Source: Pseudarthrobacter oxydans (GTDB taxonomy: Bacteria; Actinomycetota; Actinomycetes; Actinomycetales; Micrococcaceae). Taken from it: DNA of 64,000 nucleotides. The stretch is taken from NCBI RefSeq assembly GCF_030812335.1, contig NZ_JAUSSN010000004.1, forward strand, positions 372,001 through 436,000. Direction: 5' to 3'. The translations under genes and the position numbers were made by a program. The notes under the pieces are model-generated. The model was given only the letters and a program-made list of their open reading frames with translations, searched no databases and was not told the origin of the DNA. Position 1 is the first letter of the stretch. Each line of letters starts with the position of its first letter. Shown here in pieces: positions 1-64,000 of this stretch.

Positions 1-114
1 GAAGGCCGATTCCATGGTCACCTGTTGGTCAAGCAGCATGCCGGTGAGCAGCGCAAACGCGTCATCGCTCAGTAGTTTGTCCGCCGCGGGATCCCCTGTG
101 ATGTGCAGTTCCAT
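1..114 (-). CDS. HhH-GPD family DNA glycosylase (N-terminal fragment, runs off the window)
   Basis: Only the first 38 codons are inside the window, and the gene continues past position 1. The fragment starts MELHITGDPAADKLLSDDAF and continues LLTGMLLDQQVTMESAF, which resembles the N-terminus of actinobacterial HhH-GPD base-excision repair proteins; the 'LLDQQV' stretch is typical of 3-methyladenine or uracil glycosylase-like members. I chose the ATG at 114 over the one at 123 because a GGATGGG stretch lies at ribosome-site distance from it. The next gene, proC, lies upstream on the same strand. Family assignment rests on this short N-terminus only and the catalytic hairpin is not visible. Confidence 0.6.
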   Translation of the reverse strand, partial: MELHITGDPAADKLLSDDAFALLTGMLLDQQVTMESAF

Positions 115-171
115 GGGTCCCATCCTGCCACCCGGTGCGGTCCGCGTCATGGGTTGCGCCTGCGTTTGCCG

Positions 172-1005
172 CTAGCCGAGCTGTTTGGTGATCTCCGCGG
201 CGCGTTCGGCGGCGGCGCGGGCGCCGTCGGCGATGATCGCGGGCAGGCCGCGCGCGTCAAAGGTCGCGATGGCGCGCTCGGTGGTGCCGTTGGGGCTCGT
301 GACAGCCTTGCGCAGCGCCGCCGCATCCGCGCCCGCCTCGGCCAGCATCAGGCCCGCCCCGGCGACGGTTTCCCGGGCAATCAGCAGCGACAGCTCACGG
401 TCCAGTCCGAGTACGACGCCGGCGTCCGCCATCGCTTCGGCCAGGTAGAACGCGTACGCGGGGCCGGAGCCGCTGATCGCGGACAGCGCGTCGACCTGGT
501 CTTCCGGGATTTCGACGACGGTGCCCGCCGAGGCCAGCAGGTCCTTGGCGAGCTGGAGCTGCGCCGGGGAACAGTGCGTGCCCGGCGACACGGAAATGAC
601 GCCCCGGCCCAGCTGCGCCGGGGTGTTGGGCATGCTCCGGATCACGGGCTGGCCGGCCGGCAGGGCCGCTTCCAGCTGCTCCAGCGACACGGCGGCGGCG
701 ACGCTGATGACGATCGTGTCCCGTGCCAGCGAGTCGCCGATCTCACGGGCCAGGTCCGCGATGCCTACGGGCTTGACGCCCAGGATCACGACGCCGGAGC
801 CGGTGGCCGCCTGTTTGTTGTTCTCCGGCTCTTCGGCGCCGGCGATGGCTGTGATGCCGTGATGCCGTTTGGCCAGCTGGTCGGCGCGTTCGGCGCGGCG
901 GACGGTGGCGACAATGTCCGCCGGGTCAGTGCCGCCGGCGATCAGGCCGCCCATGATGGCCTCGTTCATTGATCCACAGCCCAGGAATGCGATTCGGTTA
1001 CTCAT
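172..1005 (-). CDS. proC: Pyrroline-5-carboxylate reductase
   Basis: This enzyme carries out the last step of proline synthesis: NAD(P)H-dependent reduction of pyrroline-5-carboxylate to proline in the cytoplasm. The 277-residue protein has the family's usual length. The N-terminal Rossmann fold begins MSNRIAFLGCGSMNEAIMGG, with the nucleotide-binding glycines at residues 9-11. The C-terminal helical dimerisation domain carries ISGSGPAYAF around residue 160 and the conserved LRKAVTSPNGTTERAI signature near residue 235. It is followed on the same strand by the glycosylase fragment and preceded by an ECF sigma factor gene, so it is probably its own transcription unit. Nothing is truncated or unusual. 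Confidence 0.95.
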   Translation of the reverse strand: MSNRIAFLGCGSMNEAIMGGLIAGGTDPADIVATVRRAERADQLAKRHHGITAIAGAEEPENNKQAATGSGVVILGVKPVGIADLAREIGDSLARDTIVISVAAAVSLEQLEAALPAGQPVIRSMPNTPAQLGRGVISVSPGTHCSPAQLQLAKDLLASAGTVVEIPEDQVDALSAISGSGPAYAFYLAEAMADAGVVLGLDRELSLLIARETVAGAGLMLAEAGADAAALRKAVTSPNGTTERAIATFDARGLPAIIADGARAAAERAAEITKQLG

Positions 1006-1207
1006 GCCCCCATCATTGCAGTCCGGCCCGATTCCCAGCCAGCTCCCATCTTCAGGTCAGGGTCTTCACAAACTCCGGAACTAACGTGGTGGTTACCTCA
1101 TTGAGGGTGCGAGTGATGCGGCAGGCATGCGGATGTCTGCCCGGCACCGGTGGACTGCAGCGGGTTTCCCCCATTTTCCCGCAGCGGAACGCCGGTGCCT
1201 TTCGCCG

Positions 1208-2638
1208 TTAACGGGCAGCTCCGCCCGGGCCGGTTTCAGGCAGCCACGTCTCACGCAGCCGGGACTCAAGCAGCCGGGACTCAAGGAATGTCCGGTCGGC
1301 GGCGTTTCCGGCCAGCTGCAGCGCAGCGTCGTACGCGGCGACGGCCTCATCGATGCGGCCCAGCCGGGCCAGGAAGTCGGCGCGGACGGCGTGGAACGGG
1401 GAGTAGCCCTCGAGCCCGAGCGCGTCGACGAGGCGCAGGGCAGGTTCCGGGCCCTCCAGCTCGGCCAGGGCGACCGCCCGGTTGAGGGCCACGACCGGTC
1501 CGGGCGCGAGTTCGAGGAGCCGGTCGTACAGCCGGAGGATCTGGCGCCAGTCCGTAGCGCCGCCGTCGGGCGCATCGCTGTGGACCGCGCTGATGGCCGC
1601 CTGGAGCTGGTACGGTCCGGGCTGGTTCCGCCGCAGGCACTGCCGCACCAGGTCCTGGCCCTCCGCGATCAGGGCACGGTCCCACAAGCGCCGGTCCTGG
1701 TCCGCCAGGAGCACGGGGCCGCCGCCGGCTTCCCGCGCGGCGCGCCGTGACTCGGTCAGCAGCATCAGGGCCAGCAGGCCCTTCACTTCTGCTTCGTCCG
1801 GCATCAGCGCGGCCAGCAGCCGGCCCAGCCTGATCGCTTCCGCGCAGAGGTCCGCCCGGATGGGCGGACCACCGGAGCTGGAACTGTAGCCCTCGTTGAA
1901 GATGAGGTACACCACCGCAAGGACCGGCGGCAGGCGCGCCGGAAGGTCCGCCCCGTGCGGCACCCGGTACGGAATCCCGGCCTCCCGGATTTTCGCCTTG
2001 GCCCGGACCAGGCGCTGGGCCAAGGTGGTTTCCGGCACCAGGAAGGCGTGGGCGATTTCCGCCGTCGTGAGACCGCCCAGCAGCCGCAGCGTCAGAGCCA
2101 CCTGGGCGTTGGTGGCGAGGGCCGGGTGGCAGCAGGTGAACATCAGCCGCAGCCTGTCATCGTCCACCGTGCCCTCCCTTGAGAGTTCAGTGATCACGAG
2201 TTCCTCGGGCGTCGGTTCTGCCGGGGACCTGGCGGCCTGCAGCTGCGCGGCCTGAAGCTGTTTGTCGCCGCGTCCGGCTTCCCGGCGCAGCCGGTCGGTC
2301 GCCCGGTTCCTGGCAGTGGTGATGATCCAGCCCGCGGGGCTTGGCGGGAGGCCGGTGGAGGGCCAGTGCCGGACGGCGAGGGTGAAGGCGTCCTGGACGG
2401 CGTCCTCGGCGGCGTCGATATCCCCGAGCACACGGGTCAGGACGGCGACGGCCCGCCCGTATTCCTTCCGGAAGACGCCGGCGATGCCCGCCTCCGCCGC
2501 GGGCGCCCCGGCGGGTCCCTGCGGCGCGGACTCGGGTGTCCCGGCGGACTCGGGCGGCGGCTCGGGCTCGAGTTGCCCGGCCTCCTCCGGTGCCCCGGCG
2601 GATTCGGGCGGCGGCCGGGACCCTGTTTCGCGGACCAT
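1208..2638 (-). CDS. ECF42-type RNA polymerase sigma factor with C-terminal TPR-like domain
   Basis: This is a 476-residue extracytoplasmic-function sigma factor. After a low-complexity Pro/Glu/Ser-rich N-terminus (about residues 1-50) come sigma region 2 (AEDAVQDAFTLAVRHW near residue 80) and region 4, a helix-turn-helix around LTTAEIAHAFLVPETTLAQR near residue 190. The remaining 230 residues form a helical TPR-like extension with RADLCAEAIRLGRLL and LNRAVALAELEGP. That long C-terminal domain, and the DGPF/YCII gene 12 bp upstream on the same strand, are the hallmarks of group ECF42, which lacks a classical anti-sigma factor. The C-terminus contains two copies of a 15-bp direct repeat (1256-1270 and 1271-1285). 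The ATG at 2638 has a weak ribosome site; GTG codons just downstream are alternatives. Target promoters are unknown. Confidence 0.88.
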   Translation of the reverse strand: MVRETGSRPPPESAGAPEEAGQLEPEPPPESAGTPESAPQGPAGAPAAEAGIAGVFRKEYGRAVAVLTRVLGDIDAAEDAVQDAFTLAVRHWPSTGLPPSPAGWIITTARNRATDRLRREAGRGDKQLQAAQLQAARSPAEPTPEELVITELSREGTVDDDRLRLMFTCCHPALATNAQVALTLRLLGGLTTAEIAHAFLVPETTLAQRLVRAKAKIREAGIPYRVPHGADLPARLPPVLAVVYLIFNEGYSSSSGGPPIRADLCAEAIRLGRLLAALMPDEAEVKGLLALMLLTESRRAAREAGGGPVLLADQDRRLWDRALIAEGQDLVRQCLRRNQPGPYQLQAAISAVHSDAPDGGATDWRQILRLYDRLLELAPGPVVALNRAVALAELEGPEPALRLVDALGLEGYSPFHAVRADFLARLGRIDEAVAAYDAALQLAGNAADRTFLESRLLESRLRETWLPETGPGGAAR

Positions 2639-2650
2639 TTTCTGGCGCGC

Positions 2651-2992
2651 CTAGTGCTGGACGGGTCGCACTTCGATGGGAAGGGTAGTGGCGCGGGCCA
2701 GCTTTTCGGCCCAGCCGAGGGCGGCGTCGAGGTCCGCGGCCTCGATGACGGTGAACCCGCCGAGGTGCTCCTTGGCTTCGGCGAAGGGACCATCAGTGAT
2801 GAGCACCTCGCTGCCCTGCTGCCGCACGACGGTGGCGGCCTCGGCGGGATGCAGCCCGGCCCCGAACACCCAGGCGCCGGCTTCCTCCATCTCGCGGTTC
2901 AGGGCCTCGACGTCCCGCATGATCGGCTCCAGGAATTCCGGGGCCGGGGCGGGGCCATCGGGCTGGTAGACGCTGAGCAGGTACTGTGCCAT
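2651..2992 (-). CDS. DGPF-domain (YCII-related) protein, partner of the ECF42 sigma factor
   Basis: This is a small 113-residue protein of the YCII/DGPF family with the diagnostic ITDGPFAEAKEHLGGF segment around residue 60. It folds as a ferredoxin-like dimer in known relatives; the biochemical role is unproven. I set the start at ATG 2992 (MAQYLLSVYQPDGP) because AAGGAGG sits 7 nt upstream, although the reading frame stays open 16 codons further. The stop is 12 bp before the sigma-factor start, so the two genes are almost certainly co-transcribed. In other actinobacteria DGPF genes are the usual neighbours, and often the targets, of ECF42 sigma factors. Confidence 0.9.
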   Translation of the reverse strand: MAQYLLSVYQPDGPAPAPEFLEPIMRDVEALNREMEEAGAWVFGAGLHPAEAATVVRQQGSEVLITDGPFAEAKEHLGGFTVIEAADLDAALGWAEKLARATTLPIEVRPVQH

Positions 2993-3108
2993 GGTGCTGT
3001 CCTCCTTGACGATTCGGCCGGTCCTGTACCGGCCTCTCACCTACTAGACGAACGGACTGCCCCCGGATCGACACATCCCTCCCGGGACTCAGGCCTGAGG
3101 GGAAGCCG

Positions 3109-4152
3109 TCACCGGGCGCCGGCTGATTCGGATTTCGATGCGTCCGGCGCCTCTGAATCAGGTGACTGCGGCCTTGTGGGGTGGTCGGTCTGGGTCACAT
3201 GGGGTGCGGGGTCCAGCGGCCCCTCGAAGACCAGCTGATCCAGCCGGCGGAGGATCAGGCCTTCGCGGAGTGCCCAGGGGCAGATCTCTATGCTCGGAAA
3301 CTCGAACATCTCCAGGGCCGCTTCCGCCACCAGGGCCCCTGCCAGAAGCTGGGGGGCGCGGGCTTCGGAGACACCGGGCAGGCTCAGCCGGTCCTCCACC
3401 TCCATCGCCGAGATGCGCTGTGCCCATAGGCCCAGGTCCGTGGCGAACAGTTCCCGCTTGACGTAGGGGCCCGCGGCGCTGGGCGCGGCGCCGGCGACCC
3501 GGGCCAGCGAGCGGAAGGTCTTGGAGGTCCCCGCGACGTGGTTTGCCTTGCCGAGCTTCGCGAAGTCGCGCACCACCGGCTTGAGTGTGGTCCGGATATA
3601 GCGGCGGAGTTCCTTCACGCTCTTGGCCGAGGGCGGGTCCTCCTGCAGCCAGTCCCGGGTGAGCCGGCTCGCTCCGAGCGGGACGGAGGTCGCGAGTTCG
3701 GGGAGTTCATCCTCCCCGTAGGCCATCTCGAAGGAGCCGCCGCCGATGTCGAGGTTCAGGATGGGTCCGGCGCCCCAGCCGTACCAGCGGCGGACCGCGA
3801 AGAACGTCATCGAGGCCTCTTCGCTGCCGGTCAGTTCCCGCAGCGTCACGGTGGTCTCATGCTTGACCCGTGCCAGCACTTCCGGGCCGTTGGTGGCCTC
3901 GCGGATGGCGGAGGTACAGAACGCCAGCAGGTCTTCGGCCTTGTGCTTGGCCGCGAATTCCCACGCTTCGAGGACGAATTCGATCAGCTCATGCTGGCCG
4001 GCGTCGTTGATGCTGCCGTCGCTCTCGAGGAACTGCACGAGGGAGAGCGGGCGCTTGTGCGAGGCGAACGGCACAGGGCGCGCACCGGGGTGGGCATCCA
4101 CGAGCAGGAGGTGGACGGTGTTTGATCCAATATCGAGGACGCCAAGACGCAT
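3109..4152 (-). CDS. Ppx/GppA family phosphatase (exopolyphosphatase)
   Basis: The enzyme probably hydrolyses inorganic polyphosphate, or pppGpp, in the cytoplasm. The 347-residue protein has the ASKHA-type ATPase fold. Phosphate-1 motif LDIGSNTVHLLLVD occupies residues 6-19. Phosphate-2 motif NLDIGGGSFEMAYG lies near residue 155. It is the short actinobacterial form, lacking the C-terminal helical domains of the 500-residue E. coli enzymes. The final 25 residues are acidic and polar, probably disordered. The start looks leaderless: a minus-strand AATAAT box (4159-4164) lies exactly 6 nt before the ATG. It sits between the DGPF gene and an SseB-like gene on the same strand. Confidence 0.9.
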   Translation of the reverse strand: MRLGVLDIGSNTVHLLLVDAHPGARPVPFASHKRPLSLVQFLESDGSINDAGQHELIEFVLEAWEFAAKHKAEDLLAFCTSAIREATNGPEVLARVKHETTVTLRELTGSEEASMTFFAVRRWYGWGAGPILNLDIGGGSFEMAYGEDELPELATSVPLGASRLTRDWLQEDPPSAKSVKELRRYIRTTLKPVVRDFAKLGKANHVAGTSKTFRSLARVAGAAPSAAGPYVKRELFATDLGLWAQRISAMEVEDRLSLPGVSEARAPQLLAGALVAEAALEMFEFPSIEICPWALREGLILRRLDQLVFEGPLDPAPHVTQTDHPTRPQSPDSEAPDASKSESAGAR

Positions 4153-4216
4153 AGTGTCATTATTGCCCCCGGGAACGCGGCCCGCCTAACGGGCCGGCCG
4201 CGCCCCGAACATCGGC

Positions 4217-4666
4217 TTAGGCCTGACCGTCCGGGCCGGACTCGTCTTCGGGCTCGTCGGCGGGCTTGAAGTCGCGCCGGATGTTCGCCACGCCTTCCGG
4301 ATCGATTTCGAAGCCGAAGGCTGCGCCGGGGTTGATGACCATGCCGAGGTCATCGCCGAGGTTGCCCAGGATCGCGGCGCCCTGGGTGCCGAGCACGTTG
4401 GGGGCGGCGGCCAGGTACTGCTCGGTGACGCGGCTCGGGTGGGAGAACACGGCCAGGACAGGCTTCCCGGCGGAGTTGGCGAGCACCAGCGGCTCGACCT
4501 GGGAATCGGCGCCCTCGAGCGCGTCGGAGCTGACGATGTAGACCTCGTTGTTGAGGAAGGCCAGGATGACGTCAACGGGGTTGGCGTCGGGCTCCTCCCC
4601 CTTGGCAAGCTGCTCTTCGAGGTCGTTCAGCGGCTGGAGGTCCAAGTGATCGGGCTGTTCAGTCAT
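4217..4666 (-). CDS. SseB family protein
   Basis: This is an acidic 149-residue cytoplasmic protein. The middle matches the SseB N-terminal domain: NDLEEQLAKGEEP, then DVILAFLNNEVYIVSSD, then LVLANSAGKPVLAVFSHPSR (residues about 25-90), and a C-terminal half with GMVINPGAAFGFEID. The start is ATG 4666 (MTEQPDHLDLQPL); an upstream in-frame ATG adds 12 residues without a better ribosome site. Actinobacterial SseB-like proteins are mostly of unknown function; the name comes from an E. coli protein linked to serine sensitivity. It lies between ppx and topA on the same strand, separated from topA by a long palindromic element. Confidence 0.8.
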   Translation of the reverse strand: MTEQPDHLDLQPLNDLEEQLAKGEEPDANPVDVILAFLNNEVYIVSSDALEGADSQVEPLVLANSAGKPVLAVFSHPSRVTEQYLAAAPNVLGTQGAAILGNLGDDLGMVINPGAAFGFEIDPEGVANIRRDFKPADEPEDESGPDGQA

Positions 4667-4721
4667 GTCTCTACTCGACCACGTTTGCGGGCGGGTCCGC
4701 AATTCCTAACTCGTCCCCGCT

Positions 4722-4856
4722 GCCCAAACCGGAGTGATCCGGCAGCGTGCGTCTAAGCGAGGGCCCCGCCGTCAGGGTTCCCTGTCCGAGCTTGCGAGGA
4801 GAGGGGGACGGCGGGGAGGAACGAGCGAGCACGCAGAGGATTGCTCCGGTTTGGGC
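4722..4856. repeat. Long interrupted palindrome between topA and the SseB gene
   Basis: Outer arms are perfect 13-bp complements: GCCCAAACCGGAG (4722-4734) and CTCCGGTTTGGGC (4844-4856). Inside them, GCGTGC (4745-4750) pairs with GCACGC (4829-4834), and CCCCGCCGTC (4764-4773) pairs with GACGGCGGGG (4807-4816). The nested arms make a single hairpin of about 135 nt that fills nearly the whole gap. It could be a mobile palindromic element (REP/MITE-like), an RNA hairpin processed between topA and the SseB gene, or a terminator; no T-run follows it. Confidence 0.75.
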
Positions 4857-4864
4857 GGCACCCC

Positions 4865-7591
4865 CTACTTCTTGGCGGCAGCCTTGCGGGCCGGGGCCTT
4901 GCGCGCCGTCGTCGTGCGCTTGACCGGGCCCTTGGCGCGCTTCTCCGCGAGGAGTTCGACGGCCTGTTCCCGGGTGAGCTCCTCCAGCGAGGTGGAGCGC
5001 GGCACGGTGATGTTGGTGACGCCGTCGGTGATGTACGGGCCGAAGCGGCCTTCCTTCACCACGATGTTCTTCTCCGAGACCGGGTCCGGACCGAATTCGG
5101 CCAGCGGCGCGACGGCGGCGCGGGCGCCGCGCTGTTTGGGCTGGGAGTAAATCTCCAGGGCCTGCTCCAGCGTGATCGTGAAGATTTCCTCTTCCGAACC
5201 GATGGACCGGGAGTCCGTGCCCTTCTTCAGGTACGGGCCGAAGCGGCCGTTCTGCACCGTGATCGGGTTGCCTTCGGCGTCCTGGCCGAGCACCCGGGGC
5301 AGGCTCATCAGCTGCAGGGCCTCGTCCAGGGTGATGGTGTCCACGCTCATCGAGGCGAACAGCGAGCCGGTGCGGGGCTTGGCCTTCACCGGCTTCTTCG
5401 GCGGCTTGGGCTTGCCGTTCTTGTAGTACTCGACCGGCTGGTTGGCGATCTGTTCCTCGGTCATCTCCGGGATGACCTCGGTGACGTAGGCGCCGTAGCG
5501 GCCGTTCTTGGCGACGACGGTGTGCCCGGTGTGCGGGTCCGCGCCGAGCACCCGCTCCTCGGGGGCGGCGGTTTCCATCAGCTCGACCGCCTTGGCCGCG
5601 GTGAGCTCATCCGGGGCCAGGTCCTCAGGGACGTTGGCGCGGGCGGCCTCAACCACTTCGCCGGTCTTCGGATCGACCGTGGGGACGGAGCTCTCCAGGT
5701 ACGGTCCGAACTTGCCGACCCGCAGGGTGATGCCCTCGGTGATCGGGATGGAGTTGATTTCGCGGGCGTCGATCTCGCCGAGGTTGTTGACGATGCTCAG
5801 CAGCCCGGGGTTGGAGTCCTCGCCGAAGTAGAAGTGCTTGAGCCAGGCGGGTCCCTCGGCCTGGCCGTTGGCGATCTTGTCCAGGTCCGCTTCCATGTCG
5901 GCCGTGAACTCGTAGTCCACGTAGTCGTGGAAGTGCTGTTCGAGCAGCCGGATCACGGAGAACGCGATCCAGCTCGGGACCAACGCGGAGCCCTGCTTCC
6001 GGACGTAGCCGCGGTCCTGGATGGTGGAAATGGTGGAGGCATACGTCGACGGGCGGCCGATGCCCTTCTTTTCCAGCTCGGCGGTCAGCGACGCTTCGGT
6101 GAAGCGCGGCGGCGGGGACGTCTCGTGCCCGATGGCGGCAATCTCCGAGGCGGTGAGCGCGTCGTCCTTGGCCACGTTCGGCAGCCGGCGGGCCTCGTCG
6201 GATTCGTCGTCGCCGCGGCTTTCGTCCTTGCCCTCTTCGTAGGCGGCGAGGAAGCCGGGGAAGGTGATGACGGTGCCGGAGGCCGAGAACTCGGCGTCGC
6301 GGCCGTCGGCAGCGATGGCGCCGAGGCGGATCGTGGCGGTGGAGCCCTTGGCGTCGGCCATCTGCGAGGCGACGGTGCGCTTCCAGATCAGCTCGTAGAG
6401 CCGGAACTCGTCGCCGGAGAGCTGCTTGGCCACCTGGGCCGGGGTGCGGAACGAGTCACCGGCGGGGCGGATGGCCTCGTGGGCCTCCTGCGCGTTCGCG
6501 GCCTTGCCGCTGTAGACGCGCGGGGAGGCGGGAACGTATTCCGGGCCGTACAGCTCGGAGGCCTGGCGCCGCGCGGCCGTGACGGCCTCGTTGCTCAGCG
6601 CGGAGGAGTCCGTACGCATATAGGTGATGTAGCCGTTTTCGTACAGCCGCTGCGCCACCTGCATGGTGCTCTTGGAGGAAAAGCGCAGCTTGCGGCCGGC
6701 CTCCTGCTGCAGCGTCGAGGTCGTGAACGGCGCGGCCGGGCGGCGGGTGTACGGCTTGGTGTCGACGGAGCGGACCCGGAAGTCGGCGTCCTGCAGGCCG
6801 GCGGCGAGGGAGGTGGCGAGGTCCTGGTTGAGGTGCACGGCGTTGCGGGAGGTGAGCTCGCCACTGTCGTTGAAGTCACGGCCGCTGGCGACCTTGGCGC
6901 CGTCGACCATGGCCAGTTTGGCCTTGAACGAGCCGGACCCGGCGCCGAACTGGCCGGTCAGGTCCCAGTAGGAGGCCGATTTGAAGGCCATCCGCTCACG
7001 CTCGCGGTCCACGACCATGCGGGTCACGACGGACTGCACGCGGCCGGCGGAGAGGCCTCGGGCCACCTTGCGCCACAGCACCGGGGAGATCTCGTAGCCG
7101 TAGAGGCGGTCCAGCACACGCCGGGTTTCCTGCGCGTCCACGAGGTCCTGGTCGACGTCGCGCAGGTTGTCCATGGCGCGGTGGATGGCTTCCTTGGTGA
7201 TTTCACCGAAGGTCATCCGGTAGACCGGCACCTTGGGCTTGAGCACTTCGAGCAGGTGCCACGCGATGGCCTCGCCCTCGCGGTCCCCATCGGTTGCGAG
7301 ATAGAGAGCGTCAGCGTCTTTGAGCTGGGCCTTGAGCTCGGCGACCTTTTTCTTCTTGTCCGGGGACACCACGTAGTACGGCTTGAAGTCGTTATCAACG
7401 TCGACGGCGAACTTGCCCACCGAGGTCTTCTTCAGCTCCGCCGGCAGTTCCGACGGCTGCGGGAGGTCGCGGATGTGACCGATGGAGGCCTCAACGATGA
7501 AGCCCTCGCCGAGGTACTTGGCGATGGTCTTGCTCTTGGCGGGAGACTCCACAATCACGAGTTTCTTACCGGTTTTGGCCTTGCTTGGCAC
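4865..7591 (-). CDS. topA: DNA topoisomerase I (type IA)
   Basis: This enzyme relaxes negative supercoils by a single-strand passage reaction. The start is GTG 7591 (VPSKAKTGKKLVIVESPAKS), preceded by GTAGGAG at good distance; an open frame 14 codons upstream is not needed. The 908-residue protein has an N-terminal Toprim domain (LVIVESPAKSKTIAKYLG, then YLATDGDREGEAIAWHLL), the AGRVQSVVTRMVVDRE segment, and the catalytic tyrosine in ENGYITYMRTDSS near residue 326. Four C-terminal topoisomerase repeats carry FGPYL, YGAYV, FGPYL and FGPYI. The protein ends in a Lys/Arg/Ala-rich tail (ARKAPARKAAAKK), as in mycobacterial TopA, where the tail helps strand passage. The classical zinc-ribbon cysteines of proteobacterial enzymes are absent, as expected for actinobacteria. 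Confidence 0.97.
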   Translation of the reverse strand: MPSKAKTGKKLVIVESPAKSKTIAKYLGEGFIVEASIGHIRDLPQPSELPAELKKTSVGKFAVDVDNDFKPYYVVSPDKKKKVAELKAQLKDADALYLATDGDREGEAIAWHLLEVLKPKVPVYRMTFGEITKEAIHRAMDNLRDVDQDLVDAQETRRVLDRLYGYEISPVLWRKVARGLSAGRVQSVVTRMVVDRERERMAFKSASYWDLTGQFGAGSGSFKAKLAMVDGAKVASGRDFNDSGELTSRNAVHLNQDLATSLAAGLQDADFRVRSVDTKPYTRRPAAPFTTSTLQQEAGRKLRFSSKSTMQVAQRLYENGYITYMRTDSSALSNEAVTAARRQASELYGPEYVPASPRVYSGKAANAQEAHEAIRPAGDSFRTPAQVAKQLSGDEFRLYELIWKRTVASQMADAKGSTATIRLGAIAADGRDAEFSASGTVITFPGFLAAYEEGKDESRGDDESDEARRLPNVAKDDALTASEIAAIGHETSPPPRFTEASLTAELEKKGIGRPSTYASTISTIQDRGYVRKQGSALVPSWIAFSVIRLLEQHFHDYVDYEFTADMEADLDKIANGQAEGPAWLKHFYFGEDSNPGLLSIVNNLGEIDAREINSIPITEGITLRVGKFGPYLESSVPTVDPKTGEVVEAARANVPEDLAPDELTAAKAVELMETAAPEERVLGADPHTGHTVVAKNGRYGAYVTEVIPEMTEEQIANQPVEYYKNGKPKPPKKPVKAKPRTGSLFASMSVDTITLDEALQLMSLPRVLGQDAEGNPITVQNGRFGPYLKKGTDSRSIGSEEEIFTITLEQALEIYSQPKQRGARAAVAPLAEFGPDPVSEKNIVVKEGRFGPYITDGVTNITVPRSTSLEELTREQAVELLAEKRAKGPVKRTTTARKAPARKAAAKK

Positions 7592-7773
7592 GGTGCTCCT
7601 ACAGAAAAAGGTTGCTCGGGCAGATGCGCCCATACCCGCCTAGTTCACCATATTTTGCGGATTCCCGCGCATCCAGCCCCAAACGGAGGGCCCCCGGGCA
7701 CGACTTCCGGACGTAATGAACCCCCGCCAGGCAGGCCTCCGCCGGGCCCGGCCGGGGCGGGCCCGCGCCGCTG

Positions 7774-8442
7774 TCAGGCGGGGCTGCCGGAAGGCTTCGC
7801 CGGAGGCTTTCCGCGGTCATCCGGGATCATCGACCACAGGGTCGCCATCCGCTCGGCCCCGTCGGGGACCTGGTCCGGATCCTCCAGATCGTAGTCCCGC
7901 AGCAGCTCGAAGAGCCGGTTGTTCAGTTCCTCCCGCTGGTCCGGGGTCAGATAGAGCAGATTGCTGGCCAGCACCACGGAGGAGGGCCCGTCCACGGCCT
8001 CGCCGCGCTGGCGCTGCTCGTCCCTGGTCTTGGCGTAGGCGTTGACGCGCCGGCGGTAGGCGTCCAGTTCAAGATCCAGCACGGCGAATTCGGGGCTCGC
8101 CACCCCGCCGCCCGAGTTGATGGTGAAGTCGGTGCCCGCGGCTTTCCAGCGGCGCTCCCGCGCGTCGCCGGCGGTGGCGGCCGGGACCACGATGCCCCAC
8201 TTCTGCAGCGCGCGCAGGTGGTAGCTCATGGCGCTCGGGGTGAGGCCGGTCTGCGCGGCGAGTTCGGTGGCGGTCCGGCTCACCTGGGTTGAATACAGTT
8301 CGGAGATGACTTCCAGCCGGGCGGCGTGGGCCAGCGCCCGGATCGCTTTCGGGTCGGTGATCTCCACTTTCTTCTCCGGGCGCTGCCGGCGTTTGGGCGC
8401 CGGAGGGACCGGTGACTCCGCCATTGGGGTTTCTGCATTCAC
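7774..8442 (-). CDS. ArsR-family winged-helix transcriptional regulator
   Basis: This is a 222-residue DNA-binding protein. Residues 28-100 form an ArsR-type winged helix: DPKAIRALAHAARLEVISEL, then the recognition region SRTATELAAQTGLTPSAMSY, then HLRALQKWGIV. The N-terminus is basic (RRQRPEKKVEI). The C-terminal half is not a metal-binding ArsR; no cysteine pair is seen. It resembles the effector part of regulators found beside drug exporters. The gene is divergent from an MFS exporter, with only about 80 bp between, so it probably represses that gene and itself. The N-terminal ATG at 8442 is used; ATG at codon 7 is an alternative. Confidence 0.88.
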   Translation of the reverse strand: MNAETPMAESPVPPAPKRRQRPEKKVEITDPKAIRALAHAARLEVISELYSTQVSRTATELAAQTGLTPSAMSYHLRALQKWGIVVPAATAGDARERRWKAAGTDFTINSGGGVASPEFAVLDLELDAYRRRVNAYAKTRDEQRQRGEAVDGPSSVVLASNLLYLTPDQREELNNRLFELLRDYDLEDPDQVPDGAERMATLWSMIPDDRGKPPAKPSGSPA

Positions 8443-8484
8443 ACCACCAGTCTACCGAGCTCCGCCAAACTATGAAAGAAATGC

Positions 8485-8514
8485 TTGACACCAAAATGTA
8501 CCGCAGAGTAGCTT
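8485..8514 (+). promoter_or_regulatory. Promoter of the MFS gene (leaderless)
   Basis: A perfect TTGACA (8485-8490), an 18-bp spacer and TAGCTT (8509-8514) lie 7 nt upstream of the MFS ATG. The transcript would start at, or within a base of, the start codon. The ArsR operator presumably overlaps this region, but I could not identify a clear palindrome. Confidence 0.6.
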
Positions 8515-8521
8515 GCTATTT

Positions 8522-9979
8522 ATGAAACAGACGGCGCCGGGTGACGCCCCGCCCGCGCAGCCCCTCTGGCGCAACCGGGACTTCGTCCTGGCCAGCAGTG
8601 CCCGCTTCATCGCCACGGCCGGCATGGGCGCCGTCATCATCAGCGTCATGCTACACCTGCAGAACCTCGCCGCCGCCGGCCAGACGGCCATCGCCGGACC
8701 CTGGCTCGTGGCGGCCTATCTGCTCTGCTCGGCGCTCCCCCTGGTGCTGCTGGCGCCGTGGGCGGGCCGGCTGGCCGACACCCGGGATTCCAGGACGCTG
8801 GCGACGGCGTCCGCCGTGGTCAGTGCCGCCGCGGTCGCCGGGATGGGGCTGGGCATGCAGTATCTGGACAACTATCTACCCGTGCTGTTCGCCATGACGT
8901 TCCTCCTCGACACCGCCCAGGCGGTGGCCGGGCCGACCTGGCAGGCCCTGCTGCCCCGGATCGTGGGCGAGGAACGGACCCCGCGGGCGCTGGGCACCAT
9001 GCAGGCCACCATCATGATCGCCAGCATGGTTGGACCGGCGGCCGGGGGGCTGCTCAGCGGCTGGGGCGGATCCGGCCTGGTGTTTGCGGTGGCCAGCGGC
9101 TGCTACCTGGCGATGGCCGCCGGTGCCATGCTGATCCGGACCCGCCGCGGCACGGCCGCCGAGCGGGTCGGCAAAGAGCCTCCGGCCCTGCTGAACGGGC
9201 TGCGCCTGATCCGGCGTGACGGCCTGGTCTGGGCCCTGGTCCTCGGCGCGCTGTTCTTTATCACCGTCGGCGAGGCGACCAACGTCCTTGAGGTGTTCCT
9301 GGCCCGCGACGAGCTCGGCGCCACCGAGACGCAGTACGGGCTGCTGGCCGCGTCGTTCGGCCTCGGGATGGCGTCCGGGGCGGGGCTGGCCAGCCGGATC
9401 ACGAGCCACCCCACCCGGCTGCGCGCGCTGCTGGTCTCGATGGCCCTGACCTCGGCCTTCCTGGGGATCATGTCCCTGGTGCCGAACATGGAACTGTTGT
9501 TCATCGCCTACACCGCCATGGGGGCCAGCTGCGGGATGCTGAATGCGTGCTTCGGGGCGATCGCGATCATGCGGATCCCGGAAAGCGGCCGCGGCCAGGC
9601 CATGGCGATCATCGGCGGCATGACCCGGGCCGTGGCCATCGGGGCGCTCGCGCTGGGCGGGCTGCTCGGTGCCCTGCTCCCCATCCGGGTGAGCTTCCTG
9701 GTCGCCGGGGTGGGCGGGGTCCTGGCGGCCCTAGTCGTCACCGCGTACGTCCTGCCGCGCTACGGCAGCGAGGGCGCGGCAAGTCCCGCGGTTCCCGCCG
9801 CAGGGACTGCGCCGGCGGCGGCGTCAGGCGGGCAGCAGGAAGCCGTCGCGGACCAGGTTCCCCACCTCGGTGAGGACGCCGGCGCGGAAGGTCCCGGCGT
9901 CCCAGTCCTCGCCCCCGCCCAGGAGCGCCTCAAGGGCGCCGACGATCTGCCCGACGGACAGGTCGCCGTCGCACGCTGA
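8522..9979 (+). CDS. MFS transporter (drug-efflux type)
   Basis: This 485-residue integral membrane protein has about 12 transmembrane helices. The first begins at FVLASSARFIATAGMGAVII. The loop after helix 2 has the MFS signature-like PWAGRLADTRDSRTL. The likely role is proton-driven export of small molecules, possibly a drug, because it is divergent from an ArsR regulator. The ATG at 8522 is used; it is immediately downstream of a strong promoter. The membrane domain ends near VVTAYVLPRYG (about 9770). The last 65 residues are Ala/Gly/Pro-rich and come from reading through the 3' end of the convergent methyltransferase gene in antisense. The tail therefore looks like an extension created by loss of an earlier stop. 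Confidence 0.85.
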   Translation: MKQTAPGDAPPAQPLWRNRDFVLASSARFIATAGMGAVIISVMLHLQNLAAAGQTAIAGPWLVAAYLLCSALPLVLLAPWAGRLADTRDSRTLATASAVVSAAAVAGMGLGMQYLDNYLPVLFAMTFLLDTAQAVAGPTWQALLPRIVGEERTPRALGTMQATIMIASMVGPAAGGLLSGWGGSGLVFAVASGCYLAMAAGAMLIRTRRGTAAERVGKEPPALLNGLRLIRRDGLVWALVLGALFFITVGEATNVLEVFLARDELGATETQYGLLAASFGLGMASGAGLASRITSHPTRLRALLVSMALTSAFLGIMSLVPNMELLFIAYTAMGASCGMLNACFGAIAIMRIPESGRGQAMAIIGGMTRAVAIGALALGGLLGALLPIRVSFLVAGVGGVLAALVVTAYVLPRYGSEGAASPAVPAAGTAPAAASGGQQEAVADQVPHLGEDAGAEGPGVPVLAPAQERLKGADDLPDGQVAVAR

Positions 9980-11533
9980 GACAAAGCCGGCCAGCTCGGT
10001 GCTGAGCAGGTTGGTGCGGCGCAGGCCGGCACCCTGGCGCAGCAGGATGACGCCGGGGTGTTCGGCTCCGGGTCGCTGGTGCCGCTCCTCGGTGACGTCC
10101 TCGGCCACAAGCAGGTGCGCCGCCGCCAGATCGTGGTCCGCCAGCCAGTCGGCGCGTTCCACGGCGGCACCCAGGTGCGGGCCGACGGGCTGCTCGATCG
10201 GATAGGTGATCTCCTCGAAGCGCCGCAGCGCCGGGGTGGCGCCGTCGGCGGGCCGCCGCAGCCAGATCATCCCGAAGCCGATGGCCTCGACGCTGCGGGA
10301 GGCGAAGTCGTCCAGGTACGCGGCGTACGAGTCCTGGAAGAGCCGCCGGTCGCGGGCCTCGGAGGCGTCCTGCAGCCAGGTTTCAGCGTACTGTTCCGGG
10401 CTGACCTGCTCGCGCTGGATGAACCAGGCGTCCGCGTCCGGGCCGGCCCAGCGCTGGGGCCGCTCGTCCCAGGCCGCGCCCGCCGGGATTTCCCAGTTGC
10501 CCAGGAGCTGGGCCGTTCCGCCGGGGGTCAGGACCGAGGGGAGGTCGCGGACCAGCGCGGCGACGATGTCATCGCCCGGCAAGCCGCCGTCGCGGTAGGT
10601 GAACTGGTCGCCGGCGGCCTCCCCCAGGCTGCGCGGCGTGATCACGAACGGCGGGTTGGAGACCACCAGCTCAAACTCCTCGCCCGCCACCGGATCGAGC
10701 AGCGAGCCACGGCGCAGGCTCACCCGGGCTTCCGGATCGGAGGGGTCCAGGTGCAGCTGGCCGGCGTTGAGGAGCAGGTTGAAGCGGGTGAACGCGAGGG
10801 CGCGGTCGGAGATGTCGGTGGCCGTCACGTGCTCGGCATGGTGGAGCAGGTGGAACGTCTGGATGCCGCAGCCGGTGCCGAGGTCCAGGGCCCGGGCCAC
10901 GTGCCGGCGGGCGGTGACCTGCACCAGTGTGGTGGAGGCCTGCCCGATCCCGAGGACGTGGTCGTGGCGCAGCACCCCGGGGCGCTGGTGGGCGGCGAGG
11001 TCGCTGGCCACCCAGAGCTCCGCGCCGCCGCTGACAGTTTCTTCCCTCCGGGCGTCTTCCCCCTGGGCGTCTTCCCTCCGGGCGCCTTCCCTCCGGGCGT
11101 CTTCCCCCTGGGTGTTTTCCCCGGCGGTTCCGTCCCAGCCGTAGGGCCGCAGGTCCACCTTCGCCTGGATCAGGCCGTCGGCGGACGGCTCCACGAGGCC
11201 CAGTTCCAGCAGGCCCGCCGTGCGGATGCCGGGCAGGGCGGCGTCGAGGGTGGCGGCGGGCTGCGGTTCGGCCAGCAGCCAGAAGCGGACGACGGCGGCG
11301 AGCGCCGCCGTCGTCGGCTCCCCGCGGCGGGCCGCCTCGGTGACGATCAGCGCCGGAACCAGCTGGTCCCGGCCCAGGGCGCTGTGCGCGGCCGCGCCGA
11401 GCAGTGCGGCGACGCCGTCAACGGTGTAGCCGATGCCGCGCAGGTCCGCGGCCAGGGCGTCGAGCAGGACGGGGAGGTCGCTGCGAGGGGCGTCGGGGGT
11501 GTTGCCGGCCGTGAAATGCGTTGAGGGAGTCAC
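9824..11533 (-). CDS. Class I SAM-dependent methyltransferase (NPPF motif)
   Basis: This is a 569-residue protein. Residues 1-140 are an N-terminal helical domain (LLDALAADLRGIGYTVDGVA). A central Rossmann methyltransferase domain has the SAM motif ALDLGTGCGIQTFHLL near residue 215 and catalytic motif VVSNPPFVITPRS near residue 290, as in N5-glutamine or adenine/guanine N-methyltransferases. The C-terminal third is uncharacterised. An acidic/basic insertion just before the core is encoded by 15-bp tandem repeats (11040-11125). The GTG start at 11533 looks leaderless: minus-strand TAAACT (11540-11545) lies 6 nt upstream. The substrate cannot be read from sequence; RNA or protein release-factor-type modification is possible. 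The 3' end overlaps the MFS gene by 156 bp. Confidence 0.85.
   Translation of the reverse strand: MTPSTHFTAGNTPDAPRSDLPVLLDALAADLRGIGYTVDGVAALLGAAAHSALGRDQLVPALIVTEAARRGEPTTAALAAVVRFWLLAEPQPAATLDAALPGIRTAGLLELGLVEPSADGLIQAKVDLRPYGWDGTAGENTQGEDARREGARREDAQGEDARREETVSGGAELWVASDLAAHQRPGVLRHDHVLGIGQASTTLVQVTARRHVARALDLGTGCGIQTFHLLHHAEHVTATDISDRALAFTRFNLLLNAGQLHLDPSDPEARVSLRRGSLLDPVAGEEFELVVSNPPFVITPRSLGEAAGDQFTYRDGGLPGDDIVAALVRDLPSVLTPGGTAQLLGNWEIPAGAAWDERPQRWAGPDADAWFIQREQVSPEQYAETWLQDASEARDRRLFQDSYAAYLDDFASRSVEAIGFGMIWLRRPADGATPALRRFEEITYPIEQPVGPHLGAAVERADWLADHDLAAAHLLVAEDVTEERHQRPGAEHPGVILLRQGAGLRRTNLLSTELAGFVSACDGDLSVGQIVGALEALLGGGEDWDAGTFRAGVLTEVGNLVRDGFLLPA
11040..11125. repeat. 15-bp tandem repeat inside the methyltransferase gene
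   Basis: About five copies of a 15-bp unit alternate between GGGCGTCTTCCCTCC and GGGCGTCTTCCCCCT variants. On the coding strand they give a pentapeptide series such as EDARR / EGARR / EDAQG. Because the unit is a multiple of three, copy number can change without a frameshift; it encodes a flexible charged linker before the catalytic core. Confidence 0.8.
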
Positions 11534-11629
11534 CGGACAAGTTTAGTCCAGGCCCCCGGGGCCGGGGCCGGGCCGGGCCCAGGCCCCCGCTGTGCGGGGG
11601 CCTGGGACGGCGTGGCGGGACGCGTCGGG

Positions 11630-12394
11630 TCAGAGGTTCTTCGCGACGTAGATCCGGAGGGCGTCGCGGACGAAGGCGGCCCCGGCTTCGCCGCCGTAGT
11701 TCGCGGCAAACCGCGGATCGGCAACGTACATCTCACCGAGACCGGTGACGTAGCCCTTCAGGTCGCCCTCACGGCCGGTGGCGGAGGCCGGCGTGCCGGG
11801 TATTCCGGTGAGCCATTCGACCTGCCGCCTGGCCAGCTCCTGCGCCTCGGCGCTGTCCGCGGCGGCACCGGACTCCGCCGCCGCGATCCAGTCGCTGCCC
11901 AGCTGCCGGGAGCGCTGCTTCCAGGCGTCTTTTTCGGCCGGGCCCATCCCCCGCCACCAGGAATCGCCCTGCGCGTACGCGTCCTTGCCCCAGCGCTCCT
12001 CGACCTCGTCCTTGTACTGCGTGTGGTCGAAGCCGTCGAACATTTTCTCCGCCATGATCTGTTCTCCTTCTTTCAGTGCTTCAATCGTCTGCCGGACCGA
12101 GGCGACCTGCCGTGCCAGCCGGTCCTGTTCCTGCCGGAGCCAGTCCAGGTGCCGGCCCAGGGCCTTAACGGCATCGGGCTCGTGGCCGAGGACTTCGGCG
12201 ATGGCGGGGAGCCCAAGCCCCAGGTCCCGCAGGAGCAGGATGCGCTGCAGCCGCACGAGCGAGGCCTGGTTGTAGAACCGGTAGCCGTTGTCGCCGGTCC
12301 GGCTGGGTTTGAGCAGCCCGACGTCGTCGTAGTGGCGCAGTGTCCGGCTCGTGGTCCCGGCGATCCTGGCGATCTGCTGCACAGACCATTCCAC
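11630..12394 (-). CDS. MerR-family regulator with TipAS-like effector domain
   Basis: This 254-residue regulator has an N-terminal MerR winged helix-turn-helix (SVQQIARIAGTTSRTLRHYD, then GYRFYNQASLVRLQRILLLR). A dimerising coiled coil follows (residues about 75-110), then a C-terminal TipAS domain starting MAEKMFDGFDHTQYKDEVEE. TipAS domains bind thiopeptide antibiotics and related peptides. The GTG at 12394 follows a G-rich ribosome site. A second ribosome site, AAGGAG at 12064-12069, stands 8 nt before the internal ATG at 12055, so the TipAS domain (141 residues) may also be made alone, as in Streptomyces tipA. The upstream palindrome and 19-bp spacer promoter point to autoregulation. Confidence 0.93.
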   Translation of the reverse strand: MEWSVQQIARIAGTTSRTLRHYDDVGLLKPSRTGDNGYRFYNQASLVRLQRILLLRDLGLGLPAIAEVLGHEPDAVKALGRHLDWLRQEQDRLARQVASVRQTIEALKEGEQIMAEKMFDGFDHTQYKDEVEERWGKDAYAQGDSWWRGMGPAEKDAWKQRSRQLGSDWIAAAESGAAADSAEAQELARRQVEWLTGIPGTPASATGREGDLKGYVTGLGEMYVADPRFAANYGGEAGAAFVRDALRIYVAKNL

Positions 12395-12447
12395 GTGGCT
12401 GCCCCCCTTTCCGTTCCGGAACCGGCCCCTTCCGGGCCGGTATCCCG

Positions 12448-12478
12448 ATGCTAGAGCTTGACGCTACGTCAAGGTCAA
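12448..12478 (-). promoter_or_regulatory. MerR-type promoter with operator between -35 and -10
   Basis: On the minus strand TTGACC (complement of 12473-12478) and TAGCAT (complement of 12448-12453) are separated by 19 bp, the stretched spacer typical of MerR-activated promoters. Inside the spacer lies a perfect 7-3-7 palindrome, CTTGACG-CTA-CGTCAAG (12457-12473). This is the expected layout for autoregulation of the TipA-like gene. Confidence 0.8.
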
Positions 12479-12597
12479 GGCCCTGGCCTGGGCCCGGGTT
12501 CGGGCCGGGTCGGGGTCGGGCCCGGCTCGGTGGTCGGCCGGAACGTTGGCTCTGCGGCCGGCAGCTGGAGCTTCAGCCCGGATGCGGCGGGCTGCCG

Positions 12598-12603
12598 TAC
12601 TAT
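12598..12603 (+). promoter_or_regulatory. -10 box of the leader peptide and PheS-related ligase gene
   Basis: TACTAT lies exactly 6 nt before ATG 12610, so transcription should begin at the leader peptide's start codon. No strong -35 box is seen. Confidence 0.5.
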
Positions 12604-12609
12604 TGGCGT

Positions 12610-12681
12610 ATGCACACGCAGCAGCGATTTATCAGCCCTCGGCCGCTTTCCGGCCGCACGGGCTTCTTGTCGCGCGCGTAA
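12610..12681 (+). CDS. Putative 23-residue leader peptide upstream of the PheS-related ligase
   Basis: The short frame MHTQQRFISPRPLSGRTGFL plus SRA ends at TAA 12679-12681. It begins 6 nt after a TACTAT box, giving a leaderless message, a common form for actinobacterial leader peptides. It contains two Phe codons. A CGGCCG...CGGCCG hairpin lies inside it, and a CTGCA...TGCAG hairpin lies between it and the ligase start. Translation-coupled or attenuation control of the ligase is inferred; the peptide may also be chance. Confidence 0.45.
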   Translation: MHTQQRFISPRPLSGRTGFLSRA

Positions 12682-12761
12682 CTGCAGCCGCCGGGGTCCG
12701 TCCGGTGCAGTGGCCGAGGGTGCAGTTCCCCCCTCCCGCACTCCAGACCAAGGACCCCCTC

Positions 12762-13919
12762 ATGAAGACGTATTTGACCCCCGCTGACCTGCAATCAGCC
12801 CTCGCGCTCCGCGATCTGTCCGATCCAGCCCAGGGCCCGCACGCGATGACCCTGCTGCTGGCCGAAATCACAAGGGCGCTGCAAAGCCTCTGGGGCATCG
12901 AAGTTGAGACGCACCGGCTCAGCCCCCTCGTCGCCACCGCCGACAACTACGACCGCCTGGGCTACTCCCCCGGCGACGTCACGCGCGATTCACGCTACTC
13001 CCGCCATGTCAGCCCCACGGTGATGCTGCGGAGCCACACCTCGGCGGGTGTTCCGGCCCTGCTGGACTCGCTGCGCCAGGAAATGGGCCACTACGACCGG
13101 CTGCATGCGCTGCCCGGCCTGGTGTACCGGCGGGACTCGATCGACCGCACCCATGTGGGCGCCCCGCACCAGCTGGATCTGTGGCGGCTCAAAGCGCGCG
13201 GCCTGCTGGGTCCCGCCGAGCTGGACCGGATGATGGCGGCCGTCGTGGAGGCCGTGCTGCCGGCGGCACTGCACCCGGACGTCCAGTGGCGCGCGACCCC
13301 GGCGAACCACCACTACACGGATACCGGCTGGCAGCTCGACGTGCTCGTCAGCCAGCCGGACGGCAGCCGGGAATGGCTGGAACTGGCCGAATGCGGCCTC
13401 GTCGCCGCGCAGGTCCTTCGCGGCTCCGGACTGGATCCCCGCCGCTGGGCAGGTCTCGCCCTGGGACTGGGGCTGGACCGTGCGCTGATGCTGCGCAAAG
13501 GGATCCGGGACATCCGGCTCCTGCGCGCGGAGAACTCCGAGATCCAGGTCCAGCTGCTGGACCTGGACGCCTACCGGCCCGTGTCGGTCATGCCGGAGGT
13601 CCGGCGCGATCTGTCCCTCGTGCTCGGCTCCGCGGCGGACGCCGACGTCGAACTGCTGGGTGACCGTGCACGGACGGCCCTCGGGCCGGAGTCCGAGGTG
13701 CTGGCCGCGCTGGAGATCCGGGCCGTCACCCCGGCGTCGGGGCTTCCGCCGGCCGCCGTCGAACGGCTCCGGCTCGCCCCGGGCCAGGTGAACGTGCTTT
13801 TGCGGCTGGTGCTGCAGCCGCTGGACCGGACGCTGACGGACGGGGAGGCCAACCTCCTGCGCGACCGCGTGTACCTTGCCCTGCACCGGGGCCAGGTGCT
13901 CGAGCTGATCGCCGGGTAG
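12762..13919 (+). CDS. srmL: PheS-related ligase (SrmL-type, phenylalanyl-tRNA synthetase paralogue)
   Basis: This 385-residue protein is related to the phenylalanyl-tRNA synthetase alpha subunit (class II catalytic fold) but is not the housekeeping enzyme. The N-terminal two-thirds holds the catalytic-like core: DRLGYSPGDVTRDSRYSRHV, then LRSHTSAGVPALLDS, then LDVLVSQPDGSREWLELAEC, and class II motif 3-like LALGLGLDRALMLRKGIRDI. The C-terminal 110 residues (PEVRRDLSLVLGSAADADVE onward) resemble the tRNA anticodon-binding FDX-ACB domain normally found on PheT. So it is a fused, shortened form. In annotation this family is called the 'PheS-related mystery ligase'; the substrate is unknown. Start ATG 12762 has AAGGA 7 nt upstream. 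A leader peptide lies just before it. Confidence 0.8.
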   Translation: MKTYLTPADLQSALALRDLSDPAQGPHAMTLLLAEITRALQSLWGIEVETHRLSPLVATADNYDRLGYSPGDVTRDSRYSRHVSPTVMLRSHTSAGVPALLDSLRQEMGHYDRLHALPGLVYRRDSIDRTHVGAPHQLDLWRLKARGLLGPAELDRMMAAVVEAVLPAALHPDVQWRATPANHHYTDTGWQLDVLVSQPDGSREWLELAECGLVAAQVLRGSGLDPRRWAGLALGLGLDRALMLRKGIRDIRLLRAENSEIQVQLLDLDAYRPVSVMPEVRRDLSLVLGSAADADVELLGDRARTALGPESEVLAALEIRAVTPASGLPPAAVERLRLAPGQVNVLLRLVLQPLDRTLTDGEANLLRDRVYLALHRGQVLELIAG

Positions 13920-13989
13920 GGCTGCGGGGCCGCTGCGGGCCGGCAGCCGGGAAATCAGCTGCCGGCCGCAGCGGCGGTAAGTTGGAGGC

Positions 13990-14493
13990 ATGCTCTTCCT
14001 TTTCCCCGGCCCCCGGCGTGCCCGGTCCGTCCGGCGCGCCACCCGGCCCTTCCGTCACCCGGCCTGGCCCGTCGGGCGTGCGGTGCGCGGCCTCGCGGCG
14101 GGCGCCGCCGTCGTCCTGGCCGCAGCCGCGTGCTCCTCGGCCGGTTCCATCGAGTCGGCCGATGTGCCGGCGTGGAGGGCGACGGCGCTTCCCTCCGCCG
14201 CCGGGGTAGTGGTCGAGGATGCCGGAAAGATCCTCAACCGGGACCCGATCGTCAAGACCGCACCCGGGATCGCAGCCGGCAGCTATATCCTGACCATCAC
14301 CTGCGACGGCGGCGGCAAGGCCTTCTTCGACGTCTCCCTGGACGGCACCAGACTGACCGAGGCCGGCGCGGCCTGCAACGGCAGCCGCGAGACGGCACGC
14401 ATCAAAATCCCCGCCGCCGGCACGCTTCAGATCGGCGCCTCCAGCGTGGATGCCCCGCTCATTTACGCCTACCACCTGGCGCCTGCGGCCTAG
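13990..14493 (+). CDS. Lipoprotein, first of three paralogues
   Basis: This 167-residue protein has a long basic N-terminus, a hydrophobic segment (LAAGAAVVLAAAACSS) and a lipobox with Cys at about residue 42, so it should be a lipid-anchored exported protein. The mature C-terminal domain has the pattern G-[S]-Y-x-L-T-x-x-C (AGSYILTITCDGGG), a second Cys (EAGAACNG) and a final beta-rich stretch. The same pattern recurs in the next two genes. The ATG lies 6 nt after TAAGTT (13978-13983), a leaderless start. I do not recognise a named domain; the two cysteines may form a disulfide. Confidence 0.7.
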   Translation: MLFLFPGPRRARSVRRATRPFRHPAWPVGRAVRGLAAGAAVVLAAAACSSAGSIESADVPAWRATALPSAAGVVVEDAGKILNRDPIVKTAPGIAAGSYILTITCDGGGKAFFDVSLDGTRLTEAGAACNGSRETARIKIPAAGTLQIGASSVDAPLIYAYHLAPAA

Positions 14494-14560
14494 CAGCCTG
14501 CATCCGACACGGCAGAGAGCCGGGACTTGTGTTCAAGGCCCCCGCCGCTAGGCTCGGTGC

Positions 14561-15133
14561 ATGTCTGCTACTGGGGGTATGCACCGGCCGGTCCGGGCCG
14601 CACTGTTGCTGGCGGTGGCCGCCGCTGCCGCGGGACTAACCGGATGTGAAGTCGCGGACGACGTCGGGCTCCCACCGGACGCAGCCGGGCCGTCCGCCCG
14701 GTCCTACCCGGCGAGGGCGCCGCTGCCCACCCGGGACCCGGAACTGGCTGCCGCCGAGGCCCGCAACCTGGTGGAGTTGGAGGCCGTGCTCGGCTCGCCG
14801 GAGGGTCTTCTCTTCGGCGGATCGGGCGGGATTGGCGGCACCGGCAGCAGCGGACTCGGGACGTCGGGCATTATCACCCGGGCCGGCCAATACAAGGTCA
14901 CCGCAGCCTGCGTCGGGGCACCCGATGCGCACCTGTCCGTCACCCAGGGCGCGCGTCAGGGCGGCACGCTCCTGGAGCGCAACTTCGACTGCGGCGAGGT
15001 GACGGAAGCGTTGATCGATCTGGTTCCCGGGACTGCATCGGCTCACCTCATCCGGTATGGCAGCGGCGTCCCCGGGCCCGGAACGGGCGCCGTTGCAGGC
15101 GTCCGGATCAGCTTTGACGCGTCTGGGCAGTAG
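14561..15133 (+). CDS. Lipoprotein, second of three paralogues
   Basis: This 190-residue lipoprotein has signal sequence VRAALLLAVAAAAAGLTGCE with lipobox LTGC. A disordered Pro/Ala-rich and Gly/Ser-rich linker follows (GGSGGIGGTGSSGLGTSG). The C-terminal domain is AGQYKVTAACVGAPDAHLSV, with a second cysteine in NFDCGEVTEAL, matching the domain of the flanking genes. The start ATG is 6 nt after TAGGCT (14549-14554) with TTGTGT 16 bp upstream, so this gene has its own leaderless promoter. A second in-frame ATG at 14579 is an alternative. Function is unknown. Confidence 0.7.
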   Translation: MSATGGMHRPVRAALLLAVAAAAAGLTGCEVADDVGLPPDAAGPSARSYPARAPLPTRDPELAAAEARNLVELEAVLGSPEGLLFGGSGGIGGTGSSGLGTSGIITRAGQYKVTAACVGAPDAHLSVTQGARQGGTLLERNFDCGEVTEALIDLVPGTASAHLIRYGSGVPGPGTGAVAGVRISFDASGQ

Positions 15134-15206
15134 GCACCGGCGCAGCGCCTCTTTCGGCCGCCGTTGGACTCTGGCGCCTGGGCAGGGGCGGGGTTAAAGT
15201 CTGGAT

Positions 15207-15746
15207 ATGCCCACTGTTCCGGTGTCGAGCGTGGCCCGGACTCGCACGGCAACCGCCGTGGGACTCTCCTGGATGCTGGCCATGGCGATGGCACTGGCCG
15301 GCTGCGCGTACGAATACGACGACGGTTTTGCCAGCGGGACGGAATCCCCATCCGCCCCGGAGTTCACCGATGCGGCGCTGCCGCGGGACCCGTCGACGCG
15401 GTGGCCCGTCTCAGGGGCCGAGCTGGATGCGTGGCTGGCGCAGGTGCTCCCCGCCACCGAAGGCCAGGTGTTCCATACCGGTTACGGCACCCTTGAAGCG
15501 GACGAGGTACGGGAGGAGATCACCGCCCCGCTGCCAAGTGGGAGCTACTCGGTGACCCTCGCCTGCCGGAGCCCGCGGCGGGTCTCCTTCACTGTGGCTC
15601 ACGAGAACAAGGAGCTGGTGGAGCTGGAACTGCGCTGCAGGACCTCACGCGTGAACGTGGTGTATCTTCCCGCGGGCTCCGTGCTCACCATCAAGGTCGA
15701 AGCCAACGCCGGAGCCAACTTCGCCTACCGGGTTAGCCGCATCTGA
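15207..15746 (+). CDS. Lipoprotein, third of three paralogues
   Basis: This 179-residue lipoprotein has signal segment SWMLAMAMALAGCAYEYDD with lipobox LAGC near residue 35. The C-terminal domain (PSGSYSVTLACRSPRRVSFT, then LELRCRTSRVNVV) repeats the G-S-Y-x-V-T-x-x-C pattern and the second cysteine of the two upstream paralogues. The ATG lies 6 nt after TAAAGT (15195-15200), again leaderless. Sequence identity outside the key residues is low, so the triplication is old. Role unknown; possibly cell-surface binding or sensing. Confidence 0.7.
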   Translation: MPTVPVSSVARTRTATAVGLSWMLAMAMALAGCAYEYDDGFASGTESPSAPEFTDAALPRDPSTRWPVSGAELDAWLAQVLPATEGQVFHTGYGTLEADEVREEITAPLPSGSYSVTLACRSPRRVSFTVAHENKELVELELRCRTSRVNVVYLPAGSVLTIKVEANAGANFAYRVSRI

Positions 15747-15827
15747 GGTCCCCTGGTCGGCAGCCCCAGCCGGCAGGGCCTTAGGCCGCAGGGGCTTCAA
15801 ACTGCCGGGCTTCAGGGCCGCAGGGCC

Positions 15828-16721
15828 TTAGGCCGCGCAACCGTCCGGGCAGCGCAACGTCTCCGGGCTGGCGGCACAGTCCGAGCAGTAGAGCGTGAGC
15901 GTACGGCAGGACGAGTTGGAGCAGTTCTCGAATTTGCTCGTCGGCGCCGAGCAACGGACGCATGCGCCGATCGTCTTCGCGTCCTCGCTGAATTCAAGGT
16001 GCATGCGCTTGTCGAACACGTAGAGGGAGCCCTCCCAGAGGCCCTGGTCCTTGAAGGTTTCGCCGTAGCGTACGATCCCGCCGTCGAGCTGGTAGACCTC
16101 CTTGAAGCCGCGGTTCACCATCAGGCTGGACAGCACCTCGCAGCGGATGCCGCCGGTGCAGTACGTGACGACCGGTTTGTCCTTGAGCGCGTCGTACTTG
16201 CCGGAGTCGAGTTCCTTGATGAAGTCGTGGGTGGTGGCCACGTCCGGGACGACCGCGTCCTTGAATTTGCCGATCTGGGCCTCGAAGCCGTTGCGGCCGT
16301 CGAAGAACACGACTTCCTCGCCGGCCTCCTTCCGCGCCGCCACGAGCTCGTGCAGTTCCTCGGGCCTGAGGTGCGTGCCGCCGCCGACGACGCCGCCGGC
16401 ATCGACCCTGAGCTCGCCGGGGGCGCCGAAGGACACAATCTCGTCGCGGACTTTGACGCTCAGCCGGGGGAAGTCCGCGGCGCCGCCGTCGGACCACTTC
16501 ACGTCGATACCGTGGAAGCCCTTGTATTCGCGGGTGGCCTTCACGTACTGCTTGACCGCGTTCAGCTCACCGCCGACGGTCGCATTGATGCCGTCCTTGG
16601 AGATGATGATGCGGCCGGTGAGGCCGAGTTTCTCGCAGAGCGCACGCTGCCAGAGCCGGACGGCGTCCGGGTCCGGGAGCGGGGTAAAGCCGTAAAAGAG
16701 CACAATCCTGTTCAAAGCCAC
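15828..16721 (-). CDS. trhO: Oxygen-dependent tRNA uridine(34) hydroxylase, rhodanese family
   Basis: TrhO hydroxylates U34 of certain tRNAs (to 5-hydroxyuridine) using O2. The 297-residue protein starts [20 protein letters not shown], contains the N-terminal acylphosphatase-like domain ([20 protein letters not shown]) and the rhodanese domain with active-site Cys in [18 protein letters not shown]-terminal cysteine-rich tail ([19 protein letters not shown], then [10 protein letters not shown]) suggests a bound metal ion. The GTG at 16721 is used; minus-strand TACCCT (16728-16733) lies 6 nt before it, a leaderless start. Length and motifs are normal for the family. Confidence 0.93.
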
Positions 16722-16922
16722 GTTTTAAGGGTACCGGGTGGACTGAAAGCCCCGGGCAGCGAGCCGGGGCGCAGGGAAGCCCGTTCGTGCGGACCAGCGG
16801 CAGCGGTCCAGGCCCCCGCACCGCCCACACCGGGGCCGCGGTCCGGTCACAATTACGTAAGCAAGACCGGTTACCGGACGCGGCCCCTGTTGCTTGTGGC
16901 GGGGCTGGAATACGCTCATCAC

Positions 16923-17615
16923 ATGAGTCTTGAGGCCATGGTTGAAGACACCACTCATCTGCTGGAAATCTGGGTCACCGGCTGGGCCGGCTGCCGGGGA
17001 TATGAGACACGCAAGGAGGGCCGCTTCCCGGCGGCTTTCAGGGCGGACACTACCCACGAATGGGAATACTTCGCCCATGATCCCTCCGATGCGGAGTTCG
17101 CGGCGCTGGCCGCTGCCACCGTGGAGGTCCCCGCCAGGATCCTCACAGTCCTCACGAATGACGTTGCTCGATACCACTTCCTGGCCCAGCAGCAAGGGCT
17201 CAACGTCACGTCCGCCTCGCAGACGATGATGATCGTGGACATGGAGACCCAGGACGCCGAGGATCCCTGGCTTCCGGATGATGATCTCCGGTGGGTTCCG
17301 TCCCGGATCGACGGGGTCCACCATGCCGTGGTCTATGCCGGGGAAGAGGTGGCGGCCAGCGGCCGCATGTTCGTGGTGGGCCACACCGCAATCTTCGACA
17401 AGATCGTCACCGAACCCGGGTACCAACGCCGGGGCCTGGGCAGCTTCATCATGCGCGCCCTCGCCGCCCAGGCTTTCGAGCACGACGTCGAAACCGGGCT
17501 GCTGCTCGCCTCACTCGACGGGCAGAAGCTCTACTCTCACCTCGGCTGGACCACGGTCAGCCACGTGCTGATGCTCTCCGCCTCGGACGAGGGCTCGGAC
17601 CTGTCCGTGGGCTGA
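16923..17615 (+). CDS. GNAT-family N-acetyltransferase
   Basis: This 230-residue protein has a C-terminal GNAT fold with the acetyl-CoA loop EPGYQRRGLGSFIMRALAAQ around residue 165 and the following YSHLGWTTVSHVLML strand. The N-terminal half (LEIWVTGWAGCRGYETRKEG) looks like a divergent GNAT-like or oligomerisation part, as in two-domain members. The acyl acceptor is not predictable. The ATG is 6 nt after TACGCT (16911-16916), a leaderless start, with TTGCTT further upstream. It sits between trhO (opposite strand) and the helicase gene. Confidence 0.82.
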   Translation: MSLEAMVEDTTHLLEIWVTGWAGCRGYETRKEGRFPAAFRADTTHEWEYFAHDPSDAEFAALAAATVEVPARILTVLTNDVARYHFLAQQQGLNVTSASQTMMIVDMETQDAEDPWLPDDDLRWVPSRIDGVHHAVVYAGEEVAASGRMFVVGHTAIFDKIVTEPGYQRRGLGSFIMRALAAQAFEHDVETGLLLASLDGQKLYSHLGWTTVSHVLMLSASDEGSDLSVG

Positions 17616-17676
17616 GGCCCTGGGCAGGCGGGTCACGCGCCCCGGACGATTTGAGGCCGGGTGAAAGAATGTACGA

Positions 17677-20064
17677 GTGAACCCACATGAGTCCCTGATT
17701 CCGTTGCTGGGCCGCGGCCCGGACCCGGAACAGCTCCGTCATGTGCGCACCATTCCCGCCCGCCAGGCCGTGCACGCGCCCTGGCCCGGCTGGACCCACC
17801 CCGATCTGGTCAACGCCTACGGTTCGCTGGGCATCCAGGAGCCCTACCGCCACCAGATCCAGGCCGCCGACCTCGCCCACGCCGGCGAGCACGTGGTGAT
17901 CGCCACCGGCACCGCCTCCGGCAAGTCGCTGGCCTACCAGCTGCCGGCGCTGGACGCGATCCACCGCTCCGAACTGCGGGTCCTCGCCGATCCCGGCAAA
18001 ATCCACGACGACGGCGCCGTCACCCTGTATCTCTCCCCCACCAAAGCCCTGGCAGCCGACCAGCTGGCCGCGATCCGGGCGCTGAAGCTCCCCACCGTCC
18101 GGGCCGAGACCTACGACGGCGATACCGACCCCGCCTCCCGCCGCTGGATCCGGGACCACGCAAACTTCATCCTGGCCAACCCCGACATGCTGCACTTCGG
18201 GATCCTCCCCAACCACGCCTGGTGGGCGCGGTTCTTCCGCCGGCTGCGCTACGTGGTCGTGGACGAGGCCCACAGCTACCGCGGCGTCTTCGGATCGCAC
18301 GTGGCCAACCTGATGCGCCGGCTGCGCCGCATCTGCGCCTACTACAGCCCCGACGGGTCCGGACCGGTGTTCATCGCCGCCTCCGCCACGGCGTCCGAGC
18401 CCGGCACTTCCTTCGGCCGGCTCATCGGCGCCCCGGTCCGGGCCGTGTCGGAGGACTCCTCGCCCCACGGCTCCACGACCGTGGCGTTCTGGGAGCCTGC
18501 CCTGACCGAGCTCCGCGGCGAGAACGGCGCCAAGGAGCGGCGCACGGCGGTCGCGGAAACCGCGGACCTGCTGGCCAATCTGGTCTCGTCGCGGGTGCGG
18601 ACCATTGCGTTCATCAAGTCCCGGCGCGGCGCCGAGACCATTGCCTCCATTACCAAGCGCCTCCTCGACGAGGTCGATCCCAGCCTGCCGCAGCGGGTCG
18701 CGGCCTACCGCTCGGGCTACCTGCCGGAGGAGCGCCGGGCCCTGGAGAAGTCGCTGCGCTCCGGCGAGCTGCTGGGCGTCTCCAGCACTTCGGCCCTGGA
18801 GCTGGGGATCGACATCTCCGGCCTCGACGCCGTGCTCGTGGCCGGCTGGCCGGGAACCCGCGCGTCGTTGTTCCAGCAGATCGGCCGGGCCGGCCGGGCC
18901 GGACAGGATGCCATTGCCGCTTTCGTCGCCAGCGATGACCCGCTGGACACCTACCTGGTGAACCACCCCGAGGCGATCTTCGACGTCTCGGTGGAGGCCA
19001 CCGTTTTTGATCCTTCCAATCCCTATGTGCTCGGTCCCCACCTGTGCGCCGCAGCCGCAGAACTGCCGCTGGGTTCTGCGGAGCTGGACCTGTTCGGTGC
19101 CACGTCCGAGAAGTTGCTGGACCAGCTGGTGGCCCAGGGCTACCTGCGCCGGCGCCCCGCGGGATGGTTCTGGACCCACCCGCAAAGCGCGGCGGCCATG
19201 GTGAACCTGAGGGCCGACGGCGGCGGCCCGGTGAGCATCGTGGACGCCGACACGGGATCCCTGCTCGGGACCATGGATTCCCCGCAGACGCACTACCAGG
19301 CCCACACGGGAGCGATCTACGTCCACCAGGGCGAGAGCTACGTGGTGGAGGACCTGAACGAGGACGATCACTGCGTGATGGTGCGCCGGGCGAACCCGGA
19401 CTACTACACCACCGCACGGGACGTGACCCAGATCGAGGTGCTCGAAACGCAGCGCACCACGCAGTGGGGCGACGTGGCCGTGCACTTCGGGGACGTGAAA
19501 GTCACAACGCAGGTGGTCTCCTTCCAGCGCAAGGCGCTGATTTCCAATGAGATCCTCGGCGAGGAGCCGCTGCAGCTGGGTGCCCGGGACCTGTTCACCA
19601 AGGCGGTGTGGTTTGTCATGGACAACCGCTCGCTGACCGGGGCGGGGCTGATCGAGGCGCAGTTCCCGGGTGCCCTGCACGCCGCGGAACACGCGGCCAT
19701 CGGTCTCCTGCCACTGGTGGCCTCCAGCGACCGTTGGGACATCGGCGGGGTGTCCACGGCCATTCACGCCGACACCGGGGTGCCGACCATCTTTGTGTAC
19801 GACGGCCACCCCGGCGGGGCAGGCTTCGCCGAGCGCGGCTACGACAAGGCCCGAGTCTGGCTTGCCGCCACCCGCGACGCGATCAAGGCCTGCGAATGCG
19901 AGTCCGGCTGCCCGTCCTGCGTGCAGTCGCCCAAATGCGGCAACAAGAACAATCCCCTCGACAAGGACGCCGCCGTGACCCTCATCGACGTGCTGCTCCA
20001 GGACGCGACAGACCAGATGCGCACCGGACTGCCGGACCACGCCGCGACACCCCTGCAGGCGTAG
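17677..20064 (+). CDS. DEAD/DEAH-box helicase of the MrfA/Hrq1 type (helicase/secretion neighbourhood)
   Basis: This 795-residue ATP-dependent helicase has an N-terminal RecA domain with Walker A ATGTASGKSLAYQLPAL near residue 76 and DEAH motif VVVDEAHSYRG near residue 195. The second RecA domain carries the QIGRAGRAGQD motif VI. A C-terminal MrfA-type domain ends in a cysteine cluster, CECESGCPSCVQSPKCG, a presumed zinc site as in Bacillus MrfA, which works in mitomycin-lesion repair. Actinobacteria keep this helicase beside the Tad locus on the opposite strand. GTG 17677 starts 6 nt after AAGAAT, so it may be leaderless. Confidence 0.9.
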   Translation: MNPHESLIPLLGRGPDPEQLRHVRTIPARQAVHAPWPGWTHPDLVNAYGSLGIQEPYRHQIQAADLAHAGEHVVIATGTASGKSLAYQLPALDAIHRSELRVLADPGKIHDDGAVTLYLSPTKALAADQLAAIRALKLPTVRAETYDGDTDPASRRWIRDHANFILANPDMLHFGILPNHAWWARFFRRLRYVVVDEAHSYRGVFGSHVANLMRRLRRICAYYSPDGSGPVFIAASATASEPGTSFGRLIGAPVRAVSEDSSPHGSTTVAFWEPALTELRGENGAKERRTAVAETADLLANLVSSRVRTIAFIKSRRGAETIASITKRLLDEVDPSLPQRVAAYRSGYLPEERRALEKSLRSGELLGVSSTSALELGIDISGLDAVLVAGWPGTRASLFQQIGRAGRAGQDAIAAFVASDDPLDTYLVNHPEAIFDVSVEATVFDPSNPYVLGPHLCAAAAELPLGSAELDLFGATSEKLLDQLVAQGYLRRRPAGWFWTHPQSAAAMVNLRADGGGPVSIVDADTGSLLGTMDSPQTHYQAHTGAIYVHQGESYVVEDLNEDDHCVMVRRANPDYYTTARDVTQIEVLETQRTTQWGDVAVHFGDVKVTTQVVSFQRKALISNEILGEEPLQLGARDLFTKAVWFVMDNRSLTGAGLIEAQFPGALHAAEHAAIGLLPLVASSDRWDIGGVSTAIHADTGVPTIFVYDGHPGGAGFAERGYDKARVWLAATRDAIKACECESGCPSCVQSPKCGNKNNPLDKDAAVTLIDVLLQDATDQMRTGLPDHAATPLQA

Positions 20065-20096
20065 CCGCTGCTGCGTCCACGGCCAGGGCCACCCGC

Positions 20097-20591
20097 TCAC
20101 GGCGGCGGCCCGGCCCTGGCCAGACCGGTGGCCGCACCCACGGGCGTGCGGACATCGAGTTCAGTCCGGACCTGGACCGTGAACCCGGCGCCCGCCGCGC
20201 AGCTCAGGACCCGGGCGCCGTTCCGGTGTGCCACCTCCACGGCGACGGCGCACGGCTCCCCCGGAGCGATTCCCCGGGCGGCGTCCGCGGCGGCGAGGGC
20301 AGCCAGGTCCGCGGCGGCCGCCGCCCGGGACGCCATCGCGGCCGACTGGGCCAGCATTGCGAGCAGGACCGCGGCGAGCACGACCAGCAGTGCCAGCCCC
20401 AGCGCCAGCACGGTGCCGGCGCCCCGTTCCCCGGATTCCCCGGGCTCCCCGGATTCCCCGAGGATCGCGGGTTCGGGGAGCCCGCCCGACGCGCCCGGAC
20501 AATCCGGTGTCTCGAGCGCATGGTCCGGAAGCTTGCCCGAAGCGGCCGACTCCCCGACGTGGGGCGTGCTGCGGCGCTGAGGCCGGCTCAC
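20097..20591 (-). CDS. TadE-like protein of the Tad locus (Rv3654c-like)
   Basis: This is a 164-residue single-pass membrane protein. The start is GTG 20591, which overlaps the TadE stop codon by 4 bp (GTGA); an open frame far upstream is antisense noise. After a Pro/Gly/Glu-rich N-terminus comes SGERGAGTVLALGLALLVVL, the transmembrane helix, then an Ala-rich coiled segment (SRAAAAADLAALAAADAARG) and a small C-terminal domain with two cysteines. It matches the 'helicase/secretion neighbourhood TadE-like' family. The usual Glu at +5 after the putative cleavage glycine is absent, so it may be a non-processed pseudopilin. It is the last gene of the pilus operon. Confidence 0.8.
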   Translation of the reverse strand: MSRPQRRSTPHVGESAASGKLPDHALETPDCPGASGGLPEPAILGESGEPGESGERGAGTVLALGLALLVVLAAVLLAMLAQSAAMASRAAAAADLAALAAADAARGIAPGEPCAVAVEVAHRNGARVLSCAAGAGFTVQVRTELDVRTPVGAATGLARAGPPP

Positions 20592-21082
20592 GCGGCCAGA
20601 CCCTGTAGCTGGTGGCGCCGGGCCGCGGGGACGCGGGCAGCGGCCGAAGGCCCGGACGTTTCGCCCCGGGTCCAGGCACGGGCCGTGAGGGTCCAGGGGA
20701 GGAGCGAGCCAACGGCGCCCGGAACCTTGCCGGACACTGTGACGCTGAGCCATCCGCCGTCGGACGCCACCGCCGACGCCGCTGAGGCGCCCGCGAGCCG
20801 GCGGACAATCACGTCCACGGCGGCCGCATCCTCGCCCCGGGCCAGGGCCCGGGCACCGGCCCGGGCCGCCTCCTCCAGCCGCAGCTGGGTGACTCCCGCC
20901 GCTGAGCCGGCCAGTAGCAGGGCGAGCAGGAGCAGGACGGCGGGCAGCGCCACCGCGAATTCGGCAGTCACGACGCCGCGGCACGTGTCGCCGCCCGCGC
21001 ACTGCCACCGCCGGGGGCGCCGTGCGGCTGGCGGTGTCGACGCTGCCCCCTTCATCCTCCCGGCCGGCCATCGGCAGCTCAT
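20588..21082 (-). CDS. TadE-family pseudopilin (Rv3655c-like)
   Basis: This is a 164-residue protein, a minor pilin of a Tad/Flp-type apparatus. A hydrophilic leader is followed by CRGVVTAEFAVALPAVLLLL: a glycine, then VVTAE with Glu at position +5, then a transmembrane stretch, the classic class III prepilin pattern. The C-terminal domain (LEEAARAGARALARGEDAAA, then SDGGWLSVTVSGKVPG) is extracytoplasmic. The ATG at 21082 overlaps the DUF4244 stop as ATGA, and its own stop overlaps the next GTG, so the genes are translationally coupled. Confidence 0.85.
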   Translation of the reverse strand: MSCRWPAGRMKGAASTPPAARRPRRWQCAGGDTCRGVVTAEFAVALPAVLLLLALLLAGSAAGVTQLRLEEAARAGARALARGEDAAAVDVIVRRLAGASAASAVASDGGWLSVTVSGKVPGAVGSLLPWTLTARAWTRGETSGPSAAARVPAARRHQLQGLAA

Positions 21083-21390
21083 GGCAAGGCGAGCGCCGTA
21101 CGGATGAGGTTCAACAAGAATCCCCGGACTTCGTCGCTGCGCATGATGAACACGAGGATGCCGGCAAACCCCACGGCGGCGAGCGTGGCAATGGCATATT
21201 CGGCCGTCGCCATCCCTGTCTCCGAGCCAAACAGCCTCCTCAGCCATCGAGGCCTTCTGGACGTTCGCACCCTGAGCGGGTCGGCGGCGCTGGCTCCCGG
21301 ATAGATTTCACGGATCTCAGCGTCCTCCGCCTCGGGATGGACTTTCAGCGCCTCGCGGGTTCCGGCGGTCGCAGCGGGATGACGTGCCAT
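21079..21390 (-). CDS. DUF4244 protein, candidate major Flp pilin (Rv3656c-like)
   Basis: This 103-residue protein has a 60-residue leader of unusual length followed by SETGMATAEYAIATLAAVGF and a hydrophobic helix. G before MATAEY puts Glu at +5 and Tyr at +6, the Flp pilin EY signature. Only about 25 residues follow the helix start, so the mature pilin would be short (roughly 40-45 residues). It occupies the pilin position between TadC and TadE. Unlike the other genes of the locus it is not overlapped by the gene upstream: 164 bp with a GC hairpin (21412-21427) separate it from tadC. AAGGA provides the ribosome site. Confidence 0.8.
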   Translation of the reverse strand: MARHPAATAGTREALKVHPEAEDAEIREIYPGASAADPLRVRTSRRPRWLRRLFGSETGMATAEYAIATLAAVGFAGILVFIMRSDEVRGFLLNLIRTALALP

Positions 21391-21411
21391 GGTTTTTCCT
21401 TTCCTTGGGTT

Positions 21412-21427
21412 CCGGCGGGACCGCCGG
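21412..21427. other. GC-rich hairpin between tadC and the pilin gene
   Basis: CCGGCGG-ga-CCGCCGG is a perfect 7-bp stem with a 2-nt loop in the only sizeable gap of the Tad operon, just upstream of the pilin ribosome site. It could be an RNA processing or stability element that raises pilin expression. No T-run follows on the minus strand. Confidence 0.5.
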
Positions 21428-21554
21428 CTGTTCTAAGACTCTTCCCGCTGGGACCGCGCCCCGTAAGGCGTCCCTCCAGCCAAGTGGAAAACCGGCGGCC
21501 AACGCGGACTGTGGAGGAAGGGCGCCACTGCCATCGCCTTGTCCACCACCGGGG

Positions 21555-22160
21555 TCAGCCCGGCAGCAGCGCCAGCAGCACCGGCAGGACGCCCAGGCAG
21601 ATGAAGGCCGGCAGTGAACACAAGCCGAGCGGCACCACGAGCCTCACGCCCAGGGCTGCGGCCTGTTTCTCCGCGGTCCGGAACCGCTCGCGCCGCAGGC
21701 GGGCCGCCTGGGCGTAAAGGATTGCCGAGGAGGGGGCGCCGGTGAGCGCGGCAAACCCCAGCGCATCGCGCACGGCAAGGAGTTCCGGCGTCCCGGCGCC
21801 GGAGCTGCCCCAGGCGGTGTCCCAGTCGGCGCCAACGGCCAGTGCCGCGACGACCGGCCGCAGCGGCCCCCGGATTTCGGGCGCCGCCAGCTCGGCGACG
21901 AGCGTCAGGGCACGGCCGAGGCCGGCCCCCGCCTCGAGCATCGCGCCGACCAGTTCCAGCAGCATTGCCGCATCTCCCAGACCGGGTCCGCCGGCTTCCC
22001 CGGCCCGCTCGCGGCTGTGTTCTGAACCCTTTCCGGCGTCCGGGGCGGGCAGCACCTGGCACCGGAGTCTCCGCCTGGCCATGCCGCGGTCCGAACACGC
22101 GGCCACGGCCGCGGCGGCCAGCACCGCCAGCACCGCAAGACCCGCGGCGTCCGCTGTCAC
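21555..22160 (-). CDS. tadC: TadC-like type II secretion F family membrane protein
   Basis: This 201-residue platform protein belongs to the Tad pilus machine. It has an N-terminal hydrophobic helix (LAVLAVLAAAAVAAC), a T2SF cytoplasmic domain (LLELVGAMLEAGAGLGRALT, then FAALTGAPSSAILYAQAARL, then RLRRERFRTAEKQAAALGV), and C-terminal helices (LVVPLGLCSLPAFICLGVLP). The GTG at 22160 overlaps the tadB stop as GTGA. It is compact compared with proteobacterial TadC (about 300 residues), as usual in actinobacteria. Confidence 0.88.
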   Translation of the reverse strand: MTADAAGLAVLAVLAAAAVAACSDRGMARRRLRCQVLPAPDAGKGSEHSRERAGEAGGPGLGDAAMLLELVGAMLEAGAGLGRALTLVAELAAPEIRGPLRPVVAALAVGADWDTAWGSSGAGTPELLAVRDALGFAALTGAPSSAILYAQAARLRRERFRTAEKQAAALGVRLVVPLGLCSLPAFICLGVLPVLLALLPG

Positions 22161-22984
22161 GGCCGGGACCCCTCAGCCGTCCGGACGAGCCGCGACGACC
22201 AGATCCGGCCTGCCGCGGTGAGGGCGAGGCCCGCCGCGAGCGCCGCCCCACCCAGCGGGGTTCCCAGCAGGACCGCGACAGGGTCCACGCCCAGCAGCAC
22301 GCCCAGGCCCAGACCCAGGAACGGAAGCCACGTCAGCAGCCGGACGGTCGCGCGGGGCCCGGCCAACGCCGTCTGCCGGGCGGCCTCGGCGTCGTCCTCG
22401 GCCTCAAGCTGGGCGGCGAAGCGCGTCAGCACCTCCGCCAGCGGGCAGCCGCTGGCCTCGGCAACGTCAAAGCATGCGGCGAGCTGGAACCAGATGCGGC
22501 GCGCCCGGACGCGCTCGCCGGCACCGTTTCCCCAGGCCTTCCCGGACTCCGTTCCGCCGGGCCCGGCCGCGGCGGAGCGGATCGCCGCTCCGACCGGCGA
22601 CCCGCGCGCCGCCGCGGCACGGGCCGCGGCAAGTATCCGCCCGGATTCCGGGGCGAGCACCAGGCTCCGGCCGGCACCTCCTGCCCCGGACACGGTTATG
22701 GCGGGGTCGCCCGCATGCAGGATCCACAGTTCATCCCACAACCGCGCGGGAACTCGGCCGCCCTTGAGCAAAGCCGCCAGCTGCTGCACGAGCAGGGTCA
22801 TCGAAACCGCCGGGGCGCTCCGTCGCCGCCACCCTGCCACGCCGCCCGCACGCGCAGGAGAGCCTGCTGCCGAGCCGTCCCGTGCGCTGGCGAGCGCCGC
22901 GCGAAGCCGGTGACGGGGGGCTCCCGCCGGGGAGAGCGCGAGGATCATGGCGAGGGCCAGCACTCCGGTAAGCAGTGCGGTCAT
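22157..22984 (-). CDS. tadB: TadB-like type II secretion F family membrane protein
   Basis: This 275-residue inner-membrane platform protein starts MTALLTGVLALAMILALSPA (first helix). It has a T2SF domain with MTLLVQQLAALLKGGRVPAR and WFQLAACFDVAEASGCPLAE-like segments, then paired C-terminal helices (LLTWLPFLGLGLGVLLGVDP, then GTPLGGAALAAGLALTAAGR). The ATG at 22984 overlaps the tadA stop by ATGA. An in-frame start 18 codons upstream lies inside tadA and is rejected. With TadC it probably forms the platform driven by the TadA ATPase. Confidence 0.87.
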   Translation of the reverse strand: MTALLTGVLALAMILALSPAGAPRHRLRAALASARDGSAAGSPARAGGVAGWRRRSAPAVSMTLLVQQLAALLKGGRVPARLWDELWILHAGDPAITVSGAGGAGRSLVLAPESGRILAAARAAAARGSPVGAAIRSAAAGPGGTESGKAWGNGAGERVRARRIWFQLAACFDVAEASGCPLAEVLTRFAAQLEAEDDAEAARQTALAGPRATVRLLTWLPFLGLGLGVLLGVDPVAVLLGTPLGGAALAAGLALTAAGRIWSSRLVRTAEGSRP

Positions 22985-24234
22985 GCCGGCTCCACCAGGG
23001 ACGGGTCGACGCTGAGACGGAACGCCAGCCGCGGCCATGCCGGCCCGCCGCGGACATCACCGCCGCCAATGTTCAGCGCGGAGCCGACTACCAGGCCCGC
23101 CGGGCTGTCTTCGAGCACTCCGATGCAGGCCACGGTCCGCCCGTTGTTCATCCGTTCCACGTGGACCACGGCGTCGAGGGCGCTGGCCGCCTGCAGCCGG
23201 ACGGCGTCCTGCCCCATCCCGGCCAGCGCACCCAGCGCGGTCAACCGCGCCGGCACGTCGGCCGCGGTGTTGGCGTGGATGGTCCCGCCGCCCCCGCTGT
23301 GTCCGGTGTTCATGGCAGCCAGCAGTTCACGCACTTCGGCACCCCTGCACTCCCCCACCACCAGCCGGTCCGGCCGCATCCGCAGCGACTGCCGCACCAG
23401 CTCGCCCAAATCCACGGCGCCGCCGCCTTCGAGGTTGCCGTGCCGCGCCTCCAGCGAAACGACGTGCGGGTGAACCGGGTTCAGTTCCGAGGCGTCCTCA
23501 ATCAGGACCAGCCGCTCGCCGGACGGACACAGGCCGAGGAGCGTGGCGAGCAGTGTTGTTTTTCCCGACCCGGTGGCGCCGCTGATCAAAAAGCTCAGAC
23601 GCCGTTCCACCATCCGCTCCAGCACGGTCTGCACCACGGCCCCGAACATTCCGTTCCGCCGCAGCTCATCCATCGAGAACACCCGTTCACGCCGGATCCT
23701 GATGCTCAGGAGCGTCCCCGCTGTGGAGATCGGCGGAAGCACGGCATGGACCCGGAACCCGCCGTCGAGCCGGACGTCCACGCAGGGCGAGCCGTCATCC
23801 AGGCGCCGCCCGCCGGCCGATACGAGCCGGGCTGCCAGTGCCCGGACCTGCGGTTCACCGGAGAACGCCACCGGCGCCCTTTCGAGTCCGCCGCCGCGGT
23901 CCAGCCAGACGGAGGCCGGTCCGTTGACAAAGATGTCTGTCACGGCCGGGTCCCGGACCAGGACCTGCAGGGGCCCGAGGCCATTCAGTTCCGCGCTGAT
24001 CCCCTCAACCGCGGCCAGGGCTCCGGCGGTCCCCAGCAGGCGTCCGCTCGCCTGCACGGCGGCCGCCACCCGGGAGGGGGTCACCGGCCCGGCGTCGGAC
24101 ATCACGGATTCGCGGACGGACTCCAGCAGCCGTGCGTCCACGGAGGCCCGGCCCGGCGGCCGGTAGCGCCGGCCACCGGGGTCGCCGGGGCCGGCACCGG
24201 AGTCCGGGGGCCACGGTGCCGAGTGGGCGCTCAT
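22981..24234 (-). CDS. tadA: TadA/CpaF-family secretion ATPase
   Basis: This 417-residue hexameric ATPase energises pilus assembly. An N-terminal helical domain contains LNGLGPLQVLVRDPAVTDIF. The catalytic domain has Walker A SGATGSGKTTLLATLLG near residue 220, an Asp box LVLIEDASELNP, the Walker B region RPDRLVVGECRGAEVRELL and the His box GHSGGGGTIHANTAADV. It is the 'helicase/secretion neighbourhood ATPase' type. Start and stop overlap the neighbouring genes by 4 bp each, linking it with the CpaE-like gene and tadB. Confidence 0.93.
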   Translation of the reverse strand: MSAHSAPWPPDSGAGPGDPGGRRYRPPGRASVDARLLESVRESVMSDAGPVTPSRVAAAVQASGRLLGTAGALAAVEGISAELNGLGPLQVLVRDPAVTDIFVNGPASVWLDRGGGLERAPVAFSGEPQVRALAARLVSAGGRRLDDGSPCVDVRLDGGFRVHAVLPPISTAGTLLSIRIRRERVFSMDELRRNGMFGAVVQTVLERMVERRLSFLISGATGSGKTTLLATLLGLCPSGERLVLIEDASELNPVHPHVVSLEARHGNLEGGGAVDLGELVRQSLRMRPDRLVVGECRGAEVRELLAAMNTGHSGGGGTIHANTAADVPARLTALGALAGMGQDAVRLQAASALDAVVHVERMNNGRTVACIGVLEDSPAGLVVGSALNIGGGDVRGGPAWPRLAFRLSVDPSLVEPA

Positions 24235-25430
24235 CCGGCGGCTCCGGCGCCGAAATCGAGAACCGTGCCGGCGAACCGCCGGACATTGCGCTGCCGTCCC
24301 GTATCCAGCAGGCGCCCGAGTTCCGTGGCGGCCGCGGCGCGCCTGACGTCCGGCATGATCCCGGCCAGGGGCAACCCGACGGACTCGGCAATCAGCTCTG
24401 CATCCAGCGAGGCCCCGGGCCTGCCCCGCACCACCAGCACCGTCTCCACCGCAGGGAGGTCCTGCAGGAGCCGGGCCGTGGCCACGGCCGCCCGCAGCAG
24501 CGCCGGCGCAACAACAATCATCCGGTCGCAGTCCCAGGCGAAAGTCCGCAGCGCTTCCGCACCCCGGCCAATGTCCACGAGGACCAGCTCGAACCCCCGC
24601 CGGGCGGCGTCAAGCACCCCGGCCACGACGGCCTGCTCCACGCCGCTGTGGCGTTCCTTGTTCCCGGGCCAGGACAGGAAGGGGAACCCCCCGGCCAGGG
24701 GCAGCGAGTCGGCGAGCTGGCGGGGATCGATCGTGCCGCTGGCATCCGCCAGATCCGGCCAGCGGAGCCCTGGCGTTTCCTCCGCGGCGAGCGCCAGCTC
24801 CAGGCCCCCGCCCCACGGGTCACCGTCCACCAGCAGGACACGCAGACCCTCCCGTGCGGCAGCATGGGCCAGCCACACAGCTGCCGTGCTGGCTCCGGCG
24901 CCGCCGCAACCGCCGACAATCCCGAGGACGAGTCCGCCGGATTCGGGAGCACGGGAGCGGCTGAGGTACTCGGCGAGCCAGGACGCGGCCTCGGGCAGCA
25001 CAGCGACGCGTTCGGCGCCGATGGCGGCGGCCAGGTGCCACAGGCTGTCGCCGTCCCCGGTGAGGCCAATGAGCACGGCCGGTGAACGTCCCCGCGGCGG
25101 CAACTCGCGGATGTCGCTGCCGAGCAGCACCACCGCGGCACTGTCCCAGAAGGGCGCCGCTTCCCGAATGTTCGCCACCGTGCGCAGCTGCCCGCCGGAC
25201 GCCGCCACGGCGCGTTCCACTTCACCGCGCAGCGCCTCGAACCCCGTCACGAGCAACGTCTCCGCCGACCCGTCCGGCACCCACGGCGCATCACCGGCCG
25301 CAGTGCCTGGCGCAGTGCCTGGCGCGGTGCGTGACGCAATGCCCGGCCCGGACCCGGGGCCCGGCAGCCGGCCTGCCCCGGGACCAGTGCCGGACCCGGG
25401 ACCGAAGGTTGCCAGCTGGTGCCTGCTCAT
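24231..25430 (-). CDS. CpaE/TadZ-like septum-site or pilus-localising ATPase (Rv3660c/Ssd-like)
   Basis: This 399-residue protein is the first gene of the Tad operon. A Gly/Pro-rich N-terminus is encoded partly by 12-bp tandem repeats (about 25300-25350). A receiver-like domain follows (LLVTGFEALRGEVERAVAAS, then AAVVLLGSDIRELPPRGRSP). The C-terminal half is a MinD/ParA-type ATPase with deviant Walker A VGGCGGAGASTAAVWLAHAA and FELVLVDIGRG. CpaE/TadZ proteins position the pilus machine at the cell pole; the mycobacterial orthologue Ssd affects septum formation. I set the start at ATG 25430 (MSRHQLATFGPGSG); upstream in-frame codons are less likely. Confidence 0.85.
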   Translation of the reverse strand: MSRHQLATFGPGSGTGPGAGRLPGPGSGPGIASRTAPGTAPGTAAGDAPWVPDGSAETLLVTGFEALRGEVERAVAASGGQLRTVANIREAAPFWDSAAVVLLGSDIRELPPRGRSPAVLIGLTGDGDSLWHLAAAIGAERVAVLPEAASWLAEYLSRSRAPESGGLVLGIVGGCGGAGASTAAVWLAHAAAREGLRVLLVDGDPWGGGLELALAAEETPGLRWPDLADASGTIDPRQLADSLPLAGGFPFLSWPGNKERHSGVEQAVVAGVLDAARRGFELVLVDIGRGAEALRTFAWDCDRMIVVAPALLRAAVATARLLQDLPAVETVLVVRGRPGASLDAELIAESVGLPLAGIMPDVRRAAAATELGRLLDTGRQRNVRRFAGTVLDFGAGAAG

Positions 25431-25494
25431 GCGCCCACTCTGCCCGGCCCCGGAACCGGCCATAACCCGCGGCGGCCGCTATGTGGACAAGCCG

Positions 25495-25543
25495 GGTCAC
25501 CAGGGCGCGTGACCAGGCCGGGTCACCTGGGGAGGTCACCAGG
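25495..25543. repeat. Cluster of GGTCACC(A/T)GG repeats upstream of the polymerase gene
   Basis: GGTCACCAGG occurs at 25495-25504 and 25534-25543, GGTCACCTGG at 25521-25530, and GTGACCAGG at 25509-25517. GTGACC (25509-25514) and GGTCAC (25521-25526) form an inverted repeat around a 6-bp centre. The cluster lies in the divergent region between the Tad operon and the DNA polymerase gene and could be an operator array, or a simple local duplication. Confidence 0.55.
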
Positions 25544-25587
25544 GCAGGTGCACGGGGCACTCCGTACCGCAGGGCAGAATTGACCCT

Positions 25588-27312
25588 ATGTACCTGTTGC
25601 TCGCCGCCCACGCCGACGGCGCAGCCCTGCAGGAACTCACCGCCGACGGCGCCCCGCACCCGGCCACACCGGAACCGCGGACCGTGAGCGCCGCCGAGCT
25701 GGCCGGCGTCGTGCGTGGCCTCGAAAAGCGGAGGCCGCGCTGGATCTGGCACCGCACCCAGGACTGGTACCCCGCCCTGCTCGCCGCCGGGGTCGAGCTG
25801 GAACGCTGTTACGACCTCACGTTGTGCGGCGCGATCCTGGCCCATTCGGAGTTCACCGCCCACACCGCGTATGCGCAGGACGCGGAGAAACTGGTCCAGG
25901 ACGATGAGCTGCCGCCGCCGCCACGGGCGCTGCAGCCGCCTCCCCCGCCGGCTGACCAGGGCGCCCTGTTCGATGATCCCGGCCTGCGCAAGACACCCCG
26001 CCACAGCCCCGAGGACCTCCGCGCCGAATACGCCGCCCAGCAGGAGGCGCTCGGCCAGGCGGGCGGGGCCGGCGTCGAACGCCAGAGCGACAACCGCAAG
26101 CAGCGCCTCCAGCTGTTGCTCGCGGCCGAGTCCGCCGGCGCCATGATCGCGGCGGAGATGCAGCACACCGGGGTGCCGTGGCGTGAGGAACTGCATGAGC
26201 GGATTCTGGCGGACTACCTGGGCCCCCGGCCTCCGGTGGGCCACCGTCCGGCCAAGCTGGAGGCCCTCACCGCCGAGCTGCGGCAGCTGCTGAATTCCCC
26301 CGCGCTGAACCCGGACTCCCCGCAGGAGCTTATGCGGGCCCTGCACCGGAACGGCATCGAAGTGAAGACCACCCGGCAGTGGGAACTGAAGGAGTCCAGC
26401 CACCCGGCGATCGAGCCGCTGCTGGCCTTCAAGAAGCTCTCCCGCCTGCACGCCGCCAACGGCTGGGCCTGGCTGGATGCCTGGGTGAAGGACGGCCGGT
26501 TCCGGCCGGAGTACGTGGTCGGCGGCGTCGTTTCCGGGCGCTGGGCCTCCCGCGGCGGCGGCGCGCTGCAGATTCCGCGCCAGATCCGGGGCGCCGTCCA
26601 CGCCGATCCGGGCCACAAGCTGATCGTCGCCGACGCCTCCCAGCTGGAGCCCCGGGTGCTCGTGGCGCTCGCGCAGGACTCCAAGATGGCCGAGGCCGCG
26701 CGGGACAAGGACCTGTACGCCGGCATCGCCGCGCAGGGCTTTGGCGGGGACCGCGCCAAAGCCAAGGTAGCGCTGCTCGGCGCGATCTACGGGGCCACCA
26801 CCGGCGAGTCAGGACGCCTGATGCCGCAGCTGACCCGCACCTACCCGCGCGCCGTGGGCTTCGTGGAACAGGCTGCCCGCGAGGGCGAGGCCGGCAGGAC
26901 GGTCACCTCCCGGCTGGGCCGCAGCAGCCCGCCGCCGTCCGAGCGCTGGCTGCAGAGCCAGCAGTCGACCAGCGCCGAGGAACAGCGCCGGGCGGATTCC
27001 ATCGCCCGTTCGCGGGGCCGGTTCACCCGCAATTTCGTTGTCCAGGGTTCCGCGGCGGACTGGGCGGCCTGCTGGCTCGCCGAACTGCGACGCCGGCTCC
27101 GCGCCATGCGCGCGGCGGGCGGCCCCGCCGGGGAACTGGTCTTCTTCCTGCATGACGAGGTCATGGTCCACTGCCCCGAGGCCGCGGTCGCCGACTGCAC
27201 CCGGGCCATCGAGGAAGCCGCGAACGCCGCCAAGGAACTGCTGTTCGGCAGGATCCCGGTGGAATTCCCGGTCAGCGTCGCTGTTGTGGATTCCTACGAC
27301 AACGCCAAATAA
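25588..27312 (+). CDS. Bifunctional 3'-5' exonuclease / family-A DNA polymerase
   Basis: This 574-residue stand-alone polymerase is distinct from polA and lacks a 5'-3' exonuclease domain. The N-terminal part (MYLLLAAHADGAALQELT, RWIWHRTQDWYPALLAAGVE) is a divergent exonuclease-like domain. The polymerase core has motif A VADASQLEPRVLVALAQD near residue 350, motif B region DLYAGIAAQGFGGDRAKAKV with an unusual LLGAIYGATTGESG, and motif C FFLHDEVMVHC near residue 520. It probably acts in repair or damage-tolerant synthesis. It starts at ATG 25588, close after a CAGAAT box, and may be leaderless. It is divergent from the Tad locus. Confidence 0.9.
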   Translation: MYLLLAAHADGAALQELTADGAPHPATPEPRTVSAAELAGVVRGLEKRRPRWIWHRTQDWYPALLAAGVELERCYDLTLCGAILAHSEFTAHTAYAQDAEKLVQDDELPPPPRALQPPPPPADQGALFDDPGLRKTPRHSPEDLRAEYAAQQEALGQAGGAGVERQSDNRKQRLQLLLAAESAGAMIAAEMQHTGVPWREELHERILADYLGPRPPVGHRPAKLEALTAELRQLLNSPALNPDSPQELMRALHRNGIEVKTTRQWELKESSHPAIEPLLAFKKLSRLHAANGWAWLDAWVKDGRFRPEYVVGGVVSGRWASRGGGALQIPRQIRGAVHADPGHKLIVADASQLEPRVLVALAQDSKMAEAARDKDLYAGIAAQGFGGDRAKAKVALLGAIYGATTGESGRLMPQLTRTYPRAVGFVEQAAREGEAGRTVTSRLGRSSPPPSERWLQSQQSTSAEEQRRADSIARSRGRFTRNFVVQGSAADWAACWLAELRRRLRAMRAAGGPAGELVFFLHDEVMVHCPEAAVADCTRAIEEAANAAKELLFGRIPVEFPVSVAVVDSYDNAK

Positions 27313-27454
27313 ACATCCGGAGTTGCCCGCCGTAACGTACCCGCCGGTAGCGTTGTGCACCGTGTGTGACGGCAGATACCCTCGAAGAGGCCGGTCATTG
27401 ATCCGACAATCCCGGCCATGCAACGACGCATAGTTTTTTGGGGAGGCAGCACAA

Positions 27455-27700
27455 TTGGCTGGCATTTTTGAGATCGCCGAGGCCGGCGGGAAGAAGTACT
27501 TCTTCAAGCTCACGGCACCCGACGGCACGGTGGTCGCCGTTTCACCACTGTTCAACACGATCAAGGGCGCAGCCGCGGGCATCACCGCCGTGCGGGAGAA
27601 CGCCGCCACCGGGCTGGTCGTCGACAAGTCCCGGGCGCGCAGCAAGCCCGGACCCCCGAAGGCCGCCACGGGGCCCGGCATCAGACTGGCCCGCAGCTAG
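27455..27700 (+). CDS. DUF1508 (YegP-like) protein, first copy
   Basis: This 81-residue protein has one DUF1508 unit: FEIAEAGGKKYFFKLTAPDG, then a central PLFNTIKGAAAGITAVRENA and a short basic C-terminus. It starts at TTG 27455, chosen because a GGGGAGG ribosome site lies 8 nt upstream. A second DUF1508 gene lies at 61693-62001. Members are small cytoplasmic proteins of unknown role, often stress-linked. It lies tail to tail with the NUDIX gene, leaving only 8 bp between. Confidence 0.85.
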   Translation: MAGIFEIAEAGGKKYFFKLTAPDGTVVAVSPLFNTIKGAAAGITAVRENAATGLVVDKSRARSKPGPPKAATGPGIRLARS

Positions 27701-27708
27701 GTCCCGCC

Positions 27709-28407
27709 TCAGCCGTCGAGCCTGCTCCACGTGTCGATGTCGAGCAGGCTCGTGCGGTCCCAGGGCACCGCCCACCCCAGCTGGTCGAAGAGCTGGTTGA
27801 GGATCATCCCGGTAAAGCCCCAGACCACCACGTCGTTGACGGTAAAGGCGGGGCTCTGGAACGTCTGCCCCACCCGGGTCACCGTCGCCATCACGCGGTT
27901 GTCCGGATCCAGCAGGTCCCGGACCGGGACGCGGAAGACCTGGGCGGACTCGCCGTAGTCCACGACCCGCACGGGCGACTGGGACGCCCACCAGCCCAGG
28001 ACCGGGGTGACCAGGAAGTTCCCGCGGGGAAGGGCCAGTTCCGGCATCACGCCGAGGACCTCGACGCCGGCCGGATCCAGCCCGGTTTCCTCTTCCGCTT
28101 CCCGCAGGGCGGCACCGATCACGGATTCACCCGGGTCGATGCCGCCGCCGGGGAACGCAACCTGGCCCGGATGGTCATCCAGGGTCTGGGCGCGCTGCAG
28201 CAGCAGGACATCGAGATCGGCCGGGGCGAGCTGCTTCACCGAGGCCGCGGGGACGTCATCGAGGGAGCCGAAGAGCATCAGCACCGCAGCCCGGCGGACC
28301 CGCTGGCCGGGCTCGACGACGAGTTCCCGCCAGCGCGGGTCGGCGGACGGCGCGGTGCCGGCCTCCACTGCGGCGACCAGATCGATGAGGTCCTGGCGGG
28401 CGGTCAC
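27709..28407 (-). CDS. NUDIX hydrolase, CoA pyrophosphatase type
   Basis: This 232-residue NUDIX enzyme carries the box [20 protein letters not shown] followed by [30 protein letters not shown] is the UPF0035-type preceding signature of CoA pyrophosphatases, so it probably cleaves CoA or CoA derivatives into phosphopantetheine and 3',5'-ADP. GTG 28407 overlaps the nth stop as GTGA, so the two are translationally coupled. An upstream open frame overlapping nth was rejected. The pair nth-NUDIX is a recurrent actinobacterial arrangement. Confidence 0.9.
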
Positions 28408-29345
28408 AGCGGCCTCCTCTGGGATTCCATCCGGATTTCCGCGGCACGGTGGGTCTCCGCGAGGAGCTTGGACAGCAGTTCCTCCTGCCCGGGGGCCAGC
28501 TCGTACTTCAGCAGCTTCTTCGCCTTCTCCGGGTCCGTCTCCCCCATCCCGTAGCTCGGGCACCAGTTCGCGACCGCGCAGGCGCCGCAGGCCGGCTTGC
28601 GGGAATGGCACACACGCCGGCCGTGGAACACCACCCGGTGCGAGAGCATGGTCCAGTCCCGGGGCTCGAAGAGTTCCGCGACGTCGGACTCGATCCGCAC
28701 CGGGTCATCGGACTCGGTCCAACCGAAACGCCGGGCGAGCCGGCCGAAATGGGTGTCCACGGTGATCCCGGGGACGCCGAACGCGTTGCCGAGCACCACG
28801 TTCGCGGTTTTCCGCCCGACGCCGGGAAGCGTCACCAGGTCATCCAGCCGGCCCGGCACCTCGCCGTCGTACTCATCCACGAGCCGGTTGCACAGCGCCA
28901 TCAGGTTCCGGGTCTTGGCGCGGAAGAACCCGGTCGGCTTGATGATGGCCTCCAGCTCGGCCGGGTCCGCCTCCGCCATGCTCCGCGCGTCGGGGTACCG
29001 GGCGAACAGCAGCGGCGTGATCTGGTTGACCGTCACATCCGTCGTCTGCGCCGACAGCACCGTGGCCACCACCAGCTCGAACGGGCTGCGGAAGTCGAGT
29101 TCCGCATGGGCGTAGGGATACTGTTCCGCGAGCGCCTTGTTGATCCGGCGGGCGCGCCGCTTCAAGCCCAGCAGTGACTCCCCCGCAGCCCGAGCGGCTG
29201 CGCTCTTCGGGCGCCGGCCCATGGGGCCGGCGCCTTCCGTGCCCACGCCAGTGCCCGCGCCCTTGGTGCCGGGACGTTGCGGTTCCGCACCGGCGGGGTC
29301 GGCCGCGGCGCTGCCGGGCACTGGAAGGCTGGACTCGCTGGCCAC
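28404..29345 (-). CDS. nth: Endonuclease III
   Basis: This DNA glycosylase/AP lyase removes oxidised pyrimidines. The 313-residue protein has the helix-hairpin-helix [17 protein letters not shown] with catalytic Lys, and the catalytic Asp in [16 protein letters not shown]. The [4Fe-4S] loop follows as C-x6-C-x2-C-x5-C ([17 protein letters not shown]). GTG 29345 lies 9 bp after the upstream stop but has no clear ribosome site. ATG 29222 (residue 42) has GGAAGG upstream and would drop a low-complexity Pro/Gly stretch; it is a real alternative. The family is usually about 220-260 residues, which supports the shorter form. Confidence 0.93.
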
Positions 29346-29354
29346 GGGGACTGG

Positions 29355-30740
29355 CTAGCCGCGTTCGATGTTGCTGAGGTCGCGGAGCACGCCCACGCGG
29401 CCGTCGGTGTGCTGGACCAGGAATTCGTGGCCCCGGTCCTCCAGGGCGAGCACCCAGCCGCCCGGTTCGATCACGAAGGCTGCGACGCCGCTGTGCTCGT
29501 CCACGGCGGTGCGGGGCTGGGCGACGGCGAACCAGAAGGCCTCGTGGACGACCTGGGCCTCATGTTCCTCGGGGCGGCTTGCCGGGTCGACGGTGGCGCC
29601 GATCGGTTCCTGCTGGCGCACCTGCGGGTTCACCGTGGTGGGGGCACTGTGGCCTGACGTGACGGGAACCTCGGTGGCCCGGGTTTCCTCAGCCGCGGAA
29701 GCGGCATGGACATCCTTGGGCTGTCCGTCGGCAGCGGCCGCGGCGCCGGGGGCCACGACGGCGGCCTGGGTCTGCTCGGCCGCGGACGGCTTCGGCGCGG
29801 TCGCGGCGGGCACTATGCCCGCGACCTGGGTTTCCGGGGAGCTAACGACCGGGGTGGGCGCGGATGCCCGGGCCGGTGCTTCCTGGGCCGGCGATGCGGC
29901 CGCGGGGCGAACTGCCGATGCCCCGGTTGCAGCGTCTGAAGTTGCGGGGCGCGAAGTTGCCGCGCCGGCTGCTGCGGCTGCTCCCGCAGCAGTTGCGCCT
30001 GAAGCGCCTGCTGCCCCTGCCGCGCCGGACTTTCCGCCCGGCGTCATCCGCTTCGCCCAGCCGGCAACGGCGCTGGTGCCGGCGGCCTTCGGTGCGGTCT
30101 CGTTCTCGTCCTTGGCCTCTTTCGGCGCCTTGGGGGCGCGCGGCTTGCGGACGGGGACCGCCGACTCGCGGGCCACAACGTGGGCGGGGACTTCTGCGCG
30201 GTCCAGGAAGTCTCCGGCGAAGAAGGGAATCAGGCGTCCCAGCACGGTGGCCGCGAGGAGCCCGAGGGCGCCGACGAGGGCCAGCAGCATGCTGGGGACA
30301 TAGGCGCCGGCGACGGCCAGGAAGAAGAACGCGACAGCGAAGGACGCCACCACGGAGGCGAACTGGTCCACCGACAGGGAGCCGATGCGGACCTTCGTTC
30401 CGGGGCTGACGCGGCGAGCCACGAACAGGGCGGTAACAACCACCGGCAGAAGGATTCCGAGGCCCAGGAAGAACAGGCTGCCCAGGTTCCACAGGTTGTA
30501 GCGGACGGCAAACATCGGGATCAGTGAGGCCACGAAAAGAATCAGCGTCGAGCCAAACACCGTGAGGTCACGGATGGTGAACGGGCCGAGGACCGCCTGG
30601 TTCTTCTTGCCGGCCGTCTTCCCGCTTGCCTTGTCCACCGTGAAACGGGGTGCTTCCCCGAAGCCGCCGGATCGGTCCGCGCCGCCGTTGCCCTGGCTTT
30701 GGGCGGGCGGCTTAAGCTGCCCGTTTGTTTGCTCGTTCAT
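29355..30740 (-). CDS. Uncharacterised membrane protein with Ala/Pro-rich linker and C-terminal domain
   Basis: This 461-residue protein is not a family I can name. After a polar N-terminus (NGQLKPPAQSQGNGGADRSG) come four or five transmembrane segments (for example LTVFGSTLILFVASLIPMFA, LFFLGLGILLPVVVTALFVA, FASVVASFAVAFFFLAVAGA and SMLLALVGALGLLAATVLG). A long Ala/Pro/Ser-rich low-complexity region (about residues 220-360) follows, then a compact C-terminal domain with FWFAVAQPRTAVDEHSGVAA and HEFLVQHTDGRVGVLRDLSN. ATG 30740 follows GGAGAA. Upstream of nth on the same strand and divergent from acs. The linker suggests a membrane-tethered cytoplasmic sensor or scaffold; this is inference. 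Confidence 0.7.
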   Translation of the reverse strand: MNEQTNGQLKPPAQSQGNGGADRSGGFGEAPRFTVDKASGKTAGKKNQAVLGPFTIRDLTVFGSTLILFVASLIPMFAVRYNLWNLGSLFFLGLGILLPVVVTALFVARRVSPGTKVRIGSLSVDQFASVVASFAVAFFFLAVAGAYVPSMLLALVGALGLLAATVLGRLIPFFAGDFLDRAEVPAHVVARESAVPVRKPRAPKAPKEAKDENETAPKAAGTSAVAGWAKRMTPGGKSGAAGAAGASGATAAGAAAAAGAATSRPATSDAATGASAVRPAAASPAQEAPARASAPTPVVSSPETQVAGIVPAATAPKPSAAEQTQAAVVAPGAAAAADGQPKDVHAASAAEETRATEVPVTSGHSAPTTVNPQVRQQEPIGATVDPASRPEEHEAQVVHEAFWFAVAQPRTAVDEHSGVAAFVIEPGGWVLALEDRGHEFLVQHTDGRVGVLRDLSNIERG

Positions 30741-31149
30741 TCGGTTCTCCTTAGCATGGCGGCACTCTGGACAGCGCCGTCTAACGGCAGGCCAAGCCGG
30801 GACCGCGAGCGGTCCCGTCGCCTCCATCGGATGTCACAATTCCATCTCAGCCTAGTCAAGTGGCCCGCCGATCACTAGCTGACAAGCCGGGGACGGCGGT
30901 ACGGAACCGGGCTGCGCCAGCGCCGCCGCGGGCCGCCGAACCGCCATTCGTCGCTTAACAAACACCGCTCACGGTTCACTGTGTGACGCGGCCCACGTTG
31001 GGGGCGGCTCAGGCGCTAGTGTGTATTTCGGAACAGCTCTTTGCGGTACGCCCGTGACCAGCCGACGCCCGATGACGCGCAAGCGGCGCGGCGCTGCGGC
31101 GGAACGGGTGTCCCCGCGCAGCACGGATCGATGAATGATGAGGTTCACC
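30741..31149. other. Divergent intergenic region before acs
   Basis: This 409-bp gap separates the membrane-protein start from acs. I see no ORF. A weak Crp-like site TGTGA-CGCGGC-CCACG (30982-30997), overlapping a TCACTGTGTGA palindrome (30976-30986), lies upstream of a possible -10 TAGTGT (31017-31022). No terminator was found. The 5' leader of acs would be about 120 nt and could hold further control, but I recognise no riboswitch. Confidence 0.4.
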
Positions 31150-33180
31150 ATGTCCCAGCAGACCCCCGGCTCCACGACGACGCAGGCTCCCCAGCGCGAT
31201 GCCTTCGAAAACCTGTCGCAGGAGAACCGCAAGTTCGCCCCCTCCCCCGAGTTCGCCGCCAATTCGGTGGTCACCGCCGCGGATTACGCCGAGGCCGACG
31301 CCGACCGGCCCGCCTTCTGGGCGAAGCAGGCCCGCGAGCTGCTGACCTGGAGCAAAGACTTCAGCCAGGCCCTGGATTGGTCCACGCCGCCCTTCGCCAA
31401 ATGGTTCGTCGGGGGCGAGATCAACGCCGCCTACAACGCGCTGGACCGCCACGTCGAGGCCGGCCACGGTGACCGCGTCGCCATTTACTTCGAGGGCGAA
31501 CCGGGCGATACCCGCACCTACACGTACGCCCAGCTCACCGACGAGGTCAAGCGGGCCGCCAACGCCTTCGAGTCCCTCGGCGTCGCGAAGGGCGACCGCG
31601 TCGCCGTGTACCTGCCGATGATTCCCGAGGCCGTCATCACGCTGCTGGCCTGCGCCCGCATCGGCGCCATCCACTCCGTGGTGTTCGGCGGTTTCTCCGC
31701 CGAGGCGCTCCGCTCCCGGATCGACGACGCCGAGGCCAAGCTTGTCGTCACCGCGGACGGCACCTACCGGCGCGGCAAGCCCAGTGCGCTCAAGCCCGCC
31801 GTCGACGAGGCCCTCGCCCATAAGGGAGACGGTTCCGGTCACACCGTTGAGAACGTCGTCGTCGTCAAGCGCAACGGCCAGGACGTCGACTGGCACGAGG
31901 GCCGCGACCACTGGTGGGACGACACGGTCGGGACCGCCTCGCCCGAGCACACCGCCGTCGGGCACGACGCGGAGCACCCGCTCTTCATCCTGTACACCTC
32001 CGGCACCACCGGCAAACCCAAGGGCATCCTGCACACCACCGGCGGCTACCTCGCCCAGGGCGCCTACACGCACAAGGCCGTCTTCGACCTGAAGCCGGAA
32101 ACGGACGTCTACTGGTGCACGGCCGACGTCGGCTGGATCACCGGACACTCGTACGTCGCCTACGCCCCGCTCATCAACGGCGCCACCCAGGTGATCTACG
32201 AGGGCACCCCGGACTCCCCGCACCAGGGCCGGTGGTGGGAGATCGTGGAGAAGTACAAGGTCTCCATCCTGTACACCGCCCCCACCGCCATCCGGACGTT
32301 CATGAAGTGGGGCAAGGAGATCCCGGCGAAGTCGGACCTCTCCTCGATCCGCGTCCTGGGCTCCGTCGGGGAACCCATCAACCCCGAGGCGTGGATGTGG
32401 TACCGCGAGGTCATCGGCGGCAACGCCGGCAAGAACGGTGAGCGCAAGGAAAACCCGGCGCCGATCGTGGACACCTGGTGGCAGACCGAAACCGGCGCGC
32501 AGATGATCGCGCCGCTGCCCGGCGTGACGGCGACCAAGCCCGGCTCCGCCCAGGTCCCGCTGCCCGGCATCGCCGTGGACGTCGTGGACGAGGCCGGGGA
32601 ATCCGTGCCCAACGGCTCCGGCGGCTACCTCGTGATCCGCGAGCCGTGGCCGGCCATGCTGCGCGGCATCTGGGGCGACCCGGAGCGCTTCAAGGAAACC
32701 TACTGGTCCCGCTTCGAGACCATGTACTTCGCCGGGGACGGCGCCAAGAAGGACGAGGACGGCGACATCTGGCTGCTCGGCCGGGTCGATGACGTGATGA
32801 ACATTTCCGGCCACCGGCTCTCCACCGCCGAGATCGAGTCGGCGCTGGTGTCCCACCCCGCCGTGGCGGAAGCCGCCGTCGTGGGCGCCGCGGACGAGAC
32901 CACCGGTCAGGCGGTCGTCGCCTTCGTGATCCTGCGCGGGGATGCCGTGGACACCGGGGACGCGATCGTCCAGGAGCTCCGGAACCACGTCAGCAAGGAG
33001 ATCGGGCCGATTGCCAAGCCCAAGACCATCCTCGTGGTGCCCGAACTGCCCAAGACCCGTTCGGGCAAGATCATGCGCCGGCTGCTCAAGGACGTCGCGG
33101 AAGGACGCGAGGTTGGCGACGCCACGACCCTGGCCGACAACACCGTGATGGCCAAGATCGCGCTCTCGCTGCGAAAGTGA
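31150..33180 (+). CDS. acs: Acetyl-CoA synthetase (acetate-CoA ligase)
   Basis: This AMP-forming enzyme activates acetate to acetyl-CoA through acetyl-AMP. The 676-residue protein has normal length. Motifs in order are [20 protein letters not shown] (P-loop), [37 protein letters not shown] and the C-terminal [15 protein letters not shown], whose Lys is the conserved catalytic and acetylation site. The ATG at 31150 follows GATGAGG with 6 nt spacing; earlier in-frame ATGs lack a ribosome site. The oxidoreductase and SRPBCC genes follow closely on the same strand and may be co-transcribed. Confidence 0.97.
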
Positions 33181-33223
33181 GCGGGCACCCGGTCCGGGCC
33201 GGCCAGGGCAGGACGATGCAGCA

Positions 33224-34465
33224 ATGACGGCTGCGTGTGACGTGCTGGTGGTCGGCGCCGGCCTGGCCGGGCTGCAGTGCGCCCGGGAGCTGCAGGCCGC
33301 CGGGCGCGAGGTGCAGGTGTGGGAGGCCTCCGACGACGTCGGAGGCCGGATCCGGACCGACCGGGTCGACGGCTTCCTGGTGGACCGGGGGTTTCAGGTG
33401 CTGAATCCCGCCTACCCCGCGGTCCGCCGCTGGGTCGACGTCGAGGCCTTGGCGCTGCAGTCCTTCGGCGCCGGCCTCCGGGTCCGCCGCCAGGACTCCC
33501 TCGCCGTCCTCGCCCACCCGGTGCGCGAGCCCGGCCTGATCCTGCAGACCCTGCGCAGCGGACTGCTGCACCCCCGCGCTGTCGCGGGCCTGCTGCGCTG
33601 GGCCGCCCCGGCGTTCGCCGGTCACCGGCGGCACCGCGGCAGCGACGTTCCGCTGCGGCAGGCCTTGGACCGGGCCGGATGCGCCGGCGAACTCCGCCGG
33701 GCCGTGGACCAGTTCCTCGCCGGCGTCCTGCTCGAAGACGAGGGCAGTACGTCCAACGACTTCGCGCTGCAGCTGGTGCGGGTATTTGCGACCGGCGTGC
33801 CCGGGCTGCCGCGCGACGGCATGCAGGCCCTTCCGCGGCAACTGGCGGACACCCTCACCACCCCGGTCCGCACCTCGACCCGGGTGGAGTCGATCAACCC
33901 GGACGGGGACTCGTTCCTGGTAACCGCCGCGGATTCGAGGCTCCGGGCCAGCCACGTGGTCCTCGCCGCCGATCCGGTCAACGCCGCCCGGCTGGCCGGC
34001 GGCGACGTGCCGGCCATGAAGGGGGTACTGACGCACTGGTTCGCTGCCGACACCGCCCCCAGCGCGGTGGACATGCTCCACGTCGATGCCCGCGCGCACC
34101 CGGGCGGGCCGCTGGTCAACGCGGCCGTCATTTCCAACGCGGCGCCGAGCTACGCCCCCGCCGGGCGGCACCTGATCCAGACCTCCGCGCTGCTGGGCCC
34201 GGGCCGGCCGGACCCGACCGACGACGACGTCCGCCGCCACGCCGCGGATCTGTTCAGCGCCTCCACGGCCGGCTGGGACCTCGTGGCGCGGCACGAGGTC
34301 CGGCAGGCCCTGCCCCTGCAGCCGCCGCCGCTTCGGTCCGGGCAGCCGATGGGGGGCCTGTCCGGGCTGGTCATCTGCGGGGACCACCGGGAGACGGCGT
34401 CCATTAACGGCGCACTCGTCAGCGGCCACCGCGCCGCCCTCGCCATCCTCGGACGGCCGCGGTGA
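33224..34465 (+). CDS. FAD-dependent amine-oxidase-like oxidoreductase
   Basis: This 413-residue flavoprotein has N-terminal FAD-binding Rossmann motif DVLVVGAGLAGLQCARELQA, then the second FAD motif VWEASDDVGGRIRTDRVDGF. It has a C-terminal FAD-binding strand GLVICGDHRETASINGALVS. The pattern matches NAD(P)/FAD-dependent oxidoreductases of the amine oxidase/phytoene desaturase group; the substrate is unknown. It begins 43 bp after acs and overlaps the next gene by 4 bp (GTGA), so it is probably coupled to the SRPBCC protein. Confidence 0.85.
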   Translation: MTAACDVLVVGAGLAGLQCARELQAAGREVQVWEASDDVGGRIRTDRVDGFLVDRGFQVLNPAYPAVRRWVDVEALALQSFGAGLRVRRQDSLAVLAHPVREPGLILQTLRSGLLHPRAVAGLLRWAAPAFAGHRRHRGSDVPLRQALDRAGCAGELRRAVDQFLAGVLLEDEGSTSNDFALQLVRVFATGVPGLPRDGMQALPRQLADTLTTPVRTSTRVESINPDGDSFLVTAADSRLRASHVVLAADPVNAARLAGGDVPAMKGVLTHWFAADTAPSAVDMLHVDARAHPGGPLVNAAVISNAAPSYAPAGRHLIQTSALLGPGRPDPTDDDVRRHAADLFSASTAGWDLVARHEVRQALPLQPPPLRSGQPMGGLSGLVICGDHRETASINGALVSGHRAALAILGRPR

Positions 34466-34899
34466 GCTTCTCCGTGTCGCGCCGGATCGCCGCGCCCGCG
34501 GAGGACGTCTGGGCACTGCTCACCGATACCGGGACGTGGCCGGCCTGGGGCCCCTCGATCACCGGCGTCGAGCCGGCCGGAATCCCCGCCGGGCCACCCG
34601 CCGGGCCCGCCGGGCCACCCGCCGGGCCCGCATCCGTAACAGCAGCCGGAGGGCTGGCGCCGGGCAGCCGCGGCAGGGTCCGCACCGTCCTGGGCGCGGC
34701 GCTGCCGTACACCGTGACAGCGGTTGAGCCCGGACGCTACTGGTCCTGGTCCGTCGCCGGGATCCCGGCCACCGGCCACCGGGTCATTCCGCAGGACGGC
34801 GGCTGCCTCGTCACCTTCACAGTCCCGTGGTGGGCACCCTTCTACCTGCCGGTGTGCGCCCTGGCGCTGCGCCGGATCGAGCGGCTCGCGACCCGTTAG
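34462..34899 (+). CDS. SRPBCC-family (START-like) protein
   Basis: This is a 145-residue polyketide cyclase/START-like ligand-binding domain. It begins SFSVSRRIAAPAEDVWALLT and has the DTGTWPAWGPSITGVEPAGI strand, the usual SRPBCC opening. A Gly/Pro/Ala repeat of PAGP units (about residues 36-55) interrupts the fold after that strand, an expansion visible in DNA as GCCGGGCCACCC copies. The core continues with GSRGRVRTVLGAALPYTVTA and ends in an Arg-rich helix. GTG 34462 overlaps the previous stop. It may bind a hydrophobic product of the adjacent flavoenzyme. Confidence 0.8.
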   Translation: MSFSVSRRIAAPAEDVWALLTDTGTWPAWGPSITGVEPAGIPAGPPAGPAGPPAGPASVTAAGGLAPGSRGRVRTVLGAALPYTVTAVEPGRYWSWSVAGIPATGHRVIPQDGGCLVTFTVPWWAPFYLPVCALALRRIERLATR

Positions 34900-34956
34900 G
34901 GACTCACGCCTGCACTCACGCCGTCACTTATGCCGCCGCCGCTGGCAACCCGGGCC

Positions 34957-35934
34957 TCAGCCGCCGGAGCAGGCCGCGACCAGGACCACCTCGAAGCTCG
35001 TGGCTGCGGGGGTGGCGAATTTCGCGTTGACCAGGGCGAGAGTGTCGCCGAACAGCGCCGCCGTCGTCGGGACGTCGAAGTCCTTGCTGGTGATGACCTC
35101 CTGCACCTCACCCTTGCCCAGCGACCCGTTCAGCTCGATCCGGCTGACCTGGTTGCTGAAGTTCTGCACGGCCCAGAGCGTGTCGTCACGGACGAGGATG
35201 CCGTCCACGTTCGTCACGGCGACCGGGGTCCCGGAGGAGTCCGTGACCTTGATCAGCTTGTTCGATCCGTCGTCCGGGTCCACGGTGTAGAGGGCGCCGC
35301 GGGCAAAGTGGGCGACGATCAGCCGGTCGCCGTCGTCGGCGGCGGCGATGCCGTTGAGATTGAACCCCTCATCCACGGTGCCGGCGGGCGCGTCGAGCTC
35401 CAGGGTCCGGGCGTCGCCCGGTTTCCCGCCGCGGCTGACCGGGATCCGGTAGAGCTCACCGGCCCGGGAGTTGGTGAACCACGCGCCGTCGTCGGTCAGG
35501 GCGACGTCGTTGATGAAACTGGCACCGGCCGGAGCCAGATCGTAGACTTTCACGGTTTTCCTCGTCTCCAGGTCATAGACATAGGCCTGGCCGGTGGCTC
35601 CCCCGGCGACGAAGAGCAGGTCGTTATCCCGGTCGACCTTCATACCGACCGCTGCCCGGCCCTCCGGCGCCGTGATGAACAGTTTTGCGGTGCCTTTTTC
35701 GATGTCTCCCCGGAAGATGTTCCCGTTGAGCAGGTCGCCGGCGAAAAAAGTGTCGCCGTCCCCCGCGGCGATGCCTTCAGCGCCGGTGGCGCCGGGAAGT
35801 CTAATGACCGGGGACCGGTCATCACGGTCCGTGCCGGAAGCGGTGGCCAGGGGCGCCGGCACGAGGAACGCCGCAAGGGCGAGGATGCCCACAGCGGCCC
35901 TGCGGATTGATTTTCCTGCATGAATGTTGCGCAT
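34957..35934 (-). CDS. Secreted SMP-30/NHL-type beta-propeller protein
   Basis: This 325-residue protein has an N-terminal signal peptide (RRAAVGILALAAFLVPAPLA, cleavage after TASG-like region) and six-bladed propeller repeats recognisable as GRAAVGMKVDRDNDLLFVAG, GASFINDVALTDDGAWFTNS, NLNGIAAADDGDRLIVAHFA and VTNVDGILVRDDTLWAVQNF. Acidic loops in these repeats suggest metal-dependent lactonase or sugar-binding function, but catalytic residues are not certain. ATG 35934 follows GGAG at 6 nt. Some annotation pipelines label relatives 'superoxide dismutase'; nothing here supports that. It is exported and probably extracellular. Confidence 0.75.
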   Translation of the reverse strand: MRNIHAGKSIRRAAVGILALAAFLVPAPLATASGTDRDDRSPVIRLPGATGAEGIAAGDGDTFFAGDLLNGNIFRGDIEKGTAKLFITAPEGRAAVGMKVDRDNDLLFVAGGATGQAYVYDLETRKTVKVYDLAPAGASFINDVALTDDGAWFTNSRAGELYRIPVSRGGKPGDARTLELDAPAGTVDEGFNLNGIAAADDGDRLIVAHFARGALYTVDPDDGSNKLIKVTDSSGTPVAVTNVDGILVRDDTLWAVQNFSNQVSRIELNGSLGKGEVQEVITSKDFDVPTTAALFGDTLALVNAKFATPAATSFEVVLVAACSGG

Positions 35935-36128
35935 GATGTGCTCCGAAATCGGGCTTTCCGCGCGAGCTGACCGGTACGGGAGCTCCGCACGGTTGTCCTT
36001 TCAGTTTAAGCAGGCGGGTCGGTCCGGACCAGCGCCAGCCGGGCTGCGGCGCCCCCGGGGCGGTCATCCGGGCGCCGTTTCCGCCGTCGGCGCGGCAGCC
36101 CGCGACGCAACGCGATACATTGGCAGGC

Positions 36129-36602
36129 ATGAGCGAAGCCACCCCCGCCGGCGCCGGCCGCGGCACCATCCTGGTCCTCAACGGACCCAACCTGAACCTG
36201 CTCGGCACCCGCGAACCCGAGAAATACGGCACCGCCACCCTGGCCGACGTCGAACAGCTCGCCAAGGACACCGGCGCGGCGCACGGACTCGACGTCGAGT
36301 GCTTCCAGTCGAACCACGAGGGTGCCCTCGTGGACGCGATCCATGCCGCGCGCGGCAGGGCCGTCGGCATCGTCATCAACGCCGGCGCCTACACGCACAC
36401 CTCGGTGGCCATCCGGGACGCCATCTCCGCGGTGCAGCTGCCCGCCGTCGAGGTCCACATCACGAACGTCCACGCCCGTGAGGCTTTCCGGCACCATTCC
36501 TATCTCTCGGACATCAGCAAGGCCGTGATCGCCGGGGCCGGGATCCTGGGCTACCGGTTCGCCGTCGAGTACCTCGCCGGGCTGCAGGCCAGCCGGGACT
36601 GA
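36129..36602 (+). CDS. aroQ: Type II 3-dehydroquinate dehydratase
   Basis: This enzyme catalyses the third step of the shikimate pathway. The 157-residue protein has the class II signature: [19 protein letters not shown] (catalytic Tyr in the following flexible loop), [36 protein letters not shown] and [18 protein letters not shown]. The active-site Asn and His are present. ATG 36129 follows TACATT (36116-36121) by 7 nt and may be leaderless. A DUF2332 gene starts 3 bp after its stop. Other shikimate genes are not in the window. Confidence 0.96.
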
Positions 36603-36604
36603 GC

Positions 36605-37687
36605 ATGTCCCCCGTTGATCCCGGCAGTACCGGTTCCCCTTCCGGGGACCTGGCCGCCGGCGAAACGCGCGGCGCGGAGTCCGCCACGGCGCAGTGGTAC
36701 CGGCACTTCGGCACCGTCGACGCGCCCGGCAACTCCGACTGTTACGCCGCCTGGTCGGTGGGCATCGCGGAGGACCCGGAGCTGCTCCGGCGGATCGACG
36801 AGTGGCCGTACAACAAGCGCCAGCCGCTGCTGATGCTCGCGGCCGCCCGTTTCCTCGGCGCGCGGATCAGCCCGTACCCGGACTTCCGGGCGTTCCTGGA
36901 CGCGCACTGGGAGGACGTGTCCCGGACCGTGCTCGCCCGCGCCACCCAGACCAATGAGGCCGGGCGCTGCGCCACGCTGCTGCCGTCCCTGGCGCAGATC
37001 GCCGCCGACGGCGGGCGTCCGCTGGCACTCATCGAGGTCGGGGCCTCGGCCGGGCTGGCGCTGTTCCCGGACCGCTACGGCTATGAGTACGACGCCGGTC
37101 CCGGGCTCACGCGGCTGGCCCCGGCCGGCGCCGCGGCCGGCACCTATCCAGTCCTGGGCTGCACCGTCACCGGGCCGGTCCCGCTGCCGGCGGAGCTCCC
37201 GGGGGTGGTCTGGCGGGCCGGGATCGACCTCAATCCCCTCGATGTCCGGAATCCCGACGACGTCGCGTGGCTGGAGGCGCTGATCTGGCCCGAGCAGGAC
37301 TTCCGCCGCGAACGGCTGCGCCGGGCGATCGCCATCGCGCAGGCGGATCCGCCCCTCCTCGTGGCCGGGGACCTCAATGACCAGCTCTCCGCCCTGGCGG
37401 CGCGGGCGCCGTCGGACGCCACCCTGGTGGTCTTCCACAGCGCGGTCATGGCCTACCTCGACGCGGAGGCGCGCGAACGGTTCCGGGCCACCATGGCGCG
37501 GCTCGCCGTCGACCGCGGCTGCCACTGGCTGTCCAATGAAGGGCACACGGTGGTCATCCAGGCGGACGGCTCCAGTGTGGTGCCCGAGATGGACGAGTCC
37601 CGGCTCCGCGGCCGTTTCCTGCTGCTGCACAACGGCAAGCCCACGGCGATCACCGGCCCGCACGGCCAGAGCCTGGAATGGCTTTAG
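36605..37687 (+). CDS. DUF2332 family protein
   Basis: This 360-residue cytoplasmic protein of unknown function begins after a 25-residue polar tail. Characteristic segments are GNSDCYAAWSVGIAEDPELL, RQPLLMLAAARFLGA, EAGRCATLLPSLAQI and LIEVGASAGLALFPDRYGYE. The last resembles a SAM-binding glycine motif, so a methyltransferase-like fold is possible. WLEALIWPEQDFRRERLRRA and LVVFHSAVMAYLDAEARERF follow. Its start is 3 bp downstream of aroQ, so they are one transcript. It shares no pathway logic with aroQ that I can see. Confidence 0.82.
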   Translation: MSPVDPGSTGSPSGDLAAGETRGAESATAQWYRHFGTVDAPGNSDCYAAWSVGIAEDPELLRRIDEWPYNKRQPLLMLAAARFLGARISPYPDFRAFLDAHWEDVSRTVLARATQTNEAGRCATLLPSLAQIAADGGRPLALIEVGASAGLALFPDRYGYEYDAGPGLTRLAPAGAAAGTYPVLGCTVTGPVPLPAELPGVVWRAGIDLNPLDVRNPDDVAWLEALIWPEQDFRRERLRRAIAIAQADPPLLVAGDLNDQLSALAARAPSDATLVVFHSAVMAYLDAEARERFRATMARLAVDRGCHWLSNEGHTVVIQADGSSVVPEMDESRLRGRFLLLHNGKPTAITGPHGQSLEWL

Positions 37688-37775
37688 CGGGCCGACACCC
37701 GGACGTCGGCTGCGGCCGCTGCTGCTTCCTTCTGCACCGTTCGTTCCTGCTGCACCGTTCGTTCCGGAGGAAGCA

Positions 37776-38960
37776 TTAGTTCTGGATGCACTGGCCCGGG
37801 GAGACAGCATCGCCCAGGCCCGCTGCCCGGGCGGCCACCGGTGCCAGATCCGTCATCGTGAGGGCATAGCCGAGCGAGGATTCGCCCGTGGCCTTCGCGA
37901 AAATCACGCCCGCCACCTGGCCGTCGGTGGTCAGCAGCGGGCCTCCCGAGTTGCCCGGCTGGACGTCCCCGGCGATCCGGTACACGTCCTCCGGCGCGGG
38001 GTTATTGCCGTAGATGTCCGGGACCAGCACCGTCGCGATGTCCTGCACGGTGGCCGGCCGGGACTGGAACGGCCCGCCGTGGGGGTAGCCGGAGAACGCG
38101 GCCGGGCTGCCGGCCGGCAGGTCGGAGCTGAGCGTCAGCGGGGCGGAGCGCAGCCCGTCCACGGCCACCACCGCGAGGTCGTGCTGGGCGTCGAAGTACA
38201 CCACGCGCCCGGGCAGGGCGCCGCCGCCGGGAATCTCCACCACCGGTTCCGGCACGCCGGCGACCACGTGGGCGTTCGTGACGACCCGGCCCGGCGACAC
38301 CACGAACCCGGTACCGGTCTGGTTCTGGCCGCACTGGTAGGCGGTTCCCGCGATCTTCAGGACCGACGCCGCGGCCCGGTTCAGGGCGGGCGTGTCCGTG
38401 CTGGCGTCCGGAACCGGGACCGGCTGGCCCTGCCCGATGCCCTCGAACAGCGTCGGGATGCCGTTGCCGATCACGGCGGACCGCAACTGGGCCATGGAGG
38501 TTTTCAGCGGCACGGGGGTCGCGCCGTCGATGAAGCGGATCACCTTGGACTCGGCGAGCGGCTGGGACACGAAGGGCACGCCCAGCGCCCCGATGCTGAA
38601 GGCCAGCATCGACATGACCAGGGCGGAAACGACGACGTTGACGCCGCCGCCGGCCAGCCGGTCCATGGACCGGAGCGGACGGATCCGCACGACGCTGCGG
38701 ATCCGGCGCCCGATGGCGGTGCCCAGGCCGTGCCCCAGGACCATCAGCAGCACGGCGGCGGCAATGATCGCCGTGAGCCGCCAGCCGCTGTCCTCGACCA
38801 GGCCGCTGACGATGGGGACGGACACAAACGCAGCCACGGCCCCCGCGGCGAAGCCGGCAATGCCGCCGACGGTGACCAGGAAGCCGTTGCGCAGGCCGTG
38901 GAACAGGTAGGACAGCAGCGTCACGATCAACACGAGGTCCAAGATGGTCAAGCCGAACAC
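37776..38960 (-). CDS. MarP-type membrane serine protease (CvpA plus trypsin domain)
   Basis: This 394-residue periplasmic protease is anchored by four helices. The N-terminal CvpA/colicin-V-like domain begins VFGLTILDLVLIVTLLSYLF and has GFLVTVGGIAGFAAGAVAAF and LTAIIAAAVLLMVLGHGLGT. The C-terminal chymotrypsin-fold domain has catalytic His in VTNAHVVAG, Asp in AQHDLAVVAV and Ser in QPGNSGGPLL. In Mycobacterium, MarP is needed for acid and oxidative-stress survival. I prefer GTG 38960 because AAGGAG (complement of 38966-38971) is 5 nt away; TTG 38963 is too close to it. Confidence 0.93.
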   Translation of the reverse strand: MFGLTILDLVLIVTLLSYLFHGLRNGFLVTVGGIAGFAAGAVAAFVSVPIVSGLVEDSGWRLTAIIAAAVLLMVLGHGLGTAIGRRIRSVVRIRPLRSMDRLAGGGVNVVVSALVMSMLAFSIGALGVPFVSQPLAESKVIRFIDGATPVPLKTSMAQLRSAVIGNGIPTLFEGIGQGQPVPVPDASTDTPALNRAAASVLKIAGTAYQCGQNQTGTGFVVSPGRVVTNAHVVAGVPEPVVEIPGGGALPGRVVYFDAQHDLAVVAVDGLRSAPLTLSSDLPAGSPAAFSGYPHGGPFQSRPATVQDIATVLVPDIYGNNPAPEDVYRIAGDVQPGNSGGPLLTTDGQVAGVIFAKATGESSLGYALTMTDLAPVAARAAGLGDAVSPGQCIQN

Positions 38961-39081
38961 CAATGCTCCTTACAGGCAGGTAAGCCCCAATTCTACCGGC
39001 GCCGGCTGACAGGTTTCCCGAGCGCGGGCGGCGCCCGGACCCGGCCCCCGTTCTCCCCTTTGATCTCTCCCTGTCACGACG

Positions 39082-39123
39082 TTTGGCGCGTTTGGGTGCC
39101 AAGTACGTCACAGACGCGCCAAA
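39082..39123. promoter_or_regulatory. 10-bp inverted repeat and Crp-like site upstream of the Crp-family gene
   Basis: TTTGGCGCGT (39082-39091) and ACGCGCCAAA (39114-39123) are perfect complements with a 22-bp centre. Inside lies TGCCA-AGTACG-TCACA (39097-39112), 8 of 10 matches to the Crp consensus. It is 56 bp before the start of the crp-type gene, so autoregulation is plausible. Confidence 0.55.
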
Positions 39124-39178
39124 ATTCTGAAACAATGGCTGAAGCGCCCCAGCCGACACAGTTTAGTCAGGAGATTTC

Positions 39179-39856
39179 ATGGATATCGAGGTATTGCGCC
39201 GCGCACCCCTTTTCGCCACGCTCGACGACGAGGCGTTCCGTCTGCTGACGGACGAACTCACCGAGGTGGACCTCTCACGCGGAGCCTCGGTATTCCGGGA
39301 AGGCGACCAGGGCGACCAGCTCTATTTCATCGTCTCCGGCAAGGTCAAGCTCGGACGCACGTCCCCGGACGGCCGGGAGTCGCTGCTGGCCATCCTCGGC
39401 CCGGGCGAGCTCTTCGGCGAAATGGCACTGTTCGATCCGAGCCCGCGCACCGCCACGGCAACGGCCGTCTCGGAAACCCGCCTGGCCGGGCTGAAGAATG
39501 AGAGCCTCAACGCCCTGCTGCGCACCCGCCCGGAGGTGTCGGCGCAACTGCTGCAGGCCCTGGCCCGCCGCCTGCGCCGCACCAACGACTCCCTGTCCGA
39601 CCTGGTCTTCTCCGACGTTCCCGGCCGCGTGGCCAAGGCGCTGCTGGACCTGGCGGACCGCTTCGGCCGCCCCGCGACCGACGGCGTCCTGGTGGCCCAC
39701 GAGCTCACGCAGGAGGAACTGGCCCAGCTGGTCGGAGCCTCCCGCGAAACGGTCAACAAGGCCCTCGCCGAATTCGTGCAGCGCGGCTGGCTGCGCTTGG
39801 AGGCCCGCGCCGTCGTCATCCTCGACATGCAGCGCCTCCGCCAGCGCTCCCGTTAA
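39179..39856 (+). CDS. Crp/Fnr-family transcriptional regulator (GlxR/Crp-like)
   Basis: This 225-residue regulator has an N-terminal cyclic-nucleotide-binding domain (LYFIVSGKVKLGRTSPDGRE, then phosphate-binding cassette PGELFGEMALFDPSPRTATA) and a C-terminal winged helix (VAHELTQEELAQLVGASRET, then VNKALAEFVQRGWLRLEARA). The cassette has the Glu and the Arg-Thr that bind cAMP. It is the actinobacterial global cAMP receptor type (GlxR in corynebacteria, Crp in mycobacteria). GGAG upstream gives the ATG. Candidate target sites appear before the ABC exporter and acs genes. Confidence 0.93.
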   Translation: MDIEVLRRAPLFATLDDEAFRLLTDELTEVDLSRGASVFREGDQGDQLYFIVSGKVKLGRTSPDGRESLLAILGPGELFGEMALFDPSPRTATATAVSETRLAGLKNESLNALLRTRPEVSAQLLQALARRLRRTNDSLSDLVFSDVPGRVAKALLDLADRFGRPATDGVLVAHELTQEELAQLVGASRETVNKALAEFVQRGWLRLEARAVVILDMQRLRQRSR

Positions 39857-39870
39857 GCCTGTTTGGCAGC

Positions 39871-39914
39871 ACCCCGAAGGCCGGCCCGTGAAAACGGCGC
39901 CGGCCTTCGGTGTT
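39871..39914 (+). terminator. Intrinsic terminator after the Crp-family gene
   Basis: CCGAAGGCCGGC (39874-39885) pairs with GCCGGCCTTCGG (39899-39910), 12 bp perfect with a 13-nt loop, followed by TGTTT. It lies 15 bp after the stop codon. Confidence 0.8.
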
Positions 39915-39936
39915 TAAGCCTGCCGCACGCCCCTCC

Positions 39937-40262
39937 GGAGGACATGCTCTTTCCCGGTCTCCGATCCCGCGGGACATGCCCAGTCCTGGCTGCAGCGGGT
40001 GGTCACAATGCCATCATGTCCACGGGCCCGGCCCAGGAGGGGGCATGCCCAGTCGCGCGCGGATGGAGCGGGGGGCATGCTCATTCCTAATCTCGAGCCA
40101 CGCGGACATGTCCAGCGGCTGGGTGGGATGTGCGGAGGGCGTGCTTATTCCTAGCTGCGAGCCCCGCGGGACATGCTCATTTTTCGCGGCAACGAGTGGG
40201 CACAATGCCAACATGTCCACCGGTCCGGGTCAGCGGAGAGCATGTCCAGCGGCGGAGCGGGA
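39937..40262. repeat. Intergenic GGACATG/CATGTCC repeat cluster, locus A
   Basis: This gap between the convergent Crp and NUDIX genes holds no credible ORF. It is filled with variants of GGACATGC-CCAG and their complements: GGGACATGCCCAG, CACAATGCCATCATGTCC, GGGGCATGCTCATTCCTA, CGGACATGTCCAGCGG, GGGACATGCTCATTT, and CACAATGCCAACATGTCC. Alternating sense and antisense halves could fold into several hairpins. The same motifs recur at two other loci. Confidence 0.8.
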
Positions 40263-40277
40263 CGGGCCGCGGCCGGG

Positions 40278-41189
40278 TCAGCGTTCGCGCTGGGGTTCGC
40301 CGGCGACGGTCTTGGCCGCCTCGACCTCGAGCATGAGCTGGCCGTCTTCCTCGACCAGCTTCGGCTGGTAGACGTGGGCCTTGCGCTTGTAGCTCAGGTA
40401 GGCGATGCAGCCGTTCGCGGCGGCCATCTTCTCGAGCATGATCTCCGAGCCGGGCACCAGCAGCTGGCCGAGGGTGCGCCCGACCGTGTTCTCCTGGCCC
40501 ACCTCATCGCCGAGCGCGGGGGTGTTCCGTCCCTCGATGACCTTGCGGACGCACACCCAGCGGCCCCACACCCCCTTGCTGGCCAGCAGCGACGGCTGCT
40601 GGTTCATCGGCACCGTGGCGGCGAAATAGCGGGTGTTGAAGCGGCGGTGCGCGAAGTCCGGGCTGAGCCAGTTGACCAGGGGCTTGAGCAGGTCCGTCCG
40701 CACCGAGAGGCCGCGTTTGGCGAGCACGTCCGTGAAGGACTTCTCCTGGTCCGCGACGGCCACCCGGGCCCGCATCCATTCGGCGCTCGACGTTGCCTCC
40801 ACCGTGGTGGACAGGTCCGGGCCGGCGAGCAGGACGCCGGTTTCCTCGAACAGCTCGCGGATGGCGCCCACCACATGGCGGCGGGCCAGGCCGATGTCGG
40901 CCGTCCCCATCTGCTCGGCCCAATGCTGCGGCGAGGGGCCCAGCCAGCCGACGGCGTCGTCGTCGGAGGCCTCCAGCGACCCGCCCGGAAAGGCGAGCAC
41001 ACCCAGCGGCGAGGACCCGGGCCGGTAGCCCAGCCAGGTCTCCAGGCCCGTGGGCGAGTCGCGCAGGAGCACCACCGAGGACGCGAACCGGGCCGCGCGG
41101 GGGGTCCGTTCGCCGTGTTCAAGCCAGCTGCGGGCCGCCCCCTCAAGATCCGGGGGAAGGGCAAACAGGCGTCGGGCTAACTGGGGCAC
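40278..41189 (-). CDS. NUDIX hydrolase (long form)
   Basis: This 303-residue protein has a NUDIX box interrupted by an insertion: GVLAFPGGSLEASDDDAVGW begins the box and RELFEETGVLLAGPD completes it. A C-terminal part contains RRFNTRYFAATVPMNQQPSL and the polar tail MLEVEAAKTVAGEPQRER. The insertion, about 45 residues, is typical of actinobacterial NUDIX proteins close to the NUDT19/RP2 type, some of which hydrolyse CoA esters. Substrate unproven. It is the last gene of a run DUF4177, RidA, NUDIX on the minus strand. Confidence 0.85.
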   Translation of the reverse strand: MPQLARRLFALPPDLEGAARSWLEHGERTPRAARFASSVVLLRDSPTGLETWLGYRPGSSPLGVLAFPGGSLEASDDDAVGWLGPSPQHWAEQMGTADIGLARRHVVGAIRELFEETGVLLAGPDLSTTVEATSSAEWMRARVAVADQEKSFTDVLAKRGLSVRTDLLKPLVNWLSPDFAHRRFNTRYFAATVPMNQQPSLLASKGVWGRWVCVRKVIEGRNTPALGDEVGQENTVGRTLGQLLVPGSEIMLEKMAAANGCIAYLSYKRKAHVYQPKLVEEDGQLMLEVEAAKTVAGEPQRER

Positions 41190-41207
41190 GGGAAACTGAC
41201 CTGGCCG

Positions 41208-41777
41208 CTAGGCGAATTCGGCGATGAGTTCGACTTCAACCGGGGAGTCGAGGGGAAGTACCGCAACGCCGACGGCGGAGCGTGCGTGCTGGCCGGCGTC
41301 GCCGAGTACCCGGCCGAGCAGTTCGGACGCGCCGTTGACGACACCGGGCTGGCCGGTGAAGGACGGGTCGGAGGAGACGAAGCCGACCACCTTGACGATC
41401 CGGGTGATGCGGTCCAGGTCCCCGATGACGCTCTTGACGGCGGCCAGGGCGTTGACCGCGCATACGGCGGCGTACTGCTTGGCCGCTTCCGGGGAGACCG
41501 TGGCCTCGTCCGAGGCGCCTTCGGTGCCGGAGGAGACCTTGCCGGTCGCTTCGAGCTTGCCGTTGATGAACGGCAGCTGGCCGGAGGTGTAGACGTGGTT
41601 GCCGGAAATCACGGCCGGGACGTAGGCGGCAACCGGGGCGGCGACCTCGGGCAGGGTCAGGCCGAGCTCGGCCAGGCGCTGTTCGACGGCGGACGGCGCG
41701 CCCGCCGCGGCGGTGCCGTCCGCCGGTGTTCCGGGGACGGCGGAGCCGCCCGCGGCGGCCGATGCGGGGGTGCTCAT
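41208..41777 (-). CDS. RidA-family protein (YjgF/UK114)
   Basis: The 189-residue protein has a 30-residue Ala/Gly-rich N-terminal extension and then the RidA fold: VEQRLAELGLTLPEVAAPVA, YVPAVISGNHVYTSGQLPFI, KQYAAVCAVNALAAVKSVIG and VASLPLDSPVEVELIAEFA-like end. RidA enzymes hydrolyse reactive enamine/imine intermediates of amino-acid metabolism. The key Arg before the final strand is replaced or shifted (HARSAVGVAVLPLDSPVEVE keeps the Arg-Ser-Ala motif). The ATG is 2 bp after the DUF4177 stop, so they are coupled. Confidence 0.88.
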   Translation of the reverse strand: MSTPASAAAGGSAVPGTPADGTAAAGAPSAVEQRLAELGLTLPEVAAPVAAYVPAVISGNHVYTSGQLPFINGKLEATGKVSSGTEGASDEATVSPEAAKQYAAVCAVNALAAVKSVIGDLDRITRIVKVVGFVSSDPSFTGQPGVVNGASELLGRVLGDAGQHARSAVGVAVLPLDSPVEVELIAEFA

Positions 41778-41779
41778 GG

Positions 41780-41935
41780 CTACTGCTTCTCCCGCTTCAG
41801 GTAGGCAACCAGGCCGTTTCCTTCGGGGCCGGGGACAACCTGGACAAGCTCCCAGCCGTCGTCACCCCACTGGTCCAAAATCTGCTTTGTGGCGTGGATA
41901 ATGAGCGGAATCGTGGCGTACTCCCATTTGGTCAT
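41780..41935 (-). CDS. DUF4177 protein
   Basis: This tiny 51-residue protein reads MTKWEYATIPLIIHATKQIL, then DQWGDDGWELVQVVPGPEGN and GLVAYLKREKQ, a complete DUF4177 domain (WEY...WELVQV). Function unknown. The ATG lies 7 nt after minus-strand TAGGCT (complement of 41943-41948), so it is probably leaderless. It is divergent from the penicillin-binding protein gene, with only 37 bp between. Confidence 0.8.
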   Translation of the reverse strand: MTKWEYATIPLIIHATKQILDQWGDDGWELVQVVPGPEGNGLVAYLKREKQ

Positions 41936-41942
41936 GAGCTAA

Positions 41943-41965
41943 AGCCTAGTCCTTGCCGGTAAAGT
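41943..41965. promoter_or_regulatory. Back-to-back -10 boxes of DUF4177 and the penicillin-binding protein
   Basis: Minus-strand TAGGCT (complement of 41943-41948) and plus-strand TAAAGT (41960-41965) each sit 7 nt from the start codon they serve. Both genes would be leaderless, and the two -35 regions must overlap the opposite gene's coding start. Confidence 0.5.
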
Positions 41966-41972
41966 GGAAAAC

Positions 41973-44270
41973 ATGGCGACTGGTAAGAACCCTTTATTTG
42001 ACACGGCCACCACCCTCGGAAAGCTCTTTCTTTTCCTGGGCGTGAGCGCCATTTGTGGCGTCCTGGTGGCGGGACTGCTGGTCCCTGCGGCCGCCGTCAC
42101 CGGCAGCTCGGCCAGCGGATCGATCAAGTTTTTCGAGACGCTGCCGGCCGAACTGCAGGTCGACCCGCCGAGCCAGTCGACGTCGATCCTGGCCTCCGAC
42201 GGCAGCGTGATCGCCAACCTTTACGCCGAGAACCGCACCCGGGTCTCCCTCGACCAGATGTCGCCGTACATCAAGGACGCCGTCATCGCGATCGAGGACA
42301 GCCGCTTCTACGAGCACGGCGGCGTGGACACCACCGGCATCATGCGCGCCCTCGTCAGCACCGCCCGCGGCAACCGCCAGGGCGCGTCGACCATCACCCA
42401 GCAGTATGTGAACAACGTCATCAACTCCTCCCTCGAGGCCGAGGGCAAGAGCGACCAGGTCCTGCTGAACGGTGTAAACAAGGGTGTCGGCGACAAGCTG
42501 CGGGAAATGAAGCTCGCCATCGCACTGGAGAAGAAGTTCACCAAGGAGCAGATCCTGGAGGGCTACCTCAACATCGTGTTCTTCAACCGTGACGCATACG
42601 GCATCGAGGCTGCCTCCAAGTTCTTCTTCAGCACCACCGCCAAGGACCTGACCCTGCCGCAGGCCGCGCTGCTCGCCGGCCTGGTCAACAGCCCGTCGTT
42701 CTTCGACCCGATCAACAACCCGGAGAACGCCCAGTCCCGCCGGAACCTGGTGCTCGACTCCATGCTGACCCAGGGCAAGATCACGCGGGCCGACTACGAC
42801 GCCGCCGTGGCCACCCCGGTGGAAACGAAGATCACCCAGCCCCGCCAGGGCTGCGCCTACTCGTCGACAGCCCCGTACTTCTGCGACTACGTGCTGCACC
42901 TGATGCTGAACAACCCGGCCTACGGCGCCGACGCCGAGGAGCGCGAGCGGAAGGTCTTCCGCGGCGGCCTGACCATCAAAACCACCCTGGACCCGAACGC
43001 CCAGGCCGTGGCGCAGGCCCAGGTTGACGGTTCCGCCGGAGAGAACCCGGACAAGTGGGGCGCCTCGCTGGTTTCCGTGCAGCCGGGCTCCGGCAAGATC
43101 ATCTCGATGGCCCAGAACACGCAGTTCCTGGAGGCCGAAGGCAAGTTCAACAACGTCATCAACTTCAACGTGGACATGCGCGACGCCCAGGGCAACGACC
43201 TCGGCGGGCTGGGCGGGTTCCAGCCCGGCTCCACGATGAAGCCGTTCACCTTCGCCGCGTGGCTCAACGAGGGCAAGTCCATGAACACGATCCTGAACGG
43301 CACCGTGCGCAAGTATCCGCTGAACTACCGCTGGAAGAACACCTGCCCCACCCGGGTTGACGGCGCCTACAACACGGCCGAGAAGCGCCTGGGCGCGGCC
43401 GATGACCTGCAGAACGCCGAAGATGGCTATTACAAGAACATGAGCGTCGTCGACGGGCTGGCGAACTCGATCAACACGATGACCTTCGCCACGGCGGCGC
43501 AGGTCGACCTCTGCGGGATCCAGAAAATCGTCGACGCCGCGGGCATCCACGCCGGCCAGACCAACGAGCCCGTTCCGATGACGCGACTGTCCAACCTGAT
43601 CGGCGCCACCCAGACCTCGCCGCTGACCATGGCCAGCGCGTTCGCCACCTTCGCGAACGACGGGAAGTACTGCGAGCCGATCGCCATCGAATCGGTGACC
43701 GACACGACCGGCGCCCAGCTGCCGGCCCAAGCCACAAGCTGCCGCGACGCGATCAAACCCGAGGTTGCCCGCGGCGTGAGCTACGCGCTGCAGGAAGTCC
43801 TCAACCGCGGCTCCGGCTCGCTGATCAAGCCGCGGATCTCCACCCGGACCAGCTTCCCGATCGCCGCCAAGACCGGCACCAACGACCCCAACAACTCCAC
43901 CTGGGTGGTCGGCTACACCAGCGGCCTGGCGACTGCCTCCTGGTTCGGCGACGCGCTGGGCGGCCAGGACCGGCCGGGACGCAACCTGACCCTCAACGGC
44001 AAGTTCTACGACGCCATCGACGGTTACATGATCGCGGGCCCGCAGTTCTCGAACTACATGACCCAGGTGGCGCCGACCTACGGCACCGACCCGTTCACGG
44101 CCCCGCCGTCGAACCTGGTGACCGGTCCGGCCCCGGCACCCAGGCCATCCACCCAGGCGACGCCGGCGCCGTCCGGCTCCGCGCCGCCCAGCTCCGCCCC
44201 GGCAAGCCCGGCGCCGAGTGAGCCCGCTCCGCCGGGCCAGGACAAGAAGGAAGACGAGCCCAACCCGTGA
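41973..44270 (+). CDS. Class A penicillin-binding protein (transglycosylase/transpeptidase)
   Basis: This 765-residue bifunctional peptidoglycan synthase has an N-terminal signal-anchor (LGKLFLFLGVSAICGVLVAG). The GT51 transglycosylase domain has catalytic Glu in IAIEDSRFYEHGGVDTTGIM and RQGASTITQQYVNNVI. The penicillin-binding transpeptidase domain has catalytic Ser in QPGSTMKPFTFA, SxN motif SINTMTF and KTGT motif AAKTGTNDPNNSTWVV. A Pro/Ser/Ala-rich tail of about 55 residues follows, with no PASTA domain. ATG 41973 is 7 nt after TAAAGT. GTGA overlaps the next gene. The downstream phosphoesterase gene is the usual neighbour in Arthrobacter. Confidence 0.95.
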   Translation: MATGKNPLFDTATTLGKLFLFLGVSAICGVLVAGLLVPAAAVTGSSASGSIKFFETLPAELQVDPPSQSTSILASDGSVIANLYAENRTRVSLDQMSPYIKDAVIAIEDSRFYEHGGVDTTGIMRALVSTARGNRQGASTITQQYVNNVINSSLEAEGKSDQVLLNGVNKGVGDKLREMKLAIALEKKFTKEQILEGYLNIVFFNRDAYGIEAASKFFFSTTAKDLTLPQAALLAGLVNSPSFFDPINNPENAQSRRNLVLDSMLTQGKITRADYDAAVATPVETKITQPRQGCAYSSTAPYFCDYVLHLMLNNPAYGADAEERERKVFRGGLTIKTTLDPNAQAVAQAQVDGSAGENPDKWGASLVSVQPGSGKIISMAQNTQFLEAEGKFNNVINFNVDMRDAQGNDLGGLGGFQPGSTMKPFTFAAWLNEGKSMNTILNGTVRKYPLNYRWKNTCPTRVDGAYNTAEKRLGAADDLQNAEDGYYKNMSVVDGLANSINTMTFATAAQVDLCGIQKIVDAAGIHAGQTNEPVPMTRLSNLIGATQTSPLTMASAFATFANDGKYCEPIAIESVTDTTGAQLPAQATSCRDAIKPEVARGVSYALQEVLNRGSGSLIKPRISTRTSFPIAAKTGTNDPNNSTWVVGYTSGLATASWFGDALGGQDRPGRNLTLNGKFYDAIDGYMIAGPQFSNYMTQVAPTYGTDPFTAPPSNLVTGPAPAPRPSTQATPAPSGSAPPSSAPASPAPSEPAPPGQDKKEDEPNP

Positions 44271-45214
44271 CCGGGCTTGACTCGCTGGCAAGCCGCGCCC
44301 GGAGCATCGGGCGCGGCTTTGCCGTCACCGCCGCCGCCGGGGCCGTGGCTGGTGCCGCCGCCACCGGGTACGGACTGTGGGAGAAGAACAAGTTCGTGCT
44401 GCGCGAAGAGACCCTGCCGATCCTTCCGGCCGGCTTCGGCCCGATCCGGGTGCTGCACGTGAGCGACATCCACTTCGTACCCGGCCAGCACCGGAAGGCC
44501 GAATGGCTGTCCTCGCTGGCGGAGCTGAAGCCGGACCTGGTGGTGAACACCGGCGACAACCTCAGCCATGTCAAGGCCGTGGAACCCCTGCTGAAGTCGC
44601 TGCGCCCGCTGATGAAGTTCCCCGGCGTCTTCGTTCCCGGCTCCAACGACTACTTCGCGCCGCGGCTGAAGAACCCGGCGTCGTACTTCCTCGGGCCGTC
44701 CTCCAAACCCGAGGACCAGGCCCAGCTCGACTGGCCGCGGCTCCGCTCCGGCTTCGGGATGGGCGGCTGGGTGGACCTGACCAACCGCTGCCAGTCGCTC
44801 GTGATCAAGGGCCTGCGCGTGGACTTTTCCGGCGTGGACGATCCGCACCTGGGCCTCGAACGGTACGCCGGCTGGCCCAGGGGCACCAAGGGCCAGGACG
44901 CCAGACCGCACCTGCGGGTTGCCGTCATCCATGCCCCGTACCAGCGCGTCCTGGACCGTTTCACCGAGGACGGCGCCGACCTGCTGCTGGCCGGACACAC
45001 CCACGGCGGCCAGATCTGCGTTCCGGGATTCGGGGCCCTCGTCGCCAACTGCGACCTCCCGACCTGGCGCGCCAAGGGCCTGCACGACTGGGAAAGCAAG
45101 GGACGCACGACGCCGGTGAACGTCTCCGGCGGCATCGGCACCTCGCGTTTCGCCCCGGTCCGGATTGCCTGCAAGCCCGAGGCCGTGCTGCTCACGCTCA
45201 CCGCGCGTTCCTGA
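44267..45214 (+). CDS. Membrane-anchored metallophosphoesterase
   Basis: This 315-residue calcineurin-fold phosphoesterase has a hydrophobic N-terminus (AVTAAAGAVAGAAATGYGLW). The dimetal motifs are HVSDIHFVPGQ, VNTGDNLSHV, PGSNDYF, VIHAPYQR and the terminal AGHTHGGQICVP. The motifs place it near YkuE-type UDP-pyrophosphatases, which act on lipid-intermediate metabolism. GTG 44267 overlaps the penicillin-binding protein stop by 4 bp, suggesting co-translation and a cell-envelope role. Confidence 0.9.
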   Translation: MTGLDSLASRARSIGRGFAVTAAAGAVAGAAATGYGLWEKNKFVLREETLPILPAGFGPIRVLHVSDIHFVPGQHRKAEWLSSLAELKPDLVVNTGDNLSHVKAVEPLLKSLRPLMKFPGVFVPGSNDYFAPRLKNPASYFLGPSSKPEDQAQLDWPRLRSGFGMGGWVDLTNRCQSLVIKGLRVDFSGVDDPHLGLERYAGWPRGTKGQDARPHLRVAVIHAPYQRVLDRFTEDGADLLLAGHTHGGQICVPGFGALVANCDLPTWRAKGLHDWESKGRTTPVNVSGGIGTSRFAPVRIACKPEAVLLTLTARS

Positions 45215-45237
45215 GCCTGCCCGGCTCCCCCGGCACC

Positions 45238-45353
45238 ACGGGACATGCCCTCCCCTGGGCTCCACGGATGGGCATAGTGGGCCCATGTCCACTCCCCGCG
45301 CCCAAGACTGGACATGTCCCGCGGCGTGGGCTGGACATGTCCCCGGAGGCATG
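45238..45353. repeat. Intergenic GGACATG repeat cluster, locus B
   Basis: Between the phosphoesterase stop and the ABC-exporter promoter are GGGACATGCCC, ATAGTGGGCCCATGTCC, TGGACATGTCCCGCGG and TGGACATGTCCCCGGAGG. They match the motif family of loci A and C. This cluster lies between two co-oriented genes and precedes the exporter promoter. No ORF of interest is present. Confidence 0.75.
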
Positions 45354-45416
45354 GCGCGCCGGGCGCGCATTGCGGAATGTAATTACTGGGCGAGATCCTG
45401 ATGCTGTCCATTTTCA

Positions 45417-45432
45417 TGTGAACCCGGTCACC
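45417..45432. promoter_or_regulatory. Candidate Crp/GlxR binding site upstream of the ABC exporter
   Basis: TGTGA-ACCCGG-TCACC matches 9 of 10 half-site positions of the Crp consensus TGTGA-N6-TCACA. It lies 79 bp before the ABC exporter start and 8 bp upstream of TAGGGT (45441-45446), a possible -10 box, so it could act as a repressor there or as a class-I activator of a later promoter. A GTAGTT-N9-AACTAC inverted repeat (45445-45465) follows. Confidence 0.6.
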
Positions 45433-45510
45433 CGATGGCCTAGGGTAGTTGCTACAGGAAACTACATCCAGTTGCGTTAGATATCCGCACGTGCACTTGA
45501 AGAAGCAGGC

Positions 45511-47343
45511 ATGGCCAAGCAGACCTCATTTTTCTCCTCCATCAGCCGTCTCTACCCCCACGTCAAGCCGATCATTCCGCGGCTCGTCCTGGGGCTGCTC
45601 TGCGCCCTGCTCGCCAGCGTGGTGGCCCTGACCATCCCCCAGGTGCTGCGAGTGCTGGTCAACGAGTCCCTCCAGCCCGGCGGCAGCGCGGACGCCGTCT
45701 GGATCGCCTCCCTGATCATCCTTGGCCTCGGCATCGCCGAAGCCGGGCTGGTGGCGCTGCGCCGGCAGTTCGTGATCAACCCCGCCACCACCGTCGAGAC
45801 GCGGATGCGGGTGTCCCTCTATGACCACCTGCAGGACCTGACGGTCTCCTTCCACGACCGCTGGGGCTCCGGGCAGCTGCTCTCCCGCGCCATGACGGAC
45901 CTGAACTTCCTGCGCCGCTGGATGGCCTTCGGCGCCATCATGCTGGTGGTGACCACCCTGACCGTGGTGATCGGCGTTGTGGTCATGTTCACGATGAGCT
46001 GGCAGCTGGCGCTGATCTTCCTCGCCGCGGCCGTGCCGATCATGATCTACGGCTTCCGGTTCCGCACCCGCTTCAGCAAGGTGGCCCGCCGCAGCCAGGA
46101 CCAGGCCGGCGACCTCGCCACCACGGTCGAGGAATCCGTCCACGGGATCCGCGTGCTCAAAGCCTTCGGCCGCAGCCGCGAGGCGCTGGAGAACTTCAAC
46201 GAACAGGCCGAAGAGCTCCGCCAGACGGAGATCGTCAAGGCCAAGCACCTCGCGACCTTCAGCCTCGTCGTCACCCTCCTGCCCGAGCTGGCCCTCGGCG
46301 CCGGCCTCGTCGTCGGCGTCATGCTGGCCTCCACCGGCGAGCTGAGCATCGGCGCCCTCGTGGCGTTCTTCGCCACCGCCGCCGTGATCGCCACCCCGGT
46401 CGAGTTCTCCGGCATGCTGCTCGCCATGGCCCTCACCGCCAAGTCCGCCGTCGACCGGCACTTCGAGGTCATGGACGCGGCAAACACCATCACCAGCCCC
46501 GAACAGCCCCGCCGCCCCGCCGAGCTCAAGGGCGCCCTCAGCTTCAACGGCGCCAGCTTCGCCTATGAGGACGCCCCGGACAAGCCGATCCTCAAGGACA
46601 TCACCCTGGACATCCGGCCCGGCGAAACCATGGCCCTGGTCGGCATCACCGGCAGCGGCAAAAGCGCGCTGCTCCAGCTGGTCCCCCGGCTCTACGACGT
46701 CACCGACGGATCCATCACCATCGACGGGGTGGACCTGCGCGAGTTCAGCGTCGAGGAGCTCCGCACCGTGGTCGCCGTCGCGTTCGAGGACACCACCCTG
46801 TTCTCCAGCTCGGTCCGCGACAATGTTCTGCTCGGCGCCCCCTCCGGCCTCCCGGCCGAGCGCCGCGAGGCCGCCCTCGAGGAGGCGCTCGACGTCGCCC
46901 AGGCCCACTTCGCCTACTCGCTCCCGGACGGTCTGGACACCTTGATCGGCGAAGAGGGACTCAGCCTCTCCGGCGGGCAACGGCAGCGCATCGCCCTGGC
47001 CCGGGCCATCGCGGCCCGGCCCAGGGTCCTGGTCCTGGACGATCCGCTCTCCGCCTTGGACGTCCACACCGAGGAACTCGTCGAGACCAGGCTGCGGGCG
47101 GTGCTCACCGACACCACGACCCTGATCGTGGCCCATCGGCCCTCCACCGTGGCGCTGGCGGACCGGGTGGCGCTGCTGGAGGAGGGCCGGATCACCGCGG
47201 TCGGCACCCACACCGAACTGCTCACGGAGAACCGGCACTACCGTTACGTGATCGCCAGCCTCGACCCGGAACCGCGGGACCTGGACTCCGACCTGCTGGA
47301 CTCCGAACTGTCTGGGCTCAACGCCGAGGAGGTGTCCCGATGA
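45511..47343 (+). CDS. ABC exporter half-transporter 1 (degenerate nucleotide site)
   Basis: This 610-residue protein has an N-terminal six-helix membrane domain ([20 protein letters not shown] and [20 protein letters not shown]) and a C-terminal ATPase domain. Walker A is [13 protein letters not shown], signature [15 protein letters not shown], and Walker B is [13 protein letters not shown], where the usual catalytic Glu after the Asp is Asp. That predicts a catalytically impaired site, as in heterodimeric type IV exporters (BmrC, TM287). The next gene supplies the intact site. The substrate is not predictable. Its stop overlaps the start of the second half-transporter. Confidence 0.92.
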
Positions 47344-49169
47344 GCAGCGCAACCTTCGGCACCGCGAACGAGGACAACGCGCACCTGTCCAAAAGCGAGA
47401 GCAAGACCGTCCGGCGCCGCTCCCTGGCCCTGCTGGGCTCGCTCATCCGCCCGGTCCGCCGGCGCTTCTGGCTGACCATTGCCGCCGTCGTGCTGTCCCA
47501 GGCGGCGCGGGTCGCCGGGCCCGTGCTGATCGCCTTCGGCATCGACCGGGCCCTGCCCGCCCTGACCGCCGGCGACAACCTCCCGCTGCTGCTGACCGGC
47601 GTCGCCTACCTGGCCGCCGCCGTCGCGACCGCGTCCCTCACCGCCCTGTACGTGACCTCCACGGCGCGGCTGAGCCAGGCGATGCTGCTGGACCTGCGCG
47701 TCCGGGTGTTCCGGCACACCCAGCGGCTCAGCCTGGAATTTCACGAAAAGTACACCTCCGGGCGCATCATCGCCCGGCAGACCTCGGACCTGGAGGCGCT
47801 GCGCGAACTCCTGGACTCCGGGATCAGCTCGCTGGCCTCGGGGATGCTGTTTATGGTGTTCACAGCCGTGACCGTGTTCGCCCTCGACTGGCGCAGCGGG
47901 CTCCTGGTGCTGGCCGCCGGCGTGCCGATGTACTTCCTGGCCCGCTGGTACCAGAAGCACTCCCAGATCGCGTTCCGCGAATCCCGCGTCGTCTCGGCCC
48001 GGCTGATCGTGCACTTCGTCGAAACCATGACCGGCATCCGCGCGGTCAAGGCCTTCCGCAAGGAACCCGAAAACGCCGCACGCTACGCCGACCTCTCCGA
48101 GGACTACCGCAAGGTCACGGTCCGCTCCATCAACCTCAACGGCATCTTCCAGCCCGGCCTGGTGCTGATCGGCAACGTCTGCGTCGCCGTCGTGCTGCTC
48201 TTCGGCGGCTTCCGGGTGCTCAGCGGCGAGCTCGCCGTCGGTGTGCTGCTGGCCCTGATCCTGTCCACCAAACGTTTCTTCCAGCCGGTGGACCAGATGG
48301 CCATGTTCTACAACTCCTTCCAGAGCGCCCAGGCGGCGCTGGAGAAGGTCTCCGGGCTGCTCGAGGAGGTCCCCACCGTCCGTCCGCCCAAGAATCCGGT
48401 GGCCCTGCACGATGCCAAGGGAACCATCGACTTCAGGGGTGTGGAATTCCGCTACGGCGACGGCCCGGTCATCATCCCCACCATGGACCTGCACATCCCG
48501 GCCGGCCAGACCGTGGCGCTGGTGGGCCAGACCGGCGCCGGGAAGTCCACCTTCGCGAAGCTGATCGCCCGCTTCTATGACGTCTCCGCCGGCTCCCTCA
48601 CGCTCGACGGCGTGGACCTGCGGGAGCTGGCGACGGCGGATCTGCGCCGGAACGTCGTGATGGTCACCCAGGAGGCCTTCCTGTTCAGCGGCTCCGTCGC
48701 GGACAACATCGCCCTGGGCCGGCCCGGGGCCTCCCGCGAGGAGATCGAGGCCGCCGCGAAGGCCGTGGGGGCCCACGAGTTCATCCAGGAGCTCCCGGAA
48801 GGCTACGACACGGACGTCAACAAGCGCGGCGGCCGCGTCTCCGCCGGGCAGCGCCAGCTGATCAGCTTCGCCCGCGCCTTCCTGGCCCGGCCCGCCGTGC
48901 TGATCCTGGACGAGGCCACCTCCTCGCTGGACATCCCGTCCGAGCGGCTCGTGCAGGCCGGCCTCGCCAGGCTGCTGCAGGGAATCGGCGCCGACAGCGG
49001 CCGGACCGCCCTCATCATCGCGCACCGCCTGTCGACGGTGGAGACCGCCGACCGGGTCCTCGTGGTCCACGACGGGCGGGTCGTCGAGGACGGCACGCCG
49101 GAGCAGCTGATCGGCGGCGGCGGCCGCTTCGCGCAGCTGCACGGGGCCTGGAAGGACTCGCTGGTCTGA
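47340..49169 (+). CDS. ABC exporter half-transporter 2 (consensus nucleotide site)
   Basis: This 609-residue partner of the preceding protein has a six-helix domain ([20 protein letters not shown] and [19 protein letters not shown]) and an ATPase domain with Walker [20 protein letters not shown] and Walker [13 protein letters not shown] with the catalytic Glu. Its signature is a non-canonical [15 protein letters not shown] instead of LSGGQ. The asymmetric pair is the classic heterodimer: one good site from this Walker B plus the first protein's LSGGQ. ATGA overlap (47340-47343). It ends just before tRNA-Pro and, further on, the peptide locus. Confidence 0.92.
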
Positions 49170-49242
49170 GACCTTACGGGCTGAGCGGCTTCTGATGCCG
49201 GCGCGCCGGCCGACCGATTTCGCATCCGGGGTCCTGATCGGA

Positions 49243-49248
49243 TACTCT
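49243..49248 (+). promoter_or_regulatory. Possible -10 box of tRNA-Pro
   Basis: TACTCT lies 28 bp before the mature tRNA 5' end with only a weak -35 region (TTTCGC, 19 bp away). Confidence 0.35.
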
Positions 49249-49275
49249 TGTGAAGTTGCTTTTGAAGTAACGGAT

Positions 49276-49352
49276 CGGGATGTGGCGCAGCTTGGTAGCG
49301 CGCGTCGTTCGGGACGACGAGGTCGCAGGTTCAAATCCTGTCATCCCGACCA
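49276..49352 (+). tRNA. tRNA-Pro (anticodon CGG), CCA encoded
   Basis: The cloverleaf is visible: acceptor CGGGATG/CATCCCG, D-arm GCGCAGCTTGGTAGCGC, anticodon stem CGTCG/CGACG with loop TTCGGGA (anticodon CGG at 49310-49312), T-arm GCAGG-TTCAAAT-CCTGT. The discriminator A is 49349 and CCA is 49350-49352. It reads proline CCG codons. tRNA genes are common integration sites, but no partial repeat of its 3' end or integrase is seen here. Confidence 0.95.
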
Positions 49353-49355
49353 ATC

Positions 49356-49394
49356 AAGAAGAGGGTCTTCCAGCTGGAAGGCCCTCTTCTTTTG
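49356..49394 (+). terminator. Intrinsic terminator of tRNA-Pro
   Basis: AAGAAGAGGG (49356-49365) pairs with CCCTCTTCTT (49382-49391); the inner CTTCCAG-CTGGAAG also pairs. A T-run follows (TTT). Confidence 0.9.
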
Positions 49395-49439
49395 CGCGCC
49401 CGGGGTTCCACCGGCCACCGCGCGGGGTTCGAAGGGCAT

Positions 49440-49482
49440 AAAAATAGCCCCGGGACAGGGTTCGCGCCTGCCCCGGAGCTAT
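49440..49482 (-). terminator. Intrinsic terminator of the repeat-peptide gene
   Basis: On the minus strand ATAGC-t-CCGGGgCAGG pairs with CCTGtCCCGGgGCTAT, followed by TTTTT (complement of 49440-49444). It ends 12 bp after the peptide stop codon, so the peptide gene has a dedicated terminator. Confidence 0.85.
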
Positions 49483-49493
49483 CAAGCTACTGT

Positions 49494-49739
49494 CTACATC
49501 GGGTCCGGCCAGTTGCCGATGTTGGTGGAGAAGGTCATCGGGTCCGGCCAGTTGCCGATGGCTGAGAGGCTGCCCTGGGTGGAACTCATGGGATCGGGCC
49601 AGTTGCCGATCGCCAGGGTGGTGCTGCCCATCGGGTCAGGCCAGTTGCCGATGGCGCTAATTGACAGGACTGCGGGAGCCGCTGCGGAGAGAGCCAGCGC
49701 CCCCGCCAGGGCGACGGAAGCTGCAATCTTCTTGATCAT
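49494..49739 (-). CDS. Secreted precursor with four IGNWPDPM repeats: candidate pheromone precursor
   Basis: This 81-residue protein has an N-terminal Sec signal: two Lys (MIKKIAA), hydrophobic SVALAGALALSAAAPAV and probable cleavage around APA-VLS. After it come four perfect octapeptides IGNWPDPM at residues 30-37, 44-51, 61-68 and 74-81, the last ending at the stop codon. Linkers are short and Ser/Thr-rich (GSTTLA, SSTQGSLSA, TFSTN). The repeat DNA differs at synonymous sites (for example CCT/CCC/CCG and GAC/GAT), so the peptide, not the DNA, is conserved. Start ATG 49739 has TGAGGA upstream. It is divergent from an HTH-TPR regulator. I infer a multi-copy secreted signal peptide released by proteolysis; no such family is known to me. 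Confidence 0.85.
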   Translation of the reverse strand: MIKKIAASVALAGALALSAAAPAVLSISAIGNWPDPMGSTTLAIGNWPDPMSSTQGSLSAIGNWPDPMTFSTNIGNWPDPM

Positions 49740-49804
49740 GTGGGTTCCTCAATACGGGTCGGAAACGCGAGTCGGACACATTACAAAGCCAGCACGAGCC
49801 CTTG

Positions 49805-49865
49805 TTGACATACATTGTAAAATGGCTTGCACAGAGACTGTCAAGCATTTAGTACAAAGACTGTC
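49805..49865. promoter_or_regulatory. Overlapping divergent promoters between peptide gene and regulator
   Basis: Plus strand: TTGCAC (49827-49832), 17 bp, TAGTAC (49850-49855) for the regulator. Minus strand: TTGACA (complement of 49839-49844), 19 bp, TACAAT (complement of 49814-49819) for the peptide gene. The two promoters interlock. Motifs that could be regulator sites are direct repeats AGACTGTC (49835-49842 and 49858-49865) and an inverted pair TTGTA (49815-49819) / TACAA (49853-49857). The region is AT-richer than the surroundings. Confidence 0.7.
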
Positions 49866-49883
49866 CGGAATTAGGAGGTATCC

Positions 49884-51149
49884 GTGGGGAACGGATTCGG
49901 GGAGAAACTCCGAGCGGAAAGGCTCGAACGCGGCCTGACGCAAGCGGAATTGGGCCGGGATCTGTACTCGCCCAGCTACATCTCCCTGCTGGAGACCGGG
50001 CGCCGTGAACCAACAGCCGATGTGATCGAGGAGCTGGCCCGGCGGCTCGAACTCGCCCCCAAGGCGCTGGAGGCGTGGAGCCAGCCGGTGTCGGTCAGCG
50101 ACGCCGAGTATGTTCTCGCGGGCCTCTATGCGCGTCAGGCCTGGGACCTCCGGGATTACGCGCTGGCGGCGACCCACGCCGCGGCTGCGGCCCAGATTGC
50201 CCTCGAGGCCAAGAACACCAGCGCCTGGTGGAATATGACCTACATGCAGGCCGAGTGCCTGATGAAGCAGGGCCAGCTGAAGGAATGCCAGGACCTTGTG
50301 CAGCGACTGCTGGACCACCCGATGGCCGCCGAATCGGCAGGCCTGGGGGTCCGCGCCCGTCAGATGCTCGCGGCCGTGTGCCACGGCCAGGGCCAGCTGA
50401 CAGTCGCCGTCGAACACGCGCAGGAGGCCGTGCGGCTCTGCGCCGAGCTTCCCAAGGGTTCCACCCTGATCATCGGTGCGCTGCGCGCCCTCATCGGCGC
50501 GCTGGCCGAAAGCGGACGCCTCGATGAGGCCTGGGAGTATTGCCAGGCCATGAACGAGCAGATGGACGACCACTCCATGACCCAGCTCGCCGGCGAGGTC
50601 GCCTGGGTGATCGGGAATGTAGCCTTCATGCGGCATGACTACACGGAGGGCATCAAATACCACGAGCGGGCGGCCCAGCTGCTCTCCCCCGCCAACGACA
50701 TCGACCTTTGGGCGCGGTTCAACAAAGCCTCGGCCGCCGTCCGCCTGTCCTCCGGAATTGTTGAGCCTGAGACCCTGACTTCGATCGAGCGTGCCGAGCT
50801 GGCGCTCTCGATCGTCGGCGGCAACCGAACGGACCAGCTTGAGGTCGCGTTCATCCGGGCCCGCTGGCTCTACCTGACCGGGGACATCGTGGCAGCGGTG
50901 CAGAAACTGCGCGAGATCCATGCCGACAAGGATGCGCTCGCCAAGCACGTCGCCGGGGAGGTGGCCCTGCTGCTCGGCAAGGCGCTCAAGGCCGCGGGCG
51001 AATCCGACGAGGCCCTCGTCTATCTCGACGAAGCCCAGAAGGAATTCAGTGCAGCCGGCGCCTCGGACCGGGTCCAGCAGGCGATGGACGCCGTGCTGGA
51101 AATCCGGCTCGCGCAGCGCCGCGCGCAGGCCGCGTCAACCGGAACCTAG
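49884..51149 (+). CDS. XRE-type HTH plus TPR regulator (RRNPP-like)
   Basis: This 421-residue protein has an N-terminal XRE/Cro helix-turn-helix (FGEKLRAERLERGLTQAELG, then LYSPSYISLLETGRREPTAD, residues 5-60). About 330 residues of helical TPR repeats follow (WNMTYMQAECLMKQGQLKE, LGVRARQMLAAVCHGQGQLT, AWVIGNVAFMRHDYTEGIKY and VALLLGKALKAAGESDEALV). HTH followed by a TPR array is the architecture of RRNPP regulators (Rgg, PlcR, PrgX, NprR), which bind imported signal peptides. GTG 49884 has AGGAGG 5 nt upstream. The divergent peptide gene makes a ligand-receptor pair likely. Other HTH-TPR regulators exist that do not sense peptides, so the ligand is inferred. Confidence 0.88.
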   Translation: MGNGFGEKLRAERLERGLTQAELGRDLYSPSYISLLETGRREPTADVIEELARRLELAPKALEAWSQPVSVSDAEYVLAGLYARQAWDLRDYALAATHAAAAAQIALEAKNTSAWWNMTYMQAECLMKQGQLKECQDLVQRLLDHPMAAESAGLGVRARQMLAAVCHGQGQLTVAVEHAQEAVRLCAELPKGSTLIIGALRALIGALAESGRLDEAWEYCQAMNEQMDDHSMTQLAGEVAWVIGNVAFMRHDYTEGIKYHERAAQLLSPANDIDLWARFNKASAAVRLSSGIVEPETLTSIERAELALSIVGGNRTDQLEVAFIRARWLYLTGDIVAAVQKLREIHADKDALAKHVAGEVALLLGKALKAAGESDEALVYLDEAQKEFSAAGASDRVQQAMDAVLEIRLAQRRAQAASTGT

Positions 51150-51206
51150 GCGGCCTGCCCCGCGCTGCGTCCTGTTCCCCGCCGGGGGTCTACTCCCCGC
51201 GGCGTC

Positions 51207-52175
51207 CTACGCGAACGTCCGGCCGGTGAGCTTCTCGTAGGCCTCGACGTAGCGGCTGCGGGTGCGGGCGATGACGTCGGCCGGCAGCGCCGGCGGCGTC
51301 TCGTCCGAGGACTTGTCCCAGCCGGACTCGGCCGAGGTCAGCCAGTCTCGGACGTACTGCTTGTCGTAGGAGGGCTGGGCCCTGCCCGGCTCGTAGGTGG
51401 CTGCGTCCCAGAACCGTGAGGAGTCCGGGGTGAGCACCTCGTCGCCGAGCGTGATGACGCCGGTGGCGGCGTCGAAGCCGAATTCCACCTTGGTATCGGC
51501 GAGGACGATGCCGCGGCCGCGGGCGATCCCCTCGGCCTTCGTGTAGATCTCCAGCGTGAGCTCGCGCAGCCGGGACGCGATGTCCGCGCCCACGATGTCC
51601 ACGACGGCGTCGTAGGTGATGTTCTCGTCGTGCTCGCCCACCTCGGCCTTCGCGGACGGGGTGAAGATGGCCTCGTCCAGCCGGGACCCGTCCACCAGGC
51701 CCTCCGGCAGGGGGATGCCGCACACGGTGCGGGACTGCTTGTACTCCAGGAGCCCCGAGCCGGTGAGGTAGCCGCGGGCAATGCACTCGACCGGGAACAT
51801 GTCCAGCTTCGTGCAGATCATCGCCCGGCCCTCCACCGCGGCGGGCACACCGGCGTCGACCGTGGACGCGAGCACATGGTGCTCCACGCCGAGCTGCTCG
51901 AACCACCACAGGCTCAGCTGGGTCAGGATGCGTCCCTTGTCCGGGATCTCGCTGGCGAGGACGTGGTCATAGGCGCTGATCCGGTCGCTGGCGACGACGA
52001 GGACGCACTCCTGGCCGATGCGCTCGGTGATGGACTCGTCCGCCGGAACATAGAGGTCACGGACCTTGCCGGAGTAGATGTGCTTCCAGCCGGGCAGGTC
52101 CAGCGTCGCGGTGACCAGGCCGCCCTTGGGCGCGGACGAGGCGGCTTCCGGCACGGAGGGTTCGGGGGTGCTCAT
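51207..52175 (-). CDS. purC: Phosphoribosylaminoimidazole-succinocarboxamide synthase
   Basis: SAICAR synthase adds aspartate to CAIR in purine synthesis. The 322-residue monomeric form carries HIYSGKVRDLYVPADESI, LVVASDRISAYDHVLASEIP, ECIARGYLTGSGLLEYKQS (the signature of the long class) and IVLADTKVEFGFDAATGVIT. The ATG at 52175 is 2 bp after the purD stop, so purD and purC are one transcription unit on the minus strand. Its 3' end converges on the peptide regulator gene. Length and motifs are normal. Confidence 0.97.
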   Translation of the reverse strand: MSTPEPSVPEAASSAPKGGLVTATLDLPGWKHIYSGKVRDLYVPADESITERIGQECVLVVASDRISAYDHVLASEIPDKGRILTQLSLWWFEQLGVEHHVLASTVDAGVPAAVEGRAMICTKLDMFPVECIARGYLTGSGLLEYKQSRTVCGIPLPEGLVDGSRLDEAIFTPSAKAEVGEHDENITYDAVVDIVGADIASRLRELTLEIYTKAEGIARGRGIVLADTKVEFGFDAATGVITLGDEVLTPDSSRFWDAATYEPGRAQPSYDKQYVRDWLTSAESGWDKSSDETPPALPADVIARTRSRYVEAYEKLTGRTFA

Positions 52176-52177
52176 GC

Positions 52178-53482
52178 TCAGGCCTTCGCTTTCGGGACGG
52201 CGCCGGGGGTCGTCACTTTGATTTCGCCGCGGGCCGCTTTGCCTCCGATGTCGGTGCGGAACTGGCTGCCCTCCAAGTGGACCAGTTCGACGCCGTCGTA
52301 CGCTCGTTCCCGGGCCTCCACGAGGTCGGTGCCGAGCGCCACCACGGCGAGGACCCGTCCGCCGGCGGACACCACTTTGCCTTCGTCGTCGAGCCTGGTG
52401 CCGGCGTGGATCACGTGGACGCCCTCGACGGACTCGGCTTTCTTGAGCCCCCGGATGCGGTCGCCGGTGCGGGGCGTGTCCGGGTAGTTTTCGGCGGCGA
52501 CGACGACGGCGACGGCGGTTTCCTTGGACCAGCGCAGCGGCTGGACCTTGTCCAGTTCGCCCCTGGCGGCTGCCATCAGGAGCCCGCCGAGGGGGGTCTT
52601 GAGGCGGGCGAGGACGGCCTGGGTTTCCGGGTCGCCGAAGCGGACGTTGAATTCGATCACGCGGGTGCCGCGGGAGGTCAGGGCCAGGCCGACGAACAGG
52701 ACACCGACGAACGGGGTGCCGCGGTGCGCCATCTGGTTGACCGTGGGCTGGGCGACCCTGTCGATGACTTCCTGGACGAGGCCTTCGGGGGCCCATTCCA
52801 GCGGGGTGTAGGCGCCCATTCCGCCGGTGTTGGGGCCCTCGTCGTTGTCGAAGATCCGCTTGAAGTCCTGGGCCGGGGAAAGCGCGACGGTGTTGCGGCC
52901 GTCGCAGAGGACGAAGACGGAGACCTCGGGGCCGTCGAGGAATTCCTCGATCACGACCGTTCCGCCGGCGTCGAAGCAGCTCTGCGCGTGCGCCAGCGCC
53001 TCGTCCCGGTTCTTGGTGACGACCACGCCCTTGCCTGCGGCGAGCCCGTCGTCCTTGACCACGTAGGGTGCGCCGAAGGTGTCGAGCGCGTCGGCGGCTT
53101 CCTCGGCGTTGCTGGCCACCCGGGCCATGGCGGTGGGGACACCGGCCTCGGCCATGACCTCCTTGGCGAAGGCCTTGGAGGCTTCGAGCTGGGCGGCGGC
53201 CTTGCTGGGGCCGAACACGGGGATGCCTGCGGCGCGGACGGCGTCGGACACTCCGGCGGCAAGCGGCGCCTCCGGGCCGACCACCACAAGATCCACCGTA
53301 AGCTTGGCGGCCAGGGCCGCGACGGCGTCGGGATCGTTCGCGTCGACGGCGTGTGTGGGGACCAGTTTGCTGATGCCGGCGTTGCCCGGGGCCGCATGGA
53401 CCTCGGACACGTTCGGGTCGGCAAGCAGGGATCGGACAATGGCGTGTTCGCGGCCGCCGGGGCCGATGACAAGTACCTTCAC
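52178..53482 (-). CDS. purD: Phosphoribosylamine-glycine ligase (GAR synthetase)
   Basis: The 434-residue ATP-grasp enzyme joins glycine to phosphoribosylamine in purine synthesis. Motifs: KVLVIGPGGREHAIVRSLLA (N-domain), VVVGPEAPLAAGVSDAVR, YVVKDDGLAAGKGVVVTKNR, and FNVRFGDPETQAVLARLKTP. GTG 53482 follows a GGGAAC stretch and a TACTCT box 8 nt upstream. A much longer open frame upstream reads antisense through an intergenic repeat block and is spurious. Co-transcribed with purC. Confidence 0.96.
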   Translation of the reverse strand: MKVLVIGPGGREHAIVRSLLADPNVSEVHAAPGNAGISKLVPTHAVDANDPDAVAALAAKLTVDLVVVGPEAPLAAGVSDAVRAAGIPVFGPSKAAAQLEASKAFAKEVMAEAGVPTAMARVASNAEEAADALDTFGAPYVVKDDGLAAGKGVVVTKNRDEALAHAQSCFDAGGTVVIEEFLDGPEVSVFVLCDGRNTVALSPAQDFKRIFDNDEGPNTGGMGAYTPLEWAPEGLVQEVIDRVAQPTVNQMAHRGTPFVGVLFVGLALTSRGTRVIEFNVRFGDPETQAVLARLKTPLGGLLMAAARGELDKVQPLRWSKETAVAVVVAAENYPDTPRTGDRIRGLKKAESVEGVHVIHAGTRLDDEGKVVSAGGRVLAVVALGTDLVEARERAYDGVELVHLEGSQFRTDIGGKAARGEIKVTTPGAVPKAKA

Positions 53483-53536
53483 AGTTCCCAAGAGTACTTT
53501 GTGGACCGGGCAGGCTCCTAAGCTGTGTCCACCGCT

Positions 53537-53815
53537 GGACATGCCCAGTCCCCGCTGCTGCCCTGGCCCGGCCCCATGGGGGACATGCCCAGTCCCCGCT
53601 GCTGCCCTGGCCCGGCCCCACGGGGGACATGCCCAGTCCTGACTCGGGCGGCCGGACATAATGCCAAGATGCCCAGCACTGCGCCCGAGGGAAGGGCATG
53701 TCCCACACTGCGCGCCCGCTCCCCCACGGGACATGTCCGGTCCTGGCCAGGACCGCCGGACATAATGCCAACATGCCCGTTCCTGCGCCCGAAGGGAGGG
53801 CATGTCCCACACTGC
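53537..53815. repeat. Intergenic GGACATG/CATGTCC repeat cluster, locus C
   Basis: This gap between divergent purD and the molybdoenzyme gene is built of two nested repeats. A 44-bp unit starting GGACATGCCCAGTCCCCGCT occurs at 53537 and 53581, with a third partial copy at 53625. A composite of about 100 bp, from GGACATG(C/T)CC to GGGCATGTCCCACACTGC with CCGGACATAATGCCAA(G/C)ATGCCC inside, occurs twice (about 53625-53710 and 53731-53814). No ORF is credible. Confidence 0.85.
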
Positions 53816-53864
53816 CGCCGCCCCGGCCGGCAATCCGCGGCCCGGACTGCTACGAAGACCCAGT

Positions 53865-55517
53865 ATGGACAAGCCCAGCACGCAGACGCCCCGCGCGGAA
53901 GAACTCAGGATCGAGAAGCCCGCCCGGAAGCGGCCTGGGCAGCATACGGCCTCGAAGCGGCTGACCGGCCCCACCGTCCTTGCCGCCCTGGCCGGCGTCG
54001 CCGCGGCCGCCGTCGTGCTGTCCGTGGCGGAACTGATCGGGGCGTTCTTCACCGCACGGGCGACGCCGGTGATCGCCCTGGGCTCGACCTTCATCGACTT
54101 CACGCCGTCATGGCTGAAGGACTTCGCGATCGCCACCTTCGGCACCAACGACAAGGTCGCCCTGTTCGTGGGCATGGCGGTGACCATCCTGCTGCTTGCC
54201 TGCGTACTGGGCGTCGTGGCGTACCGCAAATGGGCGCTCGGCGTCGCCGGTGTGCTGCTGATGGGCGCGGTGATCGTGACGGCCGTCGTGACGCGCTCCG
54301 GGGTGAAGCCGCTGGATGCTATTCCCACGGTGATCGGCACCGTGGCCGGACTCATTGCGCTCCGCTTCCTGGTCACCAGGCTGTGGCGCATGCAGGTGTG
54401 GCCGAACCTGGACTCGGACCTGGCCGCCAAGGCTCCGGACCGTCCCGCCACGAGCCGCCGCGCCTTCTTCGCCGCGACCGGCGTCACCGCCGCCGCCTCA
54501 GCCATCGCCGCGACCGGCGGGCGCCTGCTCAGCGCCGCCCGCAGCAACGTGGCCCAGGCCCGCGAATCCCTGCAGCTCCCGACGCCGGCGAAACCGGCCC
54601 CCGCCGTCCCCGCCGGAGTGCAGTCCAAGGCGCCCGGCGTGACGCCATGGGTGACGCCCAACAACGATTTCTACCGCATTGACACCGCCCTGAGCGTGCC
54701 CGAAATCAGTGCCCAGGACTGGGAGCTGCGGGTCCACGGGCTCGTGGACCGGGAAATCCGGCTCAGTTTCCAGGACCTGCTCGACGCGAACCTGATTGAA
54801 TCCCACGTTTCCCTGACCTGCGTGTCGAACCCGGTCGGCGGGAACCTGGCCGGAAACGCCAAATGGCTGGGCATGCCCATCCGCGACGTGCTCACAATGG
54901 CGGGGCCCCAGGAAGGCGCGGACATGGTGCTCTCCACCTCCATCGACGGCTTCAGCGCCTCCACTCCGCTCGAGGTCCTCCAGGACGACCGGGACGCCAT
55001 GCTGGCGTTCGGCATGAACGATGAAGCCCTCCCGCTCGAACACGGGTACCCGGTGCGCATGGTCGTCCCCGGACTGTACGGCTTCGTCTCGGCCACTAAA
55101 TGGGTGGTGGACCTGGAAGTCACCCGCTTCGCGGACAGCCAGGCCTACTGGACGCAGCGCGGCTGGTCCGAGCGCGGCCCCATCAAGACCATGGCCCGGG
55201 TGGAAGTCCCCAAGTCCTTCGCCAAGGTACCGGCCGGGCGGGTCGCGATCGGCGGCACCGCCTGGGCCCAGACACGCGGCATCACCAAGGTTGAAGTGCA
55301 GATCGACAACGGGCCCTGGACCGAGGCCGTGCTTTCCACCGAGGCGTCCGTCGTGACCTGGCGGCAGTGGTCCTTCGACTGGGAAGCCACGCCCGGCCCG
55401 CACTACATCAAGGCCCGCGCCACCGACGGAACCGGCGAGGTCCAGACAGACCAGCGCGCGGATCCGGTGCCCGACGGCGCCTCAGGCTGGCAGTCGCTGA
55501 TGGTGACCGTGGAATAA
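53865..55517 (+). CDS. Membrane-anchored molybdopterin-dependent oxidoreductase (sulfite-oxidase fold)
   Basis: This 550-residue protein has four N-terminal helices (VLAALAGVAAAAVVLSVAELI, ALFVGMAVTILLLACVLGVV and AVIVTAVVTRSG). A Tat-like twin-arginine stretch (SRRAFFAATGVTAAAS) begins the extracytoplasmic part. The sulfite-oxidase-type domain contains VTPNNDFYRIDTALSVPEIS, SHVSLTCVSNPVGGNLAGNA with the Cys that ligates Mo, and MVVPGLYGFVSATKWVVDLE. The last 100 residues are a dimerisation/Ig-like domain. No heme domain is present. The electron acceptor and substrate are unknown. ATG 53865 is used; an upstream frame runs through the repeat block. Confidence 0.9.
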   Translation: MDKPSTQTPRAEELRIEKPARKRPGQHTASKRLTGPTVLAALAGVAAAAVVLSVAELIGAFFTARATPVIALGSTFIDFTPSWLKDFAIATFGTNDKVALFVGMAVTILLLACVLGVVAYRKWALGVAGVLLMGAVIVTAVVTRSGVKPLDAIPTVIGTVAGLIALRFLVTRLWRMQVWPNLDSDLAAKAPDRPATSRRAFFAATGVTAAASAIAATGGRLLSAARSNVAQARESLQLPTPAKPAPAVPAGVQSKAPGVTPWVTPNNDFYRIDTALSVPEISAQDWELRVHGLVDREIRLSFQDLLDANLIESHVSLTCVSNPVGGNLAGNAKWLGMPIRDVLTMAGPQEGADMVLSTSIDGFSASTPLEVLQDDRDAMLAFGMNDEALPLEHGYPVRMVVPGLYGFVSATKWVVDLEVTRFADSQAYWTQRGWSERGPIKTMARVEVPKSFAKVPAGRVAIGGTAWAQTRGITKVEVQIDNGPWTEAVLSTEASVVTWRQWSFDWEATPGPHYIKARATDGTGEVQTDQRADPVPDGASGWQSLMVTVE

Positions 55518-55552
55518 CGGGGTATCACCGGCGGGCACCATAGACTTGCTGC

Positions 55553-56569
55553 ATGCCCCTGAATTCTCACGCCACCTTCACCGCCGAGTCCGCCGTCGAA
55601 CTGGCCGTGGTTGAACGCAGCGGCTTTGTGGAGTCCCGGCACATCGGCTCCGCCGTCCTCCTTGCCGGGGACGGCACCGTCGTTACCGAACTGGGCGACA
55701 TCACCACCCCGATCTACGCCAGGTCCGCGCTCAAGCCGCTGCAGGCCCTCGCGTCCATGCAGTCCGGCGTGCCCCTGCGCGGCGCGCAGGCAGCGATCGC
55801 CTGCGGCAGCCATGTCGGCTCACTGGACCACATGGACGTCGTCGAGGGAATGCTCAAGGCCGCCGGCGTCAAGGAAGAGCAACTCCAGTGCCCGACAGCC
55901 TGGCCCGAGGACGAAACCGCCCGGAACTGGCTGGTCCGCGCCGAGCGGGGCAAGTCCAAGCTCGCTTTCAACTGCTCCGGCAAGCACGCCGCGTTCCTCT
56001 GGGCCTGCACCGAAAACGGCTGGGACACCCACAGCTACCTCGAACCCAACCACCCGCTGCAGCAGCGCGTCCGCTCCGTCATCGAGGAATACTGCGGCGA
56101 AAGCATCGCCCACCTGGGCATCGACGGCTGCGGCGCGCCGGTGGCCGCCGTGTCCCTGACCGGACTGGCCCGGGCCTTCTCCAAGCTGGCCAAGGCGCCC
56201 GGGGACAAACATTCGAATGCCCGCGCCGCCACGATCGCCACGTCCATGCTCGACTACCCGTGGGCCGTGCAGGGCAAGGGCGAATGCAACACAATCGTCA
56301 TGGACGACCTCGGCATCCTCGCCAAGATCGGCGCCGAGGGCGTGCTGGCGATGGCCACCCCCACGGGTGCCTCGGTCGCCATCAAGATCCTCGACGGCAA
56401 CATCCGGGCCACGACGCTCGTCGGACTGACGCTGCTGGCAGCGGCCGGCGCCGTCGACGTCCCGGAAGTGGCCAGTGTCCTCGACAAAGTGGTCACCCCC
56501 GTGCTCGGCGGCGGCCGGCCGGTCGGCAAAATCCGCCTGGGCAACGCCGTCTCGGCGCTCCTCGTCTGA
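55553..56569 (+). CDS. L-asparaginase II family protein (Rhizobium-type)
   Basis: This 338-residue enzyme belongs to the asparaginase II family typified by Rhizobium etli AnsA, not the E. coli type. Motifs are VVERSGFVESRHIGSAVLLA, TPIYARSALKPLQALASMQS, AFNCSGKHAAFLWACTENG (the characteristic CSGKH) and GIDGCGAPVAAVSLTGLAR. The product would be aspartate and ammonia from asparagine. ATG 55553 is 6 nt after TAGACT (55541-55546), a leaderless start. It is 35 bp after the molybdoenzyme gene, with no functional link seen. Confidence 0.9.
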   Translation: MPLNSHATFTAESAVELAVVERSGFVESRHIGSAVLLAGDGTVVTELGDITTPIYARSALKPLQALASMQSGVPLRGAQAAIACGSHVGSLDHMDVVEGMLKAAGVKEEQLQCPTAWPEDETARNWLVRAERGKSKLAFNCSGKHAAFLWACTENGWDTHSYLEPNHPLQQRVRSVIEEYCGESIAHLGIDGCGAPVAAVSLTGLARAFSKLAKAPGDKHSNARAATIATSMLDYPWAVQGKGECNTIVMDDLGILAKIGAEGVLAMATPTGASVAIKILDGNIRATTLVGLTLLAAAGAVDVPEVASVLDKVVTPVLGGGRPVGKIRLGNAVSALLV

Positions 56570-56635
56570 CCGACACGGCCCGACCGGACGCTGCCCGACT
56601 GGACACTGCCCGGCACCGCCTGACGGCGGTGGTTG

Positions 56636-59017
56636 TCAGCTGGCGTAGGCCTGGAATTCGGCGAGCCCGACGTTTCGGGTGGTGCCGCTGACGGTGGTGA
56701 CGGTCAGCCGCACGCTTGTGGTGGCGGTGTCGGGGAAGCTGATGCTGGTCGCTTGGCCGGCATTGTCCAGGGCCGGCACCGGGACGGTGGTTCCGTCAGA
56801 GAAGGTCAGGATGCCGCCGGTGATCTGGTCCTTGGCGTTCGGCCGGTCATAGAGCACGACCCGGTTCAGGGTGACAACGGCCGGGAAAGCAAGATCGAGG
56901 TAGCTCCCGGCCCTGCCGCCCATGGTGACCCATTCCCGGGTCGAGTCGACCGGGTAGCCGGCAATGACACCGTCAACGGCCTTCCTGGCAGTCTGTCCCG
57001 CAAGCTCGTTCTGGGAACTGGCCGTGACCGACGCCAGGGCCGCAATGTTCGCGGCGGTTATGGCCGGGGCCGTCACGCCGGGGTAGGCCTGAAGTTCGGC
57101 GAGTCCGACGTTCTTGGTGGTGCCGCTGACCGTGGTGACGGTCAGCCGCAGGCTCGTGGTGGCGCGGTCGGGGAAGCTGATACTGGTCGCCTGGCCGGCG
57201 TTGTCCAGCGCCGGCACCGGGACGGTGGTTCCGTCGGAGAAGGTCAGGGTGCCGCCGGTGATCTGGTCTCCGGCGTTGGGCCGGTCAAAAAGCACCACCC
57301 TGTTCAGGGTGACGGCGGCCGGGAAAGCAAGATTGAGGTAGCTTCCGGCTTTGCCGCCGACGGTCGCCCATTCCCGGGTGGCGTCGACCGGATGACCGGC
57401 AACGACACCGTCCACGGCCTTTACCGCGGTCTGGCCCGACGTCGTGTTCTGGGAGCTGGCGGTGACCGACGCCGAGCCCGCGACGTTGACGGGTTCCGTG
57501 ACGGGGGCTGGCACGGGCACGACCGGCGCCGGATCCTCAGTCACGGGCACAACCGGCGCCGGATCCTCAGTCACGGGCACAACCGGCGCCGGATCCACAA
57601 TCACAGGCACGACCGGTGCCGGATCCTCAGTCACAGGCGCGGTCGGTGCGGGCGCCTCGGTGCCCGGGTAGACCTGGAGTTCGGCGAGCCCAACGTTTCG
57701 GGTGGTGCCGCTGACGGTGGTGACGGTGAGCCGCACGCTGGTGGTGGCAGTGTCAGGGAAACTGACGCTGGTCGCCTGTCCGGCATTGTCCAACGCCGGC
57801 ACCGCGACGCTAGTCCCGTCAGAGAAGGTCAGGGTGCCGCCGGTGATCTGGTCCTTGGCGTTCGGCCGGTCGTAAAACACCACCCGGTTCAGGGTGACGG
57901 CGGACGGGAAGGCAAGGTCGAGGTAGCTTCCGGCCCGGCCACCCACGGTCGCCCACTCCCGGGTCGAATCGACCGGGTGGCCGGCAATGACGCCGTCGAC
58001 GGCCTTCACTGCAGTCTGTCCCGCGGTGTCGTTCTGGGAACTGGCCGTGACCGTCGCCAGGGCCGCAACGTTGGCGAGGTCGCCTGGAACGTTAACCGTC
58101 TCCGTGCCCGCCGCCGGCGCCACTGCAGGCGGCGTGACGGTGTAGGCCCGTGACAGCCAACTGCCGACCGAGTTCTGGGAACATGCAAGGGCCGTCGTGC
58201 AGGTCTTGGAATCGTGCTGGGCATAGGCCAGGAAGGCGTCGGTCTTGGCCGTCAGATCTGGATCGACCACATTGGACGGGCGCTGGGAGATGGGGTAGCC
58301 CTGGTAGCCGGTGATCGTGTGGGGTGTGGTGTAGAGCTGCTGCGCGGCGAGCACGAGGTAGGCGACGGCGTGGTGGTCGCTGTGGTCTCCGTCGCCGTAC
58401 GTGCCGGCGAAGTCCAGCGTGGAGATCTGGTCCGGCTGGTAGCTGTTCATCAACGCCAGCAAGGTGGCCCGGAGCTCCGGGAGGGTGTACGAGGAGGACC
58501 GGTTGACGGCCGTGATCGTGCTGATCGCGCCGCTGTAGAGCTTCTGCAGGCTCTGGTAACCGTAGTCCGACCCGCCTCTTCCATCGCGGTATCCGTCCGG
58601 CAGCCGCATGAAGGCCAGCGAGAGCTGCGTTGCACCGTCCAGGGTAGCCACCGGGATCGGGTGTCCGGCGATACCGGCGTCAGCAGTCGTCCAGGAGTCG
58701 GCGACCCCGGCGAGATGGGCGTAGGCGGCCTTCACGCCGCTCTCCCGCGAGCTCCAGTAGGCCTCCGAGTCGTTGGCGTCGCCGGCCGTGAGGTAGACGG
58801 TGCGCACGCACAGCCCGTCGCGGATGGCCGAGAGGAGCCCGGGGCTCTGGAACAGCAGGTCATCATCCTGGTGAGCGACGATGTTAAGTGCCGTGCCCGC
58901 AGCGCACCCCGCGTCAGCGGAGGCGTCCGGTGCGGTCGCCATGCTCCCGGTGAGTGCCGCGACCAGCGCTAACGCCAGCAGAACCACGGACCCTCTGCGA
59001 GGCCGGGAAGACGGCAT
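56636..59017 (-). CDS. Secreted PIG-L family deacetylase with three discoidin-like repeats
   Basis: This 793-residue exported protein begins with a signal peptide (SVVLLALALVAALTGSMATA). The PIG-L domain has Zn-binding AHQDDDLLF at about residues 48-56 and HSDHHAVAYL near residue 210. Three near-identical 120-residue units follow, each with SVTASSQN, VKAVDGV(I/V)AGHPVD, TREWATVGG(R/K)AGSYL and NVGLAE. They resemble F5/8-type C domains. A Pro/Val linker of tandem PVTEDPAPVVPV sits between units 1 and 2. It probably deacetylates extracellular polysaccharide, with the repeats binding sugars or cell wall. ATG 59017 has AAGG 9 nt upstream and is preferred over 59026. Confidence 0.88.
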   Translation of the reverse strand: MPSSRPRRGSVVLLALALVAALTGSMATAPDASADAGCAAGTALNIVAHQDDDLLFQSPGLLSAIRDGLCVRTVYLTAGDANDSEAYWSSRESGVKAAYAHLAGVADSWTTADAGIAGHPIPVATLDGATQLSLAFMRLPDGYRDGRGGSDYGYQSLQKLYSGAISTITAVNRSSSYTLPELRATLLALMNSYQPDQISTLDFAGTYGDGDHSDHHAVAYLVLAAQQLYTTPHTITGYQGYPISQRPSNVVDPDLTAKTDAFLAYAQHDSKTCTTALACSQNSVGSWLSRAYTVTPPAVAPAAGTETVNVPGDLANVAALATVTASSQNDTAGQTAVKAVDGVIAGHPVDSTREWATVGGRAGSYLDLAFPSAVTLNRVVFYDRPNAKDQITGGTLTFSDGTSVAVPALDNAGQATSVSFPDTATTSVRLTVTTVSGTTRNVGLAELQVYPGTEAPAPTAPVTEDPAPVVPVIVDPAPVVPVTEDPAPVVPVTEDPAPVVPVPAPVTEPVNVAGSASVTASSQNTTSGQTAVKAVDGVVAGHPVDATREWATVGGKAGSYLNLAFPAAVTLNRVVLFDRPNAGDQITGGTLTFSDGTTVPVPALDNAGQATSISFPDRATTSLRLTVTTVSGTTKNVGLAELQAYPGVTAPAITAANIAALASVTASSQNELAGQTARKAVDGVIAGYPVDSTREWVTMGGRAGSYLDLAFPAVVTLNRVVLYDRPNAKDQITGGILTFSDGTTVPVPALDNAGQATSISFPDTATTSVRLTVTTVSGTTRNVGLAEFQAYAS

Positions 59018-59093
59018 CTGGCTCATCCTTACTGTTATGACTTTGCCGTGTCGGTCATGACAACAGGCAAGGATTCCGCTGGGGCAACCCACC

Positions 59094-59118
59094 AAGTAAA
59101 ACTACATCTATTTTACTT
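59094..59118. promoter_or_regulatory. AT-rich inverted repeat upstream of the PIG-L gene
   Basis: AAGTAAAA (59094-59101) and TTTTACTT (59111-59118) are perfect complements around CTACATCTA. The region is the promoter zone of the PIG-L gene, 77 bp upstream. It looks like an operator. AT content is far above the window average. Confidence 0.5.
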
Positions 59119-59276
59119 AATATCCAAGCTACATGCTTTTCGACATAGTTAATAGGGGTCCGGAGAACCCGGGATGCCGGGGCCGCCGCCGAAAAGGGTG
59201 GAGGGTAGGGTGGATCCAGAGGCGGCCAGATGAGCGGCTAGCCGCGAACGCTTTCGATCGGCCGGGAGGCAAAACA

Positions 59277-59693
59277 GTGGTGGTAGCCCGACGTCGTATC
59301 GCCCTCGACGAGGGGCGCGCGGCCCTCGCCGCCTGGCAGGCCGCCAACGCCCCAGGGCGGGACACCGCGGACGCCGCGGACACGGCCAGCCCGGGAGCCG
59401 GCACGCAGGTCCCCCGCAGCACGCTGGCGACGGCGGTGCGCTACTCCCTGGAGGAGGTCACCGCCCGGGCACCCGGGAATTCAGTGGAGGTGCGCGTCCC
59501 GCCGTTCGGCGTCACGCAGTGTGTGGAGGGCCCGCGGCATACCCGCGGCACGCCCCCGAACGTCATTGAGTGCGACGCCGCCACCTGGCTGTCGATGGTC
59601 AGCGGCCAGTTGAGCTGGGCGGACGCCGTCGGCGCCGGCCGGGTGGCGGCCTCCGGGCTGCGCGCCGACCTATCCGGCCTGCTGCCGCTCTAG
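59277..59693 (+). CDS. Sterol-carrier-like family protein
   Basis: This 138-residue protein begins VVVARRRIALDEGRAALAAW and has a C-terminal segment with RVPPFGVTQCVEGPRHTRGT and ECDAATWLSMVSGQLSWADA. The 'ATWLSMVSG' pattern is that of sterol-carrier protein-2-like domains of actinobacteria, which may bind lipid. I chose GTG 59277 because GGGAGG lies 7 nt upstream; the open frame continues upstream but without ribosome sites. It is divergent from the PIG-L gene. Confidence 0.75.
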   Translation: MVVARRRIALDEGRAALAAWQAANAPGRDTADAADTASPGAGTQVPRSTLATAVRYSLEEVTARAPGNSVEVRVPPFGVTQCVEGPRHTRGTPPNVIECDAATWLSMVSGQLSWADAVGAGRVAASGLRADLSGLLPL

Positions 59694-59709
59694 ACGGACG
59701 GCGTCCGGG

Positions 59710-60471
59710 CTATCCGCGTCCGATATACGGCATCCCGGCGGCGGTAATCACGAGGGATCCGACGCTGGCGGAGGGCGGCATCCCGGCCATCAGCAGCACC
59801 GCACGAGCGGCGTCGTCGACCGGGAAGGTTGGCTCCACGCGGCTGCTGCCGTCGGCCTGGACGGCCCCGGAGCCGACGCCGATCGTGTCCATCAGCTCGG
59901 TGGCCGTGTTGCCGATGTCGATCTGACCGCAACTGATGCCGAAGCCGCGGCCATCGAGTTCGATGCTCTTGGTCAGCCCGGTCATGGCGTGTTTCGTGAC
60001 GGTGTAGGCGACCGTCCGGGGCCGGGGCGAGTGGGCGGCGATCGAGCCATTGTTGATGATCCGCCCGCCCTGGGGTGACTGCGACTTCATGGCCCGGACG
60101 GCAGCAGCGGCGCACAGCATGGAGCCGGTCAGGTTCACCGCCACGGTGGCGTCCCAGTCCGCGAGGCTGATCTCGTCCACGGAGGCCGCCGGCCCGAACA
60201 CTCCGGCGTTGTTGAACAGCACGTCCACGCGGCCCCACAGCTCCAGGGCGGCAGCGAAGAGCCGCTCGACGTCGTCGGGCACGGTGACATCGCAGGCCAC
60301 GGCGAGCGCCTGGGCATGTCCGGCCCCGGTCTCCAGCAGCTGCGCTTCCCGCCGGCCGGCCAGCACCACCCGGTACCCGTCCGCGAGCATGAGCCGGGCG
60401 ACTGCCCGGCCGATCCCTGAGCCCGCGCCGGTGACTACGGCCACTCGGCCGGGCAGGTGATGTCGTGTCAT
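59710..60471 (-). CDS. Short-chain dehydrogenase/reductase
   Basis: This 253-residue SDR enzyme has the NAD(P)-binding VAVVTGAGSGIGRAVARLM, the NNAGVFGPAASVD motif and the catalytic YTVTK (preceded by active-site Ser in NGSIAAHS). The substrate is unknown. The residue after the second strand (GRREA) with Arg suggests NADP preference. ATG 60471 lies 6 nt after minus-strand TACGCT (complement of 60478-60483), a leaderless start. It converges on the sterol-carrier-like gene with 16 bp between. Confidence 0.92.
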   Translation of the reverse strand: MTRHHLPGRVAVVTGAGSGIGRAVARLMLADGYRVVLAGRREAQLLETGAGHAQALAVACDVTVPDDVERLFAAALELWGRVDVLFNNAGVFGPAASVDEISLADWDATVAVNLTGSMLCAAAAVRAMKSQSPQGGRIINNGSIAAHSPRPRTVAYTVTKHAMTGLTKSIELDGRGFGISCGQIDIGNTATELMDTIGVGSGAVQADGSSRVEPTFPVDDAARAVLLMAGMPPSASVGSLVITAAGMPYIGRG

Positions 60472-60554
60472 CCGGCTAGCGTATGCCCAGATCCCGCACC
60501 ATGACAGTGTTCCGCGCCAACATTGCGGCGAAGTGCCGCCTGGGATGTGCCGGT

Positions 60555-60869
60555 CTACCCCGCATCAGCGGGGGGCCGGCGGGAGTGCCGGCCGGCGAGG
60601 ACGCCGGACCAGAAGGCGAGCGTCAACAGTCCGAGACCGACCAGCACGACGCCCGCCCATTTCTCCGCGTCCATGACCAGCAGGCCCGGGGCCGCAAAGG
60701 TCTGCCGGGACAGCGGGGCATAGGCGAACCAGCCGAACTCCTCCAGCCCCGGCAGCGACAGGAAGACCGCCCCCGCCGCCAGCAGGACCGCACCCAGAAG
60801 CGGCCCCGCGAGCCAGATCAGCCGCCGTTGCCGGGACGGCCCGGATTCCTTACCGCTGGACGGATTCAT
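60555..60869 (-). CDS. Small two-helix membrane protein
   Basis: This 104-residue protein has a basic N-terminus (SRQRRLIWLAG), two transmembrane helices (PLLGAVLLAAGAVFLSLPGL and WAGVVLVGLGLLTLAFWSGV), a short polar loop between them and a basic tail. No family is recognised. ATG 60869 lies 6 nt after minus-strand TACAGT (complement of 60876-60881), so it is probably leaderless. It is followed by the SDR gene on the same strand. Confidence 0.6.
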   Translation of the reverse strand: MNPSSGKESGPSRQRRLIWLAGPLLGAVLLAAGAVFLSLPGLEEFGWFAYAPLSRQTFAAPGLLVMDAEKWAGVVLVGLGLLTLAFWSGVLAGRHSRRPPADAG

Positions 60870-60911
60870 GGACACACTGTACCCGCCGGTCAAGGCGGTG
60901 GACTTGTGAGT

Positions 60912-61649
60912 TCACGGCCCGCGGCGGGCTCCCGGTTCAGCTATAGTGCGGACCCGGGCGGCGAGCCGTCCGATCGCGCTGTCCGCGAGATTTTCCAGCA
61001 GCGCCCGGGGGCTGGTGTAGATCTCGACGGCACCGGCGTCCCGGAGTTCCGCTTCGCTGGTGCCGCCGCATGTCAGTCCGATGGCCGGGATGTCGAGCTT
61101 CCCGGCGGCGTAGATGTCCCACACGGCGTCGCCCACGTAGACGGCATCCGATGCCTGCACGCCCACGGTGTGGAGGGCGGCGACGAGGATGTCCGGCGCC
61201 GGCTTGCTCTCCTTCGCGTCAGCCGAACTCGTGGCCGCGTCAATGAAGGCGTCGGCGCCGATCGCGGCCCGCAGCACCTCAAGGTCCCGCTGCCGGGCGG
61301 AGGAGGCGAGCGCGACGGCGAGCCCGTCCTCGTGGCATCGCGCCAGCAACTCGCGGGCGCCCTCCAGCGGACGCAGGGCCGGCCAGAAGGTGGCGAACAC
61401 GCCCGCGTGCGAGGCCATGATGGTGCTGTCCTCGTTCCTGTCCCGGCCGTCCGGCAGCAGCCTGGCGAGGATCCTGTCCCCGCCCATGCCGACCGAGCGG
61501 TGAATGCTCGCCATCGGCACGTCGTAACCGGCCTGCCGGAAAGCCTGCCACCAGGCCAGGGTGTGAAGGTAGGCGGAGTCAACCAGCGTGCCGTCGACGT
61601 CGAACAGCACGGCCGCCCGGCGCGGGCCACGGGGCGGTGCGGCGGTCAT
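60912..61649 (-). CDS. HAD-family hydrolase (phosphoglycolate phosphatase-like)
   Basis: This 245-residue phosphatase has motif I AVLFDVDGTLVDSAYLHTLA, a helical cap domain (RSVGMGGDRILARLLPDGRD), motif II LASSARQ, motif III with Lys in SKPAPDILVAAL, and motif IV YVGDAVWDIYAA. The cap type places it near phosphoglycolate phosphatase or beta-phosphoglucomutase, but the substrate is not clear. DUF1508 copy 2 lies 43 bp upstream on the same strand. Confidence 0.9.
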   Translation of the reverse strand: MTAAPPRGPRRAAVLFDVDGTLVDSAYLHTLAWWQAFRQAGYDVPMASIHRSVGMGGDRILARLLPDGRDRNEDSTIMASHAGVFATFWPALRPLEGARELLARCHEDGLAVALASSARQRDLEVLRAAIGADAFIDAATSSADAKESKPAPDILVAALHTVGVQASDAVYVGDAVWDIYAAGKLDIPAIGLTCGGTSEAELRDAGAVEIYTSPRALLENLADSAIGRLAARVRTIAEPGARRGP

Positions 61650-61692
61650 GCTGACTGCGGGGCCGCGGCGGAGGGGACTGTCAGGACTTGCA

Positions 61693-62001
61693 TCAGCGGT
61701 GTGCTCGTGCCCGTTTTCCGGCTGCCAGCGATCCGCCGGACAAGGAGGTTCCGCGGCCGGCGCCTCCGGCGGTCCTCCTCGATACCCTGGAGAGTGGTCC
61801 CGCCGGTGCGGACTGCCCGCCGGCGCTCCGGTCCCGGATGAGCCCAGTGCCGGCGATTTCGCGGGCCTGGGCGATACCGGCCACAGCTGCGCGCTTTGTG
61901 GGAAACGTGACCGAAATAGCCATCAGGCTTCCTGCTCCGTCCAGCATCCGAATCCGGTAGCCGCCGTCGGGCGCATCCACGAGCTCGAAATATCCAGCCA
62001 T
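61693..62001 (-). CDS. DUF1508 protein, second copy
   Basis: This 102-residue protein has one DUF1508-like unit (FELVDAPDGGYRIRMLDGAG, then FPTKRAAVAGIAQAREIAGT) and a basic, Ser/Gly-rich tail of about 45 residues absent from the first copy at 27455-27700. ATG 62001 follows AAAGGAG. A 12-bp palindrome TAAGTATACTTA lies 41 bp upstream. Role unknown. Confidence 0.72.
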   Translation of the reverse strand: MAGYFELVDAPDGGYRIRMLDGAGSLMAISVTFPTKRAAVAGIAQAREIAGTGLIRDRSAGGQSAPAGPLSRVSRRTAGGAGRGTSLSGGSLAAGKRARAHR

Positions 62002-62042
62002 CGCACACTCCTTTAATCCTTACCCCCACACTAGGGTATTAG

Positions 62043-62054
62043 TAAGTATACTTA
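62043..62054. promoter_or_regulatory. Palindrome TAAGTATACTTA upstream of DUF1508 copy 2
   Basis: A perfect 12-bp palindrome in an AT-rich pocket, between DUF1508 copy 2 and the 3' end of the GH15 gene. It looks like a regulator site for the DUF1508 promoter. The cognate factor is unknown. Confidence 0.5.
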
Positions 62055-62123
62055 TCTAAGGACTTGAAGAAAACCTCGGCCGGGGTAACTGAGAGCGGAC
62101 TTCGGCCCGCGCGGCGCTTTGGA

Positions 62124-63917
62124 TCAGGGCCCCGCCGACGGAGAGTCGCTGCGCCGCACGCCGTCCTCGTGCAGCTCGAGGGCGCTCATCACGAGGGCGA
62201 AATGGCTGAACGCCTGCGGCGTATTTCCCAGCTGCCGCCCGTCCTCGATGCTCCATTCCTCGCTGAGGAGTCCGACGTCGTTGCGCAGCGCGAGCAGCCG
62301 CTCGAACAGTTCCCGCGCCTCGCGGTGCCGCCCTGCCCCCAGGAGCGCCTCGACCAGCCAGAACGAACAGGCCAGGAACACTCCCTCCCCGCCCGGCAGC
62401 CCGTCGTCGCATTCTGCCGGCTTGTAGCGGCGCAGGAAGCCGTCATGGGTCAGCTCCCGCTGGACGGCATCAATCGTCCCGATCACCCGCGGGTCATCCG
62501 GGGCCAGGAACCCGACGCGCGGGATGAGCAGCAGGCTCGCATCGAGCTCCGGCCGCCCGTAGGACTGCACGAAGGTGTTTCTGTCGACGTCGAACCCCTT
62601 GGCCATGACATCGGCCCGGATCGTGTCCCGGAGCTCCTCCCAGCGGTCCGCGGGTCCGGCCAGGCCGAAGTCCCGGACGCCCTTCACCATACGGTCGGCC
62701 GCCACCCACGCCATCACCTTGGAGTGGGTGAAGTGCCGTCGGGGCCCGCGCATCTCCCAGAGCCCGTTGTCGGGCCGGTCCCAGGCCGTCTCGAGGTGTT
62801 CCATCAGGGCTAGCTGGAGGTCCCATGATTCGTCGGTGCTGGTGAGCAGCGAGTTCCGGGTCAGCGACAGGCAGTCCAGCACCTCGCCCCAGACATCGAG
62901 CTGGAGCTGCCCGGCCGCACCGTTGCCGGTCCGGACGGGAGCGGAATTCTCGTATCCCTGCAACCAGGGCAGTTCCACCTCGGGGAGGCGGCGCTCGCCA
63001 TGGATGCCGTACATGATCTGCAGGTCCTTGGGGTCTCCCGCGACTGCCCGCAGCAACCAGTCACGCCAGGAGGCGGCCTCCTCCGTGTATCCGGCCGCGA
63101 GCAGCGCCTGAAGCGTCAGGGTGGCATCACGGAGCCAGCAGAACCGGTAGTCCCAGTTCCGTTCGCCACCGAGCTCCTCCGGCAGGGAAGTTGTCACCGC
63201 CGCCACGATCCCTCCGGTAGGGGCGAACGTGAGTGCCTTCAAGGTGATCAGAGATCGCTGCACGGCCGAGCGGTACGGCCCGGCGACCGTGCACTTGGCA
63301 GTCCAGAGCCGCCAGAAATCCTCAGTCGAAGCGAGCACCGGTTCCGGGTCCACGGCGCGGGGACGGTCCAGATGGCTCGGCGCCCAGGTCAGCACAAACG
63401 GGACCCGCTCCCCGGCCTTGACGGTGAAATCGCTGATGGTACGCAGGCGTTCGCCCCGGAGCGGCGCCTCGGTCACGAGATACGCGGCATCGGGACCGGC
63501 GATCGCGTGGATCCCCTGATCGTCGTGGCGGACCCACGGGACAATGTGGCCGTAGTCGAAACGCAGGACCAGCTCACCGCGCATCCTGACCGTTCCTCGG
63601 ATGCCCACAACGATCCGCACGATGTCCGCTACCGCGTCACGGGGCGGCATGAAATCGATGACCCTGACCTTTCCCGAGGGCGTCTCCCATTCGGTTTCCA
63701 GGATGAGAGTGCCCTTGCGGTAGTGCCTTCGGGCGCATTCACCGCCGTCCGCCGGCGCCAGCAGCCAGCGCCCCGCCCGGGGAGTGTCCAGCAGGGCATT
63801 GAAGCAGGCCGGCGAGTCGAAGCGCGGCAGGCAGAGCCAATCAATCGAACCCTCGGTGCTGATCAGGGCCGCAGTCTGGAGATCGCCGACCAGTGCGTAA
63901 TCCTCAATGCGAGCCAT
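62124..63917 (-). CDS. Glycoside hydrolase family 15 protein (glucoamylase/trehalase-like)
   Basis: This 597-residue cytoplasmic protein has the GH15 N-terminal beta-sandwich (IEDYALVGDLQTAALISTEG, then IDWLCLPRFDSPACFNALLD) and a C-terminal (alpha/alpha)6 barrel with LGGERNWDYRFCWLRDATLT, MAWVAADRMVKGVRDFG and NDVGLLSEEWSIEDGRQLGN. The last holds the catalytic Glu pair region. Without a signal peptide it probably acts on internal glycogen/maltodextrin or trehalose; actinobacterial homologues include trehalases. ATG 63917 is used. It is the last complete gene of the window. Confidence 0.92.
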   Translation of the reverse strand: MARIEDYALVGDLQTAALISTEGSIDWLCLPRFDSPACFNALLDTPRAGRWLLAPADGGECARRHYRKGTLILETEWETPSGKVRVIDFMPPRDAVADIVRIVVGIRGTVRMRGELVLRFDYGHIVPWVRHDDQGIHAIAGPDAAYLVTEAPLRGERLRTISDFTVKAGERVPFVLTWAPSHLDRPRAVDPEPVLASTEDFWRLWTAKCTVAGPYRSAVQRSLITLKALTFAPTGGIVAAVTTSLPEELGGERNWDYRFCWLRDATLTLQALLAAGYTEEAASWRDWLLRAVAGDPKDLQIMYGIHGERRLPEVELPWLQGYENSAPVRTGNGAAGQLQLDVWGEVLDCLSLTRNSLLTSTDESWDLQLALMEHLETAWDRPDNGLWEMRGPRRHFTHSKVMAWVAADRMVKGVRDFGLAGPADRWEELRDTIRADVMAKGFDVDRNTFVQSYGRPELDASLLLIPRVGFLAPDDPRVIGTIDAVQRELTHDGFLRRYKPAECDDGLPGGEGVFLACSFWLVEALLGAGRHREARELFERLLALRNDVGLLSEEWSIEDGRQLGNTPQAFSHFALVMSALELHEDGVRRSDSPSAGP

Positions 63918-63963
63918 GGGACATACAGTGCCACACCGGTATCCCCAGGACTAGGATCCATAG

Positions 63964-64000
63964 ATGCTGGAACGGAACTTCGGAACAACGTCCCTGCATG
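63964..64000 (+). CDS. Start of an unidentified gene (runs off the window)
   Basis: ATG 63964 is preceded by TAGGAT (63952-63957) with exactly 6 nt between, the leaderless pattern seen elsewhere here. Only 12 codons (MLERNFGTTSLH) are visible. No assignment is possible. Confidence 0.35.
   Translation, partial: MLERNFGTTSLH

Follow-up and report, generated by a model that had tools for sequence, protein, structure and literature searches.

The divergent gene pair at positions 49,440 to 51,149 of the window (the whole stretch of 64,000 nucleotides of Pseudarthrobacter oxydans DNA that was analysed) can be regarded with good confidence as a two-gene peptide-signalling module, composed of a predicted secreted precursor and an HTH-TPR protein that would serve as cytoplasmic receptor, and autoregulated through a conserved intergenic element. 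The module is likely RRNPP-like and conserved in actinobacteria, as seen from genomes only. Because each of the 150 same-genus genomes examined retains the pair, actinobacteria likely use peptide signalling of a kind described mainly in Firmicutes. The following features make up the pair and the region between its genes:

49494..49739, minus strand: precursor gene, 81 aa, in which a signal-peptide-like start precedes four copies of IGNWPDPM (ORF, sequence)
49662..49739, minus strand: predicted signal peptide region, residues 1-26, with a Lys-rich start and a hydrophobic run, kept in homologues
49629..49652, minus strand: repeat 1, IGNWPDPM, residues 30-37
49587..49610, minus strand: repeat 2, IGNWPDPM, residues 44-51
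49536..49559, minus strand: repeat 3, IGNWPDPM, residues 61-68
49497..49520, minus strand: repeat 4, IGNWPDPM, residues 74-81, abutting the stop codon
49443..49483, minus strand: terminator-like hairpin 3' of the precursor, -31.6 kcal/mol, ending in U's
49805..49845, no strand assigned: two-part element TTGACA-N6-GTAAAAT-N15-TGTCAAG, 41 bp, conserved, a candidate operator by its presumed function
49805-49821: dyad TTGACA-N5-TGTAAA inside the 41-bp element
49884..51149, plus strand: regulator (candidate receptor), 421 aa, GTG start, with an HTH spanning roughly residues 5-64, followed by eight TPR-like helix pairs (roughly 71-391)

The translated precursor ORF (49494-49739, minus strand) begins with MIKKIAASVALAGALALSAAAPA, and its secretion is a prediction made by eye from this N-terminus, the boundary at residue 26 being approximate. 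The description of an 81-residue protein with four identical IGNWPDPM units, given in the earlier note, agrees with the ORF, in which the units start at residues 30, 44, 61, and 74. The synonymous codon differences reported there were also found again, as the copies vary between CCT, CCC, and CCG for the first Pro, between GAC and GAT for Asp, and between CCG and CCC for the second Pro. Searches of the 81-aa precursor against Pfam and NCBIfam gave no domain match. The hairpin that follows the gene has a z score of -5.45 and 0 of 200 shuffled sequences folded equally well.

The regulator gene, separated from the divergent precursor gene by 144 nt, encodes a protein with Pfam matches to HTH_31 (1.7e-11), HTH_3 (8.3e-11), and TPR_12, and an NCBIfam search of the same protein gave no match. 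It thus bears out the divergent HTH-TPR regulator of RRNPP architecture that had been proposed from the letters of the sequence, and it carries the N-terminal XRE-type HTH of RRNPP(A) proteins, a domain that is absent in Rap. According to the accessible part of PMC9765709, RRNPP(A) receptors are defined by 5-9 tandem TPRs whose right-handed superhelix contains a concave pocket; the structural model of the regulator has eight helix pairs, which lies within this range, at a pLDDT of 91.6. The RRNPP_detector approach, as given in the accessible part of PMC10075063, looks for a propeptide gene adjacent to a receptor gene whose product measures 250-500 aa, and the protein studied here has 421 aa and a divergent precursor. 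In a Foldseek search the model matched the PlcR-PapR7-DNA complex, and it also resembles Rap, NprR, and AimR (VIA matches), although generic non-RRNPP TPR proteins score equally or higher. When a profile of 57 regulator relatives was compared with solved structures, PlcR was the top match (1.2e-11), aligned only over positions 4-215 of 414, and Rap and NprR were absent among the matches listed (60 of 73). Considering Trp, Asn, and Arg positions kept in at least 90% of the 57 relatives, the model places W115, W116, W241, N245, W276, N280, R287, and W328 on presumed first helices of TPR-like pairs, and W217 falls on a second helix.

In the proposed mechanism, the signal peptide would take the precursor out of the cell, where proteases would free a Trp-Pro peptide with a core of about [IV]GNWPD(P). 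The released peptide would return to the cytoplasm through an oligopeptide permease, and for this putative transport step the genome offers candidates in the form of nine SBP_bac_5 matches over cut-off. The peptide would then dock on the concave side of the superhelix that the TPRs of the regulator form and alter the hold of the regulator on the two-part element, by which the precursor gene would be autoregulated.

Within the genus, a translated search detected the precursor in 150 of 150 genomes, which were drawn from a larger group, and the regulator in the same 150 of 150 with identities of 77-100%, the best regulator match being partial in four, one of which (G092) has an internal stop. 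Conservation of the regulator together with the peptide gene, which the earlier note had set as a check, is hereby supported in the genomes examined of this genus. Divergent adjacency of precursor and regulator was evident from coordinates in 147 of 150 genomes, with matches 125-289 bp apart, and direct reading of the loci in the remaining three revealed a divergent precursor in all of them, one with a single altered copy (GNWPYPV, L270) and another with IGNWPDPM plus IGNWPDTM (L269). Counting any Trp-Pro unit in the 34 distinct precursors of 41 same-genus loci, GNWPDPM accounts for 105 of 107 units, and 33 of the 34 are multi-copy. This count is fairer than the one based on the pattern GN-x-PD in 120 listed of 377 homologues, in which copies range from 1 to 5 per precursor, with 2-5 in 119 of 120. 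In the same 120 precursors GNWPDPM is terminal in 112, and linkers vary (152 of 248 distinct). The named source genera of precursor homologues include Arthrobacter, Pseudarthrobacter, and Sinomonas, and also Paenarthrobacter and Specibacter.

At the level of the family Micrococcaceae, relatives of the regulator were detected at E <= 1e-15 in 66 of 149 genomes, which belong to 17 of 32 genera. A total of 71 receptor loci were read (L031-L101), of which L062-L101 are 40 loci hand-picked from listed places, and L031-L060, like the same-genus loci L001-L030, were returned automatically. A precursor was called when a divergent ORF within 520 nt of the receptor combined a signal-peptide-like start with Trp-Pro, and by this rule precursors are present at 45 of 71 receptor loci, compared to 11 of 1820 dinucleotide-shuffled upstream regions that were drawn from these 71 loci plus 20 order-level loci. 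The receptor occupies the orthologous place beside purC in 38 of the 71. Peptides at the purC place differ by lineage and include [IVT]GNWPDPM, VGNWPDP[SATF], VGIWPNS, VGNWPDAV, VGNWPDAS, TGNWPN, VWIWPD, VGEWPH, and VGDWPH, as well as VGNWPDPS and VWIWPDS, with Trp-Pro constant throughout. The comparison of motifs across relatives that had been suggested therefore shows a peptide that changes by lineage and not at random. As to the octapeptide as the unit of the signal, the repeats themselves are real, but the conserved core is probably shorter than IGNWPDPM because the residues after the core differ between copies in some lineages: copies at L045 have S, A, T, or F after VGNWPDP, and those at L058 have variable residues after VGDWPH. 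At four HTH receptor loci (L066, L068, L078, and L083) short ORFs end at or near the Trp-Pro core and are possibly leaderless, for example MKRIPRPARTSTAVGNWPD.

The earlier note had placed an overlapping promoter between the two genes; a scan of the region between them with a spacer of 16-18 nt found none, and the conserved 41-bp element is located there instead. In the form TTGACA-N6-GTAAART-N15-TGTCAAG it is conserved across genera, beginning 74-137 nt 5' of the receptor start, and it matched 0 of 1900 shuffled stretches. A precursor is present at 26 of 26 purC loci that have the element with <=3 mismatches; the other 12 comprise two with a precursor (L050 and L051, in which the spacing of the element is shifted) and 10 with none by rule, among which are the leaderless candidates L066 and L068. 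This association of element and precursor gives a Fisher p of 1.4e-7 that is not corrected for relatedness. The element would be bound by the regulator. Six purC-place HTH receptors (L056, L062-L065, and L079) have neither a detected Trp-Pro precursor nor the 41-bp element and are possibly eavesdroppers or converted regulators. In the whole genome the strict element, at <=3 mismatches, occurs a single time. Allowing one mismatch in the dyad gave five other genomic sites versus two in the control, and three of these five coincide with the start of an ORF or precede it, which was judged a weak signal of a regulon beyond the own promoter. One such one-mismatch dyad, TTGACAGTGCACGTCAA (L133, G000:C5:108988-109004), is located where an ORF begins; this ORF appears TPR-like by eye and is a possible further target of the regulator.

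The same genome (G000) contains a paralogue of the regulator that lacks the HTH, with 38% identity over residues 63-402, and its divergent 61-aa precursor has the units VNWWPDT and VNWWPDA:

L061:1117-1302 (minus strand) and 1465-2532 (plus strand): paralogue system, on G000:C8
L137:7350-8882, plus strand: HAMP-GGDEF-EAL gene just past the precursor of the paralogue in G000

In six genomes receptors of both kinds were read, and their two peptides differ in six of six. HTH-less systems often have just one peptide copy, placed at the very end of the precursor (GYWPF, NNWPG, GWWPN, and others). With the nearby G000 protein as query, a relative of the GGDEF-EAL-type gene was found in 14 of 17 HTH-less receptor loci. 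It is on the strand of the receptor in 14 of 14; in 11 it lies downstream of the receptor, and in 3, including G000, it lies past the precursor. Pfam detected GGDEF plus EAL in the three of these relatives tested, and at L091 the GGDEF-EAL-type ORF and the receptor share 4 nt if the ORF is taken from its most upstream start. At another locus (L074) two tandem HTH-less receptors are accompanied by two different precursors (one ending in LIDDWPH, the other with VGNWPGS twice), as after a duplication.

Outside Micrococcaceae, one locus (L102) encodes three VGGSWPT units and another (L104) an ORF that ends in SDTWPA. In a set of 20 sequences, distant HTH-TPR receptors matched profile A2 with E values from 2e-20 to 9e-30, and such receptors have divergent precursors of 41-74 aa that end in Cys-Cys or carry it close to the C-terminus. 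By rule, a Cys-Cys precursor is present at 7 of 20 order-level loci against a shuffle rate of 7 of 1820, and by eye also at L111 and L113; no clear precursor was seen at the order-level loci L103, L105, L110, L114, and L116-L120. A profile built from ten Cys-Cys-type and five Trp-Pro receptors matched 66 of 246 class-level genomes at E <= 1e-20. At 28 distant loci (L220-L247), 23 divergent precursors end exactly in Cys-Cys, six of them also with Trp-Pro; such endings are present at 20 of 20 loci of family f38 and at 3 of 8 loci elsewhere. These mini-proteins of about 40 aa are signal-peptide-like (for example L225, L230, and L220), and a hybrid of both kinds ends in EPNWPTMCC. Among 20 weaker loci (L248-L267), with the receptor located in 17, three precursors are Cys-Cys-ending, one is CCG-ending, and one has two GWP units; the last type is seen at L264 as a divergent 57-aa signal-peptide-like ORF with two DIGWP units, beside a receptor whose start resembles those of Streptomyces plasmids. 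The Cys-Cys type occurs in eight families (f15, f18, f27, f32, f35, f38, f39, and f46) and fades with distance. Family f38 looks like Jiangellaceae, and for one of its receptors the closest named relatives are Jiangella, Haloactinopolyspora, and Phytoactinopolyspora. A search of 50,697 phage records gave no match. Among plasmids, 27 records, all from Streptomyces, encode HTH-TPR relatives with identities of about 26-35%; the eight that were read showed no divergent Trp-Pro or Cys-Cys precursor, and one of these (L127) has a downstream ORF ending in IPLCC.

Downstream of the regulator in P. oxydans lies purC, and on the other side of the pair the window contains:

49276-49352: tRNA-Pro, across the precursor from the regulator
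45511-49169: an adjacent pair of genes for ABC exporter half-transporters, past tRNA-Pro as seen from the precursor
47340-49169: the nearer ABC exporter gene

This neighbourhood bears on how the pair is to be understood. An ordinary HTH-TPR regulator could stand by chance beside an unrelated repetitive secreted protein, as HTH and TPR domains are common and some receptors have no adjacent precursor, but the divergent pairs in 150 of 150 genomes of the genus, the contrast between 45 of 71 loci and 11 of 1820 shuffles, and the joint absence of element and precursor at the purC place render such a coincidence hardly conceivable, and as a general explanation it is already refuted by them. Alternatively, the repeat protein might be a secreted effector, either an antimicrobial or a ligand of the envelope or of an enzyme, whose gene is controlled by a regulator that does not bind the peptide. 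A predicted-secreted gene divergent from a regulator is a common layout, and binding is at present a candidate property. In addition, all 30 of the same-genus loci L001-L030 have a relative of the nearer ABC exporter next to the precursor, as do 15 of 38 loci at the purC place, although there the sequence read was often too short for a decision. However, purC and the exporter could be mere stable synteny, and among the genes that flank the pair in the window none for immunity or peptide modification was seen. Furthermore, from genus to genus the peptide changes along with its receptor, paralogues have different peptides, and HTH-less receptors retain the divergent layout, which together make an effector distinctly unlikely.

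A cell might also sense its own re-imported peptide as a private gauge of export and import, reporting timing or the state of envelope and permease instead of population density. As the own promoter is the single site of the strict element, the circuit may be self-contained, and diffusion of the peptide between cells would be a further assumption. Nevertheless, the 2-5 copies in 119 of 120 listed precursors suggest that the amount of peptide matters, and the paralogue peptides are distinct in six of six genomes, as expected of separate channels; both observations speak against a private gauge, which we consider unlikely.

If the pair is the peptide-signalling module that we favour, cell-cell signalling in these bacteria would become testable with synthetic octapeptide, and the broader family would supply many receptor-peptide pairs for studies of specificity. 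Somewhat more doubtful than not, and put forward tentatively, is a class-wide peptide language of actinobacteria, in which TPR receptors are paired with divergent Trp-Pro or Cys-Cys mini-precursors, hybrids with both (ending in PNWPTMCC) join the two kinds, and HTH-less receptors are wired to GGDEF-EAL proteins. If this were true, pheromones would set c-di-GMP directly, and the broader family might connect peptide signals straight to this second messenger.

An actinobacterial system of this form had been thought undescribed, and this view still holds for the literature searched (bioRxiv preprints lay outside it and few subscription papers were in it), in which neither an actinobacterial RRNPP-like system, which is no proof of absence, nor the string GNWPDPM was found. 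The surveys of RRNPP systems cover, in their accessible parts, Firmicutes and viruses (PMC10075063) and Firmicutes (PMC9765709), and the former notes that actinobacterial signals are usually described as enzyme-made small molecules. For Arthrobacter, the accessible part of PMC4748050 lists bioinformatic evidence of LuxR type and quorum quenching, and that of PMC9659744 deals with luxR-related genes of an Arthrobacter. The likeness to yeast alpha-factor precursors that had been drawn for the repeats is not needed because identical multi-copy precursors are known in Firmicutes RRNPP systems, in which propeptides have several identical copies, up to 6, and multiple copies are common with AimR, NprR, Rap, and PlcR (PMC9765709, accessible part).

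Among known systems, PlcR-PapR of the Bacillus cereus group has a regulator that combines HTH and TPR, as here, and that is the best profile match among solved structures. In that system a small secreted precursor is encoded next to the regulator. In contrast, the regulator described here has 421 aa compared to 293 in the solved PlcR chain, its host is actinobacterial, its precursor is usually multi-copy, and the core GNWPDP is unlike the PapR7 sequence ADLPFEF (PMC6568020, accessible part). The Rap-Phr and NprR-NprX systems of Bacillus are not among the profile matches listed, and the HTH-less receptors described here are near GGDEF-EAL-type genes. RopB is a receptor of the Rgg type. Leaderless communication peptides, which the accessible part of PMC10518010 describes for Firmicutes with RopB receptors, resemble the Trp-Pro ORFs without signal peptide at L066, L068, L078, and L083, whereas the hosts of the latter are actinobacterial.
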